The translations under genes and the position numbers were made by a program. This document shows positions 1 to 64,000 of a stretch of 64,000 nt of DNA, piece by piece. Source of the stretch: Aromatoleum evansii (GTDB lineage: Bacteria; Pseudomonadota; Gammaproteobacteria; Burkholderiales; Rhodocyclaceae); contig NZ_WTVK01000004.1 of the NCBI RefSeq assembly GCF_012910805.1, positions 1 through 64,000 of the forward strand, in the 5' to 3' direction. The stretch's first letter is position 1, and every line of letters starts with the position of its first letter. The notes under the pieces are model-generated. The model was given only the letters and a program-made list of their open reading frames with translations. It searched no databases and had not been told where the DNA came from.

Positions 1-99
1 TTCAGAAGATCGGATTTGGTCACGGACTCGCGCTTGGCGATCTCCTTCTCGATCCGGGCGGCGAGTTGCTTGAGCTGGGGGAAGGTGTAGATGGAGAGG
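1..99. repeat. Inverted repeat, left copy (partner 3428-3526)
   Basis: Positions 1-99 are the exact reverse complement of 3428-3526 as read by eye. The repeat starts at the window edge, so it may be longer. It covers the 5' coding part of the H-NS-like gene. Identity stops at 99/100, three codons after the start codon. Confidence 0.9.
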
Positions 100-107
100 G
101 CTCCCAT
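1..107 (-). CDS. H-NS-like protein, second copy (N-terminal fragment, runs off the window)
   Basis: The minus strand from the ATG at 105-107 encodes MGALSIYTFPQLKQLAARI and onward. After the first three residues it is identical to the H-NS-like protein at 3420-3863 as far as the window reaches. Only about 35 codons are visible, covering the start of the N-terminal oligomerisation region; the DNA-binding end would lie to the left. The first residues (MGA) differ from those of the complete copy (MTN), so the duplication breakpoint falls inside the start region and this copy has its own start and upstream sequence. Whether it is full length cannot be judged. Confidence 0.6.
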   Translation of the reverse strand, partial: MGALSIYTFPQLKQLAARIEKEIAKRESVTKSDLL

Positions 108-632
108 GGGTGTCCCGAGACGCCTCCCACCGGTGGGAGCCAAACCACCAGTGAACCACCAGTTAACCACCAGTTAACCATCAGGGGGACGGCGGCGCCT
201 GCAGAGCCGGAACTCCCCTTTGCTGTCGCCAAGGCGCCAGCCCCCCACCAGGCCCAGGCCCCGCCCGGCGAGACGGCGCTGCAGGCCGCCTGCCGGGCGA
301 CCTGGGCAGCCTACCGCCAAGCCTATGCAGACCGTTACGGTGCCGCCCCGGTGCGTAACCAGAAGGTCAGCTCCCAGGTGAAGCAGTTCGTGCAGCGCAT
401 CGGCTACGAGGAATCGCCCCTGGTTGCCGCGTGGTTCGTGCAGCACCCGGGGAGCTACTACGTCGGGCGCATGCACGACTTGGGCAGCCTGCTGAACGAC
501 GCCGAGAAGCTGCACACTGAGTGGGTGACGGGAAGGGTCATGACCGCCGGCAAGGCCCGCCAGTCCGACAGAACCGGCACGACCATGGCCGCACTCGCCG
601 AGGTGCTGGCCGAGAGAGGAGAGTCGCTGTGA
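66..632 (+). pseudogene. Replication-associated protein, 5'-truncated at the repeat junction
   Basis: The reading frame from about 110 to 632 resembles the C-terminal two thirds of phage/ICE replication-type proteins. It has a polar linker with EPPVNHQLTI, then a domain with AYADRYGAAPVRNQKV, GRMHDLGSLLNDAEKL and ARQSDRT, the usual pattern of that family. The expected N-terminal winged-helix part is missing. The frame reaches left only into the inverted H-NS duplicate, where the single possible start is a TTG at 66, and no in-frame ATG precedes the conserved domain. I read this as a gene cut by the rearrangement that placed the H-NS duplicate; a short product from TTG or an internal GTG cannot be excluded. 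Its stop overlaps the next start (GTGA). Confidence 0.55.
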
Positions 633-1453
633 GCGCGAACACGCTAAAGGCCATCGCCGTGACGGCCGAACTGACCGGGACCGAGCTTTCCACGGTGGCG
701 CTGAAGGCCATGGATGTCGACCTGTCCGCCTACCCGGAGGCCGACGTGCTGCACGCCTTGGACCGCTGCCGCAAGGAGCTGAAGGGCCGCCTGACGCTAT
801 CGGCCGTGCTCGACCGCGTCGCGGAACTCGACGGGCGGCCAGGCGCGGAGGAGGCGTGGGCGACCGCGCTTTCCGCCGACGACGAAGCGGCGACCGTGGT
901 GTGGACCGACGAGATCGTCCAGGCACTGGCGGTCGCCAAACCGCTCCTCGATGCTCGCGACAAGGTGGCAGCACGCATGGCGTTCTGCCAGGCCTACGAG
1001 CGTCTGGTACGTAAGGCGCGCGATGCTAAGGAGCCGTGCCGGTGGTGGGCGTCGCTTGGTCGCGACCCGCGGCAGCGCGCGGTGGCCCTCGCGGCGGCGG
1101 TCGAGACGGGGCAACTCACGCATGCGGCCGTCCAAACCCTGCTGCCCGCCCCGACGGAGAGCGATGCGGTGGTCGCGGCGCTCATCGCCGGCGACGACGC
1201 GAAGCTGCTCTCCCACGTTCCCAAGAATGGCCGCGACACCGCGATGCACAACCTCCGGTGCCTCCGCGCCCACCTCGCCGAGCGGGAAACCCGGGCAGCG
1301 GCGCGCGAGGCGCAGCGCGCGACCGATGAGCGAGGGCGGCAGGCGGCCGTGGAGGCGCGCAAAGCCAGCATCTTCCGCGCCGTGCAGGAGCGCATGAACG
1401 GCACGGCTTCGACGGTCGACCGCCCTCCCCCAAAGACCTTGCTTGTTCCTTGA
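629..1453 (+). CDS. Unnamed ICE protein paired with the replication-type gene
   Basis: About 274 residues from a GTG start that overlaps the upstream stop codon, with a purine-rich ribosome site (gagaggagag) just before it. I know no domain by name. The N-terminal part (LTGTELSTVALKAMDVDLSA, then YPEADVLHALDRCRKELKGR) reads like the small helical replication-partner proteins that follow O-type replication genes in phages and ICEs. The C-terminal 70 residues are strongly charged and probably coiled-coil (repeated Arg/Ala/Glu around AAAREAQRATDERGRQ). The overlap implies translational coupling to the truncated upstream gene, so the intact ancestor was probably a two-gene replication module. Confidence 0.6.
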   Translation: MSANTLKAIAVTAELTGTELSTVALKAMDVDLSAYPEADVLHALDRCRKELKGRLTLSAVLDRVAELDGRPGAEEAWATALSADDEAATVVWTDEIVQALAVAKPLLDARDKVAARMAFCQAYERLVRKARDAKEPCRWWASLGRDPRQRAVALAAAVETGQLTHAAVQTLLPAPTESDAVVAALIAGDDAKLLSHVPKNGRDTAMHNLRCLRAHLAERETRAAAREAQRATDERGRQAAVEARKASIFRAVQERMNGTASTVDRPPPKTLLVP

Positions 1454-1518
1454 ATGCCAACCTGGCATGAACCAGAATGCAAAAACATTCTCAAGCGGCG
1501 GCTCCTCGCAGCCGCGCG

Positions 1519-1559
1519 ACCTGTCAGCCCCTGAAACAGGTACGGCATCCGCCCGGGGT
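1519..1559 (+). ncRNA. Structured leader RNA (pseudoknot element), copy 1
   Basis: Stem ACCUGU/ACAGGU (1519-1524 with 1536-1541) closes the invariant-type loop CAGCCCCUGAA. Downstream GGGGU at 55-59 of the same line (1555-1559) can pair with loop GCCCC. The element lies about 105 nt upstream of the small gene at 1664, in the same orientation. See the finding on the six-copy family. Confidence 0.65.
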
Positions 1560-1663
1560 TTTTCTTCCAAGTTGCATTCAATTTCCCCTCCGGGATGACC
1601 CACGTCCCGGTTCGCGGATCGCGCGTTCTCCCGTCCAGCACTTACCCCCGAGGAGATCGCCAT

Positions 1664-1897
1664 ATGTGGCACGACGAACCCGCCGACAGGCCGGGACAGG
1701 ATCCCCAAGCCCACCTTCCATTTGCCCAATGGGAGGACCGTTTTCGCGAACGCATCGCGCATTACCAGGAGCTGCTGCTCGTCTTTCCTGGCTCCGCCTA
1801 CCTCGCAAACGAGCTCGCCAACTACCAGCGTTGGTTCCGCGAGCATCTCTCGCTGCGCACCACCGCAGCTATCACCAATGAAGAGCTGCCGTTCTGA
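1664..1897 (+). CDS. Small unnamed ICE protein (77 aa)
   Basis: The ATG at 1664 has a good ribosome site (gaggag, about 8 nt upstream) and follows leader RNA copy 1. The product begins MWHDEPADRPGQDP and is rich in aromatic residues (AQWEDRFRERIAHYQELLL, then NYQRWFREHLSL), predicting two amphipathic helices. There is no signal peptide, membrane segment or metal site, and I recognise no family. The leader structure and ribosome site argue that it is a real, regulated gene. Confidence 0.55.
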   Translation: MWHDEPADRPGQDPQAHLPFAQWEDRFRERIAHYQELLLVFPGSAYLANELANYQRWFREHLSLRTTAAITNEELPF

Positions 1898-2327
1898 AAG
1901 GAAAGCAGCATTCCGGGTGGTGAGCCCGGAACGCTCGACACCACCCGCGCGGCCGACCCGCCGTGACAATGCCTTGCGAATACTCGACCGACGCACTATC
2001 GTAAATCCGTCCCCTCGACAATTTCTGCGCTCGATCCCCTCGCTCAGCGACGCTCCTTCGATCACCGTTCGAAGCAGCGTCGCGCCTTGCCTCCCCTACG
2101 CTGTTGTCTGAGCGACCCGCCCACGCGGGTTGCCTCGTCTCGTCAGATCCCTCGCAGCCGGCGCACGCCGGCGCAGTGTCCAGGCGTTGCGCGCCTGGCC
2201 TCGCTCCGCTTTCGCGATCGGTGTCCCCTGCCTCCGCGCCCCGCGCCCGGCTATGACACGTCGAAAAGCCGAAAACCACGGCCGAGACACTCTCGGCCAC
2301 CCGGCAACCGAGACACGGAGAAAAACC
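1898..2327. other. Intergenic region before the EAL gene
   Basis: No gene is supported here. Several GC-rich dyads occur in the transcribed leader of the EAL gene, for example cacgcgggtt-type and gccggcgcacgccggc repeats near 2110-2190, and ggccgagacactctcggcc near 2279-2298. No copy of the pseudoknot leader element is seen. Confidence 0.5.
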
Positions 2328-3227
2328 ATGCACACGACACACAATTCCCAGGAATCCCCGCATCGGTGGATTCGACGACGCAGTGCCCGGCCCGGGCGTA
2401 GGGTCCATCAGGCCACCGACGCTACGATTCGCTCGCACCTTCACATCGGGCGAGACCTCAGACGCGCCCTCGAGCATCACGAGTTCGTCCTTCACTACCA
2501 GCCCGAGATCGATACAGGCACTGGCCGCATGGTGGCGGCCGAGGCACTGATCCGCTGGTGGCACCCACAGCTTGGCATGATCGGCCCCGACACCTTCATA
2601 CCCGCAGCGGAACACGTGGGACTGATCGGTCGCATTGGGCAATGGGTGCTCGAGACTGCGTGTGCGCAGCTTCACGCGTGGCGCGCCGCCGGCCATGATC
2701 TCCGAATCGCGGTCAACTTCTCGGTCGAGCAACTGCGCCGGCGCGACATCGCCGACACCGTCGCCCACACGCTCGAACGATTCGATCTCCGGCCGGATGA
2801 CTTGGTCGTCGAGATCACCGAAAGCATCTGCATGCACGCCCATGACCGCGCGCGGGAGAGCCTCGCCCACCTCGCTCGGCTGGGCGTACGGCTGGCAATC
2901 GACGACTTCGGCACCGGCTACTCGTCGCTGAGCTACCTCAAACGCATGCCGGTCCGCATCCTGAAGATCGACCGAAGCTTCGTCGTCGACCTCGCCGACG
3001 CCGCCGATGCGACCATCGTGCGAAACATCATTTTGCTCGCGCATGAGCTGGATCTGACAGTCATCGTGGAAGGCGTCGAGACGGCGGCTCAACACGAACT
3101 CCTGCGCGTCATGGGCTGCGACGTGGTTCAGGGCTACCTGGTTGGCAAAGGTCTGCCACCGGCCCTGTTTCACGACGCGTTTCTCGCGCCCCGACGGCAC
3201 GCGATCGTAGGGCAGGAGCGTTGCTGA
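2328..3227 (+). CDS. EAL-domain cyclic-di-GMP phosphodiesterase
   Basis: About 299 residues, nearly all a single EAL domain that hydrolyses c-di-GMP to pGpG. The key motifs look intact: AEALIRW (EAL Glu), AVNFS (metal-binding Asn), EITES, DDFGTGYSS, the catalytic-loop Lys in LKIDRSFV, VEGVET and QGYLVGK. The first 35 residues are Arg-rich without a membrane segment or sensor, so it is probably a cytosolic stand-alone phosphodiesterase. I chose the ATG at 2328 because it sits just before the Arg-rich tail; a ribosome site (cggaga) is 8-10 nt upstream. It lies in the mobile element next to the H-NS-like gene, so both could affect host lifestyle traits such as biofilm. That link is inference. 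Confidence 0.88.
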   Translation: MHTTHNSQESPHRWIRRRSARPGRRVHQATDATIRSHLHIGRDLRRALEHHEFVLHYQPEIDTGTGRMVAAEALIRWWHPQLGMIGPDTFIPAAEHVGLIGRIGQWVLETACAQLHAWRAAGHDLRIAVNFSVEQLRRRDIADTVAHTLERFDLRPDDLVVEITESICMHAHDRARESLAHLARLGVRLAIDDFGTGYSSLSYLKRMPVRILKIDRSFVVDLADAADATIVRNIILLAHELDLTVIVEGVETAAQHELLRVMGCDVVQGYLVGKGLPPALFHDAFLAPRRHAIVGQERC

Positions 3228-3419
3228 ATGGCCATGTCGACGGACAACCTGGCGCTGCGCGCCGGTCATTCCGATGCGGTCTCGCTATGCCGCAGGAGAT
3301 GACATGCGCGGTCATCGACACAGCCATCCGCTCCAAGTCGGTCTCGAACTAGCCGGGCATACCCTTTGATCGCTATACAATGCGATCGACTGCCAATAAA
3401 CGGAAATCAGCCGACGACC

Positions 3420-3863
3420 ATGACCAACCTCTCCATCTACACCTTCCCCCAGCTCAAGCAACTCGCCGCCCGGATCGAGAAGGAGATCGCCAAGCGCGAG
3501 TCCGTGACCAAATCCGATCTTCTGAAAAGGCTGACGAAGCTCGCGAAGGAAAGCGGCCTCTCCCTTGACGACGTGCTCGGAAACGCCACTCCGGTTCCGG
3601 CGAAAGCTCGGAAGGTTTCCCCCAAGGGGACAGTTACGCGCAAAGAGCCTTTGCCAATCAAATATCAGCACCCAAGCAACCGCGATCTCGCTTGGTCCGG
3701 ACGCGGACGCCGGCCGCAGTGGGTCGAAGCTTGGTTGGCGCAGGGGGGTGCATTGAGCGCGCTGGAGATCGCAGCGCAAAAGATGGCAAAGCGGAGCATG
3801 AAGAAGGCGACCGAAGCGCAGCCGGTAGTGCAGGAACCGCCGGCAGAGGTAGCGGCTGGCTAA
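3420..3863 (+). CDS. H-NS-family nucleoid protein / xenogeneic silencer
   Basis: A 147-residue H-NS/MvaT-type architecture. The N-terminal half is a coiled coil (YTFPQLKQLAARIEKEIAK onward) for oligomerisation. After a linker, the C-terminal domain reads YQHPSNRDLAWSGRGRRPQW, matching the family core with its GRGRRP minor-groove loop. A Lys/Ala-rich tail follows. Such proteins bind AT-rich foreign DNA and silence it; an ICE-borne copy may soften the cost of the element or tune its own genes. The first 99 bp of coding sequence recur inverted at 1-99. The ATG at 3420 gives MTNLSIYTF. Family assignment is confident; the role on the element is inferred. Confidence 0.85.
   Translation: MTNLSIYTFPQLKQLAARIEKEIAKRESVTKSDLLKRLTKLAKESGLSLDDVLGNATPVPAKARKVSPKGTVTRKEPLPIKYQHPSNRDLAWSGRGRRPQWVEAWLAQGGALSALEIAAQKMAKRSMKKATEAQPVVQEPPAEVAAG
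3428..3526. repeat. Inverted repeat, right copy (partner 1-99)
   Basis: This is the partner of the repeat at 1-99, in opposite orientation, inside the 5' part of the complete H-NS-like gene. The two arms flank about 3.3 kb holding a truncated replication-type gene, two unnamed genes and an EAL gene. Confidence 0.9.
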
Positions 3864-3904
3864 GCCGCTTTGGGGGTGTCGGGGAGTTCGAAGCGTCCGC
3901 ACAT
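3860..3904 (-). pseudogene. Possible remnant of an SRAP (YedK/HMCES-type) gene start
   Basis: The minus strand reads MCGRFELPDTPKAA and then stops. MCGRF is the diagnostic start of SRAP proteins, whose Cys2 becomes catalytic after Met removal. Only 14 codons remain, and they overlap the end of the H-NS-like gene. It could be a scar of a lost SRAP gene or chance; a complete SRAP gene sits at 16862-17530. Confidence 0.3.
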
Positions 3905-4253
3905 TCCGCCACCCCAATTGGCCCGGCGCATTGGCCCGGCGCACCAGGTCATCACTGACCATCCGTCCGAAGCCGCTTCGTCGTAGAACGAGTGGCAGGT
4001 TCCCGCGCACAGCACGCATCCAGAGCGGAACCCGAGCGAGTCTTGCTCGGCCATTGCTGTCATTCATCATCCAACCTAAGCATGTCGGCAACGCGCCCGT
4101 TATCGGACATCGGTCAGGACAACGGAGCGCCAACAGATCAACGTAGCCGAAATTATGACAAGAGGGCTGCCTGTGCTCGAACTAGCCAGCTGTGCCGCGC
4201 GCCCGTACGAGCTGAACTTATTGTTCCGCGCCGGGCCATACAATGCCGTCGAG
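3905..4253. other. Intergenic region with a short tandem repeat
   Basis: No gene is supported. Positions 3917-3942 contain a perfect 13-bp tandem duplication (attggcccggcgc twice). The region is the junction between the GC-rich ICE segment on the left and the more AT-rich OLD/UvrD operon on the right. Confidence 0.5.
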
Positions 4254-5084
4254 CTATTGCCGACGATTGTTGAGTATGAGGTCGCCGGCATCCCTCAAGG
4301 CAATCTCGTACCGTTCAGGGGAGGACTGTCGAATTTTCTCCACGACTATGCGGTGCTCATCGCTGCTGATCTTAAATTTCTCCACACCGAAGCGACTGGC
4401 GATGTCTCCAAGCGAGGCCTTGCCCCAAGAATCTTCAGCCATCCCATCAGGATGCAGAACGACGCTGTGAAAATACCCACGTTCGTTGCGACGCGTTCCT
4501 TCAAAGAGTGGCGAGAAGCGTATCGCCAAAAGGGCGACGGGCTGCAGTCCGTTAATTTCATGCATCGCTTCAGCAAATGCAGCGCATAGACCAAATGTAA
4601 ACCGCGCTGCCTGGTGTGCTGGAAGAAACGGCCGGTTCCTTGGTGGGATTGCGGAGAGATAGTGCTTATTCTCCCGAATCTCCTCAATTGCACGGACAAT
4701 CTTTCCCTCCTCTGGTTGGCTTCGGAGAGGCAGCGACGAGAGCTTTTCCTCGTCGTAAAATCGAGTATAGACACTCCCGCTTCCTGTACTGATCCGGCGC
4801 GCTATCTTTGTGATCGTGTTTTGATTGAAGTCAAAAATTGATCTGATTCCGCGCACATCGAAAATCCGGTCATGATTATCAGCAACGTAGACTCGAAGCG
4901 GTTTCAGTTGATCTAGCGGAGTATCTTCCTTGTGTTCGGTGGATGTGGACCACCAGTCAACGTGAAGCAGCCAGCCAGTTAGCCGTGCAAGTGCAACCGC
5001 GAAGTTGACACAATCGTCAGCCTCCCATTCCTCGACAAGTTGCGGCCTAAACGAAGTGCGCTGCTTGATCTTCGCTTGCCCCAT
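4254..5084 (-). CDS. Third gene of the OLD/UvrD operon: duplicated papain-like-fold candidate
   Basis: 276 residues. I recognise no named family, but the protein appears to be an internal duplication of one module. Half 1 has DDCVNFAVALARLTG (Cys25) and LRVYVADNHDRIFDVRG (Arg64, Asp76). Half 2 has GLCAAFAEAMHEING (Cys167) and FHSVVLHPDGMAEDSWG (His206, Asp218). The second blocks align without gaps over 17 residues. A Cys helix followed by His and Asp on strands is the layout of papain-like/NlpC-type cysteine hydrolases. Half 2 keeps a possible Cys-His-Asp triad, while half 1 has Arg where the His should be. The gene follows the helicase gene by 116 bp on the same strand with its own ribosome site (gagg). 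Function as a protease, deamidase or similar is inference. Confidence 0.6.
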   Translation of the reverse strand: MGQAKIKQRTSFRPQLVEEWEADDCVNFAVALARLTGWLLHVDWWSTSTEHKEDTPLDQLKPLRVYVADNHDRIFDVRGIRSIFDFNQNTITKIARRISTGSGSVYTRFYDEEKLSSLPLRSQPEEGKIVRAIEEIRENKHYLSAIPPRNRPFLPAHQAARFTFGLCAAFAEAMHEINGLQPVALLAIRFSPLFEGTRRNERGYFHSVVLHPDGMAEDSWGKASLGDIASRFGVEKFKISSDEHRIVVEKIRQSSPERYEIALRDAGDLILNNRRQ

Positions 5085-5200
5085 TTATTAATCCTCGCAA
5101 AGTTTCTACTATAGGCGCGGCGGCCCCTGTCGATTTCTGATCACGTGTATGCTTTGATGATCGGCTCGTTGATATGTATAAGGTAAAGAAATGGTCGGTG

Positions 5201-7015
5201 TTACGGGAGTAGCAGCACGCAAGGGTCTATCTTGGGCGTCATGATAGTGACCCGCTTCTTCCCACGTGTTACGCTAACCCGGAAGTTCTGTCTAACCTGA
5301 TCGTTGATGGCATTCCTGTCATTTCCACGAACGATCCGGTCAAAATTCGCCACGATTTTCCCCTTGGCGCGTCGAGGGTAGCTCTCGTAGATGATCACTT
5401 CGTCGAACTGCTTGCCCTTCGCCTTGTGCATATTCATCACGACCACTCCGGACTCCGGCCTCGAATTAGTCGAAAAATGCTCCTGGACAAACGAGCGTCG
5501 TGTCGTGGACAAGGCATTCAGATAACACCCATTATCCCGCCAGTCCTGACTGAGCGCCTGCCTGAACTGTGTTCCGCGCTCAAGTAGACGAATTGCCCGG
5601 ACATCGTCCGCCACGTCTCTGAGTCTTGAGCACGGGCCCTTCTCAAGAAGGGAGCGTACGTTTTGCCAATCCAGATCTGGATCCCCTGACAATTGGAGCG
5701 ATCTGACCGTTTCGTAAACCTGGAAAAGGCCGACGAGGACACTGTTTTTTTTGATCGGCTTTCCGACAGCGCTCCGCTCCAGCCATTCCTCGTACGCCTT
5801 CCTTAACCCGTCAGCTTCCTTGATATCGCCCTTGGTCGGACTGTCGCCTCCTCGACCATGGAAATAGTTCCGCAGCAGCGACAGAAATAGGTCGAAATGC
5901 CCAAGTTCAGCGAATGGCTGCATCAATACGGCGATGATCTCAGCACCCAAAATAGCTGCGTCTAGTTCGATCGAAGCTCTATGGTGAACCCTAGTCATTC
6001 CGGCAGGAGGTACTCTCAAGGCGTCGGAGACGAATCTGGTCATCCTCTTGGTCGGTACGAGGATGGCAAGTGACCAGTCCTGCTTGCCTGAATCCACAAG
6101 CCGCTTTCTTGCTTCATATGTTTGCTTGACCAACGCTGTCATGGGCATCGCTCCGTTCGCCTCGTAGCAGACGAAGTCAATCCCTTCATAGGTCTCCTGA
6201 GTAAAACCACCGGACAACAGGTCGTTGCCAAATTTCGCAATGTCGGTTCCAGGACTTCGATGGTTGTCCTGGCTGAGATCGATTTCGGTTGGAGCGAATG
6301 CTGCACGAAAGTGATTCAGGCGCTCTGGGTCCGCCCCGATCCAGTCGTAGATTCTCTGTTCCGGATCGGCAAGAGCAAACAAGGTACTGACGCCGCCCAG
6401 AGCCTTGACCACGTTCCATTGTCCAAAATTCGTATCCTGAAACTCATCCAGAATGATCGTCGGGTACATCGTAGAAATGAGCCGACAGACGCGCACACTT
6501 CCGTTCAGGATTTCCCCCACATAGGTAGCGAAAAGGCTGAAACAGACGCTCCCCTCATCTCTCGCCAATCGCTGACGCTCTGCCTCCTCTAAATCGTTCC
6601 GCTCCTTCATTTCCGCCGGCGACAACTTCGACCCTGATTTAAACTGGCTACGGATTGATGCAAGCGCGATCGCCTCGGACGGGGGCGTAAGGATAGTTAG
6701 CCGTCGAGGAAGCCCGATAAGGTATCCATGCGCCTTCAAAATCCGCCAGAAGAACGAATGGTAGGTCTCCACCTCGATGCGACGTTTCTGCTCGCGTGGA
6801 ATTTGCTGTTCGTGCTCAATGGCCTCGACGACCCGGGACACTGTTGCCCGAGCGAAGCTCAGGAACAAAACCCGTCTCTCCGGAAGCAGATCCTCTTCGG
6901 CAATCCGCGCAGCTTTGAGAATCGATACCGTAGTCTTGCCGGAACCGGGGCCCCCCGTAACGAGAAGATGCCCTTCGGCATCCATGATTTCCGACTGCTT
7001 GGGCGTAAGATCCAT
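5201..7015 (-). CDS. gajB: UvrD-type superfamily 1 helicase, GajB-like
   Basis: 604 residues with the SF1A helicase motifs in order: Walker A GGPGSGKTT (about 21-29), the Q-motif-like LTPKQSEI at the start, Walker B/DEFQDT in IILDEFQDTNFGQW, DPEQRIYDWIGADP, HRSPGTD, MNMHKAKGKQFDEVII (motif V) and FRVSVTRGKKRVTI (motif VI). It starts 3 bp after the stop of the OLD nuclease gene, so the two are co-translated. A class 2 OLD nuclease paired with UvrD-like helicase is the published layout of the Gabija anti-phage system. It is longer than the well-studied GajB (near 500 residues), so it may be a distant or variant member. Substrate and activity are inferred from family. Confidence 0.8.
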   Translation of the reverse strand: MDLTPKQSEIMDAEGHLLVTGGPGSGKTTVSILKAARIAEEDLLPERRVLFLSFARATVSRVVEAIEHEQQIPREQKRRIEVETYHSFFWRILKAHGYLIGLPRRLTILTPPSEAIALASIRSQFKSGSKLSPAEMKERNDLEEAERQRLARDEGSVCFSLFATYVGEILNGSVRVCRLISTMYPTIILDEFQDTNFGQWNVVKALGGVSTLFALADPEQRIYDWIGADPERLNHFRAAFAPTEIDLSQDNHRSPGTDIAKFGNDLLSGGFTQETYEGIDFVCYEANGAMPMTALVKQTYEARKRLVDSGKQDWSLAILVPTKRMTRFVSDALRVPPAGMTRVHHRASIELDAAILGAEIIAVLMQPFAELGHFDLFLSLLRNYFHGRGGDSPTKGDIKEADGLRKAYEEWLERSAVGKPIKKNSVLVGLFQVYETVRSLQLSGDPDLDWQNVRSLLEKGPCSRLRDVADDVRAIRLLERGTQFRQALSQDWRDNGCYLNALSTTRRSFVQEHFSTNSRPESGVVVMNMHKAKGKQFDEVIIYESYPRRAKGKIVANFDRIVRGNDRNAINDQVRQNFRVSVTRGKKRVTIMTPKIDPCVLLLP

Positions 7016-7018
7016 GGG

Positions 7019-8851
7019 TCACACTGCTTCGCCGCCGGACTCGGCTCCCGCCTCGATGACTTCCAGCTTCGGCTGCGGTGAGCAATAGGTCTTGAGCGTA
7101 ATGCACGCATCTCGAATCCATCCGGGTATCTCGTTCTCCGTGCATTGGGCGAGGAAATCGGCAACCGCGAGATCGGCCTTCTTCGCCTGGAAATATTCGC
7201 TGACAGCCGCATAAAGATCTTCTTGAGGGTTTGGATACTTCCCCTTTAGGTGCGATGGCCATTCGACTGCAAGAGCAAAGCGCGAAAGGGCTTCGATCGT
7301 TGTATTCTTCAGAACAAGGTCTTCGATACCCTTTTCCTCATGCATGAACAGCCGATCGACCTGGGGTTCGATGAGAGCCTTGTTCTCTTCGCTCTGCTTA
7401 TCGCAGAAGGCGAAAGTTTCCTTACCAAGTTTCTTGTAGAGGGCGGAGAGGTCTGGAATGCTCTTCTCGCCACCCGCATCAACAGTGCTGATCCCCAACG
7501 CTTCAAGTGGAGCGTATCTCGTCGGGTCCAGCTCCGTTAGACGACGGCATGCGACTGGGAATGCGGCAGCTTCAGTCGCCCCTTCTGCAATCAAGACGCG
7601 ACGAGCGAGCAAGCCCTCGCAGAAGCGTGTCCGGAAATCCATGCGATACCGCTTCGGTTTGACGCTGTCAGGTAGCGCAATCTTCGATTGGCTAAGCGTC
7701 CCTTTGTTGTCTCGGCGAAGAACCAGAGTCTCGTCGAGTGCGAACTCCTCCAGGATGTATGGTGAGTGGGAAGTGAATATAGTCTGAGATGCGAGCTTCC
7801 GCACTTCGTGCACGATGCGCTTTTGGGCATACGGGGGAATCGCCGTCTCCGGCTCTTCCATTGCGAAAATGACATTCTGCTTGCCCTCAGCAATCAGGGA
7901 AAGCAGCGCGAGGACGAGCATGTTAATCGTCCCGGTCCCTTGGCGGTAAAAAGGTGCCGAATGGTCGCCCTCCCCAGTAGCGATGAACGCAGTAATGACC
8001 TTCCTGAGGTTCTCACGTGTCAGGTTAGAAACCTTTAAATGGGGTTCGATGCCCCACTCTTTGGGAACGTACTTCTTAAGAGCAGCATTGATGCTCTCCA
8101 AGACTCCCGAGATTCCCAATTCAGGATCGCTGGCAACGGAATAGCCGGAGATGCTTGATATAGTATCTTCCCACATCCTGGGTCGGACCTCCTTCTGTCG
8201 CAGGATGATGTCCAGCAGACTTCCGCGTTCTAGGCTCAATGCTCTTGAGCCGGTTCGTACGGAACGGAGATAAAGGAACCCGCAAAACTGCTTATCCTTC
8301 TTGGTGAACGGGACAGGAGACTCGCTTTCTGTGAGGCTTCTGGTGTAATAAGTGTTTCCCTTGAAATCATCCTCTTCCGGCTCGTATTGGCCGATGAACG
8401 TAACTCTAAGCGCTTCGCCGATGAACTCCGCATCCACTCCTTCTGGATTAGGAATCGAATAGAGCGTATTTGTCGAAGCATCCCAGAATTCGATATCGTC
8501 TCCAAATCGAGCCTTCTGCTCATCGCTCAGGTCCGTGATGGTTGCTTCGATTTCAATTTTTGGGGCTTTTTGCTCTACAGCGGGATCTTCCAGAACAACC
8601 TCTACCCCAGCATGAAGTTCCGCGGCTGGTTGCTCCGGACCGCCAATCAGATAATTACCCAAATAGAAGTCATGCTCATCAATCGGAGGATTGCGGCTAA
8701 GTCGATCCGGTCCGAGAACTAAATCGAGAGCTTCGAGGATCGTTGTCTTTCCAGTGTTGTTATCACCGATCAGTACGCTATGCTGAGGGAGAAATACGGT
8801 CGCGAAGTGAATCCCGCGGAAATTGGTGATATTGACGCGACAAATCTTCAC
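7019..8851 (-). CDS. gajA: OLD-family ATPase/TOPRIM nuclease, GajA-like
   Basis: 610 residues. The N-terminal ABC-type ATPase has Walker A GDNNTGKTT (29-37), a signature-like GTGTINML near 305, Walker B VIFAMEEPE (327-335) and switch His in SHSPYI (361-366). The C-terminal TOPRIM nuclease has IAEGATE (Glu423), VDAGG (Asp458) and FCDKQ (Asp484). The last motif is D-x-Q rather than the usual D-x-D, so metal binding may differ. The size and the downstream UvrD helicase match Gabija GajA, a nucleotide-sensing DNA nicking enzyme; class 2 OLD proteins usually have this partner. First gene of a three-gene minus-strand operon, more AT-rich than neighbouring ICE genes, suggesting separate acquisition. 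Confidence 0.82.
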   Translation of the reverse strand: MKICRVNITNFRGIHFATVFLPQHSVLIGDNNTGKTTILEALDLVLGPDRLSRNPPIDEHDFYLGNYLIGGPEQPAAELHAGVEVVLEDPAVEQKAPKIEIEATITDLSDEQKARFGDDIEFWDASTNTLYSIPNPEGVDAEFIGEALRVTFIGQYEPEEDDFKGNTYYTRSLTESESPVPFTKKDKQFCGFLYLRSVRTGSRALSLERGSLLDIILRQKEVRPRMWEDTISSISGYSVASDPELGISGVLESINAALKKYVPKEWGIEPHLKVSNLTRENLRKVITAFIATGEGDHSAPFYRQGTGTINMLVLALLSLIAEGKQNVIFAMEEPETAIPPYAQKRIVHEVRKLASQTIFTSHSPYILEEFALDETLVLRRDNKGTLSQSKIALPDSVKPKRYRMDFRTRFCEGLLARRVLIAEGATEAAAFPVACRRLTELDPTRYAPLEALGISTVDAGGEKSIPDLSALYKKLGKETFAFCDKQSEENKALIEPQVDRLFMHEEKGIEDLVLKNTTIEALSRFALAVEWPSHLKGKYPNPQEDLYAAVSEYFQAKKADLAVADFLAQCTENEIPGWIRDACITLKTYCSPQPKLEVIEAGAESGGEAV

Positions 8852-9271
8852 GTAAACCTCGGTCGTTATCAGAATGTCGGCATTTTAGTCCGAGCCGGAG
8901 ACGTCGTCCCATGAACTTTTTCTAGCGTGATGACCAACGGGTCCGACGGTAGTCCGGTTTTGATAGCGCAGCGGCGGCAACCAAGGTCGACGGCCGCAGA
9001 CCGATGACCCACGAGCCGCTCGGAGAGAACGTGTAGATAGATTACTCAACGAGCCGCGCTCTGCGCTTCGCCCGTCCGAATTCTAGGAGTGGGTCAGAGT
9101 GGCGAGATCGCTGAAGGCCAGAACGACTATTCCGGCTGACCTCGAAGTCGCGGGCCGGTACCGGCTTGAGACCTGTCGCTGAGAGGCCCTCCGCTCAGCG
9201 GCAGGTGAGGCCGATTAGTGTGAATTGCCCCTCCGACAGGTTCCGGAGTACAGCCGTCAGCCGGCTGGCTG
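8852..9271. other. Intergenic region between defence operons
   Basis: No gene, tRNA or convincing repeat is seen in these 420 bp. It must contain the promoter of the OLD/UvrD operon (minus strand) and the end of the nuclease operon at 9272. I cannot choose a -35/-10 pair with confidence. Confidence 0.4.
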
Positions 9272-11527
9272 CTAGCTCACAATCGCCCTATGCTCATCCA
9301 CCCCTCGCCAAACTTCCTCACGCTCGATCACTTCGAGGAATCTGGCGACGCTGAAGCCAGCCGGATACAAGGTCTTGGACGGTTCGCCCTCCACGTCGGG
9401 CAGATCGCCCTCGCCCAGGTTCCCGTGCAATAGCCCGGCTGGATCGTCGAGGAGGTGCGAATCGTCTCGCAGCGCGATCAACACTTCCTCCAGCGAGACC
9501 TTGAGAAACCCCTCGAACCGCTGGTGGTCGCACTCGATGGAGGTATCGACGATCCAGCCGTGAATGTGCAGCTCGTCCTCCATGCCTTTTAGCGCAAGTT
9601 TTTCTGAGAACTCGGAAGGGTCTCGCAGTGCCCGCTCGACCGCTGCCACCTTCCGCCGCAACTGGATGCCCGCCTTGCGGAGTGTCGTCGTCGAATGGAG
9701 CCAGGCGTCGCGGTTCGAGCGCCTGAGGTAAGTGGATTTGAGCTCCAGGACGAGCAATACACCGTCACGGGCACAGACCAGATCAACCTCGCCGGGGATC
9801 TCAGAGTCGGTCGGCGGCGGCGTCCAATTCAGGACGATACGAAACCCCCTCGATTCGAATAGCTGGCCAAGCCGCTCCTCGATTCGTTGCGTCTCCTGTC
9901 GGGCTTCGTCGCGACGTGCCCCCAAGCGACGCAGGTTGTTGATCGCGGCGGAGCTGTTGTTCTGTACCCCCACGACCCATGGCAGTTGCACGAGGAGCGA
10001 CCCAAGCTTCAAAACAGGCCGCTCAAATAGCCCCGGCTGCACGCCGCCGCCCCCGTCGCGCATCCGCGTGCCCAGTTGCCCCCAGTCACTGGTCCAGAAG
10101 TCCAGAATCGCGGCGGCCATTTGCGGACTGCCGTTGGGGCAGTCATCGCGCACCGTCCAGCCAACGATATTTGCGATCTTCTCTGACCGATCGGACCAGG
10201 TCAGAGGGAAGCGATTCTGGAACTCGTCTGCAAGTCCGAAGAAGGCAAGGCGACTCAGCGCAGCGAGCGTGTCCCGGCTGTCCTCGAGGTGCTCGGCAAA
10301 CACCAGCAGAAAGTCCCGCAGGAAGAACGCGGACATCAGTTCAAGCGACAGCAGCGCCGTAAAGAGATGCACTTGCTCGCCAGTGTCGGTGGTCACGGTC
10401 TCATCGGCGCCGTACACCTCTGTCAGCCGAAGATGGGTCCGCATCGCGGCGATGTAGGCAAACTGGTTTGCCTCATGATTCTCGGGGCGACCGATGATCT
10501 TTCCTGCCTTCTCCGACGATACGAAGGCATCCATCGCCCGGTAGAGCCAGTAGAAATGCAGTCGGTCGAGTTTGCGACCATCCCTTGTCCAAGCTGCCCG
10601 CAGAGCCGGGTTGATCCGTTCAATTTCCAGCCGCCGGTCGTGCCGCACGAAGCGGATCGCATCGTCGTAGCAAAACGCCTCGGCCGAGCGCGACAGAAAT
10701 GCATTGAGCTCGACCTGGTCCGCTATCACCTGCGTGAAGGCCGCCAAGAGATCGTGCCGCGGAGGATGACCTGACGGAGACGGGAAGATCAGCGGAGACA
10801 GGTGTTTCGCGACGGACATGGCAGCGTCGTATTCGGATACGCGCAGGGTCTTCTCGGGCGCAGTGGCGAGCTTCCAGCTTACGAGGGCCGCGAGGGCGTC
10901 CCAGAATTCCTCGTCCGTCGGCTGCTCCTCTCCCTCGTCCAGGACAACGCCCCCCACGTTTCGCGGGACAAGCGTGTGGAAAGCATGAAGACTCGCGTAC
11001 AGGATGAGTTCGAATGGCGTCAGTTCAGATAGCCGCGCCCGACTTTTCTCGAGTGCGGTAATGCGTAATTGATGCGCCGCCTCGAATATCTCAAGAACAC
11101 GGCAAAGCTCCGCGATCTCGGGCGCGAGCTCGGCCATCCCCGCCAACTCCGCGCGTCGTGGGGACGTCGAACGCAAGACGAGTCCCGAGCGCCGCACTGC
11201 GTAACACACGGTGTCGGGCAACGACTGCGCGAGCCGCGAGACGAGCGGAACATTAGCCACGCGATCCTGCGAGAAGTAACGTACCAAGGCCAACGTGAAA
11301 GGCTCGGTCGCCCATCTCTCAATGGGCACCGCACCTACGACGGCACTGCTCCAGAAGGCTTTGTCCCGCTCTGCCTTCGAGATTTTTTTCTTGCCCCGCA
11401 GACGTGGCTTGCCATCCAAGTAGTCTTCGACCACAAGGCGCGCAGCGTCCTCGGGCGTTCTTCCCGACGCCTGCATTCGCTCAAACGTCGCGTCATAGGC
11501 GGTGAAGGGCACCTCGGATCCGGACAT
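9272..11527 (-). CDS. Large defence-type protein with C-terminal PD-(D/E)XK nuclease core
   Basis: 751 residues from the ATG at 11527, which lies 5 bp after the stop of the Mrr-type gene. The first 575 residues are mostly helical and I recognise no family. Residues about 579-598 read GEVDLVCARDGVLLVLELKS, a good PD-(D/E)XK core (Asp, then Glu-x-Lys). The remaining 150 residues include IHGWIVDTS, like the final strand of such nucleases. It is likely a DNA or RNA endonuclease working with the upstream membrane-anchored Mrr-type protein, given the tight spacing. It is not a known restriction subunit that I can name, and the specificity part is unknown. Confidence 0.6.
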   Translation of the reverse strand: MSGSEVPFTAYDATFERMQASGRTPEDAARLVVEDYLDGKPRLRGKKKISKAERDKAFWSSAVVGAVPIERWATEPFTLALVRYFSQDRVANVPLVSRLAQSLPDTVCYAVRRSGLVLRSTSPRRAELAGMAELAPEIAELCRVLEIFEAAHQLRITALEKSRARLSELTPFELILYASLHAFHTLVPRNVGGVVLDEGEEQPTDEEFWDALAALVSWKLATAPEKTLRVSEYDAAMSVAKHLSPLIFPSPSGHPPRHDLLAAFTQVIADQVELNAFLSRSAEAFCYDDAIRFVRHDRRLEIERINPALRAAWTRDGRKLDRLHFYWLYRAMDAFVSSEKAGKIIGRPENHEANQFAYIAAMRTHLRLTEVYGADETVTTDTGEQVHLFTALLSLELMSAFFLRDFLLVFAEHLEDSRDTLAALSRLAFFGLADEFQNRFPLTWSDRSEKIANIVGWTVRDDCPNGSPQMAAAILDFWTSDWGQLGTRMRDGGGGVQPGLFERPVLKLGSLLVQLPWVVGVQNNSSAAINNLRRLGARRDEARQETQRIEERLGQLFESRGFRIVLNWTPPPTDSEIPGEVDLVCARDGVLLVLELKSTYLRRSNRDAWLHSTTTLRKAGIQLRRKVAAVERALRDPSEFSEKLALKGMEDELHIHGWIVDTSIECDHQRFEGFLKVSLEEVLIALRDDSHLLDDPAGLLHGNLGEGDLPDVEGEPSKTLYPAGFSVARFLEVIEREEVWRGVDEHRAIVS

Positions 11528-11532
11528 CGGTA

Positions 11533-12321
11533 CTACCCCTCCACGCCGCGTCGATGCGTGCTCTTGTCGGCCGCACGCATAGGCAACATTGAACGGCACT
11601 TCGGAAAGCTCGGGCAGCCCCAGAACGGTCCGCGCTTGCTATCGCGAGCCATCATCTTGGTGCCGCACCCCGGGCAGGTCGGCGTAGTCCAGTCGCCCTC
11701 GGTGGCAAACGCCAGAAGGTCCGCACGGGCGGTCTCGGGCAGACGCTCCAACATGGCCAGAAAGAGTCGGCCGTCGACCAAGGTGATCCGATTCTCCGCC
11801 GCGAATGCGCGGGCATCATCGGTGAAGCCATTCGGCGCCATGAAAAACCCCTTTTCGACGCTCTGGTGCGCCATGACACCTCGCAGCTCGCGGATCGGCT
11901 TCACACCAACGGCCTGGCTCCATGCCTTGCACTGAACGATCGCCGAGCATCGGCCGGGATCGGCGTCATCCTGAAAAAGCCAAATATCGATGCCGCCATC
12001 AGCACCCAAGACGGTGGTTTCGGCCCGAAGCCCCTTGACCCGGTAAAACTCGCAGCACACATCTTCGAAGCGTTTCCACTCGATCCGATCGATGACCTCC
12101 CGCGTCCAAACCGTCGGACGCTCCGGGATGTCAGGGTGCATCCCCCGCTCGCTGCGTGCACGCAACAAGGCCTCGTCAATCGCCGAGAGCGGCGGATTGC
12201 CCGCCGCGGACACCGGCTCAATCCGCCTCATCGACATGCGGTCCACGCTCGACGATGAGGCCCGCACCTGCTGCTTGGAAAAGCGGATCAGGGAAATGCA
12301 GCCGAAAACGGCGGCCATCAT
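11533..12321 (-). CDS. Mrr-type restriction endonuclease with topoisomerase zinc finger
   Basis: About 262 residues. The first 15 form a hydrophobic segment (MMAAVFGCISLIRF). After a linker comes an Mrr_cat domain: WKRFEDVCCEFYRVKGLRAE, GADGGIDIWL (catalytic Asp) and SAIVQCKAW (Gln-x-Lys). The C-terminus has a topoisomerase-type zinc ribbon, CPGCGTKM then FWGCPSFPKCR. This layout (membrane segments, Mrr nuclease, zinc ribbon) is common in proteins annotated as restriction endonucleases. The ATG at 12321 overlaps the TGA of the small upstream membrane gene (ATGA); together they rebuild the usual N-terminal membrane region, so this may be a split gene. Downstream is the PD-(D/E)XK gene. Confidence 0.75.
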   Translation of the reverse strand: MMAAVFGCISLIRFSKQQVRASSSSVDRMSMRRIEPVSAAGNPPLSAIDEALLRARSERGMHPDIPERPTVWTREVIDRIEWKRFEDVCCEFYRVKGLRAETTVLGADGGIDIWLFQDDADPGRCSAIVQCKAWSQAVGVKPIRELRGVMAHQSVEKGFFMAPNGFTDDARAFAAENRITLVDGRLFLAMLERLPETARADLLAFATEGDWTTPTCPGCGTKMMARDSKRGPFWGCPSFPKCRSMLPMRAADKSTHRRGVEG

Positions 12322-12509
12322 CCAAACCAAGGGGTAACGAGTGCAGCCACCGCGCTCAGTAGTGGCTGCCGACCAAAGAGAACAGGCACGATCACCAAGG
12401 CACCTACGACACAGAAGGCGGACATGCCTGCGGACACCTTCCAGTCCGAAGTGACAGCGATCTCGATGAGCCCCGGTTCGCGGCGGGATTTGCGGTAACG
12501 TCGATTCAT
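12318..12509 (-). CDS. Small membrane protein, probable split-off N-terminus of the Mrr-type nuclease
   Basis: 63 residues starting MNRRYRKSRREPGLIEIAV, then hydrophobic stretches (SAFCVVGALVIVPVLFG and LLSAVAALVTPWFG). Basic N-terminus followed by two membrane segments is how the full-length Mrr/zinc-ribbon family begins. Here the frame stops in a TGA overlapping the ATG of the nuclease gene, whose first residues supply the next hydrophobic segment. Either two coupled genes evolved by splitting, or a frameshift (biological or sequencing) interrupts one gene. Confidence 0.55.
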   Translation of the reverse strand: MNRRYRKSRREPGLIEIAVTSDWKVSAGMSAFCVVGALVIVPVLFGRQPLLSAVAALVTPWFG

Positions 12510-12555
12510 TGCGTGATTATGCTCAGAGCAAGGAGAGAAGGTGTCACGGGATTGG

Positions 12556-13710
12556 TCACCACTGTGAATTTCGCGGCGGCATTGCGGGGCAGCTTTGCAG
12601 GGCGCCCTCACGTGCCTGCAAGTCCGTCAGGAACTGGTCGAGGTGCTCGTAGCAGTCTTCGCCGCGCAGCAGGCGGGATTCCGCAATGCCGAAGTACACG
12701 CAGTGGAGCCCTGCGGCCCCGGCGAACTCCGACAACGCTGCGTCGTACTCACCGGTGCGGGAACGGGGCCCGGAACTGCCGAAGGTCACGAGACAGGAGC
12801 GATCACCATGGGGGTGATGCCGCAGAAAAGCGATCGCATGGGTGAGGTGAAACACCTTGGGCTCGGGATAGGCGCCCGACAGCACGGCATGGCGCCGTGC
12901 GGGGTCTTTGGGAATGAGTCCCATGGCAGGGTGAAAAACCATCTCCACCACCTCCACGTCACCCTCCTCAGCCGCAATTTCGCGCTGAGCGTCCGCGGCC
13001 GTCCTGACGCGGAGCTGGCTTTCGGTGAGGGGCTTCCGCCGCAGCGCTTCAGCTTCGCGCATCTCCTCCTGCAGCCTTTGCCGCAATTGCGCCTCACCCA
13101 CATGAAACACCCATTGCCGGATGCTCATATCGGTGCGCAGCGCGAGTTCCAACGTGGTCAGGTTCCATCCCCCGCTGCGGTACATCCGCGACAGATCGAA
13201 CTCAAGCGTCGACACGCGATGGCCTTGAAGTCGGTTGCGTTTCGCATCATCGACCGCATGCGCGACTTTCACCTCGCACCAGATCTGCTCGTTCGCGCAA
13301 TGAAGAACCACATCAGGTCGCACGCGAAGATTCGACCAGGGCGAACGGGCACGACGCTCGTCGGGAAGTTCTGATCGACGCACAGACAAGATTCGGCCCG
13401 GCAGCGCGCCTTGCCGTCCCGCTTCGTGAACAAGCAGTGCGGGCAGTTCAACCCACTGCCAACCCGCGAGGATCTGCCGAGCCGCCCGGTGCAGTGCGCT
13501 TTCGCGACCACCGTCGCAAGTCGGACGCGCACGACCGGCGACGTGATGAGCGAAGTGGTGGCGATTCTTCCGACCTTTCCGCGCCTGCAGTTCGGTGCCG
13601 CAGTTCGGGCACACACATTCGCACGCCAATCCGCGCTCTACCATCCGGATATCAATCATGCGGCCGGTCTTGCGGGATAGGGCAAAATCGAGACCTTCGT
13701 CATTTTTCAT
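12556..13710 (-). CDS. CoiA-like nuclease/competence-family protein
   Basis: 384 residues from the ATG at 13710 (ggag about 8 nt upstream). Near residue 40 there is a zinc-binding CVCPNCGTEL followed by RKGRKNRHHFAHH, the Cys-rich N-terminus seen in CoiA-like proteins. A PD-(D/E)XK-type core follows: RVRPDVVL, then IWCEVKVAHAVDD (Asp, then Glu-x-Lys). The C-terminal half is unassigned, with a charged helix and AFLRHHPHGDRSCLV. In Gram-positives CoiA processes incoming DNA; in proteobacterial islands its relatives are of unknown role but often sit among defence genes, as here. Only 11 bp separate its start from the divergent gene at 13722. Confidence 0.65.
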   Translation of the reverse strand: MKNDEGLDFALSRKTGRMIDIRMVERGLACECVCPNCGTELQARKGRKNRHHFAHHVAGRARPTCDGGRESALHRAARQILAGWQWVELPALLVHEAGRQGALPGRILSVRRSELPDERRARSPWSNLRVRPDVVLHCANEQIWCEVKVAHAVDDAKRNRLQGHRVSTLEFDLSRMYRSGGWNLTTLELALRTDMSIRQWVFHVGEAQLRQRLQEEMREAEALRRKPLTESQLRVRTAADAQREIAAEEGDVEVVEMVFHPAMGLIPKDPARRHAVLSGAYPEPKVFHLTHAIAFLRHHPHGDRSCLVTFGSSGPRSRTGEYDAALSEFAGAAGLHCVYFGIAESRLLRGEDCYEHLDQFLTDLQAREGALQSCPAMPPRNSQW

Positions 13711-13721
13711 TGGAATGCTCC

Positions 13722-14852
13722 ATGAGTGCCAAGGACGCACCCATGCTCGACGTCGAGCCCCAGCAAAACGAGGGAAGATCGCGGGAAGAGTCAGGAATGA
13801 AAGCGGAACCGTCTGAATCGGAAAGACTTTTTGCTCAGGCCATGCTGCTTGCCCGCGCTGCCGAAGTGGGCACGGAAGCGGCTGCGAGCAGCCGCGAAAG
13901 TGGCTGGAAGGGCGACTGGCTCGTGCTGTTACAAGCGCTGTGCGGCCTCACCGCAAGACAGGCCGCGGCTGGTGACCCCACCCCGGTTTTCACCGCCGAG
14001 CGGCTCCGCGAGGAAATTGCGTCGATCCTCGGCGCGCCGGAAGCACAGTGGTGGTCGGACGATTCCGATTCCGTGCGGAAGAAATTCGCCAACGCATGGA
14101 AGGCGCTGGAGAACGATTTCAATCGCCTGGACGGGCACCTTCTCGGTCGGGCAATGAAGAATCGCGTCGCGGGGCAGATCGTGCTCAATGCTCCGGCTCG
14201 CCTGGGCACGACAAACGCGATGGGCTACGGTTTGAGCGTCCGACCGATCGAACTTCCTGCGGCACAACCGACGGTGGCGCCCCCCTCCGTGGCCGCCGAC
14301 GCCAACCGATCGGGGACGGCACCGTTGGAGATCACCTATCAGGAGGAAATGGAGGTCTACCCCATCCCTGGCCTCAAGCGCCCCCTGAAGCTTTCGCTGC
14401 CGGGCTTGCGCGCCCTGATCGTCCTGACGCCGATCATCGGCGCGCTCGTCGCGGGCGGTTTTCTGGTGTGGTTCCTCCTGACGCTTTGGATGTCGAACGA
14501 GGCGCCGCGCGTCCTCTTCCAATGGACGATTCTTACCGGCCTTGTCGCGGGGCTGATCGCGTGGATCTGCCACCCCTTCTACGTGCTGATCAACGACCGC
14601 ATCGTGCGCGCGCCGACGCTACTGGAAGCAACGCTCCCGCTCGGCCACGTCCTCGTGCTTCGCCGCGAGGGCGAAAATCGTGTGCTACGGATGGTGCGCT
14701 TTACCGCGAAATGCCCGATCTGCGAGGGCGAACTCACGATCGAGAAAGGCCGGCGACAGCATCGCGGACGGCTTGTTGGCGAATGTGGGCGAAATCCGGT
14801 CGAACATACGTTCTCATTCGATTTCATCACCGGCAAGGGACGGCAGCTGTGA
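13722..14852 (+). CDS. Two-TM membrane protein with C-terminal zinc-ribbon-like domain
   Basis: 376 residues from the ATG at 13722 (MSAKDAPMLDVEP); a second in-frame ATG is at 13743. The N-terminal 200 residues are soluble and acidic, with SESERLFAQAMLLARAAEVG. Two membrane segments follow (ALIVLTPIIGALVAGGFLVW and LFQWTILTGLVAGLIAWI). The C-terminal domain has CPICEGEL and GECGRNPVEHTFSFD, a probable zinc ribbon. I recognise no named family. It is divergent from the CoiA-like gene and convergent with the RexAB-like pair, within the defence cargo zone, so a role in phage sensing at the membrane is possible but unproven. Confidence 0.6.
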   Translation: MSAKDAPMLDVEPQQNEGRSREESGMKAEPSESERLFAQAMLLARAAEVGTEAAASSRESGWKGDWLVLLQALCGLTARQAAAGDPTPVFTAERLREEIASILGAPEAQWWSDDSDSVRKKFANAWKALENDFNRLDGHLLGRAMKNRVAGQIVLNAPARLGTTNAMGYGLSVRPIELPAAQPTVAPPSVAADANRSGTAPLEITYQEEMEVYPIPGLKRPLKLSLPGLRALIVLTPIIGALVAGGFLVWFLLTLWMSNEAPRVLFQWTILTGLVAGLIAWICHPFYVLINDRIVRAPTLLEATLPLGHVLVLRREGENRVLRMVRFTAKCPICEGELTIEKGRRQHRGRLVGECGRNPVEHTFSFDFITGKGRQL

Positions 14853-15062
14853 ACGGAGTGTGAGCGCACTGGGCGCAAATAGATCACAAGAACCATCGAG
14901 AGATCAGCACTTTCGCAATGCAGCATCGGAATATGGAAATGCTGGATTTCGCAGGCAAGTCGCACTATCGGTGCTCAGGACTGCAGGATGTCGGCCGAAG
15001 CAATCAGTCAGCGATACAACAGAAACCGCTGGAATACACAACAAGCCGGACACTCCCTCCGG

Positions 15063-15656
15063 TCACTGAACCAGGCCGGACTTCGGATCAAACACCTTGT
15101 TGTATTGCTCCAGATCCGAATTTGGATCAGTTTTTTCACTTTGGGACTTGCGAAGTGCTTGTACCAGTTCAGTGCGCTCTTTCTCGTCGCGCAGCTGCTG
15201 AGCCACCTTCAGCTTGAAATCTTCAGCCTCATCGATCCAGAAGTGCGTGAGGGCGAGGAGGTACAGGGCGAAGAAGAAGCCGGCAACCCAGCTCACGGCT
15301 ACCAAATAGCCAGCGGCGGAGTCTGCCGTGACTCCAACAGCGAAGCCGAGCAGAAAGACTGCTATCAGGTAAAGAGAAGCTAGCCAGAACCGTAGCGTTC
15401 GCTTCCGAACGATGGTAACGAGATTTGCTCGCTGAATATCGGTTAACCCATCCATCCCGCACAGATCGCGGAACTTAGAGATCGCGAGAGCGACCGGTGC
15501 TAAAGCCACGCTACATACCCAAGTCAGTTTTCCGCTCCACTCTCCGATGGTCTTTGCGCCCAGCACTTCGACCAGCCAGATCGCCAGAAAGGCGAAGATC
15601 GGCGCCAGGATCACTGGCACCCAAATCTCGAAGTAGATCGACTTGTGAGACGCCAT
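15063..15656 (-). CDS. Four-TM membrane protein, partner of the upstream soluble gene
   Basis: 197 residues from the ATG at 15656, one base after the stop of the upstream gene. Four hydrophobic segments are visible (VPVILAPIFAFLAIWLV, WVCSVALAPVALAI, LASLYLIAVFLLGFAVGV, LVAVSWVAGFFFALYLLAL), followed by a charged cytoplasmic tail (QQLRDEKERTELVQALRK). A tight soluble-sensor plus 4-TM pair matches the layout of lambda RexA-RexB, and Kiwa also uses a 4-TM protein. I assign no family. A membrane-disrupting effector is inference. Confidence 0.55.
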   Translation of the reverse strand: MASHKSIYFEIWVPVILAPIFAFLAIWLVEVLGAKTIGEWSGKLTWVCSVALAPVALAISKFRDLCGMDGLTDIQRANLVTIVRKRTLRFWLASLYLIAVFLLGFAVGVTADSAAGYLVAVSWVAGFFFALYLLALTHFWIDEAEDFKLKVAQQLRDEKERTELVQALRKSQSEKTDPNSDLEQYNKVFDPKSGLVQ

Positions 15657-15657
15657 C

Positions 15658-16710
15658 TCATGCCGGGATTGCGCTAGCGGACGCAATCAGCGAGGCAATC
15701 AACGGTACTTGCTCAGTCACCGGCACCTTCTCATCCTTGAGGAAATCGCCCTCGGCCAATCCCAGCAACCAGCTGTGCATTTCATCGAAAAGCTCAGGCA
15801 TATCGACGTGGCCATTGTGGCAAGCGACAACAATGGGCTTTGAGAGCTTCAGGTCGTCGCCTTTCAACGTGCCCAAACCAGGAACCTGTACCGAGATATC
15901 ATCGCCATCGACATTGCGCAGTGCCCGCGCAATGTCGTTGATAACCTTCTGCCCCTCTTGAGTCGTGGTGCGCTGGTAGGTCACCTCCAGGGAGATTTGG
16001 AGATTCCCGTCCAGGGCATCGTCCAACTTCAATCTCTCAAAATCCTTGATGCCAATAGCGGCCTTCAGGATGTCCACTGCCCGGCCGACCGGCGTAAGCC
16101 GCAGCTTTTTCTCATTCGTGACCTCGGTTGGACTGGACGGGGTATCGGGAGTCGTTTCGTGAGCCATGGCAGATACATAGGTAACCTTCTTGACCGGCCT
16201 GGACGCAAGCTGGTCGGTGGTCATCCTGGGTGGATGATCCACCAATTCGAGGCGATTGTGAGTACCTAGTACCCCGCAGGCGGACAGGAACCAGTTTAGG
16301 TACAGCTCCAGCTGCTTGCCCTTCAGGCCGCTGGACTGCATCAGGACGACGTGGTTGCCCCTGATGCCGAAGTACAAGATGGAATCCAGGAACTCGGTCT
16401 GCTTCTTGTTGGGCAGCTCCGGCGGCGCCACCTGCGCCACCGGAAAGGCCGTCAGGTTGCCGTCCACGGTCAGGAAAAGCTTGTTGGTACCGTGCTCATA
16501 GGTGATTAGGTTCCCGCAGAGCCGGCCGCGGTGGTTGGTCGTATGGTTGATCAACCGACAGTCCCCCGTCGCCGTGACTTTCTCGATCCGATTGGCGACC
16601 AGGCTGTTGACCTTGAGGGCCGCCGACAGCAAATCCTCCAATGTGCGGCTGGGCGTCAGGAATTGTGCCCTGCGATAGTGCAGCGTCTTCGGTTTGTTAT
16701 CGGTCGCCAT
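15658..16710 (-). CDS. Soluble protein with RexA-like features, first gene of a sensor/membrane pair
   Basis: 350 residues from the ATG at 16710 (gaagg upstream). The protein is soluble. Segments such as SILYFGIRGNHVVLMQSSG, LELYLNWFLSACG and LQISLEVTYQRTTTQEGQ resemble in pattern the globular part of lambda RexA (strand, gap, 'yl..fl', then a beta-strand with a charged helix). This is weak, by-eye similarity. The operon with a 4-TM gene one base downstream is the stronger argument. A promoter-like TTGACA lies 70 bp upstream. Other options: a Kiwa-like pair (gene order differs) or a new abortive-infection pair. Confidence 0.5.
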   Translation of the reverse strand: MATDNKPKTLHYRRAQFLTPSRTLEDLLSAALKVNSLVANRIEKVTATGDCRLINHTTNHRGRLCGNLITYEHGTNKLFLTVDGNLTAFPVAQVAPPELPNKKQTEFLDSILYFGIRGNHVVLMQSSGLKGKQLELYLNWFLSACGVLGTHNRLELVDHPPRMTTDQLASRPVKKVTYVSAMAHETTPDTPSSPTEVTNEKKLRLTPVGRAVDILKAAIGIKDFERLKLDDALDGNLQISLEVTYQRTTTQEGQKVINDIARALRNVDGDDISVQVPGLGTLKGDDLKLSKPIVVACHNGHVDMPELFDEMHSWLLGLAEGDFLKDEKVPVTEQVPLIASLIASASAIPA

Positions 16711-16752
16711 TGCCAGCCTTCGATGTGAATGAGCTGGCGGCAATGATACATA

Positions 16753-16782
16753 GCATTACGCGGCTGTCCTACACCGTGTCAA
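16753..16782 (-). promoter_or_regulatory. Candidate sigma-70 promoter for the sensor/membrane pair
   Basis: On the minus strand, TTGACA (16777-16782) and TAATGC (16753-16758) are 18 bp apart, about 45 bp before the ATG at 16710. The -35 is perfect and the -10 is weak. Confidence 0.4.
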
Positions 16783-16861
16783 CGCCAAAAAAACCGCAAC
16801 AAATCCCATGTGTAGCCCTTCGGCTTAGCCAGTCGAATCCTTTCGGTAGGATCGACGGAGC

Positions 16862-17530
16862 CTATTTCGGGTCGATAAGTCCGGCGCCCTCATTCCTCAC
16901 GTTTCCCACGGCTTTACCGACTGGATGCAGCGCAAGAACATCATCCGCACAGGGCGAGAGTCGCGCCTGCAGCGCGACAAGATCACCTTCGGGGTCCAGC
17001 CATGCCCCATACGTATCCGGCGCAAGAATCACCGGCATGCGCGCGTGCAGCGGCTTCATGAGCGCATTCGCATCGGTGGTCAGGATGGTGAAGGTGTCGA
17101 TCCGGGCGCCGTCGTCCGGCCGATGCCAGTGCTCCCACAAGCCGGTAAGCGCCAAAAGCTGCTCATCGGTCGCATGGATGTAGTACGGCTCCTTGCCGCC
17201 GGCGACCGCCTTCCACTCGTAGAACCCATTGACCGGCACGATGCAACGGCGCTTCCGGTAGGCCGCCCTAAAAGAGGATTTATCGGCCACCGTCTCCGGA
17301 CGGGCGTTGAAGAGCCGGTCGCCGAGGGCTTCATCCTTTGCCCACGAGGGCACCAGCCCCCAGCGCAGCAGATGCACGACGCGCTCACCGTCTGATCGCT
17401 GCCGGATGACCGGCAGCCACTGGGACGGTGCCGCGTTGTAGCGGGCTTCGAATTCGAGCTCATCGACCTTGGCGTCGAACTGCTCCCGGATTCGGGAGAC
17501 CGGGCCGTAGAGCGCGTAACGACCGCACAT
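16862..17530 (-). CDS. SRAP-family DNA-protein crosslink/abasic-site protein (YedK/HMCES type)
   Basis: 222 residues from the ATG at 17530, chosen because MCGRYALYG is the invariant start: after Met removal Cys2 bonds abasic sites. Other family marks are YNAAPSQWLPVI (Asn-Ala-Ala-Pro), LLRWGLVPSWAKD, FNARPETVADKSSFR, RRCIVPVNGFYEWK (catalytic Glu) and HARMPVIL (His). The protein shields abasic sites in single-stranded DNA. Copies on ICEs and phages are common, probably for single-stranded DNA intermediates. An in-frame upstream extension (MSYRLAGIRMAIKHLPEGSP) is rejected since Cys2 must be terminal. Confidence 0.9.
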   Translation of the reverse strand: MCGRYALYGPVSRIREQFDAKVDELEFEARYNAAPSQWLPVIRQRSDGERVVHLLRWGLVPSWAKDEALGDRLFNARPETVADKSSFRAAYRKRRCIVPVNGFYEWKAVAGGKEPYYIHATDEQLLALTGLWEHWHRPDDGARIDTFTILTTDANALMKPLHARMPVILAPDTYGAWLDPEGDLVALQARLSPCADDVLALHPVGKAVGNVRNEGAGLIDPK

Positions 17531-17668
17531 GGGTGAGCCCTCCGGCAAGTGCTTGATCGCCATCCTGATCCCGGCCAAGCGATACGACAAGCCCGAGGAC
17601 GTGGGACGCGTGGTGGTTTGCAGTCGACTGAAGACTGAATAAAATTACAGCACTAGAAAGGATCTGCC

Positions 17669-17893
17669 ATGACCACCACCCACCACACCTGTCCGCACTG
17701 TCACAGCCCGATCGCACTCGACCGCTTCGAGTACGCGACCGACGGCGAGCATTTCTTCCGTATTTGTCCCGAGTGCGACCACACCTTGTTGATGGTCGAT
17801 GGCGAGGACTGGCCGGTGCGCGTCGAGCCCGTTGGAATCGACGCGAGGGGGTCTGCGGCCGCGCCCCGTGCCCGGAACTCGGTCGATGCGTGA
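17669..17893 (+). CDS. Small zinc-ribbon protein (74 aa)
   Basis: Starts MTTTHHTCPHCHSPIALDRF, followed by FFRICPECDHTLL: two CPxC knuckles about 25 residues apart, a clear zinc ribbon. The tail is disordered. The ATG at 17669 has aaagga 6-9 nt upstream. It is divergent from the SRAP gene with 138 bp between the start codons. Function unknown; such proteins may bind nucleic acid or another protein. Confidence 0.65.
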   Translation: MTTTHHTCPHCHSPIALDRFEYATDGEHFFRICPECDHTLLMVDGEDWPVRVEPVGIDARGSAAAPRARNSVDA

Positions 17894-18133
17894 AGGGTGC
17901 GCCGTGCTGATGATGCCCGCCGACCTGTTGCGCGCTCCGCTCGACGCGCCGGGCATCGCCAGCACGTCGCAGGTAGCGAACTTCGGACAACCACCAATGC
18001 GGTGTGCAACAGCGCCTGGTCAGTGCTCCTCACGACAAAGCTTGAGGAGCAGTCCCGTCGGCGGGGCCAGGGGTGCGAGATGCGAGAGGAAGGTGATGCC
18101 AGGACGAGGGCTGCCGCCCCCGCCCTGGCTTCG

Positions 18134-20419
18134 TCACGCCGCCAGCCTCTTGGCCAGCGCCACCTCGATGCTGTCGCCGGACTGGTTGAGGACGTCGAGG
18201 CCCGTCTGCGGCATGTCACCCGACGTGGATTGCGCAACGGCGATCTTCTGGGCCATGAGGGCGAGGCAGTCCATTTGCGCCGATTCCGCGTATCCGAAGA
18301 AGTGCACGGCCACGTCGTTCCGCTGCCCGATGCGCCATGAACGGCGCGAGGCCTGCTGCAGGGTGTAGCAGTTGTAGCCCGATTGCATGTAGGCGATGGT
18401 CGGAAAATCGAGCAGGTCCAGCCCTGTTTTGACGAGTTCCGGGTTCGTGATGAGCACGTCGACGCCGCGTTCGACCTGGTCGGCCACCCAGTCCTCGCGC
18501 CGCGCCGCTTCAACGCTCGCGCGCAGCACAGCCACCTTGAAGCCGACGCGCTCCAGGTGGACCCGCAGACGACTCGTGGTGTCTCGGGTTCCGGTGTAGA
18601 TGGAGTACGCGAGCACCTTGCGCCCCTTGCCCTTTTCCTGCCGGCAAAGTTCGATCAGCGTCGCTTCCTTCGGGCTGACGTCTTCGTCGCCGAAGATTGC
18701 CCGCTGAAACGCAAGCTGGGCGCCAGTGCGAGGATGCCTGACGAGCTCGTCGCGGAAGCAGCAGTCAGGCCACGCCAGCAGCACCTGGAGCACGACCCCG
18801 AGCAGCGTGGCGTCGCCGCAGCGCAGTGTCTGGCGCAACTCGGTAGTCAGGACGCCCGCGAGCTTCGTGTAGCCCTCGCGCTGGGTCTCCGTCATCGCCA
18901 CCGCTTCGAACACCTCGCGATACGGCGGCAGCACGTCGCCGCCGATGTCCTTGAGCTTCAGGAAGACCGTGCAGGGCAGCACGTACCGCATGATGCCCTT
19001 CGGGCCGAAGCCGGGGGCCTTCGCTGTTCGATGGCTGATCGTCTTGCCCTTCGCGGTCCGATGGGAGCGGCTTTCCACCTCGCGGTAGATGTCCTTCACG
19101 ACGCCGTGGTCGCGCATGAAGGCCATTGCTGCCGGTCCTAGGCTGCGACGTACGTTCGTGCGGTAGCCGTCCTCAATCATCGCCCTCGGATTGAGACGCC
19201 AGAGGAGGTAGAAGAGGTCGTCGGCGTACCCGCCCATCAAGGTGCCGGTCAGAAGGAGCGTCTTGCTGCACTTGGCGGCCAGGACGCCCATGGCTTGTCC
19301 CTGTGCGCTTCCGGCGTTCTTGTACTCGTGCCCCTCGTCGACCACCAGCAAGCCGAAGTAGCCTTGGGGCAAATACCGTTTGATGAATTCCGTCGCCTGG
19401 TAGTCGCCCTGACCGAAGCCGATCTCAAGGGCGGCCATGGCGCGCTCCATGCGTGCGGCTTGGCGGTCGGAGAAGACGAGCTCGCCCTCCTCGTCCATCA
19501 GGTTGATGAACTCGTGCACGTTGTCCGCCAGCATGGCGCCGAGCATCTCCTCGCCAAATCGTTGGACCAGGTTCTCGGCAGTCTTCGCGCCGATGGTCGG
19601 GAGCTGCTGTAATGCGTCCACGACGAGCGCGCGATGCGAGCGCTGCGGCTTGCCCTTGCGGGTCAAGCTCCACAGGCGCCCGCTGCAGTGCGGGCAAGCG
19701 GTTCGATTCTCGTCGAGCACCACCTTGGCCCGCGCCGCCGACATCGGCAGCTCGGCATCGTTGGCCTTGTCCGTCAGCCATTGCCCGCAATCCGGACAAG
19801 TGGCGTAGGCGACGACGTGGCGCACACCGAGCTCGTCTCGATACACCGTCCTGCGCACGTTGAACGCGGGCCGCCAATGAAAGCCCATTCGCATCCGCAC
19901 TCGCCCGAGCACAAAAAACTCCGGCACGGCGGGCGCGGTGCGCATCGCGCGCAGGGTAAGGAGCTTCTGCAGCGTGTCCGGGCCATTGAGTATCCAGACG
20001 CGAGCATCCGGCACGGTCAACTGGATCTCCCGGCGCCACTTATAGACCAGGTGCGGCGGGGACAGCACCAGGGTGCGACGCAAACCGGCCTCGTGCATCA
20101 CGACGGACGCGGCGATGGCCATCATGGTCTTGCCGGTTCCCATCTCGGCGTTGAGGATCGCCGCGGGGTCGCCGGCGTCGAGCAGCAGGCGCGTCACCGC
20201 CTGGACGGCATCGCGCTGCGCCGGAAAAGGCTTCCGGGCCAGCCGATTCATCAGCGCGTCGCGCCGCGGATCCGCCGCGCCGTCATAGACGGGCGGATTC
20301 TGGCGTCGAACGGCGTCCAGCAAGCTGGCGCCGAAGTCGTCGACGAACTCGGCCAGCGACAACTGGGCAGGCTCCGGCAGGGCAAGGGCCGGCGCGAAGT
20401 CAGCATGTGCGAAATGCAT
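18134..20419 (-). CDS. Large SNF2/DEAH-type helicase of the ICE backbone
   Basis: About 761 residues. SF2 motifs: Walker A in LNAEMGTGKTMMAIA, LVLSPPHLVYKWRRE (Ia), Walker B DEGHE in LLVVDEGHEYKNAGS, LLLTGTLMGGYADDLFY (III). The C-terminal half has VLAYSIYTGTRDT, DVLITNPELVKTGLDL (V) and ASRRSWRIGQRNDV (VI). Between Ia and II is a zinc ribbon (CPDCGQWL ... CPHCSGRL). The QxxRxxRIGQ-type motif VI is SNF2-like. Such helicases occur in the SPI-7/PFGI-like ICE backbone beside the methyltransferase gene, as here. The ATG at 20419 is supported by aggaga 7 nt upstream, which is buried in a leader hairpin. Confidence 0.85.
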   Translation of the reverse strand: MHFAHADFAPALALPEPAQLSLAEFVDDFGASLLDAVRRQNPPVYDGAADPRRDALMNRLARKPFPAQRDAVQAVTRLLLDAGDPAAILNAEMGTGKTMMAIAASVVMHEAGLRRTLVLSPPHLVYKWRREIQLTVPDARVWILNGPDTLQKLLTLRAMRTAPAVPEFFVLGRVRMRMGFHWRPAFNVRRTVYRDELGVRHVVAYATCPDCGQWLTDKANDAELPMSAARAKVVLDENRTACPHCSGRLWSLTRKGKPQRSHRALVVDALQQLPTIGAKTAENLVQRFGEEMLGAMLADNVHEFINLMDEEGELVFSDRQAARMERAMAALEIGFGQGDYQATEFIKRYLPQGYFGLLVVDEGHEYKNAGSAQGQAMGVLAAKCSKTLLLTGTLMGGYADDLFYLLWRLNPRAMIEDGYRTNVRRSLGPAAMAFMRDHGVVKDIYREVESRSHRTAKGKTISHRTAKAPGFGPKGIMRYVLPCTVFLKLKDIGGDVLPPYREVFEAVAMTETQREGYTKLAGVLTTELRQTLRCGDATLLGVVLQVLLAWPDCCFRDELVRHPRTGAQLAFQRAIFGDEDVSPKEATLIELCRQEKGKGRKVLAYSIYTGTRDTTSRLRVHLERVGFKVAVLRASVEAARREDWVADQVERGVDVLITNPELVKTGLDLLDFPTIAYMQSGYNCYTLQQASRRSWRIGQRNDVAVHFFGYAESAQMDCLALMAQKIAVAQSTSGDMPQTGLDVLNQSGDSIEVALAKRLAA

Positions 20420-20422
20420 CGA

Positions 20423-20479
20423 GGTCTCCTTCAGAAGACGGAGACCGAACCCCATGCGGGGTACGTGTCCCCGCATGGG
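20423..20479 (-). promoter_or_regulatory. Helicase leader: SD-sequestering hairpin plus GC-rich hairpin
   Basis: In the sense strand, CCCAUGCGGGG/CCCCGCAUGGG (11 bp, 20451-20479) is followed by GGUCUCC (20440-20446) pairing exactly with GGAGACC (20423-20429), which contains the Shine-Dalgarno sequence. The same 7-bp pair occurs before the STY4534-like gene. Confidence 0.6.
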
Positions 20480-20542
20480 TTTGAGATGGACGAAAGGGGC
20501 GACAGCCGACACGCAGACCGTATTCGTCGGTGAGTTTGTCGC

Positions 20543-21559
20543 TCAGTACTCGTCGGGCAGCAGCAAGGTCGTGACGCTGCGGTCCGCTTCGGTGATGATC
20601 CACAAGGTATTGGCGCCGTATCCCGCGCTCGGTCGAGCCGGATCGATGGGATACGCAGCGAATATGCGGCAGTCACCCAATCGAACGGCCTCGTCGTTCA
20701 GCTCAGGCTCGGAGCTCACGCCCCAATCGCCCTGCACGTAGGCGCGGAGACAGCGGTCGACGAGGTCCGGATGACGTTCGAGGAGCGGTTCGACCCCTGC
20801 CGTCATGACCACGCGACCGAGTTGGAACAAGGGTTTGGCCGAAGCCTGTGCGCGCGGCAACGCTTCAGCAATCGCCCGGATTCGTTCCGCCGCATCGGCG
20901 GCCAGGTCGTCCGCCTCGAGCGTCAACAGACCCTGCTTGACGGCCATCGAAACGATGTCCTGGAAGCGATCCTCCAGCGTGACGCGGACGCCCCCGACTT
21001 TGCCGAGCGGTGGAAACCTGAAGCGGCTCAGTGGCATGCAGAGCCGATCGCCCAAGCCGTCGAGCAGCGGATCGCACCAGTGGTCGAGGAGCGGCAGCGG
21101 GCTGAGGTTCTGGATCAGGGCCCAGAGTTGGGAGCGCGGCACTTCCTGCTCATCACTCACCAACCAGGCGGTTGCCCCAGCTCGGTCGGGCTGAATCAGA
21201 ACCGGGTCGTAAAGCCAGGTGTGGGTCAGGCTTCCAAACAGGTTCCGGTCAGGGAACCGGCCCGTGAACTTCTGTAGCCGCTCCGGCTCCGGGACGAAGA
21301 CCGTGTGTCGTGCTCCATCCTCGGTCAGGTTGAAGCTTGCCTGCCCCGCCTGGAGCAGGCCTCCCTGATCCCGACGCACCGAGAATGCCGACATGAACTG
21401 CAGCGCGGCGGTGTCGCGTCCATACAGGGAGAGCAGCAACAGCTCACCGTCTTCACCGCGGACGCAGGCATCCGCGTACAGATCGGAGAAACCCTCGATC
21501 GACAACATGATGGGTTCCGCCTCAATCGCCCGTGGCGACCGGATTTCAACGTTTTCCAT
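20543..21559 (-). CDS. Conserved ICE protein of unknown function
   Basis: 338 residues from the ATG at 21559, with gaggag upstream. I know no named domain. The N-terminal part (MLSIEGFSDLYADACVRGE, LYGRDTAALQFMSAF) and the C-terminal part (VDRCLRAYVQGDWGV, FAAYPIDPARPSAGYGANTL, LWIITEADRSVTTLLLPDEY) look like two beta-rich modules. The C-terminal module is of a type I associate with plasmid and ICE hypothetical proteins. It sits between two other unnamed genes and the helicase, with a pseudoknot leader and a GC hairpin upstream, so it appears to be part of a co-regulated set. Confidence 0.65.
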   Translation of the reverse strand: MENVEIRSPRAIEAEPIMLSIEGFSDLYADACVRGEDGELLLLSLYGRDTAALQFMSAFSVRRDQGGLLQAGQASFNLTEDGARHTVFVPEPERLQKFTGRFPDRNLFGSLTHTWLYDPVLIQPDRAGATAWLVSDEQEVPRSQLWALIQNLSPLPLLDHWCDPLLDGLGDRLCMPLSRFRFPPLGKVGGVRVTLEDRFQDIVSMAVKQGLLTLEADDLAADAAERIRAIAEALPRAQASAKPLFQLGRVVMTAGVEPLLERHPDLVDRCLRAYVQGDWGVSSEPELNDEAVRLGDCRIFAAYPIDPARPSAGYGANTLWIITEADRSVTTLLLPDEY

Positions 21560-21592
21560 GACAGAGCTCCTCGTGAGATGGGGAGATGCCGC

Positions 21593-21624
21593 CCCCATCG
21601 GGGAAGCGGATCTTCCCGATGGGG
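21593..21624 (-). promoter_or_regulatory. Leader hairpin before the gene at 20543-21559
   Basis: CCCCAUCGGGAA/UUCCCCGAUGGGG stem (one bulged base) about 35 nt before the start codon. It is the same kind of hairpin as in the helicase and STY4534-like leaders. Confidence 0.5.
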
Positions 21625-21640
21625 TGGATGAATGGACGAA

Positions 21641-21685
21641 GGCCCCGGGCCCCGAAGGGCCGTCGCTGTTTCAGGGGCTGACAGC
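21641..21685 (-). ncRNA. Structured leader RNA (pseudoknot element), copy 2
   Basis: Stem GCUGU/ACAGC (21681-21685 with 21665-21669), loop CAGCCCCUGAA, and downstream GGGGC (21642-21646) complementary to loop GCCCC. It lies about 80 nt upstream of the start at 21559. Confidence 0.65.
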
Positions 21686-21814
21686 ACGCGGCGCCGACTC
21701 GATCGAGTCGCCGGCAATTTCATGAGTTCGCTTTCTCAACTACCTCGATGGGGCAGTGGAGAAAGCCCCCCGCACCGACCGGCGCGGGGGAAGACAGCTC
21801 CTTGGATTGGGCTC

Positions 21815-22159
21815 TCAATGCATGTGAGCGGCCAGTCGAGGCACCGCCGTGCACGCAGGCAGCCACACCCGCCCGTTGTAACTCACGTAGGCGATCTGCT
21901 GGCCGCAGCCGTCGAGGACTTGTCCGCCCGCCCAATTGCCGCCACCGACGTTGTGCTCGTCGATGAAGCGGCACACGGCGCGGCTTGCGTCTCCGAGCGT
22001 CGCGACCGGCACCAGTCGATTCCGGACGCCGAGCAGTGTTTGAGCGGGATCCTGACCCAGGTCCGGGTTACCGGCCGTCATCAGGGCGACGCGAAGCGGT
22101 TGAAGCTGCGCGAGCTCGTACTCGTCCGCCACGCGGATGAAGTTTCGCGATGTGTGCAT
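21815..22159 (-). CDS. Small unnamed ICE protein (114 aa)
   Basis: From the ATG at 22159 (aggag 8 nt upstream): MHTSRNFIRVADEYELAQL and onward, with a central ASRAVCRFIDEHNVGGGNW and a C-terminal beta part GQQIAYVSYNGRVWLP. It is globular and mixed alpha/beta without membrane segments. The end resembles the compact strand-turn-strand seen in several ICE hypotheticals (residues after VSYNGRVW). I assign no function. It lies in a run of minus-strand ICE genes with a leader hairpin. Confidence 0.55.
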   Translation of the reverse strand: MHTSRNFIRVADEYELAQLQPLRVALMTAGNPDLGQDPAQTLLGVRNRLVPVATLGDASRAVCRFIDEHNVGGGNWAGGQVLDGCGQQIAYVSYNGRVWLPACTAVPRLAAHMH

Positions 22160-22190
22160 GATTCGCTCCTGAGAGTCCCGTCGGCCGCCC

Positions 22191-22219
22191 CACCCCCCGG
22201 GTGTGCGACCCGGCGGGTG
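22191..22219 (-). promoter_or_regulatory. Leader hairpin before the gene at 21815-22159
   Basis: In sense, CACCC..CCGGGU pairs with ACCCGG..GGGUG around the loop; 30-60 nt before the start codon, in the same position as in the other ICE leaders. Confidence 0.45.
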
Positions 22220-22266
22220 ATGAGGATGACAAAGGACTTGCGGCGGCACGGCCGCCGCAGGAGAAA

Positions 22267-22890
22267 CTACGGGTCGCTGATGCGCCGAACCGGAAGCAAG
22301 AGCAATTCGCCCTGCGCGAGCACCGATATCAGCACCTTGTCGCTGGGCACACGTACCGACCGCGCGATCGCATCGAAGAACGGCGACTGATCGGTGAGAT
22401 GGTCGGACAGGAGGCGCGCCAGGTCGCTCAGCACGCGGTGGACGGCCCCACCGGCAGCGGCGGAATCACGCGTGTCCTGCAGCCGCTCCGCAACGTGCGT
22501 GAGAAGCGCGGCGCCCAACGGAAACAGGGCCTCCGGCCAGTCGATGCCGCCGTCGCGCCCGATCGGGATCTCCATCTGGTCGGCGCCCGCCTCGGGGAGC
22601 AGTACGCACAGGCGGTTCAGGGTGCTCGCCAGCGCGTGGTTGAAGTTGGCCCGAACCACTCGGAGGGTCGACCAGAAGGTCTCGGCCTCGTCGGGCGCCC
22701 GGCACACCAGTGGCCAGACGACCTCCGTCCGCGCAAGAGGGCCCGGGTGGCACAGCAACGTGGTCTGAAGATACTCGAGGCACCCCGCTCGCCACTCGGG
22801 ATCCGTCATCGAGCGGTTGCGGCCCGCGCTCGAAGGCACGGGCACATCACGGTGTCGCACGAGCACCCACATATCGATTTCCTGCTGCAT
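22267..22890 (-). CDS. Unnamed ICE protein (207 aa)
   Basis: ATG at 22890 (gggaga 8 nt upstream): MQQEIDMWVLVRHRDVPVP and onward. No domain I can name. There is a helix-rich centre (FWSTLRVVRANFNHALAST) and a conserved-looking IPIGRDGGIDWPEALFPLG. Hydrophobic stretches are too short for membrane spans. The C-terminus ends in VLISVLAQGELLLLPVRRI. It lies between the DUF6094-like methyltransferase gene and the unnamed gene at 21815 in the ICE backbone block. Confidence 0.55.
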   Translation of the reverse strand: MQQEIDMWVLVRHRDVPVPSSAGRNRSMTDPEWRAGCLEYLQTTLLCHPGPLARTEVVWPLVCRAPDEAETFWSTLRVVRANFNHALASTLNRLCVLLPEAGADQMEIPIGRDGGIDWPEALFPLGAALLTHVAERLQDTRDSAAAGGAVHRVLSDLARLLSDHLTDQSPFFDAIARSVRVPSDKVLISVLAQGELLLLPVRRISDP

Positions 22891-23058
22891 CGTGTTCTCC
22901 CAAGAAGGATAGATGGCTGGAAGACAACACCAAGGTGAGCTTGCCCCGGAGAGCGAGCCCCTTCGGGTCGCGGTGGCGGTGATCAAGGCGCCGGCGCCGA
23001 GGGCCGGCAAGGCGGAGCGGTGCTCCGCAAGACCAACGGGCAGCGCGCCCGCCCTGCC

Positions 23059-24156
23059 CTATTGGATCGTGACGACAGACCCGAACCCGGGCCCCGGCGT
23101 GAAGTCGATTCCACGTATCACGGGTACGAACCGGTCGGTGAGAATGACGGTTTCGCTGACGGTCCCGTCCGAACTTTCCGCAAGCTCGACGGAGCGGACC
23201 TTGTCCTTGTACGTGTCGCCCTTGATCAACAGGGTGCGACCGCCGCCCGAGGTCACGATGCCGTGAGCCTGGCCCGCCGCCAGCGCCAGTGCCAGGTGCC
23301 ACCGGCCCATTTCGGTCAAGGGCGGACGGTGGACGCCTTTCGCGCCACCGAAGTGGATCCGGAACTGCGGCCAGAGCGTATGGGGGTGCAGTCGCGCCAC
23401 CTCGGCCGCGAGCTGTGCGGCGTCGATGCGGACCGCGTGGAAGTGAGCTTCCCCACCTGCAATCTCGGGCACGGCATAGGGCTCGGCGGTCCAGCACTCG
23501 GGCAACACCTGGTCGAGCGCCTCGCCCTTGCCGGCGGCGATGAGCGCCGACACGGTGCGTGGTTCAGGCCGATCCGAGCGGCGCCGAACGCCGAACACCA
23601 CGCACTGCTTGAACTGCTGCTCCGGCGCCATATGGAAGCGAAGGCGATCGAAGTTGCGGGCGAGCAGCCCTGCGAACTCCGCGTCGATCACGTAGTAGGG
23701 CACGATGAGAACGAGCACACCCCCGAACGCGAGGCTTTGAAAGGTCCGCCGGAAGAAGATCTTCTCGAGCCGGTCCGGTCCTTTGTCGCCGGTCTGCGCC
23801 CGATCCGCGACCGCGTCGCCATAGGGCGGATTGAGGAACAAGAGCCCCATCGATCTGGGCGCTACGACGACGTCCTGGATGTCGGCGTGAATCGCGAGGT
23901 CCAGGACGGTTTTTGCATGCCAGGCCCGCTCGGTATCGAACTCGACGCCGAATGCCTGAACAGCGGCACCGCATTCTGCGAGCGCGTCGCTGACTCGGTG
24001 GAGTGCGGCGCCTTCTCCGCAGCACGGATCCAGGATCCGCAGCTCGTTGCCCGCCACATCGAGGGCGGCAACGATCCGCTCAAGCGTCGCCTGGTCGGTC
24101 GGGAAGTAGCCGTTCTTGATGAAATTGTGCGCCAGGCGCGGGAATATCAGGGCCAT
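23059..24156 (-). CDS. DNA adenine methyltransferase-like protein (DUF6094-like)
   Basis: 365 residues from the ATG at 24156 (gaggag upstream). AdoMet motif I is ILDPCCGEGAAL near residue 41 and the catalytic motif IV is LFLNPPYG near 107, the NPPY form of N6-adenine methyltransferases. The rest (GGVLVLIVPYYVID, then a C-terminal region with LIKGDTYK) fits the DUF6094 ICE family. It may methylate element DNA for anti-restriction or maintenance. It is next to the helicase-containing block and has leader RNA copy 3 upstream. The long upstream extension in frame has no start support. Confidence 0.85.
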   Translation of the reverse strand: MALIFPRLAHNFIKNGYFPTDQATLERIVAALDVAGNELRILDPCCGEGAALHRVSDALAECGAAVQAFGVEFDTERAWHAKTVLDLAIHADIQDVVVAPRSMGLLFLNPPYGDAVADRAQTGDKGPDRLEKIFFRRTFQSLAFGGVLVLIVPYYVIDAEFAGLLARNFDRLRFHMAPEQQFKQCVVFGVRRRSDRPEPRTVSALIAAGKGEALDQVLPECWTAEPYAVPEIAGGEAHFHAVRIDAAQLAAEVARLHPHTLWPQFRIHFGGAKGVHRPPLTEMGRWHLALALAAGQAHGIVTSGGGRTLLIKGDTYKDKVRSVELAESSDGTVSETVILTDRFVPVIRGIDFTPGPGFGSVVTIQ

Positions 24157-24236
24157 GGAATCTTCTCCTCGGAGAGAACGTGTGGGACGAGGACCCTCGG
24201 CAGGTCGATCGCGACCCGCGGGTGGTGGTGGACGAT

Positions 24237-24279
24237 GTCCCGGAGCGATAGGCTCGGTCCTGTTGCAGGGACTGACAGG
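24237..24279 (-). ncRNA. Structured leader RNA (pseudoknot element), copy 3
   Basis: Stem CCUGU/ACAGG (24275-24279 with 24259-24263), loop CAGUCCCUGCA. The loop change to GUCCC is matched by GGGAC (24237-24241) instead of GGGGC. It lies about 80 nt upstream of the methyltransferase start. Confidence 0.7.
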
Positions 24280-24630
24280 TTGATGAATCAGGCAACACAC
24301 ACGCGGCGGGCCGACCGCCGCGCGCGGCAAACGGACTCCCATCGTCGGTCTGCCCCGTGCAGGCCGACGATGGGAACCCTTTGGTTCCGCTTGGACGAGA
24401 TTTGGACGATGCCTTCGTCACACCCGCGGACCCAGGCGCATGGCCCTGGAAACCCGTGGCTCGGGTGCGAGGCACCCCGGAGGAAGGCGTGGGTGCCGAT
24501 GAAAGGGCGCGCGGGGCAAAACCGCCGACGCAAATGCCGCAACACATCGGGCGTGCTGCTGCCCAGTTGTTCATGGCCCCTCGCGGGCTTTCCGAATCGC
24601 ACTCGTCCCGTGACGCAGTGATCGCGATTC
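24280..24630. other. Intergenic region between the methyltransferase and DUF3275 genes
   Basis: No gene is supported on either strand. It must hold the promoter for the methyltransferase leader RNA near 24280-24340. Confidence 0.45.
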
Positions 24631-24650
24631 GAAAAGCCCGCGCGCGGGCT
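24631..24650 (-). terminator. Candidate terminator after the DUF3275-like gene
   Basis: In sense, AGCCCGCG.CGCGGGCU stem followed by UUUC, about 30 nt after the stop at 24680. The U-run is short. Confidence 0.5.
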
Positions 24651-24679
24651 GGCGGCCGGCGTCGGCCGCGGGGATTACT

Positions 24680-25357
24680 TTAGGATGCGTCCGCCTTCGC
24701 GGCGACGTAGGCCTGATACCGATCGGATTCCTCCGGATACCAAACCTGCTCTTCCGGCACGAAGCCGTATTGGAGTCCGGCTTTCAGGCGGTTGCGCTGC
24801 TCCCGAAAGCGCCGGCGATCATCGAGGGTCGGATCGAGCTTCACCGGTTGGCGCGCCGCAACCAGCGCGTGGAGTTCATCGCCGAAGAGCGCGAGGTCGG
24901 GTGATTCATCCAGCCCCGTGCTGGGCGACGCCGGCGGCGCCCCGTCCCCCTGCCCGCGTTCGATCGCGGGCGCATTGCTTCCCTCCAGCTCGCGATGCCC
25001 AACACCTGGATCACCGGTGTGGGCCGAGATCTCGTCAGCAGGGTCGGGTTCGATCGGCGCTTCCGGCAGGCTCCTTTCGGTGCCGCTATCAACGTGCAGA
25101 TCGACGAGTCGGGCGCGGATCTCCAGCACGAGCCGGCCATTGCTGGCGTAGGACCAGGGGAAGATGCGCTGGATGATATAGCGCCCCGCGTAGCTCCCTT
25201 CCTCGAACTGGTCGAGGATCGGGTCCTTGACGCGAAACTCGCCGATGTCGGTCAGCAGGTCGCCGACACAGAACGGCCCATTGGCCCCCTTGATACGCTT
25301 GATGTTCAGGGTCCCTTCGACGGTAATGCTCACGATCGCGATCTCCGAATGTGACAT
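24680..25357 (-). CDS. DUF3275-family ICE protein
   Basis: 225 residues from the ATG at 25357. The N-terminal 90 residues form a beta-rich domain: MSHSEIAIVSITVEGTLNIK, ANGPFCVGDLLTDIGEFRVK, DQFEEGSYAGRYIIQRIFPW, RLVLEIRARLVDL. This is the DUF3275 pattern found in SPI-7/PFGI-like ICEs. A disordered acidic linker (about 95-170) leads to a C-terminal helical segment with DDRRRFREQRNRLKAGLQYG. The N-terminal half resembles an OB-type fold, so single-stranded DNA binding is possible. It has leader RNA copy 4 upstream and a terminator downstream. Confidence 0.8.
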   Translation of the reverse strand: MSHSEIAIVSITVEGTLNIKRIKGANGPFCVGDLLTDIGEFRVKDPILDQFEEGSYAGRYIIQRIFPWSYASNGRLVLEIRARLVDLHVDSGTERSLPEAPIEPDPADEISAHTGDPGVGHRELEGSNAPAIERGQGDGAPPASPSTGLDESPDLALFGDELHALVAARQPVKLDPTLDDRRRFREQRNRLKAGLQYGFVPEEQVWYPEESDRYQAYVAAKADAS

Positions 25358-25549
25358 CGGAGGCCTGCCCGCCCAAAGGGGACGAGCGCCCCGATGGGTG
25401 GTTGAGAATCGGACACCGAATGGGTCGAGCCCTCGGCTCCTGCGGCACAAGGGGGCCACCAACGTGATCGGTGGCCCCGGCTTTGAAACATGCACCGGGT
25501 TTCCGGACCGGTACAGGATCGAAGCGGACAGGCAAAACCCTGCCGACGG

Positions 25550-25592
25550 ACCCCGGGCCTGACGGCCGTCCCAGCTTCAGGGGCTGACTGGG
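25550..25592 (-). ncRNA. Structured leader RNA (pseudoknot element), copy 4
   Basis: Stem CCCAGU/GCUGGG (25587-25592 with 25570-25575), loop CAGCCCCUGAA, and downstream GGGGU (25550-25554) facing loop GCCCC. It lies about 195 nt upstream of the DUF3275-like start. Confidence 0.65.
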
Positions 25593-25670
25593 CGCACGAC
25601 GCACGTTTTTGCCGAAACGTGCAAAACGGCTGGAACAACGACGAAAGGTTCTTTCTTCAGACCGCGGCCT

Positions 25671-25701
25671 GGAGAAAGAGCCCTTCTTGATGAAGGGCTC
25701 T
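25671..25701 (-). terminator. Terminator after the STY4534-like gene
   Basis: In sense, AGAGCCCUUC AUCAA GAAGGGCUCU (perfect 10-bp stem) followed by UUCUCC, about 25 nt after the stop at 25727. Confidence 0.6.
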
Positions 25702-25726
25702 GGGGTTGAAGCGGCTGACCGCGTGA

Positions 25727-26233
25727 TCACCCGAGGGTGCCGTTGCGCTCTTCGTGAGCGCTTTCGGCCGACTCCTGAACAGCCGTGGTCTTCGGGCGCT
25801 CGAAGACCGTTTCACCGTCCACCTTGACGTGCGTCAGCAAGAGCAGACGGCCCTTGATGATGACTCTCGGTTCCTTACCCGGCTCACCGGTGTCGGAATC
25901 CTTGACGTCCGCATAGTAGAGATGGGGGTAGATGTCGCCCACGCGGAATGACACAAAGACCTTGCGGTCCTGCTGCACATCCTGCTTGAAGCGTTCAACG
26001 AGCTCAGTGCACTCGGCACCGACCACTCGAAGGTCAAAGTACGTGTACGCGGGTTCCGTGACGGCCCCATGAACAGCATTGATCGCGCATGCGAGAAAGG
26101 GCTCGCCTCGACGACCACCGCCGCGCGGTTTCACCCACCGGACCCGGCCCAAATAGCCGCATCCCTTGGTATGCAGATCGAAATGCTCCTTCTCGGGAGC
26201 GGAGTTGGAAGCAACTTGCTTGGATTCGGTCAT
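25727..26233 (-). CDS. STY4534-family ICE replication protein (DUF3577-like)
   Basis: 168 residues from the ATG at 26233: MTESKQVASNSAPEKEHFDL, then HTKGCGYLGRVRWVKPRGGG, GEPFLACAINAVHGA and AYTYFDLRVVGAECTELVER. This matches the STY4534 family of SPI-7-like ICEs, which sits in the element's replication block. The central part with VFVSFRVGDIYPHLYY looks like a small beta barrel, plausibly single-stranded DNA binding. The Shine-Dalgarno sequence is inside a 7-bp stem, and an intrinsic terminator lies in the leader, so expression is probably set by attenuation. Confidence 0.82.
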   Translation of the reverse strand: MTESKQVASNSAPEKEHFDLHTKGCGYLGRVRWVKPRGGGRRGEPFLACAINAVHGAVTEPAYTYFDLRVVGAECTELVERFKQDVQQDRKVFVSFRVGDIYPHLYYADVKDSDTGEPGKEPRVIIKGRLLLLTHVKVDGETVFERPKTTAVQESAESAHEERNGTLG

Positions 26234-26247
26234 GACGGTCTCCAGAC

Positions 26248-26301
26248 AAAAAAATCGGGAGACCACCTCCCATGACCGGGAAGAGGATCTTCCCGATCGG
26301 G
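26248..26301 (-). promoter_or_regulatory. Leader terminator and competing hairpins of the STY4534-like gene
   Basis: In sense, GGGAG GUGGU CUCCC then GA and seven U (26248-26271) form an intrinsic terminator before the start codon. Upstream CCACCC with CGGGAAG/CUUCCCG (26277-26295) can extend to capture the GGGAGGUGG side. GGUCUCC can instead pair with GGAGACC, which holds the ribosome site. Confidence 0.6.
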
Positions 26302-26318
26302 TGGGTGACACAAACGGA

Positions 26319-26361
26319 ACCCCAGACCTGACGGTCGTTCCGGTTACAGGGGCTGACCGGA
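26319..26361 (-). ncRNA. Structured leader RNA (pseudoknot element), copy 5
   Basis: Stem UCCGGU/ACCGGA (26356-26361 with 26339-26344), loop CAGCCCCUGUA, and downstream GGGGU (26319-26323). It lies about 85 nt upstream of the STY4534-like start and just before the leader terminator, a riboswitch-like layout. Confidence 0.7.
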
Positions 26362-26905
26362 CGCAGGACAACGGCCTCATGGCCGATTGCTCAAATTTAT
26401 TCTACGCCACGAGCAGGCTGCGTCAACGGGACAGCATCAGCGAACCTTAAACCGCGCACCTCAAACCGCCTTGCATTTCGCCGATTGATCAGCGATAGTC
26501 CCCCGGGGCAGAGATGGTCTTGTCCGCCCGACAGCCCCCTTCGCATACGATTGCGGCCGCACTTCCTTGCGGCCCACTTCCGATCGGACAAGAGTCACTT
26601 CGGAACGCCTCTTGGGGTACCCAGTACCCCGACGACCCATTCAGACCGGCTGCGCCAACCGCCCAGACGCCGCGTACTTGCCTGGACAGCCCCTTCGGCC
26701 ACACGTCCTCTCACATTTGTGGCGACATGCTGATGCGCCGAATTTGACGCCACCAGACCGGCGGCTGCCGCCTCTTCCATTACGGGAGAATCCGACACGC
26801 CGATTGCGCTCTCCGATGGAACGCCTGGGCGAGAGGAACTGCACACAGCTTGGCGCGATCCGCGCCGTGATGACCTGACATTCCCCGGACATGGAGGTGA
26901 GGGAT
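26362..26905. other. Intergenic region, divergent regulatory zone
   Basis: No gene is supported in these 540 bp. It separates the minus-strand backbone genes from the plus-strand genes leading to the integrase and must hold divergent promoters. Positions 26612-26627 contain ggggtacccagtaccc, a near-palindrome of unknown meaning. Confidence 0.45.
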
Positions 26906-27223
26906 ATGAACGTAGTACACATCAACACCCATCCGTCCCGCCTGCGACCGGGCGAGCTGGCGATCCACCGTGAGCACGGATGGGTCGAGATCCTCGAACG
27001 CACCGGCCCCCTGCTGCGCATACGATGGATCGACTGCTCACCGGTCGCCCACGAGGACCTCGCCCCCGGCGAGATCGACGGCGAAATCCTCACCGCCTGG
27101 GAAGACTGGGTCGGATGCGAAAGCCTCAGGCCGATGCCGAGACCGTCACTGGGGGTCGAATCGGCGGCTCGAATCCCCCTCGACTTGGCAGCCCGACGAA
27201 CGCCCCGGCGACCCCAGAGATAA
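26906..27223 (+). CDS. Small unnamed protein (105 aa)
   Basis: ATG at 26906 with ggaggtgaggga just upstream; another ATG at 26891 would add MEVRD. The product (MNVVHINTHPSRLRPGELAI, EHGWVEILERTGPLLRIRWI) has a beta-rich, SH3-like or KOW-like first 50 residues, then an acidic helix and a basic tail. I recognise no named family. It is the first gene of the plus-strand group between the ICE backbone and the integrase. Strong ribosome site, modest codon evidence. Confidence 0.5.
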   Translation: MNVVHINTHPSRLRPGELAIHREHGWVEILERTGPLLRIRWIDCSPVAHEDLAPGEIDGEILTAWEDWVGCESLRPMPRPSLGVESAARIPLDLAARRTPRRPQR

Positions 27224-27917
27224 CGGTGAGTTTGAAGCGCTGCGCGCGCAAATTGCCGGCCGTCGAATACGGTTACGCGTTTCGCACATGACAGGTGCGT
27301 CGAAAAGTTCAACCGGGGCGACGCCTACGCCGCCGTGTGCGCGGCGAACAACCCTTTACCGACACAGCCGCCTCGCGCAGAACCGGCACCCACCAATCGA
27401 CGCATTCTGCACGGCCCTCCTTGACGCGCAGGCGTTTGGAGCCTAGGAATATATTCAACGTCCGGTCAGCCCCTGTAACCGGAACGGCCGTCAGGTCCGG
27501 GGCCGCTGTCACCACCGACGCTGTCGAGGCCCCTTCAACCGAGCGCCTCTCGAGAAACCCAAACCATCCTGCAGCCCTTCGGGCCGCCCCTCACATCAAG
27601 GCGCACACCTTGAATGAAGGTACCTCCTTGATAGCCTTCCGTCCCGAGTAATGGGCTTGCACTTGCCAAACAGCGACCTGGGCGGTATTTTTTTGTCGTC
27701 TCAAACGCGCAACACCGCTCCTTGAGACACGGCGGGGACGCCTCGCTCTTCCGCTTCAAGTGACGCCCTCGCTCATTTCCTTGCTCGTCACTCGGCGCTT
27801 CTTGCCGCGCTGACTTCGTCTCGTCTGATTCCCCGCCTTGCGACTGCTGCAATCGCCGTCAGCCGGCCCTGGCATGCATTGACCATTCGGACAACGAACA
27901 CCAGCAAGGAGAAACCG
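27224..27917. other. Long non-coding stretch with leader RNA copy 6
   Basis: No gene is supported. Besides the RNA element at 27461-27504, the following 410 nt before the HD-like gene show a short dyad (gaggcccc / gcctctcg near 27527-27552) and nothing I can name. The gene once controlled by this leader may be lost. Confidence 0.4.
27461..27504 (+). ncRNA. Structured leader RNA (pseudoknot element), copy 6
   Basis: Stem UCCGGU/ACCGGA (27461-27466 with 27478-27483), loop CAGCCCCUGUA, and GGGGC (27499-27503) pairing loop GCCCC. Its core is nearly identical to copy 5 but on the opposite strand. The next plus-strand start is 410 nt away. Confidence 0.65.
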
Positions 27918-28499
27918 ATGAAACATGAATTCCAGACGGCGCACGCCATGCGCCGAACCGGCGGCCCGGTCGGTGCCGGCCAGGACCTTAGAGGAGACAC
28001 ATCACCGGGCCAGGTAAGCATCGAGGACATCGCCCATGTCCTCGCGTGCACGTGCTGCTTCGCGGGCCGCGCGCGCACCTTCTATTCGGTCGCGCAGCAC
28101 GACTATCTGGCAAGCACCGTCGTGCCGCCCGATGACGCCCTGGCGGCGCTCCTCCTCCACGCCGGAGATGCGCTCAGGAAACTGCTCGCCGCGTGCCTCG
28201 ATGCCGAGAGCCAGACGACCGCGGATATTCTCGCCGACCTCGGCGCCCCGCCCTGCCTGCCGCCGTCGGTCAAGTACACGGATCTCGTATTACGAGCCAT
28301 CGCGCGGCGCGATCTCGACCCACCCCACGACCACGCATGGATCGGTACGACGCAGACGTCGCCCCTGGCCCGGCCGATCCAACCTCTTGCGCCCATCGTT
28401 GCGAAGCACCTCTTCATCGATCGCTACTACGAGCTCCACCTTGAGGTGGGCAAGGACCGATTCCGCAGCGTCGCTGCAGGACGGAGGGCCACGAGATGA
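27918..28499 (+). CDS. HD-domain-like phosphohydrolase relative with altered metal motif
   Basis: 193 residues from the ATG at 27918 (aagga about 8 nt upstream). The core GRARTFYSVAQHDYLAS followed by PPDDALAALLLHAGDALRKL aligns in pattern with phage/ICE HD hydrolases, which read FYSVAQHS ... ALLHDAxEAY. Here the HD dyad reads HA, so the canonical metal-binding His-Asp is not intact. In the family these enzymes act on nucleotides. The protein may be inactive, use other residues, or have been repurposed. Its stop overlaps the start of the next gene (ATGA). Confidence 0.6.
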   Translation: MKHEFQTAHAMRRTGGPVGAGQDLRGDTSPGQVSIEDIAHVLACTCCFAGRARTFYSVAQHDYLASTVVPPDDALAALLLHAGDALRKLLAACLDAESQTTADILADLGAPPCLPPSVKYTDLVLRAIARRDLDPPHDHAWIGTTQTSPLARPIQPLAPIVAKHLFIDRYYELHLEVGKDRFRSVAAGRRATR

Positions 28500-28798
28500 C
28501 CGTCTATTTTGATGCCCTGATGCACAACGACTGGCCGATGCTGGGCCGTCCCCTGAAGAGCGGCCACCTGTTCAGCGCCCCGGAGGATCCCGATGAGCGC
28601 CACGCGATCACGCAGGCCATCCGCCTGAAGTCGCGTGGTTACGGAGCGACAGCCGCAGGGCGCACTATCGTCTCACACCGGGGAACCGCCTCCAGACGAT
28701 CACTGCCGGCGCCGTCCCTGCCCGTCGGAACCTCGCGGTGCGGACTTGACGAGCCCAGTAGCCAAGCGGACGACTGGAGGGTCAGCGATGAACGATGA
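28496..28798 (+). CDS. Small unnamed protein coupled to the HD-like gene
   Basis: 100 residues from an ATG overlapping the previous stop. The first 50 residues (MTVYFDALMHNDWPMLGRPL, HLFSAPEDPDERHAITQAI) look protein-like. The second half is Ser/Arg/Pro-rich and may be read-through of non-coding sequence, so the gene may be frame-damaged beyond residue 55. Function unknown. Confidence 0.4.
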   Translation: MTVYFDALMHNDWPMLGRPLKSGHLFSAPEDPDERHAITQAIRLKSRGYGATAAGRTIVSHRGTASRRSLPAPSLPVGTSRCGLDEPSSQADDWRVSDER

Positions 28799-29020
28799 AC
28801 ACTCGCTGACCAATCGATCCCACGGCCCAGGGTCTCAACTCGTGCTGCAGTCCCCCTCAATGGATTGCGGCCGGTCTGCGAGACCAAACAATCCAACGGG
28901 CATCGAGTCAGCCCCGCAGTCACCCCCACTCATCCCGCGCCTCTCGCCCGCTTCCAAGAGATCGCACCTAAGCGCGGAGGTGGTGCCGCGGCTTCTGTGG
29001 CCACGCATAGCGAGCGCCGA

Positions 29021-29248
29021 ATGATGCGGACGTCGACCTTTCTCAGTCCAGATGAGATCGCGGACTTGACTGACACGCCGGTCAAGGCACTGCAGTGCCA
29101 CTGGCTCGACCAGAAGGGCTGGACTTACACTCAGTCTCGCATGGGCAACCCCAAAGTTCTTCGTTCCTACGCAGAACAGAAGTTGGGGCTTGCATCGGCT
29201 CAGCCCGGCGACAGCGAGCCAGATTTCACCGCCTGGACGACAGCATGA
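29021..29248 (+). CDS. DUF4224-type small partner of the integrase
   Basis: 75 residues from the ATG at 29021 (a second ATG follows at once): MMRTSTFLSPDEIADLTDTP, then KALQCHWLDQKGWTYTQSRM, GNPKVLRSYAEQKLG. This matches the DUF4224 pattern (Fl..eEi..LTg...k.Q..wL...gi.f...) of small DNA-binding proteins found just upstream of phage/ICE integrases, probably excisionase-like. Its TGA overlaps the integrase ATG (ATGA), indicating coupled translation. Confidence 0.8.
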   Translation: MMRTSTFLSPDEIADLTDTPVKALQCHWLDQKGWTYTQSRMGNPKVLRSYAEQKLGLASAQPGDSEPDFTAWTTA

Positions 29249-30309
29249 TCGGACGCAGGAAGACCGGCCTTCACCTTGGCATGAGCCGTCTCTACGAGTA
29301 CCGCGGGAAGCGGGTAACGACCTACTTCACGGTCACACCCGACAACCGGCGGATTAATCTCGGCCACGATCTGAAGGACGCGAGGCGTAAACTTCTCGAA
29401 CTGGACAGTGAACCGAACCAAGCCGGCACTGTGTCCGATCTGCTCGATGAGCTGATGAAGGAACGCAATCGACTAAAGGAGCGCGGGAAGCTGTCGCCCG
29501 AAACGATTACAAGCAACGAGTTGGAACTCATCCCACTGAAAAAGGCCTTCGGTAAGATGGCGCCGGAGGCGGTCCGGCCAAAGCACATCTGGGACTATCT
29601 ACATCTGTATCGTGGGGCAAAGACCCCTATCCGGGCAAACCGCGAGATCGCCCTGCTCTCGCGCATGTTCTCGCGACTCGTCAATGCCGGCGCGCTCGAC
29701 GTGAATCCCTGCACGGGTGTCGAGCGCAACGAGGAAAGTGAGCGCGACAGGCTCGTTAGCGACGCTGAATTCGACGCCTTTCTTACCTTCTGTAGAGCAA
29801 ATGGCCATCTCCCCGCCGACAGCCCGATGAAAACCTTGAGCGACGCGGGAAAGCGTCTCGCCCTCGCCGCCACCGTTGCCTACCTGTCCGGCAAGGCCCA
29901 AGGTCAGGTCCTACGAATAAGCCGCACGCAGCTCAAGGACGATGGAATCGAATTTGCCGGTCGCAAGCGGGGCGCCCGTACGCTGGTGCAGTGGACAGCG
30001 GCCCTGCGTGCAGCCGTCGAGGAATGCCTTACGTTGCCGACGAAGGTGAAGAGCACGTACCTGATCTGTAACTCGGACGGTCAACCCTACACATCAAGTG
30101 GCTTCAAGGCGATGTGGCAACGAGCTATGAACGCATGGGTCGAGAAGGGTAACGAACGCTTCACCTTCCACGATCTGCGCGCCAAGGCTGTCACTGACAC
30201 CACCGAAGCCGGCCGCAAAGCGAGCGACCTGACGGGCCACCGAACGGAGGCAGTGGTGAGCAAGGTCTATGACAGAAGGCGTATAAGAAAAGCGCCGGCG
30301 GTCCGCTGA
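29245..30309 (+). CDS. int: Tyrosine recombinase (integrase) of the element
   Basis: 354 residues from the ATG at 29245. The N-terminal arm-binding region and SAM-like core-binding domain (about 60-160) precede the catalytic domain. Visible catalytic parts are HDLR (309-312), GHR (331-333) and the nucleophile Tyr342 in VYDRR. The first catalytic Arg box reads AYLSGKAQGQVLR: the usual YLTGxRxGDVL has Arg where Ala218 stands, so Arg I looks missing by eye. It directs insertion at the 3' end of tRNA-His, which starts 68 bp downstream. Related integrases pair with DUF4224 proteins, as here. Confidence 0.85.
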   Translation: MIGRRKTGLHLGMSRLYEYRGKRVTTYFTVTPDNRRINLGHDLKDARRKLLELDSEPNQAGTVSDLLDELMKERNRLKERGKLSPETITSNELELIPLKKAFGKMAPEAVRPKHIWDYLHLYRGAKTPIRANREIALLSRMFSRLVNAGALDVNPCTGVERNEESERDRLVSDAEFDAFLTFCRANGHLPADSPMKTLSDAGKRLALAATVAYLSGKAQGQVLRISRTQLKDDGIEFAGRKRGARTLVQWTAALRAAVEECLTLPTKVKSTYLICNSDGQPYTSSGFKAMWQRAMNAWVEKGNERFTFHDLRAKAVTDTTEAGRKASDLTGHRTEAVVSKVYDRRRIRKAPAVR

Positions 30310-30350
30310 TCTTACAAACTTCGTAAAAAGCGACACCACCGGCGCCGGGC

Positions 30351-30367
30351 AATAGCTCGTAAGCTAT
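30351..30367. repeat. Inverted repeat between the integrase and the att site
   Basis: AATAGCT CGT AAGCTATT: a near-perfect dyad, 10 bp before the tRNA-His 3' end. It may be a recombinase accessory site or a weak terminator for the integrase gene. Confidence 0.5.
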
Positions 30368-30376
30368 TGAATTACT

Positions 30377-30415
30377 TGGGGCGACATACCGGGATCGAAC
30401 CGGTGACACCTGGAG
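30377..30415. other. Probable attachment site (tRNA-His 3' end)
   Basis: The 3' part of tRNA-His (CCA end through the T arm) borders the element. Tyrosine integrases of this type cross over inside such sequence and leave a direct repeat at the far end. No second copy is in the window, so the exact core length is unknown. Confidence 0.6.
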
Positions 30416-30453
30416 CCACAATCCAGTGCTCTACCGACTGAGCTAATGCCGCC
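30377..30453 (-). tRNA. tRNA-His (anticodon GTG)
   Basis: Complete 77-nt cloverleaf on the minus strand with encoded CCA. The 5' GGCGGCAT pairs with ATGTCGCC, giving the extra G-1:C73 pair specific to tRNA-His. The anticodon loop is TTGTGGC, and the T arm is CCGGTTCGATCCCGG. Confidence 0.95.
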
Positions 30454-30500
30454 ACTTCTCCGACTGCAAGAAAATCCTACAATCAAAAAACCTGTACTTC

Positions 30501-30577
30501 TGGCCTGCCCGACAGGGATCGAACCTGTAACCCCCGGCTTAGAAGGCCGGTGCTCTATCCAATTGAGCTACGGGCAG
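30501..30577 (-). tRNA. tRNA-Arg (anticodon TCT)
   Basis: 77 nt with CCA. Acceptor CTGCCCG/CGGGCAG, anticodon stem CCGGC/GCCGG with loop CTTCTAA, T arm ACAGGTTCGATCCCTGT. Confidence 0.95.
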
Positions 30578-30609
30578 TAAATCCATCCCGCGGGCATTTC
30601 GGGGTTAGC

Positions 30610-30686
30610 TGGTCGGGGTGGAGGGATTCGAACCCCCGACATCTTGCTCCCAAAGCAAGCGCGCTACCGGACTGCGCTACACCCCG
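30610..30686 (-). tRNA. tRNA-Pro (anticodon TGG)
   Basis: 77 nt with CCA. Acceptor CGGGGTG/CACCCCG, anticodon stem CTTGC/GCAAG with loop TTTGGGA, T arm GGGGGTTCGAATCCCTC. Confidence 0.95.
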
Positions 30687-30792
30687 AGAGCCGCGAATAA
30701 TACACACTCATTCCCGATGCGTCAAATGCGAGTTGAAGAAAATTTCGTCTCCGCGGAAAAACGTCGAATCGGCCGGGGAACGGCGTCTTTTC

Positions 30793-30821
30793 TTGCCGGT
30801 TCGATCCGTTTCTGATATTAG
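30793..30821 (+). promoter_or_regulatory. Candidate sigma-70 promoter for dksA
   Basis: TTGCCG (30793-30798) and TATTAG (30816-30821), spacing 17 bp, about 35 bp before the dksA start. Confidence 0.45.
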
Positions 30822-30857
30822 TTCGCTTCTTTCAATTACCAACCGGAACTCGAAGTC

Positions 30858-31283
30858 ATGCCGGACGATACACTGCAGAAACAGTTCCCGCCGTACGTCC
30901 CCGAAAAGGGCGAGGAATACATGAGCGAAAAGCAGCTGGCCCACTTCCGCAGCATGCTGGAATCGGTAAAACGGGAACTGGCTGGCGATATCGAGCGCAC
31001 CGTTCACACGATGCAGGACGAAGCAACCGCATTCGCCGACCCGAACGATCGCGCGAGCCAGGAGTCCGACATCGCACTTGAACTGCGCAACCGCGACCGC
31101 GAGCGCAAACTGATCAAGAAGATCGACGAAGCCATCGGCCGCATCAATGCCGGCGAATACGGCTACTGCGACAGCTGTGGCGTTGAGATCGGCCTCAAGC
31201 GGCTGGAAGCACGCCCTACCGCGACGCTGTGCATCGACTGCAAGACGCTGGAAGAAATGCGCGAGCGGCAGGTCGCAAAGTAA
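30858..31283 (+). CDS. dksA: RNA polymerase-binding transcription factor DksA
   Basis: 141 residues. The coiled-coil hairpin region contains the tip ADPNDRASQESD, whose acidic residues enter the RNA polymerase secondary channel. The C-terminal four-Cys zinc finger reads CDSCG then CIDCK. DksA potentiates ppGpp and adjusts rRNA and amino-acid promoters. An in-frame ATG at 30921 (MSEKQLAHF) is possible, but the longer form matches the usual family length. A bidirectional terminator separates it from the convergent pnp gene. Confidence 0.95.
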   Translation: MPDDTLQKQFPPYVPEKGEEYMSEKQLAHFRSMLESVKRELAGDIERTVHTMQDEATAFADPNDRASQESDIALELRNRDRERKLIKKIDEAIGRINAGEYGYCDSCGVEIGLKRLEARPTATLCIDCKTLEEMRERQVAK

Positions 31284-31330
31284 TCACTGCGCCTCCGCCG
31301 CGCCTCGCGCACGGACGGACACAGGATAAA

Positions 31331-31360
31331 AAAAGGGACGCCGCGGCGTCCCTTTTGTTT
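31331..31360. terminator. Bidirectional terminator between dksA and pnp
   Basis: AAAGGGACGCC/GGCGTCCCTTT (31332-31342 with 31345-31355) with a 2-nt loop and flanking A-run and T-run, so it can serve both strands. Confidence 0.8.
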
Positions 31361-31372
31361 GATCCTGCAGAA

Positions 31373-33472
31373 TTACTCCGCGGACTGATCCAGCAGCGCC
31401 TTCATGCTCAGGCGGATCTTGCCGCGCTCGTCGGTTTCGAGAACCTTTACACGCACGGCCTGCCCTTCCTTGACGTAGTCGCCGACGTTGTTGACCCGCT
31501 CGTTCGCGATCTGCGACACGTGCAGCAGACCGTCACGCCCCGGCATGATGTTCACGATCGCGCCAAAATCGAGCAGACGGATGACCGTGCCGTTGTACAC
31601 CTTGCCGACTTCGACCTCGGCCGTGATGGCGTCGATCTTTTCCTTCGCGAGCTGGGCACCCTCGGCGCTGACGGAAGAAATCGTCACGCTGCCGTCGTCC
31701 TCGATCTCGATCACGGTGCCGGTCTCTTCCTGCAGCGCACGGATCACCGCGCCGCCCTTGCCGATCACGTCGCGAATCTTCTCCGGATTGATCTTCAGCG
31801 TGATCATGCGCGGAGCAAACTCCGACACCTCGCCGCGATGCGAGGCGAGCGACTGCTTCATGATCCCCAGGATGTGCATGCGGCCTTCGCCCGCCTGCGC
31901 GAGGGCGACCTGCATGATTTCCTTGGTGATGCCCTGGATCTTGATGTCCATCTGCAGCGCCGTAACGCCATTCTCGGTACCTGCAACCTTGAAGTCCATG
32001 TCGCCGAGATGATCCTCGTCGCCGAGAATGTCGGTCAGGACGGCAAAACGATTGCCTTCCTTGATCAGGCCCATCGCGATACCGGCCACGTGCGCCCTCA
32101 TCGGCACGCCGGCATCCATCAGTGCGAGCGAACCGCCGCACACCGACGCCATCGAGCTCGAGCCGTTCGACTCGGTGATCTCCGACACGACGCGCACGGT
32201 ATAGCTGAAGTCTTCGGGTGCCGGCAGCGCCGCGACAAGCGCGCGCTTCGCCAAACGGCCATGGCCGACTTCGCGCCGCTTCGTCACGCCCATGCGGCCG
32301 GTTTCACCGGTCGAGAACGGCGGGAAGTTGTAGTGCAGCATGAAGCTCTCGCGGTACTCGCCGGCGATCGCGTCGATGATCTGCTCGTCACGTCCGGTAC
32401 CCAGCGTCGCAATGACGAGGGCCTGGGTCTCGCCACGGGTAAACAGCGCCGAACCGTGGGTCCGCGGCAGCACGCCGACGCGGATGTCGATCGGGCGCAC
32501 GGTGCGCGTGTCGCGGCCATCGATGCGCGGCTCGCCCGCGAGGATGCGGCTGCGGACGATGCTTGCCTCGAGCTCGTGGAAAATGTCCTTGAGTTCGTTG
32601 CCCGACGGCGCGACCTCGAGCTCGGTGGCGATCGTGGCGATCGCGTTCTTGCGGATCTCGTTAACACGCTCGGTACGAGCCTGCTTGCTCGTGATGCGGA
32701 AGGCTTCCTCGAGCTGGGCGCCTGCAAGTTCCTTGACGCGATTGATCAGCGCTTCGTTCTTGGCCGGCGGCTGCCAGTCCCACTCGGGCTTGCCGGCGAT
32801 CTCGACGAGTTCGTTGATCGCGCGGATCGCTGCCTGCATCTGCTGGTGCCCAAAGACCACGGAACCGAGCATCACTTCTTCGGAGAGCTCCTGCGCCTCG
32901 GATTCCACCATCAGCACGGCGGCTTCGGTACCGGCGACGACGAGGTTCAGCTTGCTGGTCTTGAGCTGCTCGACGGTCGGGTTGAGAATGTATTCACCCT
33001 CGGCATAACCCACGCGGCATGCGCCGATCGGGCCATTGAACGGCACGCCGGAGATTGCCAGAGCGGCCGATGCGCCGATCATTGCCGGAATGTCCGGATC
33101 GATTTCCGGATTCAGCGACAGCACCGTGACGATAACCTGGACTTCGTTGTAGAAGCCATCCGGGAAGAGCGGACGGATCGGACGATCGATCAGGCGGCTG
33201 GTCAGCGTTTCCTTCTCGGTCGGACGGCCTTCACGCTTGAAGAAGCCCCCCGGAATGCGGCCGGCCGCATAGAACTTCTCGACATAGTCGACGGTAAGGG
33301 GGAAGAAGTCCTGTCCGGGCTTGGCGTCCTTGGCCGCAACGACCGTGGCGAGGACCATGGTGTCGTCCATGTTCACGATGACGGCACCGCCCGCCTGACG
33401 AGCAATCTCGCCGGTCTCGATGGTGACGGTATGCGCGCCGTATGCGAATGTCTTTTTGATGGCGGTAGGCAA
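31373..33472 (-). CDS. pnp: Polyribonucleotide nucleotidyltransferase (PNPase)
   Basis: 699 residues, full length. Two RNase PH-like cores (1-210 and about 310-540), the second with the catalytic stretch [15 protein letters not shown] and [21 protein letters not shown] domain ([20 protein letters not shown]) and a C-terminal S1 domain ([19 protein letters not shown]) follow. The enzyme degrades RNA 3' to 5' by phosphorolysis and joins the degradosome. The start is TTG at 33472, since aaagga lies 9 nt upstream and no in-frame ATG fits. Downstream of rpsO, the classic rpsO-pnp order. Confidence 0.97.
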
Positions 33473-33545
33473 GTTGAATATCCTTTAGGTGAGTGTATGC
33501 AGCAGACTACAACTGCGAAGCTGTCCCGGTCACGCAACCCCGACA

Positions 33546-33589
33546 GCAAAAACAAAGCCGGTGCGACCCCGCGGGATCCGCACCGGCTT
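33546..33589 (-). terminator. Terminator after rpsO
   Basis: In sense, AAGCCGGTGCG ... CGCACCGGCTT (33555-33589) followed by TGTTTTTG. It lies between rpsO and pnp; partial read-through into pnp is usual in this operon. Confidence 0.75.
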
Positions 33590-33641
33590 GTTCGCTTACC
33601 TTGTCTTTTGCGACGCTGTCAGACGCGACACGGTCGGCGAG

Positions 33642-33911
33642 TTACTTGCGCAGACCCAGGCGCTCGATGAGGGCGCGATAGCTGTCGGCGTTCTTGCCCT
33701 TCAGGTAGTCGAGCAGCTTGCGGCGCTGGCTGACCATCTTGAGCAGGCCGCGGCGCGAGTGGTGATCCTTCGCGTTGGCCTTGAAGTGGCCGGTGAGGCC
33801 GTTGATGCGGGCGGTGAGCAGAGCGACCTGCACTTCCGGCGAACCGGTGTCGCCTTTTGCGCGCTGGAAGTCGGTGACGATCTGCGCCTTGGATGCGGTA
33901 TCGAGAGCCAT
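33642..33911 (-). CDS. rpsO: 30S ribosomal protein S15
   Basis: 89 residues: [80 protein letters not shown]. This is S15 of normal length, binding the central domain of 16S rRNA. It has its own strong promoter upstream and a terminator downstream. Confidence 0.98.
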
Positions 33912-33955
33912 GTGGGTGTTTACTCTTTTCGTATTCTGCCAATCAGAAGCGTGGG

Positions 33956-33985
33956 ATTATACCCAACGCGCCATGAAAAACTCAA
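33956..33985 (-). promoter_or_regulatory. Sigma-70 promoter for rpsO-pnp
   Basis: TTGAGT (33980-33985) and a perfect TATAAT (33956-33961) spaced 18 bp, about 45 bp before the rpsO start, in the truB-rpsO gap. Confidence 0.7.
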
Positions 33986-33991
33986 TAATTA

Positions 33992-34921
33992 TCAGGACTG
34001 CCGTGCTGTCGTACCGGTTGCAACGAGGCGTTTTGGCAACAGGCGGCAGTCATCGCCCAGTTCCCCCAGGCCAAGAAAGCGCCCGTCCCCGTACACCCTG
34101 ACCAAACCGCGCTCATTGCCGTCACACGCGACCGCACGCCCCTGCAGCAAACCCGCCGCCTGCTCCGCCGAGAGCGCGACAGCAGGCAAGTGCGACACCA
34201 GCGCGTCGGCCGGCGCGAGCAGGCGTTCCCGCTCGTCCGCCGGCGCCGCTTCGAGTTCGCCGAGCGTTACCGTACCGTCCCCCGCAGCAAAGGGGCCGAT
34301 GCGGGTGCGCCGCAACGCCGAGAGATGCGCACCGCAACCAAGAGCTCGCCCGAGATCGATCGCAAGCGTCCGGATATAGGTGCCCTTGCTGCACGCGACG
34401 CGGATACGAAAGCTCTCCCTGCCGAACTCAAGCAGTTCCAGCGCATGAATCGTGACGCGACGCGGCGTGAGTTCGATTTCGATGCCGGCACGCGCGTACT
34501 CGTACAGCGGTTTCCCGTCGCGCTTGAGCGCCGAATACATCGGCGGTATCTGCTCGATCTCGCCCGCAAAGCGCATGAGCGCAGCACGGATGTCATCCTC
34601 GGAGACCGACACCGGAGCTTCACCGATCGGACGCCCTTCGGCGTCCCCGGTATCCGTCTCGATGCCGAGACGGACAGTTGCCTCGTATTCCTTGTCGGCG
34701 TCGAGGAGCATCTGCGAGAACTTCGTTGCCTCACCGAAGGTCAGCGGCAACAACCCCGTCGCCATCGGATCGAGCGTCCCGGTATGCCCGGCCTTTGCGG
34801 CATTGAGAAGACGGCGGGCCGTCTGTAGCGCCGCGTTCGACGTGATGCCAGACGGCTTGTCGAGCAGCAAGACGCCGTCCAGCACGCGGCGCTGGTGCCT
34901 GAATTGCTTCTGTGCTTTCAA
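33992..34921 (-). CDS. truB: tRNA pseudouridine-55 synthase TruB
   Basis: 309 residues. The catalytic motif [17 protein letters not shown] contains the nucleophilic Asp; [14 protein letters not shown] is the family start. A C-terminal PUA-like part ends in [18 protein letters not shown]. It makes pseudouridine 55 in the T arm of all elongator tRNAs. The only in-frame start before the domain is TTG at 34921, 6 bp after the rbfA stop. It ends the rimP-nusA-infB-rbfA-truB cluster. Confidence 0.95.
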
Positions 34922-34927
34922 GACCGC

Positions 34928-35311
34928 TCAGTTTTCCGGATCGTCCTTGTGGCGCGCATCATCCTCGCGCACCACCTCGTCGATCAGTTGCGACATGCGG
35001 CTTCCGCGCTCGACGGACGGGTCGTAGTGAAAATGCAACTCGGGCAGCGTGTGGATACGCACACGCTTCCCGAGCTCCCTGCGCAGGAAGCCGCTGGCGC
35101 GGCGCAGACCGACGAGGATCTCATCGAGCCCCTCCTCGCCCCGCATCGAGGTGAAGAACACCTTCGCGTGGGCGTAGTCGGGCGTGATCTCGACGTCGGT
35201 GAGCGTGATGAATCCCACGCGGGGATCCTTCACTTCCAAGCGGATCAATTCGGCCAGTTCGCGGCGGACCTGCTCCGCCACGCGCTGGCTGCGGGAATAC
35301 TCCTTGGGCAT
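34928..35311 (-). CDS. rbfA: 30S ribosome-binding factor RbfA
   Basis: 127 residues with the KH-fold pattern: YSRSQRVAEQVRRELAELIR, VKDPRVGFITLTDVEIT, HAKVFFTS, LRRASGFLRRELGKRVRIHT, PELHFHYD. It assists late 16S rRNA maturation and cold adaptation. It starts 3 bp after infB and precedes truB. Confidence 0.95.
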   Translation of the reverse strand: MPKEYSRSQRVAEQVRRELAELIRLEVKDPRVGFITLTDVEITPDYAHAKVFFTSMRGEEGLDEILVGLRRASGFLRRELGKRVRIHTLPELHFHYDPSVERGSRMSQLIDEVVREDDARHKDDPEN

Positions 35312-35314
35312 CTC

Positions 35315-38149
35315 TTAAAGCGTCCGGGCGATTTCCTGGATTTCGAACACTTCGAGCTGGTCGCCTTCCTGGACATCGTTGTAGTTCTTCACCGACAGGC
35401 CGCACTCGAAGCCGAATTTGACTTCCTTGACGTCGTCCTTGAAGCGCTTGAGGGACTCGAGCTCGCCCGTATGCACGACCACGTTGTCGCGCAGCACGCG
35501 GATCTGCGCGCCACGCTTGACGAGACCCTCGAGCACATAGCAACCGGCGACCGTACCGACCTTCGGCACGCGGAACACCTGACGAACCTCGACCATGCCG
35601 ATGACGTTCTCGCGCCGCTCCGGCGACAGCAGACCGGACAGCGCCGCCCTGACGTCATCCACGGCGTCGTAGATGATGTTGTAGTAGCGGATATCCACAC
35701 CGAAAGTCTCGGCGAGCTTGCGTGCACCGGCATCGGCGCGGGTGTTGAAGCCGATGATGACCGCACCCGAAGCCTGCGCCAGGTTGACGTCCGACTCGGA
35801 AATCGCACCGACCGCGGAGTGGATCGCGTTGACGCGGACCTCGTCCGTGGACAGTTTGTTGAGCGCCTGCACGAGAGCTTCCTGCGAACCCTGCACGTCC
35901 GCCTTGATGATCAGCGGCAGGGACTTCACCTCGCCCTCGGCCATCTGCTCGAACATGCTCTCGAGCTTGGCCGCCTGTTGCTTGGCCAGCTTGACCTCGC
36001 GGAACTTGCCCTGACGGAACAGTGCTATTTCGCGCGCCTTCTTCTCGTCGGCGAGAACGATCGCCTCGTCGCCGGCCGACGGGACATCGGAAAGACCGAG
36101 GACCTCGACCGGAATGGACGGACCCGCTTCATCGATCGCCTTGCCGTTCTCGTCGAGCATCGCACGGATGCGGCCGAAGGTGGCGCCGACCAGCATGACG
36201 TCACCCTTGCGCAGGGTGCCGGACTGGACCAGCAACGACGCGACGGGACCACGCCCCTTGTCGAGGCGCGCCTCGATGATGAGGCCCTTGGCAGGCGTAT
36301 CGACCGGAGCGGTCAGCTCCAGCACCTCGGCCTGCAGCAGGACGGATTCGAGCAGGCTGTCGATTCCGACACCGGTCTTGGCCGAGACGTTGATGAACAT
36401 GACGTCGCCGCCGTATTCCTCAGGCACGACGCCTTCAGCGACCAGTTCCTGCTTGACCCGCTCGGGGTTGGCCTCGTGCTTGTCGATCTTGTTGACTGCC
36501 ACGACGATGGGCACTTCCGCCGCCTTCGCATGGTGGATCGCCTCGCGCGTCTGGGGCATCACACCGTCGTCGGCCGCGACCACCAGAATGACGATGTCGG
36601 TGGCCTTCGCGCCGCGGGCGCGCATCGCGGTGAATGCCTCGTGACCCGGGGTATCGAGGAAGGTGAGCATGCCGCGCGGCGTCTCAACGTGATACGCGCC
36701 GATGTGCTGCGTGATGCCGCCCGCCTCACCCGAGGCGACTTTGGCGCGCCGGATGTAGTCGAGCAGCGAGGTCTTGCCGTGGTCGACGTGGCCCATGACG
36801 GTCACGACTGGCGCACGCGATTCCACCTTGGCGTCGGCCTGGGCTTCGGTGTCCTCAAGGAAGGCATCCGGGTCGTCGAGCTTCGCGGCAAACGCCTTGT
36901 GCCCCATTTCCTCGACGAGGATCATTGCGGTTTCCTGATCGAGCACCTGGTTGATGGTGACCATCGACCCCATCTTCATCAGCGCCTTGATCACCTCGGC
37001 CGCCTTGACGGCCATCTTGTGAGCAAGATCGGCGACGGTGATGGTTTCGGGCACGTGGATCTCGCGCACCACCGGCTCGGTCGGCATCTGGAAGGCCTTG
37101 TGATCATCCTGCTGGCCCCGGCCGCGACCACCGCCACGGGCGCCACGCCACGAACCGGTCGTGGCGCCGACTTCACCGCGGGTCTTCAGGCCACGACGCT
37201 TGGCGCTATCGCCGGCTTCGGCGGCACCGCCACGCACACCGCGCTTGGCGTCCTTGCCACCCGCCTTGTCATCGGTCTTGGCGGGACGATGAAGCGTACC
37301 GGACGGTGCCTTGGCGGCCTCGCGTGATTCCGGCTTGGCGGCTTCGGCACGTTTCTCGGCTTCGGCACGGACACGCGCCTCTTCTTCGGCGCGGCGGGCA
37401 TCGGCGGCGGCACGTGCGGCCGCTTCGCGCTCCTGCTTGGCTTTCAGGTCGGCCATCTGGCGCGCACGCAGCTCCTCGTGTCTGCGCGCCTCGCGCTCGC
37501 GGGCGGCGCGCTCCTCATCGCTGAGGATGGATACGCGCGGACGCGGCACGGAGGCGGGCACGGCCGAAACGTCTTCGGCGGATTCGGCCACGGCTGGCTG
37601 CGCGGACTCCTCCGCAGACTCCTCGGCGGACGCCTCGATGACGGGCTCCGGCTCTGGCTCTGGCTCGGGTTCAGGTTCGGGAGCGGACTCGACGACCGGC
37701 TCCGGCTCGACCTCGACGACGGGCGAAACTTCGACGGGAGGCGTCTCGGGGACGGCCTCGGCCACCGGCTCGAGCACCGTTTCAGCCTCGACCGCTGCCA
37801 GCGTTTCCTCGAGCGAGGACACGTCGCCGGCGCCGATCTCGCCACCGAGTTCGTCACGCTTGACGAATACGCGCTTCTTGCGCACCTCGACCTGAACGGT
37901 ACGGGCACGGCCCGACGAGTCGGTCGCGCGGATCTCGGACGTCTGCTTGCGGGTAAGCGTGATCTTGCCCTTGGGCTGGCTATCGCCGTGGGAACGACGC
38001 AGGTATTCGAGCAACCGCGCCTTGTCCTGCTCGGTCAGCAACTGGTCGGGGCTGGTCTTCTCAACGCCGGCTTTCTGCAACTGCTCGAGCAGTACCGCTG
38101 CCGGCATTCTTAGTTCGCCGGCGAACTGGTTTACGCTCATTTGTTCCAT
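35315..38149 (-). CDS. infB: Translation initiation factor IF-2
   Basis: 944 residues. IF2-N module ([20 protein letters not shown]), a long low-complexity Glu/Pro/Val and Ala/Arg/Glu-rich linker (about 100-330), a second IF2-N-type segment, then the GTPase core: G1 [13 protein letters not shown]3 DTPGHEAF, G4 NKID. Domains II-IV end with [12 protein letters not shown]. It delivers fMet-tRNA to the 30S subunit. Codons in the linker are strongly biased, creating long open frames on the opposite strand that are not genes. Confidence 0.98.
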
Positions 38150-38166
38150 CGATCAGTGCCCTCCCC

Positions 38167-39642
38167 TCATTCTTCGAACCAGTGCGCGCGCGCGACGGAA
38201 ATCAGCGCGCTGGCACGTTCTTGTTCGATTCCGGCGATTTCGACGAGCTCATCGACTGCGAGATCGGCGAGATCATCGCGGGTACGCACGCCATGCTCGG
38301 CCAGCTTGGCGGCGAGCGGCTTATCCATCCCTTCGAGATTGATCAGATCGTCGGAAACATTTTCCAGCTGCTCTTCGGTCACGATGGCCTCAGTGAGCAG
38401 GACGTTGCGCGCACGATTGCGCAGCTCGTTGACCGTCTCTTCATCGAAGGCTTCGATCTCGAGCATTTCGGCGAGCGGCACGTACGCAATTTCTTCGAGC
38501 GAAGAAAAACCTTCGTCGATCAGGATGTCGGCGAGTTCCTCGTCGACGTCGAGCTTGTCCATGAACAACTGGCGCAGGCTCTGGCGCTCCTGGCCGGACT
38601 TTTGCGCGGACTCTTCTTCGCTCATCAGGTTGATGGTCCAGCCGGTCAGCTCGGAGGCGAGCTTCACGTTCTGACCGTTGCGACCGATCGCGATCGCGAG
38701 GTTGTTGTCGTCGACGACGACATCCATGCTGTGCTTTTCCTCATCGACCACGATGGACACGACCTCGGCGGGCTGCAGCGCGGAGATGACGAACTGCGCG
38801 GGATCCGGCGACCACACGATGATGTCGATCTGCTCGCCGGCGATCTCGTTGCGCACCGCGGTCACGCGCGAACCGCGCAGACCGACGCAGGTGCCGATCG
38901 GATCGATGCGTGCATCGTTCGACTGCACGGCGATCTTCGCACGCAGGCCGGGGTCGCGGGCGCAGGCCTTGATTGCAAGGAGGCCGTCCTCGATCTCGGG
39001 GACTTCAAGCTCGAACAGCTTGCCAAGGAAGTCCGGCGCCGTGCGCGAGAGGATCAACTGGGGACCGCGTGCACCGCGATCGATGCGCAGCAGGAAGGCC
39101 TTCACCCGATCGCCGACGCGCAGGTTCTCGCGCGGGATCATCTGATCGCGCGGAATCATGGCCTCGAGACGCCCGACCTCGATGATCGCGTTGCCGCGCT
39201 CCATGCGCTTGATCGAGCCCGAAACGAGGTGTTCCTTGCGATCGAGGAAGTCGTTGAGCACCTGTTCGCGCTCGGCATCGCGGATGCGCTGCAGGATCAC
39301 CTGCTTGGCGGCCTGGGCGCCGATGCGGCCGAAGTCGATCGGCTCGAGCGGCTCCTCGATGTAGTCGCCGACCTGGATGCCGGGCTTCACGTCGCGAGCA
39401 TCGATGATGCCCATCTCGGCCTCGTCGTTGACGACCTCCTCGTCGGGCAGCACCACCCAGCGGCGGAAGGACTCGTAGTCGCCCGTCTCGCGGTCGATCG
39501 TCACGCGCACGTCGGCTTCGTCATTGATACGCTTTTTCGTCGCAGAGGCAAGCGCCGTTTCCAGGGCACCGAAGACGATATCCTTGGCCACATTCTTTTC
39601 GCGCGCCAGCGCATCGACAAGCAGCAAAATTTCGCGGCTCAT
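38167..39642 (-). CDS. nusA: Transcription termination/antitermination protein NusA
   Basis: 491 residues: N-terminal RNA polymerase-binding domain, S1 domain ([20 protein letters not shown]), KH1/KH2 ([40 protein letters not shown]) and two C-terminal acidic repeats ([40 protein letters not shown]). It modulates pausing, termination and antitermination. It lies between rimP (24 bp upstream) and infB (17 bp downstream). Confidence 0.98.
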
Positions 39643-39666
39643 TAATCAAAATCTCCACACACGAAT

Positions 39667-40095
39667 TCAAAATCTGGGCACGAGACGCGCCTTCTCGACC
39701 TCGTCGAAGGGAAGGGCCACATCGCCCTTTCCGGTACTCAGATGCACCACGCCTTCGGCAAAGCCAGTGAGCACGCCGGCAAAATTCCGTTGATTGCCGA
39801 TCGGCATGCGCAGGCGAACCTGCACCTCGCTACCGACAAAGCGCTCGAAATCGGCGGCCTTCTTGAGCGGCCGATCCAGCCCGGGCGAGGAAACCTCGAG
39901 TCGATCGTAGTCCACGTTTTCGACCTCAAAAACGCGCGTCAGCTGATTGCTGACCGTCGCGCAATCATCGACATTCACACCACGCTCGATGTCGATGAAC
40001 ACGCGCATCAACCGCCCCTTCGGGGAAGTCTCGAAATCCACCAGTTCGAAACCCAGGCCGGTGACCACCTGTTCGACCAGACGCTCGACGTCCAT
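39667..40095 (-). CDS. rimP: Ribosome maturation factor RimP
   Basis: 142 residues from the ATG at 40095: MDVERLVEQVVTGLGFELVD, KGRLMRVFIDIERGVNVDDC, NQLTRVFEVENVDYDRLEVS, SPGLDRPLKKAADFERFVGS. This is the two-domain RimP protein needed for 30S assembly. The upstream extension runs through the leader hairpin and is rejected. First gene of the nusA operon, with its own promoter and a terminator-like hairpin about 12 nt before the start. Confidence 0.95.
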   Translation of the reverse strand: MDVERLVEQVVTGLGFELVDFETSPKGRLMRVFIDIERGVNVDDCATVSNQLTRVFEVENVDYDRLEVSSPGLDRPLKKAADFERFVGSEVQVRLRMPIGNQRNFAGVLTGFAEGVVHLSTGKGDVALPFDEVEKARLVPRF

Positions 40096-40106
40096 TTCCA
40101 CGCCCA

Positions 40107-40136
40107 CAAATAAAAAATGGGCGTAACGCCCATCTT
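40107..40136 (-). terminator. Attenuator-like hairpin in the rimP leader
   Basis: In sense, AUGGGCG UUA CGCCCAU followed by a run of six U then AUUU. It ends only about 12 nt before the rimP ATG and lies downstream of the rimP promoter, so it would terminate within the leader. A rimP leader element is a known class in proteobacteria. Confidence 0.7.
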
Positions 40137-40192
40137 TGTTGATTCCATCCACAAAACGATACCAACTCGGAAGCCAGTATCAAAGCTTTGCG

Positions 40193-40221
40193 ATTATAAC
40201 AGCCCCATTGAAAACAGGCAA
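40193..40221 (-). promoter_or_regulatory. Sigma-70 promoter of the rimP-nusA-infB operon
   Basis: TTGCCT (40216-40221) and TATAAT (40193-40198) spaced exactly 17 bp; the predicted start gives a leader of about 90 nt before rimP. Confidence 0.75.
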
Positions 40222-40247
40222 TTGCAAAGCCGGCGGGACCCGCGCGC

Positions 40248-41267
40248 TCATGCCCGTCCGCGCGGCGTGGTGCGATGCAAGCGGACCTGGCGTTCCTTTT
40301 CTGCGGTGCGCGCCGAAACCTGGCGCTGCGGCCGTGGAACGCCGGCGAGCTTGCACACTTCTTCCTCGGGCATCTCCATCCACATGCCGCGCTTGAGGCG
40401 CGAGGACAGCGTCACCGGGCCGTAACGCACGCGCATCAGGCGGCTGACCGTCAGCCCGACGGCCTCGAACATGCGGCGCACCTCGCGATTACGCCCCTCG
40501 GACAAGGTGACCTTGTACCAATGGTTGGCCCCCTCCCCGCCCTGATCGGTGAGGTTCGTGAAGCGCGCAAGCCCGTCCTCGAGCTGAATGCCCGTTTTCA
40601 GCGATTCGATCTGCTCGTCGGTGAGTTCGCCGAGCAGGCGCACCGCATATTCGCGCTCCAGTTCGTAGCGCGGGTGCATCAGCTGGTTGGCGAGGGCGCC
40701 GTCGTTGGTGAACAGCAGCAGGCCCGAGGTGTTGAAGTCAAGCCGACCGACCGCGATCCAGCGCCCCTTACGCAACAGCGGCAGACGCTCGAAGACGGTG
40801 GGCCGCCCTTCCGGATCCTCGCGCGAGACGATTTCGCCTTCGGGCTTGTGGTAGATCAGCACGCGCGGGGCGCGCGCCGAAAATCTTACCGAAAGGAGCT
40901 TGCCGTTGAGCTTGACGCGATCGCCGGGGCCGATCTTCTGCCCCAGCTCGGCGGGTTCGCCATTGACGGTGATGCGCCCGGCGACGACCCATTCCTCGAT
41001 CTCGCGCCGCGAACCGATTCCGAGTCGGGCCAGGACTTTCTGCAGCCGCTCCGGTTCATGCTCTTCCTGCGGCGCGGCGCGACCGACGGCCGACCCGCGC
41101 CGCAGGGGCAGTTCGCGCCCCGTCTCCGCAGGCATGTCAATGCGACCGGGCCGAGGGGCTTCATGCGCGCGCTGCGGCCCCGCCGCAGGCTCAGCTTTCT
41201 TCTTCGTTGGCGGCCGGAGCGGCCGATTCGATTTCTTTGGTGTCGACAAGATCCATGATCCTTTCAA
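40248..41267 (-). CDS. rluB: 23S rRNA pseudouridine synthase, RluB type
   Basis: S4 RNA-binding domain ([20 protein letters not shown]) then the RsuA/RluB catalytic domain with [18 protein letters not shown] (catalytic Asp), [14 protein letters not shown] and [15 protein letters not shown]. It modifies the 23S peptidyl-transferase region (position near 2605 in E. coli). The N-terminal extension ([20 protein letters not shown]) is low-complexity and overlaps the end of scpB; starts are ambiguous (TTG 41267, TTG 41249, ATG 41135). I give the longest because basic leaders are frequent in this group. Confidence 0.88.
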
Positions 41268-41784
41268 TTTCGGTTAGCGCGGGCAATTCGGTGAGGCTGC
41301 GCAGGCCCAGGTCGTCGAGAAACCGCCGCGTCGTCGCGAACAGGGCCGGACGCCCAGGCGTATCGCGATGCCCGACGATGTCTACCCACCCACGCGACTC
41401 CAGCGTCTTCAACACGTTGGGAGACACTGCAACCCCGCGGATGTCCTCGATGTCGCCGCGCGTGACAGGCTGACGATAGGCGATGATCGCCAGCGTTTCC
41501 AGTACGGCGCGCGAATACTTCGGTGGCTTTTCTTCCTTCAGCCGATCGAGGAAAACCTGATACTCCGGTCGCGTCTGGAAACGCCAGCCGGAGGCGATCT
41601 GCACGAGCTCGACGCCCCGCCCGGTCCAGTCGGTACGCAGCTCGTCGAGCAGACGCCGGACGAGATCGGCCCCGGGGTCTGGATCGAAAAGTCGCCGGAC
41701 ATCGGCGACCTGCAGCGGCGCAGTTGCTGCCAGCAGGGCCGTCTCGATCACGCGCTTGAAGTCTTCAGGCGTCGTTGGCTGCAT
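41191..41784 (-). CDS. scpB: Segregation and condensation protein B
   Basis: About 197 residues from the ATG at 41784 (TTG at 41790 also possible). Winged-helix pair typical of Scp[101 protein letters not shown]. It is the non-SMC subunit with ScpA. The start lies within scpA (20-nt overlap), implying coupled translation. Confidence 0.95.
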
Positions 41785-42595
41785 CGGCAAGCTTCACGTA
41801 GATCGGCGCGAAGGGCTCGTTCTGCGCGACGTGGACGAGTTTTTCCTTCACGAGTTCGAGCACCGCGAGAAAACTCACGACCAGGCTCGCCGGACCGCGC
41901 GCAGATTCGAACAGGGTATCGAAGACGACGAAGCCTCCGTCAGCCAGCTTGCGCAGGATCGTCGTCATGTGCTCGCGCACCGACAGCTCGTCGCGCTTCA
42001 CCTGGTGATGCTGCGTCAGCCGGGCCTTCCTCATGATCTTGAGCCAGGCGAACTGCAGGTCGTGCAGACTGACCTCGGGCAGGCGCTCGACGACCTTCTC
42101 GGCGACGAAGATGCCGACCCATTCCTGGTCGCGCTCGATCCGCGGCATGGCGTCGAGCCGCGCCGCCGCCATCTTCATCTGCTCGTATTCGAGCAGCCTG
42201 CGCACCAGTTCGGCGCGCGGGTCGAGCGATTCGTCCTCGCTCTCGCGCGGCGGACGCGGCAGCAGCATGCGCGACTTGATCTCCAGCAGCGTCGCGGCCA
42301 TGAGCAGGTAGTCGGCCGCCAGTTCGAGGTTGTGGCGGCGCATTGCCTCGACATAGACGAGGTACTGCTCGGTGAGCGGCGCCATCGGGATGTCGAGGAT
42401 GTTGAGGTTGGCCTTGCGGATCAGGTAGAGCAGCAGGTCGAGCGGCCCCTCGAAGGCGTCGAGGAAGATTTCGAGCGCGTCGGGCGGGATGTAGAGGTCC
42501 TTGGGCAGCTCGAGCAGCGGCTCGCCGTACAGGCGAGCGAAGACCTCGACCGGGACGGGCGTCTCGGCCGGAGCCAGTGCAAGCGGCATGTTCAT
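41765..42595 (-). CDS. scpA: Segregation and condensation protein A (kleisin)
   Basis: 276 residues from the ATG at 42595. The kleisin N-terminal helix region [60 protein letters not shown] is diagnostic; the C-terminal winged helix ([20 protein letters not shown]) contacts SMC. It acts with ScpB and SMC in chromosome organisation. The longer in-frame extension into trpS is rejected. Confidence 0.94.
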
Positions 42596-42632
42596 GCCAC
42601 ACTCATCCTGCAAGCCACCGTCTGCCAGTGCG

Positions 42633-43835
42633 TCAGCGGTACGAGAGGCCCATCGCCTCGCGCACGTCGCGCATCGTCTCTTCGGCGAGCACGGCGGCGC
42701 GTTCGCAGCCGTCGGCGACAATGCGCCGCATCAGGGCGGGGTCGTCGAGATAGCGTTGGGCCCGCTCGTGCATGACGACCTGTTCCTTGAGGACGCCGTC
42801 GATGACCGGCTGCTTGCACTCGATGCAACCGATGCCGGCACTTCGGCAGCCCTGCTGCACCCAGCTGCGCGTGTCGGCGTCGGAGTAGATGGCATGGAAC
42901 TGCCACACCGGACACTTTTCCGGGTCGCCCGGGTCGGTGCGGCGCACGCGGGCCGGGTCGGTCTGCATGGTGCGGATCTTCTTCGTGACCGTGGCCGGAT
43001 CTTCGCGCAGGAAGATGGTGTTGCCATAGCTCTTCGACATCTTCTGGCCGTCCAGGCCGGGCATCCGCGCGGCCTCGGTGAGGAGCGCACCCGGCTCGAC
43101 GAGGATCATCTTGCCGCTGCCTTCGAGGTAGCCGTGCAGGCGCTCGAGATCCACATGGCTGACGCTTCCCGCATCGCGCAGGATGAGCCGCGCCTGCTCG
43201 AGCGCTTCGGTTTCGCCTTCCTGCTGGAAGCGTTTGCGCAGTTCCTCGAACAGTTTGCCGGTCTTGCCGCCCAGCTTCTTGACCGCTTCCTTCGCCTTGT
43301 CCTCGAAACCGGGCTCCCGCCCGAAGAGATGGTTGAAGCGACGGGCGATCTCGCGCGTGAATTCGATGTGAGGCACCTGGTCCTCGCCGACGGGTACCTT
43401 GTCGGCACGATACAGGAGGATGTCAGCCGACATCAGCAGCGGATAGCCGAGGAAGCCGTAAGTGGCGAGGTCCTTGTGGGCGAGCTTTTCCTGCTGGTCC
43501 TTGTAGGTCGGGACGCGCTCGAGCCAGCCCACCGGCGAGATCATCGACAGCAGCAAGTGCAGTTCGGCGTGCTGGGGCACCTTGGACTGGATGAAGATGG
43601 TGGCCTTCTCGGGATCGACACCGGCCGCGAGCCAGTCGACGAGCATGTCCCACACGCTGTCGGTGATGACTTCGGGATTGTCGTAGACCGTGGTCAGCGC
43701 ATGCCAGTCGGCGACGAAGAACAGGCAGGGGTATTCCTCCTGCAGCTTGACCCAGTTCTTGAGCACGCCGTGGTAGTGGCCGAGATGAAGTCGCCCGGTC
43801 GGGCGCATGCCAGAGAGAACGCGTTCTGCGTACAT
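42633..43835 (-). CDS. trpS: Tryptophan-tRNA ligase
   Basis: 400 residues. Class I signature PTGRLHLGHYHGVLKNW (HIGH-type HLGH) and GLDGQKMSKSYGNTI (KMSKS). It charges tRNA-Trp. The sequence is full length, with the longer central helical insert seen in beta-proteobacterial forms. It starts 3 bp after the site-2 protease stop, so the two are cotranscribed; trpS next to scpA is a standard beta-proteobacterial order. Confidence 0.97.
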   Translation of the reverse strand: MYAERVLSGMRPTGRLHLGHYHGVLKNWVKLQEEYPCLFFVADWHALTTVYDNPEVITDSVWDMLVDWLAAGVDPEKATIFIQSKVPQHAELHLLLSMISPVGWLERVPTYKDQQEKLAHKDLATYGFLGYPLLMSADILLYRADKVPVGEDQVPHIEFTREIARRFNHLFGREPGFEDKAKEAVKKLGGKTGKLFEELRKRFQQEGETEALEQARLILRDAGSVSHVDLERLHGYLEGSGKMILVEPGALLTEAARMPGLDGQKMSKSYGNTIFLREDPATVTKKIRTMQTDPARVRRTDPGDPEKCPVWQFHAIYSDADTRSWVQQGCRSAGIGCIECKQPVIDGVLKEQVVMHERAQRYLDDPALMRRIVADGCERAAVLAEETMRDVREAMGLSYR

Positions 43836-43838
43836 GAT

Positions 43839-44498
43839 TTAAAACCCGAAAAGCGTCGCGAGAAGGATCTGGAAGAGTGCGATCAGCGGCCACAGGATGT
43901 GGCCGAGGATGCCGGTGAAAAGGAGTACGAGAAGAATCGGGAAGCCGTAGGGCTCGATACGCGCGAATTTCCACGCCAGCCGGTGCGGCAGCAAGCTGAC
44001 GACAATGCGACCGCCGTCGAGCGGCGGAATCGGCAGGAGATTGAGCAGCATCAGCACCGAATTGATCTGGATGCCGGCCATGCCCATCTCGCGCATCGGT
44101 TCCGCGTACATGCCGTGCGGATCGGACATGCCGAACTTCAGCAGCAGCGCCCAAGCGAGCGCCATCAGGAAATTCATGAACGGCCCTGCCGCCGCGACCC
44201 AGAGCATGTCGGCCTTGGGCCGGCGCAGGCGGTTGAAGTTGACGGGCACGGGCTTCGCCCAGCCGAACAGCATTCCTCCGCTCCCCAGCAGCGAACTGAG
44301 CGCGAGGATGGCGCCCGGCACGATCACGGTTCCAACCGGATCGATGTGCTTGAAGGGATTGAGGGTGATGCGCCCCTCCTGCTCCGCCGTGGGATCGCCG
44401 AAATGCCGCGCCACATAGCCGTGCGCAGCCTCGTGCAGCGTGATGGCAAGCAGCACCGGCAAGGCCCAGATGGCAAGGGTGGCGATCAGCGATTCCAT
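43839..44498 (-). CDS. Site-2 protease-family membrane metalloprotease (M50)
   Basis: 219 residues, mostly membrane. The zinc motif HEAAHGYVARHFGD (HExxH) is near residue 22, and the third ligand is in NLLPIPPLDGGRIVVSLLPH. These are short Rip-type S2P homologues without PDZ domain; substrate unknown. The trpS-linked position is conserved in beta-proteobacteria. Confidence 0.93.
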   Translation of the reverse strand: MESLIATLAIWALPVLLAITLHEAAHGYVARHFGDPTAEQEGRITLNPFKHIDPVGTVIVPGAILALSSLLGSGGMLFGWAKPVPVNFNRLRRPKADMLWVAAAGPFMNFLMALAWALLLKFGMSDPHGMYAEPMREMGMAGIQINSVLMLLNLLPIPPLDGGRIVVSLLPHRLAWKFARIEPYGFPILLVLLFTGILGHILWPLIALFQILLATLFGF

Positions 44499-44577
44499 GA
44501 AGTCAGGGGGGCAAAACGCCGCATTCTAGCAGAGCGGGGAAATCCCCCACGTCCGCACGCGCCCTCCTCCGGCACTT

Positions 44578-45210
44578 TCAGTCGTTTTCCAGGCCGAATG
44601 GCGCCAGATCGCCGCGGCCGGCGCGTACCAGCACCGGGGCGCCCGACGTGAGGTCGATCACGGTGGTCGCCTCGGGACCACAGTAGCCGGCCTCGATGAC
44701 GAGTTCGACCTGCTTCTCGAGACGTTCGCGGATCTCCTCGGGGTCCGTCAGCGGGAAATCGTCGTCGGGCAGGAGTAGCGTGGAGGTGAGGATGGGCTCG
44801 TCCAACTCCTGCAACAGCGCCGCCACCACGGGATGCTCGGGAACGCGCAGGCCGATGGTCTTGCGCTTGGGATGCAGCACGCGCCGGGGCAGTTCCTTCG
44901 TGCCCTCGAGAATGAAGGTGTACGGGCCCGGCGTGACCGCCTTCAGCAGACGATACTGGGCATTGTCGACCCGGGCGTATTTTGCGATCTCCGAGAGGTC
45001 TCGGCACATCAGGGTGAAGTGGTGGCGCTCGTCCACCCCGCGCAGCCGGCGGATCCGCTGCAGGAGATCGGCATCGCCGGTGATGCCGCCGAGTGCGTAG
45101 GCCGAGTCGGTGGGGAAAGCGACCAGCCCGCCGGCGCGCATGATCTCGGCTGCCTGGCGGATCAGCCGCGGCTGGGGAAACTCAGGATGAAGCGAAAAGA
45201 ACTGGGCCAT
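44578..45210 (-). CDS. YciO/Sua5-family RNA-binding protein
   Basis: 210 residues from the ATG at 45210: HPEFPQPRLIRQAAEIMRAG, GLVAFPTDSAYALGG, RRLRGVDERHHFTLMCRDLS, AVTPGPYTFILEGTKELPRR, RKTIGLRVPEHPVVAALLQE. The YrdC fold is complete, lacking the extra Sua5 C-terminal domain, so it is YciO type rather than the threonylcarbamoyladenylate synthase TsaC itself. It lies with rnm 14 bp upstream, as in many relatives. Confidence 0.92.
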   Translation of the reverse strand: MAQFFSLHPEFPQPRLIRQAAEIMRAGGLVAFPTDSAYALGGITGDADLLQRIRRLRGVDERHHFTLMCRDLSEIAKYARVDNAQYRLLKAVTPGPYTFILEGTKELPRRVLHPKRKTIGLRVPEHPVVAALLQELDEPILTSTLLLPDDDFPLTDPEEIRERLEKQVELVIEAGYCGPEATTVIDLTSGAPVLVRAGRGDLAPFGLEND

Positions 45211-45224
45211 GAATGCATTCCGGA

Positions 45225-46091
45225 TCAGGGGAGCCCGGCGGCGACGGGCGCTGGCACCCCGAGTCGCGACCAGACGGGAACGAGGTCGGGCGGCAGCGGA
45301 TCGCAGCGACCTAGATCGACGGGACTTTCGCTGCTGCCGTGGAAATCGGAGGCGCGCGAGGCGAGCAACCCGCGGCGGCGCGCGACGCTTGCGAAGCGCT
45401 GCACGTCCGGAGCGGCATGGGCACCGGAAACGACCTCCAGCGCCTCGCCGCCGCAGGCGACGAAGTCGTCGAAGAGCGCATCCATGTCGCTTGCGGAGAG
45501 ACGGTAGCGCCCGGGATGGGCGATCACCGCGATGCCGCCGGCCGCGCGGATCCAGCCAACCGCGTCCTCGAGCCGCGCCCACACGTGAGGAACGAAGCCG
45601 GGTTTGCCGCGGGCGAGGTAGTAGCGGAACACCGTCCCGACGTCGGGCATCAGTCCGCTCGCAACGATGTGGCGGGCGAAATGTGCGCGCCCCACCATCG
45701 CCGGGTTGCGCGCAAACCGGCGCGCGCCTTCGAGCACGCCATGCAGGCCGATGGCGTCGAGCGCATCGCTCATGGCCTGCGCCCGCTGCTCGCGGCCGCT
45801 GCGCACCTGCGCCAACCCGTCCAGCAGTCGCGGATTTCGATGGTCTATGCCCAGGCCGACCACATGGATGGTCTCGTCGCGGAAGGTCACCGAGATTTCC
45901 ACCCCGGGAACCAGCGCAATGCCACACTCGCGCGCTGCGGCCGCCGCCTCGTCGATCCCGCCCACTTCGTCATGATCGGTGAGTGCTAGCAGTTCGACGC
46001 CATTGGCCGCTGCGCGCTGCACCACCTCGGCGGGAGTCAGCCAGCCGTCCGATACGGTCGAGTGGCAATGAAGATCGGCATTCGGGAACAT
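45225..46091 (-). CDS. rnm: PHP-domain phosphoesterase, RNase AM (YciV) type
   Basis: 288 residues. PHP metal motifs: NADLHCHSTVSDG (HxH), LALTDHDEVGG, VPGVEISVTF, IAVIAHPGRY, ASDFHGSS. RNase AM of this family is a 5'-3' exonuclease acting on short RNAs, and it also trims the 5' end of 5S/23S rRNA. It is first of a set with the YciO-type gene. Confidence 0.88.
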   Translation of the reverse strand: MFPNADLHCHSTVSDGWLTPAEVVQRAAANGVELLALTDHDEVGGIDEAAAAARECGIALVPGVEISVTFRDETIHVVGLGIDHRNPRLLDGLAQVRSGREQRAQAMSDALDAIGLHGVLEGARRFARNPAMVGRAHFARHIVASGLMPDVGTVFRYYLARGKPGFVPHVWARLEDAVGWIRAAGGIAVIAHPGRYRLSASDMDALFDDFVACGGEALEVVSGAHAAPDVQRFASVARRRGLLASRASDFHGSSESPVDLGRCDPLPPDLVPVWSRLGVPAPVAAGLP

Positions 46092-46743
46092 GGTTGGGGA
46101 TCTGGTGCCTCATCCCGGCCGGACGCCGGAACGGATGTTTTTTTCATGATAGCAAACCGCATGGCCGCCCCGGCCGTTGCCAGCCCCTCGACGTGGTGCT
46201 ATCGTCCGCCCGTCGCGCGGGAGCGGGTGAGCATTCCGGATAGAAAAACGCCGCTGGCAACATCCCGGAGATCGCGCAGGCACGCGGACCGAATGCCGGC
46301 CCGGGGGAACGAAGCGCGCGAAAGCGACGCCTGCAGCAGCCGGCATATCACCGGATCCACTGCAGCATCGACCGTAAGCTCGCGACCTCCCGGACACCCG
46401 AGTCGGGCGCGCATGGCTCTGCAACGCAGGCCCCAGGGCATTGCGCTGACAGTCTCGACAACCGATTCCGCGTTTCGGCAGGAGCGTCCGGTTCCCATGC
46501 AGACGCCTTTTCATCCAGCCTTGTTTCTCGTTCATTTGCCGGCGCCCGATCGTTCCCGCAGCGTCACCCCGCCAACGCAAGCGTGGACGGCCGACATCGC
46601 AGGATCGAGGGGCGCTCTGTCGCGCATCGGTCGGCCGGCACCGTTGACCTGCGACGCTGACATCGACAATCGATCATAACGAAAGCAACACCGCATCCGG
46701 CACCGAAGCCTGGACTACGAACCTTCCATCACTGGAGCCCGTC
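46092..46743. other. Intergenic region upstream of gcvH
   Basis: About 650 bp without a supported gene. A T-run at 46138-46144 lies just upstream of rnm. I looked for glycine-riboswitch features and for a gcvT reading frame and found neither. The region holds the gcvH and rnm promoters. Confidence 0.5.
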
Positions 46744-47127
46744 ATGAGCAACTTTCCCGCAAACCTGAAATACACCAAATCGCACGAATGGATCCGCGTC
46801 GAAGCCGACGGCACGCTGACAGTGGGCGTGACCGATCACGCCCAGGAAGCGCTGGGTGACGTGGTATTCCTGGAACTGCCCGAAGCAGGCCGCGGCGTTA
46901 CCGCGGGTGAAGCCTGTGCGGTGATCGAGTCGGTCAAGGCCGCCTCGGACATCTACGCGCCGGTTTCGGGCGAAGTGGTCGAGTTCAACCAGGCAGCGGT
47001 CGATGCGCCCGAATCGGTGAATGCCGACGCCTACGGCACTTGGCTGTTCAAGATCCGGCCGGACGCCGGGGCGGACCTCACCAATCTGCTCGACGCCGCC
47101 GGCTACGAAGCCGTCGCCAACGCCTGA
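46744..47127 (+). CDS. gcvH: Glycine cleavage system H protein
   Basis: 127 residues: [40 protein letters not shown] and the lipoyl-attachment site [13 protein letters not shown] (Lys in VKA). It carries the aminomethyl group between P, T and L proteins. It is followed by gcvP after 67 bp; gcvT is not adjacent. Confidence 0.97.
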
Positions 47128-47194
47128 TTCCGCCGCACGCATCTCCCTCCCGGGCCGGCGATGCGCGGCCCGGCATACCAGTCGAGTTTTCTTC

Positions 47195-50101
<2,907 letters not shown>

Positions 50102-50126
50102 AATCGCGCCGCTTCTCGCCCAACGG

Positions 50127-50156
50127 AAGCCACGCCACATCGGCGTGGCTTTTTTT
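50127..50156 (+). terminator. Terminator after gcvP
   Basis: AGCCACGCC ACATC GGCGTGGCT followed by a T-run (50128-50156), about 25 nt after the gcvP stop. Confidence 0.85.
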
Positions 50157-50188
50157 CGACCTTCGCCACACGAGCCCCACGCATCTCC

Positions 50189-51805
50189 ATGTCAATGCAC
50201 GCCCCGTCCACGCCGAACGACCGCAACTGGCTCGGCCTGCTCGCCTCGGCCCTGATCGTGCTGCTGGTCCTTGGCATCATGCTCGTGCAGCAGACCCGGC
50301 CGGTGCCGATGCATGATCTCAAGCTCGCGGACGGCGAACGACTGAAGTGCGTCTCCTACGCCCCCTATCGGCTTCCCGGCCAGACGCCCTTCGACGAAAA
50401 GCTCGTGATCTCGCGCGAGCAGATCGCCGCGGACCTCGCCGCACTGGCGCAGATCACCGAGTGCGTGCGCATCTATTCGGTCGACCAGGGGCTGGACCAG
50501 GTGCCGGCAGTCGCGCGCGAAGTGGGCCTCAAGGTGCTGCTGGGCGCCTGGGTCAATGCCGACGCCAAGCGCAACATGAAGCAGCTCGACCACGCGATCG
50601 CGCTGGCCAACGAGTACGCCGACGTCGTCCGCGTCCTGATCGTCGGCAACGAGGTGCTGCTGCGCCGCGAACGGACCGAGTCCGAGATGCGCGAGTTGAT
50701 CGAGTATGCACGCGCCCGCGCGACGGTACCGGTGACCTATGCCGACGTCTGGGAGTTCTGGCTCCAGCACCCCAAGCTGTCGGAGTCAGTCGATTGGGTC
50801 ACCGTGCACATCCTCCCTTTCTGGGAAGACCATCCGGTCGCGATCGACCGTGCCGTTGTGCACGTCGCTGAGGTGTTCGACGAGGTCCGCAAGCACTTCG
50901 ACAAGCCGCTAATGATCGGTGAGACCGGCTGGCCCAGCGCCGGTCGCCAGCGCCAGGGCTCGGAGCCGTCCCAGGTCAATCAGGCCCGCTACATCCGCGA
51001 ATTCGTGCATGTCGCGCACGAAAAGGGCTGGAACTACAATCTCATCGAGGCCATCGACCAGCCGTGGAAGCGCCGCCTCGAAGGCACGGTCGGCGGCTTC
51101 TGGGGCATGCTCGGCACCGACCTGAGTCCGAAATTCCCCCTCGCCGGCCCGGTCGCCGAGCGCTCCGGCCTTGCTGCACCGCTCGCAGGCGCCGCACTCG
51201 GGGCGACCCTGTGCCTGCTGCTGGCATTCGGCACGCGCGGGACGCCGGCACGGCTTGCCGCGCTGGCTGCAACCGGCGCGGTCGGCGGGCTCGCCGCGGT
51301 TCTCGGCTGGGAACATGCGCAGCTCGCCTGGCGCGACACCTTCGAATGGTGGCTGTTGGGCAGCATCGGCGTCCTCGGCCTGCTGGCCGCCCCGGCGGCT
51401 GCGCGCTGGCCGGGCGCCACGCCCATCTGCACCGCGGGCGAGGCCTGGGCAGCCCTTCGCACCGGCGGCCCGGCCCACCTCGGCGCCGGGAAGTGGCTGG
51501 GACTGCTGCGCGGCGTCCTGCTGTTCGCCGCGGCGGTCGCGGCCCTGCTGCTGTTCGCCGACCCGCGCTACCGCGACTTCCCGGTGTTCCTCTACCTCGT
51601 CCCGACCCTCGTGTTCGGCGTCACCGGATGGTGGGCGGCGAACCGCTTCGGCGTAGAGGAAAAGGTGTGCGGTCTCGTGATCGCCGTGTGCGTCGCAGGC
51701 CGCTGGTTACCGGAACCCTTCAACCCGCAGGCCGTCGCGTGGCTCGCCACGGGACTGTTCCTTGCCGCCCCGTGCCTGCGCGCCATTGCGCGCAAGAACC
51801 AGTAA
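50189..51805 (+). CDS. Membrane-anchored GH17 beta-glucan enzyme
   Basis: 538 residues. One N-terminal membrane segment (LLASALIVLLVLGIMLVQQ) is followed by a GH17 domain (residues 50-320) with both catalytic Glu motifs: VLIVGNEVLL (acid/base) and LMIGETGWPS (nucleophile). The C-terminal 200 residues have several membrane spans. Bacterial GH17 enzymes of this type act as beta-1,3-glucan transglycosylases, modifying periplasmic glucans. It is paired with the GH17-GT2 fusion gene downstream, which likely makes the glucan. Confidence 0.85.
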   Translation: MSMHAPSTPNDRNWLGLLASALIVLLVLGIMLVQQTRPVPMHDLKLADGERLKCVSYAPYRLPGQTPFDEKLVISREQIAADLAALAQITECVRIYSVDQGLDQVPAVAREVGLKVLLGAWVNADAKRNMKQLDHAIALANEYADVVRVLIVGNEVLLRRERTESEMRELIEYARARATVPVTYADVWEFWLQHPKLSESVDWVTVHILPFWEDHPVAIDRAVVHVAEVFDEVRKHFDKPLMIGETGWPSAGRQRQGSEPSQVNQARYIREFVHVAHEKGWNYNLIEAIDQPWKRRLEGTVGGFWGMLGTDLSPKFPLAGPVAERSGLAAPLAGAALGATLCLLLAFGTRGTPARLAALAATGAVGGLAAVLGWEHAQLAWRDTFEWWLLGSIGVLGLLAAPAAARWPGATPICTAGEAWAALRTGGPAHLGAGKWLGLLRGVLLFAAAVAALLLFADPRYRDFPVFLYLVPTLVFGVTGWWAANRFGVEEKVCGLVIAVCVAGRWLPEPFNPQAVAWLATGLFLAAPCLRAIARKNQ

Positions 51806-52138
51806 CGACAGCATCGCGCCGACTGCCGCGTAATCGAAACTGTAGAGCACGAGCCCCGCAATTCCGCTCAACCAACCGGCCCACGCCGCGGGGCGACGGC
51901 CGGAGGCGAAGGCGACCACGCCCAGCGCCAGACTCACCCAGCCGAGGCGCTGCTGCATGAAGGCCTGGACGAGGGCCCATTTCACCAGACACAGCCCCTC
52001 CGGACCGTCGGCAAACAGCGGCTTGCAGTCAGCCGGAAATGCCCCCGCCTCCAGCACCGCATACCGCAACAGCAGGACCGCCGCCAACACGACCGCACTC
52101 ACCCCGACCAGACCGGCAATACCACCACCCCGCCGCAT
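51707..52138 (-). CDS. Multi-span membrane protein of unknown function
   Basis: 143 residues from the ATG at 52138 (gggagagg just upstream): four probable spans (GVSAVVLAAVLLLRYAV, LGWVSLALGVVAFA, WAGWLSGIAGLVLYSF, AAVGAMLSLLVLA). It sits antisense between the two glucan genes and its 3' end overlaps the GH17 gene by about 100 bp. No family recognised. Confidence 0.6.
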   Translation of the reverse strand: MRRGGGIAGLVGVSAVVLAAVLLLRYAVLEAGAFPADCKPLFADGPEGLCLVKWALVQAFMQQRLGWVSLALGVVAFASGRRPAAWAGWLSGIAGLVLYSFDYAAVGAMLSLLVLARNGAQARGGKEQSRGEPRDGLRVEGFR

Positions 52139-52397
52139 TTCCTCTCCCGACAACGCCTTTTTCCTTATTAATCAAAGCCCCGAAAACGAGGCTGAAACGT
52201 GTTGCAAATTAACCCACAATCTCTTTGCTAAGCAGAAGAAAAAGCGCATAAACTCCGCGGCCAACGGCTGTACGGGCCCGTATGCACCGATTCTGGCATA
52301 GCCGGAAGTATTTTATTGCACCGCAAGGCCCGGTGCCTCGCCCGTCGGGGGCAGGCACCGCGGTGTTTGATGCAGTCCTCGAGGGACATTGATCCTG

Positions 52398-55055
52398 ATG
52401 AAAAACGCGGCTTCGCTGATTTACCGAATTGTCGTAGCTCTGATCATTGCCGGAATCGTCGCCGGCGCGCAGTACCTGATTGCAGAACGCTGGAACCGCG
52501 GCACCGAATTCGTCGGCGCCGCCAACAGCATTCACGGATACGCCTACAGCCCCTACCAGCGCGAGCAGAACCCGCTGCAGGGCATCTACCCGAGCGACGC
52601 CGAGATCGGCGGCGACCTCGATCTGCTCGCCCAGTCCGCCGAGCACATCCGCACCTACGGCAGCCTCGAGACCCCCGCCATCGTTCCGCTCGCGCTCGAC
52701 CGCAAGCTGACCGTGATGGCCGGTGCGTGGATCGGCCCCGACGAGGAGCGCAACGCCAAGGAAGTCGACGCAGTCATCGAGTCGGCACGCAAGTACTCCC
52801 ACGTCGACCGCGTCATCGTCGGCAACGAGGTCCTGCTGCGTGGCGACCTGACCGTCAAGGAACTTGCCGTCCACCTCGACAAGGCGCGCAAGGCACTCAA
52901 GCGCTCGAAGAAGACCGTGTCGACCGCGGAGCCTTGGCACGTCTGGCTGAAGAATCCGGAACTGGCCAACAGCGTCGATTTCATCACCGTGCATCTGCTG
53001 CCCTACCACGAGGGGGTGCCGGTCGAGAACGCAGTCGACTACGCGCTGATGCGCTACGACGAACTCGTGAAACACTTCCCCAAGAAGAAGATCGTCATCG
53101 GCGAAATCGGCTGGCCAAGCCGCGGTCCGGTCATGGACAGCCTGGGCGGCGGGGATACGAAGGGGGTCGCCTCCGCCGAGAACCAGGCGCGCTTCATCCG
53201 CGAGTTCCTCGCCCATCCGCGCTCGGCCACGCTCGACTACTACATCATGGAAGCGATCGACCAGCCGTGGAAGATCGAGATCGAAGGCTGGGCCGGCGCG
53301 TACTGGGGCATGTTCAATGCCGACCGCCACCAGAAATTCGCACTCGACGGCCTCGTCGTGAAGGACGTGCGCTGGCACGACAAGGCACGCACCGCAGGGC
53401 TGATCGCCTTCCTGCCAATGTTCCTGATCGCCTTTTTCCTGCGCGACTGGAGCGTGATCGGGCGCCTGTGGCTTGCCAGTCTGGTCCAAGCCTGCGCCGC
53501 GACGCTGGTCATCGGCATCAACGTGCCGGCCGACTATTACCTCACGCAGCGCGACCTCATCGGCCTCGCGATGCTCATCGGCGCAACGGTGCTGACGATC
53601 GCGGTGCTGCTGTCGCACGGCTTCGAGTTCGGGGAGGTGCTGTTCAAGCGCAAGTGGAATCGCCGCTTCCTGCCCCTGCCCCCGCACGATGCGGACAAGG
53701 AGCCTTTCGTCTCGATCCACCTCGCCTGCTGCAACGAGCCGCCGGAGATGGTCATCGCGACCATCGACAGCCTTGCGGCCATGAAGTACCAGAATTTCGA
53801 GGTCCTCGTCCTGGACAACAACACCAAGGACGAGGCGTTGTGGAAGCCGCTGGAGAAGCGCTGTGCCGAGCTGGGGCCGCGCTTCCGCTTCTACCATCTC
53901 GACAACTGGCCGGGCTTCAAGGCCGGCGCACTGAACTTCGGCCTGCGCCAGACCGACCCGCGCGCGGAAGTCGTCGGCGTCGTCGATGCCGACTACGTCG
54001 TGTCGCCCGACTGGCTGTCGTGCCTGATCCCGCACTTCGACGACGCGGAAGTCGCCGTCGTGCAGGCGCCGCAGGCACACCGCGACTGGGAAACGCACCC
54101 CTTCCGCCGCATGTGCAACTGGGAGTTCGACGGCTTCTTCCGCATCGGCATGCACCACCGCAACGAGCGCAATGCCCTGATCCAGCATGGCACGATGACC
54201 CTCGTGCGCCGCCTCGCGCTCGACGACGTCGGCGGCTGGTCGGAATGGTGCATCTGCGAGGACACCGAACTGGGTCTGCGCCTGATCGAAAAGGGCTACG
54301 ACACCCGCTACGTCGACCACATCCTCGGCCGTGGCCTCACGCCGGCGGATTTCCCGGCGATCAAGAGCCAGCGCTTCCGCTGGGCCTTTGGCGCGATGCA
54401 GATCCTCAAGCACCACCTGCCCGCAATGGTCGGCCCGAGCCGGCTCAACCTCGCCCAGCGCTACCACTTCCTCACGGGCTGGTTCGCGTGGCTGGGCGAC
54501 GCACTGCAGCTCGTGTTCGCGTTCGCGAGCCTGGCATGGACCGTCGGCATCCTGTTCTACCCCAAGGCCTTCGGCCTGCCCGTGACCTCGCTGGCGATTC
54601 CCATCCTCGCCTTCATGGCGTTCAAGGCCGGCCTGGGACCGATCCTCTACCGACGCACCATGGACGCCCCGTGGAAGGACATCCTCGGCGCCTCGATACT
54701 GTCGGTCGGGCTCGCGCATGCGATCGCGCGCGGCGTGTTCGCGGGGCTCGTCAAGCGGCGCGGCGAATTCGTCCGCACCCCGAAGGGCTGGAAGGACAAG
54801 GGCACCCTCGCGTTCTTCTCGCCGCTGCGCGAGGAGATCGGCCTGCTGGTCGCTCTGGTGCTGGGCGGCGCCGTGCTGGTGCTGCAGCGTGGTTACGACG
54901 ATCTCGAGGTGCAGCTGTGGGTCGGCATCCTGGCGCTGCAATGCGTGCCCTATCTCGCCTCCATCGCCTGCCAGGTGGCGTCGTACATGCCCGAGGCCGA
55001 GCCGGCGAAGGCTCTGGCGAGCAGCTCCGGCGGCACGGCGGGACAGGCCGGGTGA
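52398..55055 (+). CDS. ndvB: NdvB-like GH17-GT2 fusion, beta-glucan synthase
   Basis: 885 residues from the ATG at 52398 (TTG at 52389 also possible). The N-terminal span is followed by a GH17 domain with VIVGNEVLLR and IVIGEIGWPS (both Glu), then membrane spans and a GT2 domain: FVSIHLACCNEPPEM, VVGVVDADYVVSPD (DxD), CEDTELGLRL, QRFRWAFGAMQ (QxxRW). More spans follow. The layout equals Pseudomonas/Bradyrhizobium NdvB, which makes cyclic beta-1,3 (1,6)-glucans for osmoadaptation, biofilm tolerance or symbiosis. Two GH17 domains in one locus suggest polymerisation plus ring closure or branching. Confidence 0.85.
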   Translation: MKNAASLIYRIVVALIIAGIVAGAQYLIAERWNRGTEFVGAANSIHGYAYSPYQREQNPLQGIYPSDAEIGGDLDLLAQSAEHIRTYGSLETPAIVPLALDRKLTVMAGAWIGPDEERNAKEVDAVIESARKYSHVDRVIVGNEVLLRGDLTVKELAVHLDKARKALKRSKKTVSTAEPWHVWLKNPELANSVDFITVHLLPYHEGVPVENAVDYALMRYDELVKHFPKKKIVIGEIGWPSRGPVMDSLGGGDTKGVASAENQARFIREFLAHPRSATLDYYIMEAIDQPWKIEIEGWAGAYWGMFNADRHQKFALDGLVVKDVRWHDKARTAGLIAFLPMFLIAFFLRDWSVIGRLWLASLVQACAATLVIGINVPADYYLTQRDLIGLAMLIGATVLTIAVLLSHGFEFGEVLFKRKWNRRFLPLPPHDADKEPFVSIHLACCNEPPEMVIATIDSLAAMKYQNFEVLVLDNNTKDEALWKPLEKRCAELGPRFRFYHLDNWPGFKAGALNFGLRQTDPRAEVVGVVDADYVVSPDWLSCLIPHFDDAEVAVVQAPQAHRDWETHPFRRMCNWEFDGFFRIGMHHRNERNALIQHGTMTLVRRLALDDVGGWSEWCICEDTELGLRLIEKGYDTRYVDHILGRGLTPADFPAIKSQRFRWAFGAMQILKHHLPAMVGPSRLNLAQRYHFLTGWFAWLGDALQLVFAFASLAWTVGILFYPKAFGLPVTSLAIPILAFMAFKAGLGPILYRRTMDAPWKDILGASILSVGLAHAIARGVFAGLVKRRGEFVRTPKGWKDKGTLAFFSPLREEIGLLVALVLGGAVLVLQRGYDDLEVQLWVGILALQCVPYLASIACQVASYMPEAEPAKALASSSGGTAGQAG

Positions 55056-55081
55056 GGCCACACAGGCCCGCATGAGCAATC

Positions 55082-55104
55082 AGGGCGCCGCATGGCGCCC
55101 TTTT
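55082..55104 (+). terminator. Terminator after the ndvB-like gene
   Basis: AGGGCGCC GCAT GGCGCCCT followed by TTT, about 25 nt after the stop at 55055. Confidence 0.75.
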
Positions 55105-55145
55105 CACGTCTGCAGCCGCACCGGCACGGCTCCGGGCCCGAAGGC

Positions 55146-56072
55146 TCAGGGGATATAGGCGAGCGGAATCTCGTCGCTGGTGCGTGCCCCCGCAGTCATC
55201 TCTCGGCACAGGGCAATGAAGGCACGCATGCCCGGCGTGGTGAACTTCTGGCGATGCCAGAGGAAATGGAAGGAGCGCTGCAGGTCCAGTTCCGGCGTAT
55301 CGACGGGCACCAGGCTGCCGCGCCGGAATGCCTCCCGCAGCGCGAGACGTGAAATGCAGCCGATCCCCAGCCCTGATTCGACCGCACGCTTGATCGCCTC
55401 CGTATGCTCCAGTTCCAGGCGCACGTCGATTCGCGCCGCGACATGGCGCATGGCGTGATCGAAGGTTTCCCGCGTACCGGATCCGATTTCGCGCAGGATC
55501 CACGGCTGGCGCGTCAGTTCGTCCAGGCTTGCCCGCCGCGCGCTCGCCAGCGGATGCGAGGGTGCGCAGAACACCACCAGCTCATCGTGCAGCCACGGGA
55601 CGGCCTCGAGATCGGGATGGTGGCAGCTGCCCTCGATCATGCCCATGTCGAGCTCGAAGCCGGCGATCTGCTGGACGATGGTCGCCGTGTTATGCACGCT
55701 CAGGTGGATGCGGCTCTCGGGGTGGCGCTGCAGGAAGGTGGCCACGATCAGGGTGCCGAGATAGTTGCCGATCGTGAGCGTCGCGCCGATCCTCATGCTG
55801 CCGAAGCCCATGCCGCCCTGGAGCAGATCCTCGATGTCCTCGGCGCGCGCCAGCAGTTCGACCGCACGTGGCAGCAGGCGCTGACCAAGCTCGTTCAGGC
55901 GCAGCGACTTGCCGACGCGATCGAACAGGCGCACGTCGAACTGGCGTTCGAATTCCGCGAGGCTGCTGCTCGCCGCAGACTGCGACATTGCGAGATGTTC
56001 GGCGGCCTTCGACACGGTGCCTGCGCGTGCCGTCGCGACGAAGACTTCGAGCTGCCGGAGGGTGTGCTTCAT
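55146..56072 (-). CDS. LysR-type regulator, FinR/CysB-like
   Basis: 308 residues. N-terminal winged helix-turn-helix (LRQLEVFVATARAGTVSKAA, HLAMSQSAASSSLAEFERQF) and a substrate-binding domain. The gene is divergent from fpr with 101 bp between, as in Pseudomonas, where FinR activates fprA under superoxide or iron stress. That neighbour relation, not sequence alone, suggests the same job here. It has a possible self-binding palindrome next to its start. Confidence 0.85.
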   Translation of the reverse strand: MKHTLRQLEVFVATARAGTVSKAAEHLAMSQSAASSSLAEFERQFDVRLFDRVGKSLRLNELGQRLLPRAVELLARAEDIEDLLQGGMGFGSMRIGATLTIGNYLGTLIVATFLQRHPESRIHLSVHNTATIVQQIAGFELDMGMIEGSCHHPDLEAVPWLHDELVVFCAPSHPLASARRASLDELTRQPWILREIGSGTRETFDHAMRHVAARIDVRLELEHTEAIKRAVESGLGIGCISRLALREAFRRGSLVPVDTPELDLQRSFHFLWHRQKFTTPGMRAFIALCREMTAGARTSDEIPLAYIP

Positions 56073-56078
56073 ATCGAT

Positions 56079-56092
56079 TCAATAGATATTGA
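56079..56092. promoter_or_regulatory. Candidate LysR operator in the regulator/fpr gap
   Basis: Perfect 14-bp palindrome TCAATAGATATTGA, 6 bp from the regulator start codon. The gap is AT-rich and holds both promoters. Confidence 0.5.
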
Positions 56093-56173
56093 TTATCCAG
56101 ATTATCCACGCATCAGCTTAGCGCCACTCACTAGAATCGCTCCATCGGACATCGAAGCGGAGCAAGACCCGAA

Positions 56174-56950
56174 ATGAGCAACCTGGCAACCGAGCGCGTT
56201 CTGAGCGTGCACCACTGGAACGATTCCCTGTTCAGCTTCCGTACCACCCGCGATCGCGCACTGCGCTTCACGAACGGCCAGTTCGTGATGATCGGACTCG
56301 AGGTCGAGGGCCGCCCGCTGACCCGTGCATACAGCATCGCGAGCCCGAACCACGAGGAGCACCTCGAATTCTTCAGCATCAAGGTACCCAACGGCCCCCT
56401 GACCTCGCGTCTCCAGCATCTGAAGGAGGGAGATCCCATCGTTGTCAGCAGGAAGCCCACGGGCACTCTGGTGCTGCACGACCTCAAGCCCGGCAAGCAC
56501 CTCTACCTGCTGTCGACCGGCACCGGACTGGCTCCCTTCATGAGCGTGATCCAGGATCTCGAGACCTACGAGCGTTTTGAGCGCGTCGTGCTCATCCATG
56601 GCGTGCGTACCGTATCAGAGCTGGCGTATCGCGACTTCATCGCCCACGAACTGCCCCAGCACGAATTCTTCGGCGAGTTCGTGCGCGAGAAGCTCATCTA
56701 CTATCCCACGGTGACGCGCGAACCGTTCGAGAACCAGGGGCGCCTCACGGACCTCATCAACAGCGGCAAGCTGTTCCGCGACATCGGGCTGCCCGAGCTG
56801 GACCCCGGCGTCGACCGCGCAATGATCTGCGGCAGCCCGGCAATGCTCAAGGATTGCTGCGAATTGCTCGACTCGCGCGGCTTCCATATCTCGAAGCACA
56901 TCGGTGACCCGGGCGACTACGTGATCGAGCGTGCATTCGTGGAGAAATGA
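56174..56950 (+). CDS. fpr: Ferredoxin-NADP reductase
   Basis: 258 residues. FAD-binding RPLTRAYSIASPNHEEHLEF (RxYS), the NADP-binding half with LLSTGTGLAPFMSVIQD, and the C-terminal end in YVIERAFVEK. It passes electrons between NADPH and ferredoxin/flavodoxin, supporting Fe-S repair and oxidative-stress defence. Control by the divergent LysR regulator is inferred. Confidence 0.95.
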   Translation: MSNLATERVLSVHHWNDSLFSFRTTRDRALRFTNGQFVMIGLEVEGRPLTRAYSIASPNHEEHLEFFSIKVPNGPLTSRLQHLKEGDPIVVSRKPTGTLVLHDLKPGKHLYLLSTGTGLAPFMSVIQDLETYERFERVVLIHGVRTVSELAYRDFIAHELPQHEFFGEFVREKLIYYPTVTREPFENQGRLTDLINSGKLFRDIGLPELDPGVDRAMICGSPAMLKDCCELLDSRGFHISKHIGDPGDYVIERAFVEK

Positions 56951-57069
56951 GCGGGCAGCGGCACTTAATGCCAAATATGTGACCGTTACGTCGGGGCACA
57001 ACAAGCTGCATGCACAAGCGGCCGTGCAGGAGTACACTTCCATGTACTCGCAGCAAGCCGGATCGAAGC

Positions 57070-57492
57070 ATGGAACTCCCTCGCCGGACGGTCGTGTCCT
57101 CTGTGTACGCCGCCGCACGTTTGTCACTCCCGGTGCTGGCGGCGCTATTGGCCATGGCGCCCCCCGCAGCCCACTCCGCTCCGCCACCGGGGCATCCCTC
57201 GCCGGGCGCGGCGATGCAGTTGATCCGACCCGGAGTGGACCAGTCCGCTCCCTTGCGCCGCACCGGCGTCGCGCTCGATTCCATCGACGCCAACGAGTAC
57301 ACCTACATCGAAGTCGACGAGGGCGGGAAGAGCTACTGGATCGCCACCGCGCGGATGAACATCATGCGTGGCGACATGGTGCAGTTCGACGAAGGCGTGA
57401 CCATGGCGCAGTTCTACAGCAAGTTGCTCAAGCGCACCTTCCAGTCGGTGATGTTCGTCGACGCCGTTTCGACTGCGCCCGGCAAGCGATGA
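57070..57492 (+). CDS. Secreted small protein, NrfJ-like beta fold
   Basis: 140 residues from the ATG at 57070. A Sec signal peptide (RTVVSSVYAAARLSLPVLAA, cleavage near AHSA) precedes a small beta-rich domain: YTYIEVDEGGKSYWIATARM, IMRGDMVQFDEGVTMAQFYS, KLLKRTFQSVMFVDAV. The pattern of 'EV.. GgktYWvA....... Gd.v.f..g..M..F.Sk.L.RtF..i.Fv' is that of NrfJ-type/periplasmic OB proteins. Its stop overlaps the next start (ATGA). Confidence 0.65.
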   Translation: MELPRRTVVSSVYAAARLSLPVLAALLAMAPPAAHSAPPPGHPSPGAAMQLIRPGVDQSAPLRRTGVALDSIDANEYTYIEVDEGGKSYWIATARMNIMRGDMVQFDEGVTMAQFYSKLLKRTFQSVMFVDAVSTAPGKR

Positions 57493-57767
57493 CGGCGGCG
57501 GCCCAAGTCGTCGAGGTCCGCATGCCGAAATTTCCGGAATGCTGGGACAGCTGCGGCAACTGCCGGACCGAGGATGTCTTCGTGCAGAGCGTGCTCGTGC
57601 GGGCCGGCGAACGCATCGGCTTCGACGAACCGCTGATCGTCCTGGAAACCGGCAAGACCGCGATGGACATCCCCTCGCCCCGCGCCGGCACCATCGTTGA
57701 GGTCAAGGTCGATGAAGGCGATCTGATCGACGAGGGTGACCTGATCGCGCTGGTTGCCGTTGGCTGA
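57489..57767 (+). CDS. Stand-alone biotinyl/lipoyl-attachment domain with N-terminal Cys motif
   Basis: 92 residues starting in the upstream stop codon. The fold is a biotinyl/lipoyl domain with the attachment site ETGKTAMDIPSP (Lys56) and GTIVEVKVDEGDLIDEGDLI. The usual N-terminal strand is preceded by KFPECWDSCGNCRTEDVFV, containing three Cys, which is unusual. It has no partner dehydrogenase or carboxylase here, so its enzyme is elsewhere or it serves another role such as redox carrier. Confidence 0.8.
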   Translation: MTAAAQVVEVRMPKFPECWDSCGNCRTEDVFVQSVLVRAGERIGFDEPLIVLETGKTAMDIPSPRAGTIVEVKVDEGDLIDEGDLIALVAVG

Positions 57768-57779
57768 GGCCCGCTGCCG

Positions 57780-59735
57780 CTAACGCACCCGGCATGCGCG
57801 ATTGCGCCCGCCGAGTTTCGCCCGGTACATGGCCTCGTCGGCACGGCACATCAGCTCGTGCTCGTCCTTGCCATCCTCGGGATAGAGCGCAATCCCGATG
57901 CTCGACGAAATGCGCACTTCGCGGCCCTCGAACGTGAACGGCTTTTCGAGCGCGCTGCGGATCTTCTCCGCGACGATCTCGGCATCCGTGTCGGCACTGA
58001 TTTCAGGCAGCAACACGACGAATTCGTCACCACCGCGCCGTCCGAGCGCGTCGGACGACCTGATCGAACCCTGCATGCGCCGCACGGCCTCGCACAGCAG
58101 CATGTCGCCGACATGATGTCCAAGATCGTCGTTGACCTGCTTGAAGCGGTCGAGATCGACAAACAGCAGCGCGAAGCGATGCCCCGAGCGGCGCGCCTGC
58201 ACGAGCGCATAACCGAGCAGCTCGCCGAACATCAGCCGATTCACGGCGCCGGTCAGAATGTCATGCGTGGCCATGTGGGCAATGCGCCGCTCCGCCTCCT
58301 TGCGCTCGGTGATATCCGACAGGAGTGCGATGGCTCCCTTCATTTGCCCCCAACCGTCATTGAGCGGCGCCAGCGAGGCGAGGACCGTCAACTGCCTGCC
58401 GTCTCCGCGCGTCAGTCGGACCTCATAGTGCCTGCTTTCCCCCTCGCCGAGGCGGGCGAGCATGGCGTCGCGGCTTTCGCCACCACCTTCGGCCCACAAC
58501 TCATCGAGCGCCAGTCCGATCAAACTTGACTCTTCGCGCCCGACGAGCTCGATGAATCCCGGATTGACGAAGGTCAGCCTGAACTCCGCATCGGTTGCCG
58601 CTATGCCGTCGTGCGCGAGGTTCACGAGCGTGCTGTATTTCGCCTCGCTGCGGCGCAGCGATTCGGTCGTCCGCGCCAAACGGGTTGCCCGCTCGCGGGT
58701 GACAACGAAGAACAGCGCTGCCACCACCAGCAGCACACCGACCAGCACGACCGATACGAATTCGGCCTGACGAATATCAGGTTCGGCATCGAAGGACGAC
58801 AGAGCATGTAGCCGGATGATCCATTCGATCCCGCCGAGTGACACACGCTCGACACTGACCGGATGGGAAGCGGATTCGGGCATCCCGGCATGACTGTCGT
58901 AAAGCAGGGCTTCCGCTGCGATGCTGCGGTCAAACACCTGCATGCGGATCTGCCCTGGATGCTGGTCCAGCATCTGGCGCATCAGGCTCGCCATGCGGAA
59001 CGGCATGTAGACCCATCCCCGGAGCGCTGCCCAGCGCTCGGCATCGGTTGCGACCGGCATTCCGTCCGCGAACAGCGGCATGTAGAGCAGAACGCCCGCC
59101 TGCACGTCCGCCTCCGTTTCCTGGACAAGAACCGTCTTCCCGCTCAGGGCAGCATCACCCGAATGCACGGCCCGGTCCATCGCCGCGCGCCTGACCGGCT
59201 CGGAATACATGTCGTATCCGATCGCGCGGGCATTGCGCCAGTCAGCCGGCTCCAGCACGACGATGCTGCTCAGCAACGCCCTCTGCCCCTCGGGCCAAAC
59301 CCGGTAGTCATCGCGCGCGAATTCGCGCATGGCCCGCGTGTGCGCCTCGAGTTGGCCCGGCAGGATCGATTGGGCGAATCCGATCCCCTGCACGCCCGGA
59401 AAGTCTTCCTGGAAGGACAGTCGCTGCAGGTAGGTCCGCCAGGCAAGCAGGTCGAGCTCGGCGCGCGATCGCATGAATGCCTGGCTGCCGCGCAACAACA
59501 TGCGATAGGACTGGAACCGCTCCCGGACCGTGAGGACCACTTCAGCGGAATGGCTCGCCAGATGCACGCGCACCTGCTCGTCATGCCGCTGTCCGAGGTG
59601 GCGCCAGACGACCACCGCTGCACCGATCGAGCAAGCGAGGGCCACTGCAATGAATACGCCCCCCCACGGCGACCAGGCACGCATCGGTGCGGTGTCGGCA
59701 CGCTGAACTTCGGCATCGTGCATTTCGCGATCCAT
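57780..59735 (-). CDS. CHASE-PAS-GGDEF diguanylate cyclase
   Basis: About 651 residues (ATG 59735; 59780 also possible). Two membrane spans (WGGVFIAVALACSIGAAVVV and EFVSVVLVGVLLVVAALFFV) flank a periplasmic CHASE sensor (FQEDFPGVQGIGFAQ, RNARAIGYDMYSEPVRRAAM). Then a coiled coil, a PAS domain and a GGDEF domain with GRRGGDEFVVLL. The inhibitory I-site RSSD lies five residues before GGDEF, so product inhibition is likely. It makes c-di-GMP in response to an unknown periplasmic signal. Confidence 0.93.
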   Translation of the reverse strand: MDREMHDAEVQRADTAPMRAWSPWGGVFIAVALACSIGAAVVVWRHLGQRHDEQVRVHLASHSAEVVLTVRERFQSYRMLLRGSQAFMRSRAELDLLAWRTYLQRLSFQEDFPGVQGIGFAQSILPGQLEAHTRAMREFARDDYRVWPEGQRALLSSIVVLEPADWRNARAIGYDMYSEPVRRAAMDRAVHSGDAALSGKTVLVQETEADVQAGVLLYMPLFADGMPVATDAERWAALRGWVYMPFRMASLMRQMLDQHPGQIRMQVFDRSIAAEALLYDSHAGMPESASHPVSVERVSLGGIEWIIRLHALSSFDAEPDIRQAEFVSVVLVGVLLVVAALFFVVTRERATRLARTTESLRRSEAKYSTLVNLAHDGIAATDAEFRLTFVNPGFIELVGREESSLIGLALDELWAEGGGESRDAMLARLGEGESRHYEVRLTRGDGRQLTVLASLAPLNDGWGQMKGAIALLSDITERKEAERRIAHMATHDILTGAVNRLMFGELLGYALVQARRSGHRFALLFVDLDRFKQVNDDLGHHVGDMLLCEAVRRMQGSIRSSDALGRRGGDEFVVLLPEISADTDAEIVAEKIRSALEKPFTFEGREVRISSSIGIALYPEDGKDEHELMCRADEAMYRAKLGGRNRACRVR

Positions 59736-59918
59736 CCGGAGCTGGGGCGGGTCACAGCAACGCACCCACACCGTCATCATGTAACAAAATGATAACGGCC
59801 AGCACGACCGGCGGCGCGTGATTCCTTCTCACTTCCACGACAGCGCAAGCGGTGGCGGGCTTGAGGTATCCTTTGCGCACTTCATCATATCGGTTCGACC
59901 GAAACAGAAAGCGACCCA

Positions 59919-61583
<1,665 letters not shown>

Positions 61584-61686
61584 TCCGCATCGCCGCCGGG
61601 CTGCCGGAGCAGCCCGCCTCGCGATGAGCGCGTTTTGCGCTATTCTCCATGACGCGCTCATCGCCCCAACCGACAGGAGAATTTCC

Positions 61687-62667
61687 ATGTACAAGAGCCT
61701 CCAGCGAATTCTCGCCGTGAGTGCCGCGTTGTTCGCCCTTGCGCCGGCCGCACCGGCGCTGGCGGAAGCCCCCATGGTGAAGACCCAGGTTCCGGGCTAC
61801 TACCGGACCATGGTCGGGCAGTTCGAGGTCACCGCCCTGTATGACGGCGCAATCGAGCTCGACACCAAGCTGCTCAAGAACGCCGAACCGGAAGACATCA
61901 GCCGGATGCTGGCACGCGGTTTCGTCGGCAACCCGAAGATGCAGACCGCGGTGAATGCCTACCTGATCAACACCGGCGGCAACCTGATCCTCGTCGATGC
62001 CGGTGCGGCCAAGCTCTTCGGGCCCACGCTCGGCTTCGTCGTCGACAACCTGAGGGCGGCCGGCTACGACCCCGCGCAGGTCGACACCATCATCCTGACC
62101 CACATGCACCCCGACCATATCGGCGGCCTCGGCGATCCGGCGGCTCCCCCGGTCTTTCCGAACGCCAACGTGTACGTGTCGGTGCTCGACAACGACTTCT
62201 GGCTGTCGCCCGAGGCTGCTGCCGCCGCAAAACCCGAGATGCAGGATTTCTTCAGGATGGCGCGCGAAGTCGCGGCTCCCTACCAGGCACGCGGCAAGTG
62301 GCGCACCTTTGCCGACGGCACCGAGATCGCCGCGGGCATTCGTGCGGTGAAGGCTTACGGCCATACGCCGGGCCACAGCGCCATCTCCCTCGAGTCGGCC
62401 GGCCAGAAGCTGCTGATCTGGGGCGACATCGTGCACTCGCATGCGGTACAGTTCGCGTTGCCCGGCGTGTCGATCGAGTTCGACTTCGACCAGACCCAGG
62501 CGGTGGCGACCCGCCGCAGCCTGATGTATTCGCTGGCGGCGAGCAAGACGCTGGTGGCCGGCATGCATCTACCCTTCCCCGGTATCGGCCACGTGCGCGC
62601 AGACGGCAAGGGCGTCTACGCCTGGGTGCCGATCGAGTACGCGCCGCTCCCCAAGCCGGCTCAGTGA
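61687..62667 (+). CDS. Secreted metallo-beta-lactamase-fold hydrolase
   Basis: 326 residues from the ATG at 61687. Signal peptide (LQRILAVSAALFALAPAAPA, cleavage near LAEA). MBL motifs: THMHPDHIGG (HxHxDH), GHTPGHSAISLES, WGDIVHSHAV. It is a two-metal hydrolase of the glyoxalase II-like group, sometimes annotated as quorum-quenching lactonase or lactamase-like; the substrate is unknown. Confidence 0.9.
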   Translation: MYKSLQRILAVSAALFALAPAAPALAEAPMVKTQVPGYYRTMVGQFEVTALYDGAIELDTKLLKNAEPEDISRMLARGFVGNPKMQTAVNAYLINTGGNLILVDAGAAKLFGPTLGFVVDNLRAAGYDPAQVDTIILTHMHPDHIGGLGDPAAPPVFPNANVYVSVLDNDFWLSPEAAAAAKPEMQDFFRMAREVAAPYQARGKWRTFADGTEIAAGIRAVKAYGHTPGHSAISLESAGQKLLIWGDIVHSHAVQFALPGVSIEFDFDQTQAVATRRSLMYSLAASKTLVAGMHLPFPGIGHVRADGKGVYAWVPIEYAPLPKPAQ

Positions 62668-63951
62668 TCAGCGTTCCGGCCAGAAACGCTCCATCAGCGG
62701 CTTGACGCTGATCCCATGGCACAGGATCGACAGAGTGACGACGATCAGTGTCATGTGGATCAGCTCGAGCGCCAGCTTTTCCGGCAGGCCGTGCTGGATG
62801 GCGTACATCAGGTAGTAGAGGGAACCGATCCCGCGCACGCCGAACCAGCCGGCGAGCGCCTTCGCATTCCAGGGCGTTCGCGTGCCCGCCAAGCCGACGA
62901 ACACGCTCACGGGACGTGCGACGAGGAACAGGAACAGCGCCAGTGACACGGCGCGCCAGCTCCACGAGTCGACAAACAAGGTCCCGCCGATCAGCAGGAT
63001 CAGCACCACCTCGGACAAGCGCTCGAGGTGTTCCTTGAACACCAGCGAGCCCTCGCTGACCGTCGCAGCGGGGGTAGCTTCACCGCCTTCCGGGCTGTCA
63101 TAAGCCAGCAGGCGGTCCGGGACGTCCGGCCCGGCGCCCACGAGCTTGCGCTCCGTCTGGCGCAGCGCGACGGCAGCGAAGAACACCGCGAGAAAGCCCC
63201 ACACACTGATCAGCAGGCTGAGGCCATACACCAGCGCGATCAGGCCCAGCCCGAGGAAGTCGTCGAGCAGGCCGTGCTCGGCGCGGCTGCTGCGCAGCCG
63301 ATGCGCCAGATGGGCGAGGCCGGCGCCGGCGACCGCACCCAGCGCAATGCCGGCAGCGGTTGCCCACACCACGTCGACCAGCAGCCAGCGCGCGCCCATC
63401 TCGCCCAGTTCGTGCAGCCCGAGCAGGCCTAGACCGAGCATCACGAAGGGAAACGCGCTGCCGTCGTTCATGCCGGCTTCGCAGGTCAGCGTGAAGCGCA
63501 GGCGGTCGCGGTCACCCGGGTGGCGAATCTGCACCTCGGTCGCCAGCACCGGATCGGTCGGCGCGACGATCGCGCCAAGCAGGATCGCGGCGCCGAGCGG
63601 CAGCCCCAGCGCGTAATGCGCAAAGACGGCCACCAGGCCGACGGTGATTGCCATCGACACGAACGCGAGCAGCACCGGTTTGCGCCACCTCGCCATGCTG
63701 ACCGGAACGGGCATCTTGACGCCCGCAGCGTACAACGAGATCAGTGCTGCCGCCTCGGTGAGGATCTCGAGGAGCGCCGATTCCTTGAGCGGATTGAAAT
63801 GGAAGAGGTTCAGCACGGTCGGCCCGACCAGCACGCCGACCGCGAGGTAGATGATCGCGCTGGTGACCGGCAAGCGCTTGAGGACCGACGAAGTCAGGCC
63901 CATCGCGAGCAAAAGGCCGCCCACCAGCAGAAACCACTGCGCGTTAGTCAT
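62668..63951 (-). CDS. Cation:proton antiporter, CPA1/NhaP type
   Basis: 427 residues with about 12 membrane spans. Typical CPA1 parts: LLGAIVAPTDPVLATEVQ (TDP) and CEAGMNDGSAFPFVMLGLGL (the Asn-Asp antiport site). It exchanges Na+/K+ for H+. No regulator nearby. Convergent with the MBL gene, with adjacent stops. Confidence 0.92.
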   Translation of the reverse strand: MTNAQWFLLVGGLLLAMGLTSSVLKRLPVTSAIIYLAVGVLVGPTVLNLFHFNPLKESALLEILTEAAALISLYAAGVKMPVPVSMARWRKPVLLAFVSMAITVGLVAVFAHYALGLPLGAAILLGAIVAPTDPVLATEVQIRHPGDRDRLRFTLTCEAGMNDGSAFPFVMLGLGLLGLHELGEMGARWLLVDVVWATAAGIALGAVAGAGLAHLAHRLRSSRAEHGLLDDFLGLGLIALVYGLSLLISVWGFLAVFFAAVALRQTERKLVGAGPDVPDRLLAYDSPEGGEATPAATVSEGSLVFKEHLERLSEVVLILLIGGTLFVDSWSWRAVSLALFLFLVARPVSVFVGLAGTRTPWNAKALAGWFGVRGIGSLYYLMYAIQHGLPEKLALELIHMTLIVVTLSILCHGISVKPLMERFWPER

Positions 63952-64000
63952 TGCGTAATCCGTGAATGCGGAAAGGTGCGGCAGGAGCCCCTTTCTCCGG

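Follow-up and report, generated by a model that had tools for sequence, protein, structure and literature searches.

The gene directly behind the Gabija pair of Aromatoleum evansii encodes two fused copies of one uncatalogued Cys-His-Asp domain, and its membership in the Gabija system is not supported by the analysis of the window (the whole 64,000-nucleotide stretch of DNA that was analyzed). We give about an even chance to the reading that it is an autonomous defense-island passenger behind a two-gene Gabija, likely a thiol effector with a pseudo-copy that is independent of GajAB.

In the pair itself, gajA (7019-8851, minus strand; 610 aa, GTG start) encodes an OLD-family ATPase with a TOPRIM domain and gajB (5201-7015, minus strand; 604 aa) a UvrD-like SF1 helicase, with 3 nt between them on the same strand. 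GajA matches the PADLOC model PDLC00086 over residues 1-598 (E = 1.1e-261) and contains the Pfam domains AAA_15 and OLD-like_TOPRIM, and GajB matches PDLC00104 (E = 4.8e-225) and Pfam UvrD-helicase (E = 9.4e-28). These are the top PADLOC models for the two proteins and the gene order is the published one, so the first-pass annotation of this DNA was right to call them a Gabija pair. A motif comparison with ten relatives found the ATPase motifs and the TOPRIM glutamate of the window GajA to be broadly common to them; one of the ten (L029) deviates in Walker A and B. At about residue 485 the window GajA has the stretch FAxxDKQ, which has no second Asp; this FAxxDxQ stretch reads D-x-Q or D-x-K in the window and in 10 of 10 aligned relatives, and the PDB GajA alignments listed end ahead of it, at residue 433. 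This GajA subfamily may thus, on the alignment, have a divergent TOPRIM site.

The third gene (P0001, 4254-5084, minus strand) encodes a 276 aa protein and is separated from gajB by a 116-nt gap (5085-5200, minus strand; GC 0.448), in which GAGGA stands 7 bases ahead of the ATG and a consensus scan of the minus strand detected neither promoter- nor terminator-like sites. The GC contents of the three genes (0.523, 0.542 and 0.527) are low relative to the 0.596-0.65 of five neighbors, and this shared composition and common strand would fit their arrival as one cassette. A near relative (G006) has the flanking DNA in common (91.9% over 964 bp) up to position 3864, one base past an H-NS gene, plus one further 55-bp match at 3975-4029, and has no match to 8855-12500; judging from the boundary near 3864, the last gene of the island in that direction seems to be the third gene. 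Searches of Pfam, PADLOC, NCBIfam and PHROGs assign the third protein to no family at E ≤ 0.001. PD-Lambda-3_A was considered as its identity and rejected, there being no PADLOC match to it at E ≤ 0.1, and the literature covered on YunG, papain-like proteins and PD-Lambda-3, which excludes subscription papers, contains nothing on this protein. Two other features of the region may be recorded. Upstream, 9272-13740 holds defense-like genes for a protein of 775 aa whose C-terminal part matches the PADLOC viperin-associated NERD model (2.1e-20), an Mrr-type nuclease with a zinc ribbon and a CoiA-like protein. Positions 1-99, where the contig begins, are identical in inverted orientation to 3428-3526 inside the H-NS-like gene, which is either a repeat or an assembly-end artefact.

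Is the third protein a true internal duplication? The first-pass annotation had said that its two halves align to each other, quoting segments that start at residues 23/165 and 63/205; both pairs are offset by 142, so that C25-R64-D76 and C167-H206-D218 stand in equal positions. The duplication proved real, but the quoted letters alone are not significant: shuffled versions of the window protein reach the best local score between the halves in 549 of 2000 cases and those of its Undibacterium relative (below) in 413 of 2000, and the second quoted pair, of 17 residues, has a BLOSUM62 score of -3. Self-alignment of the halves was therefore rejected as proof, as was hhalign of the N-half against the C-half alignments, which finds the correct register and is too weak to stand alone (Prob 1.7, P 0.029). 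When column scores are averaged over three N and three C halves, the 23/165 pair is the best ungapped 15-column match, and the best score is reached in 0 of 500 column shuffles for 15 columns and in 3 of 500 for 17 columns. The repeat is established by a profile of 12 plasmid sequences outside the window family (window family rows were excluded and Miltoncostaea was left out), which recognizes both halves in the same register: scores are 16.4-20.0 bits for the three N halves and 39.7-51 bits for the three C halves. Each of the four halves examined by shuffling (three N, one C) is equalled in 0 of 2000 shuffles, and of 936 stop-free frames the highest-scoring unrelated one reaches 6.1 bits. The C-half match is partly circular, since a C half and its finds served to collect the profile members; no N half was used in collecting them. 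In the window protein the N-terminal copy, at about residues 15-98 (4791-5042, minus strand; 20.0 bits and also placed by the joint alignment below), carries Cys25 (5010-5012), Arg64 in place of the His (4893-4895) and Asp76 (4857-4859), and the C-terminal copy, at about residues 150-258 (4311-4637, minus strand; 39.7 bits), carries Cys167 (4584-4586), His206 (4467-4469) and Asp218 (4431-4433).

A joint alignment of 24 domains (18 from outside proteins, three N halves and three C halves) has Cys in 24/24 and Asp in 24/24, the Ala after the Cys and the Gly after the Asp being likewise invariant, and has His in 21/24, with Arg in the three N halves only; the Gly preceding the Cys is also absent from these three. 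The C half has the profile match and all of Cys, His and Asp, whereas the N half has the profile match (16.4-20 bits) with Arg for His in 3/3 and is a homologous, degenerate copy. It follows that the Cys-His-Asp set belongs to the second half, the first being a pseudo-copy that is itself conserved; the annotation's description of the protein as half-degenerate holds in all three N halves found, and its choice of Cys167, His206 and Asp218 is borne out by their conservation in all 21 aligned domains outside the N halves. These three residues are invariant in 4/4 C halves and in 16/16 domains of a further alignment (A6), where they are the sole invariant polar columns among members that, beyond the window's own clade, are 18-26% identical to the window. 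The N half is the better conserved one, being 70-72% identical between the window and its Undibacterium and Herbaspirillum relatives where the C half is 54-59% identical (65-72% and 54-59%, respectively, over all pairs of the three proteins). In the same pairs pN is 0.17-0.23 against a pS of 0.81-1.04 in the N half and 0.25-0.30 against 0.78-0.83 in the C half, dS being saturated; the comparisons that involve the window protein give a pN of 0.17-0.30 and a pS of 0.78-0.82. Purifying selection acts on both halves, and the higher conservation of the N half together with pN far below pS means that it is a maintained pseudo-copy and not a decaying one.

The outside members define a single-domain family with the approximate motif GxCxxxA...H...PDG...D..G. 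The way in was a search with the Undibacterium C half, which gave 11 weak plasmid rows (E 0.4-9); six whose alignment spans Cys to His were taken (H28-H33) and the five without the Cys were dropped, and on reading the motif is present in 6/6 of those taken. A Nocardia row from the N-half search is not in the set, and six other rows of that search, as well as two rows of another, were also left out. The next round gave 10 records, three already in the set and seven added, and a later round gave 11, of which six were already members and four were new places (one of them a second site on a plasmid already in the set), with Amycolatopsis left out; one phage row was added as well. When the outside members were scanned against the catalogs PHROGs covered six and PADLOC none, and the Pfam and NCBIfam scans left out the last five found. 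Cys, His and Asp are invariant in the 18 outside members aligned, which come from plasmids of three phyla (actinobacteria, bacilli and proteobacteria) and from one 309-kb phage. As far as its sequences tell, the domain is a widespread, uncatalogued family, defined here. The phage member is a gene of Tunturi_5 (L051:2450-2992) that its depositors annotated as an endolysin, and a Pseudomonas silesiensis plasmid (L036, L054) has two members, one of which forms the end of a roughly 440-aa protein.

Tandem forms are rare. Genome contigs, when scanned, yielded two relatives: one of full length in Undibacterium crateris (L004, 63% identity) and another in Herbaspirillum sp. RV1423 (L003). The Herbaspirillum gene is interrupted by an insert with a transposase-like ORF, and its two parts, at 8435-8803 and 10001-10474 of that locus, correspond to residues 1-123 and 117-274 respectively. 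Searches at other levels gave 3 of 399 genomes in the order (the window's own, a remnant in G266 and a chance match in G423), 1 of 395 in the family (its own), 1 of 43 in the family of G266 (G266 itself) and 2 of 101 among relatives (its own and a chance match in G061). The G266 remnant is a C half only, with one internal stop, 75% identity to the window and a dN/dS of 0.114, and this fragment is flanked by genes of different kinds. The chance matches G061 (judged from its ORFs) and G423 were dropped, as were six class-level genomes on their translations, and G089 and G118 were judged chance from the surrounding ORFs. Direct searches of viral contigs, plasmids and phages for relatives were empty at E ≤ 1e-3 or 0.01. 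This makes four tandem-form loci in all, one split and one a remnant, and the linkage numbers below are correspondingly thin. At the Undibacterium locus the gene lies between an LA2681-HEPN gene and a gene whose DUF4145 match is below the Pfam cut-off, and at the Herbaspirillum locus it is preceded by an XRE-type HTH gene and followed by PD-Lambda-3_B (1.2e-72) and AbiJ-type genes. None of the three Undibacterium neighbors scanned is recognized by PADLOC and the DUF4145 match is sub-threshold, so the defense context comes mainly from the Herbaspirillum locus and the window.

These neighborhoods bear on two other accounts of the gene. It could be a plasmid- or phage-derived processing or wall-acting enzyme of some other conflict, left behind as cargo with no part in defense; single-domain relatives do occur on plasmids and in the 309-kb phage, where the gene is labelled an endolysin, and the split and fragmentary homologues imply that the tandem gene is dispensable at those loci. 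The purifying selection on the tandem form, its position near HEPN or abortive-infection-type genes at two loci and the absence of a wall-binding domain match in Pfam speak against this account, which we consider possible though rather unlikely. We are more doubtful that the protein acts as a plug-in effector, in the form of a thiol hydrolase with a built-in pseudo-copy that moves between defense modules and works with whatever sensor is adjacent; on that view the modules would be GajAB here, HEPN_LA2681 in Undibacterium and XRE/PD-Lambda-3_B/AbiJ in Herbaspirillum.

What fold might the domain have? An AlphaFold2 model of the whole protein, built from four sequences, has a pLDDT of 60 and a pTM of 0.42, and predicts the order helix-strand-strand-strand-helix-strand in both halves, with low confidence in the N half. 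The C half modelled alone from three sequences (pTM 0.68, pLDDT 70) repeats this order. The structural check proposed with the original call thus gave a fair C-half model but no PDB match at E ≤ 0.001: Foldseek found 0 of 203 such matches for the full-length model and 0 of 229 for the C half, where the best row is the ubiquitin clippase BpJOS (E = 0.24), and no significant hit came from profile searches against solved structures. Among the 50 rows listed for the C half, of 229 matches in all, are 12 that we take to be papain-like-fold enzymes, and the weak rows 9f5t, 8p19, 9qvs and 5lq6 are presumably papain-like, NlpC/P60 or Josephin-type cysteine enzymes; such a share is suggestive only. Against BFVD, 1 of 495 matches of the C half passes 0.001 (A0A6J7WQN0). 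A papain-like fold of the C half, as first suggested, is plausible but unproven. If instead both halves were binding modules, with the Cys kept for structure or metal binding, the absence of a fold match would fit, as would the stronger conservation of N halves, despite their missing His, relative to the C halves of the same protein pairs; Cys, His and Asp as the sole invariant polar columns of the 16 A6 domains are nevertheless the usual sign of an active site, and we regard a non-catalytic duplicate as improbable.

The linkage of the gene to Gabija was examined at 12 other GajAB loci, namely all six non-self matches of one search and, from 140 plasmid records of another, the best six. Within the stretches retrieved, the third gene is present at 0 of 12 (E ≤ 1), including loci whose GajA is about 59-67% identical to that of the window. 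Ten of the 12 have more than 3.9 kb of DNA downstream (L026 has 339 nt and L021 3.3 kb). At L031 (GajA) and L032 (GajA and GajB) the matches come in pieces, so these copies may be broken. Conversely, 0 of 3 relatives of the third gene have GajA or GajB near them in the DNA retrieved. Downstream of gajB, the ORFs of 100 aa or more (up to four per locus) have no family common to the loci, the sole similarity being between two within one locus. No plasmid record matches the third gene at E ≤ 0.01, and 22 of them match GajA over 80% or more of its length; a search across the family detected GajB-type genes in 8 other genomes, of 297. Two neighbors at these loci deserve mention: a caspase-family gene about 3 kb downstream in the Croceicoccus plasmid Gabija (L027), and a SIR2-family gene adjoining gajB in that of a Sinorhizobium plasmid (L032).

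The first-pass annotation had inferred a role for the gene as a third Gabija component and had looked to recurrent linkage with OLD/UvrD operons to decide the point; as far as tested (0/12 and 0/3) there is none, and what follows gajB here is a neighbor of a standard pair, either unrelated or loosely associated. That a co-transcribed third component triggers, tunes or reverses GajAB by modifying or processing GajA, GajB or a phage protein is the least probable account, for although the gene lies directly behind gajB on the same strand with a low GC unlike its neighbors and with no terminator-like site on the minus strand of the gap, both counts are zero, the first of them also at loci with a GajA about 59-67% identical, the post-gajB ORFs share no family, and Gabija as described in PMC10781630 consists of GajA plus GajB, with no third gene met there, in PMC7824862 or elsewhere in the literature covered (subscription papers excepted).

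The favored reading is that the third gene landed behind a normal two-gene Gabija operon as an autonomous passenger, and the 116-nt gap that precedes it, against 3 nt between gajA and gajB, agrees with this. The second copy would be the likely catalyst, with Cys167 near a helix start as nucleophile, His206 as base and Asp218 orienting the His, an arrangement like that of thiol hydrolases and transferases of papain/NlpC-like architecture. The first copy, lacking the His, would be kept as a non-catalytic partner, probably a substrate holder or a controller of the second. The protein would then likely be an intracellular thiol hydrolase or acyl-transferase effector that acts on a protein or peptide-like substrate in phage or plasmid conflict, independently of GajAB. 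Several observations weigh against the passenger reading: conserved Cys, His and Asp may mark a catalytic site and do not prove catalysis, the single-domain relatives are mostly plasmid-borne with no defense role seen there, low GC and one strand are common to all three genes, and neither model has a PDB match (above). The tandem of a putatively active copy and a pseudo-copy is seen in defense islands and raises the question of what the pseudo-copy does, and Cys167 and His206 offer a residue-level handle on whether the protein is an enzyme. The locus also cautions against assigning a gene to Gabija because it directly follows gajB.

How does the locus compare with known systems? One of the 16 A6 members weakly matches Phage_YunG-like (PF24591; E = 0.037), a non-significant match; the window protein is unmatched by that family, and there is no match in its own genome. 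The C half resembles papain-like, NlpC/P60 and Josephin enzymes in having a Cys near a helix start, a His on a later strand and an Asp 12 residues on, and differs in that all such matches have E values of 0.24 or worse and TM-scores mostly about 0.2, with no sequence match. The predicted structure of A0A6J7WQN0, a phage protein, resembles that of the C half with an E value of 8.8e-5 and a Foldseek prob of 1.00, but TMq is 0.39, identity is 16% and that protein is itself uncharacterized. Bacillus cereus GajA has a TOPRIM DxD (D432/D434); the candidate stretch for such a site in the window GajA, at about residue 485, reads D-K-Q. As a whole the locus shares with Gabija the gene order and the combination of an OLD ATPase/TOPRIM protein with a UvrD-like helicase, and differs from it in the additional gene downstream of gajB.
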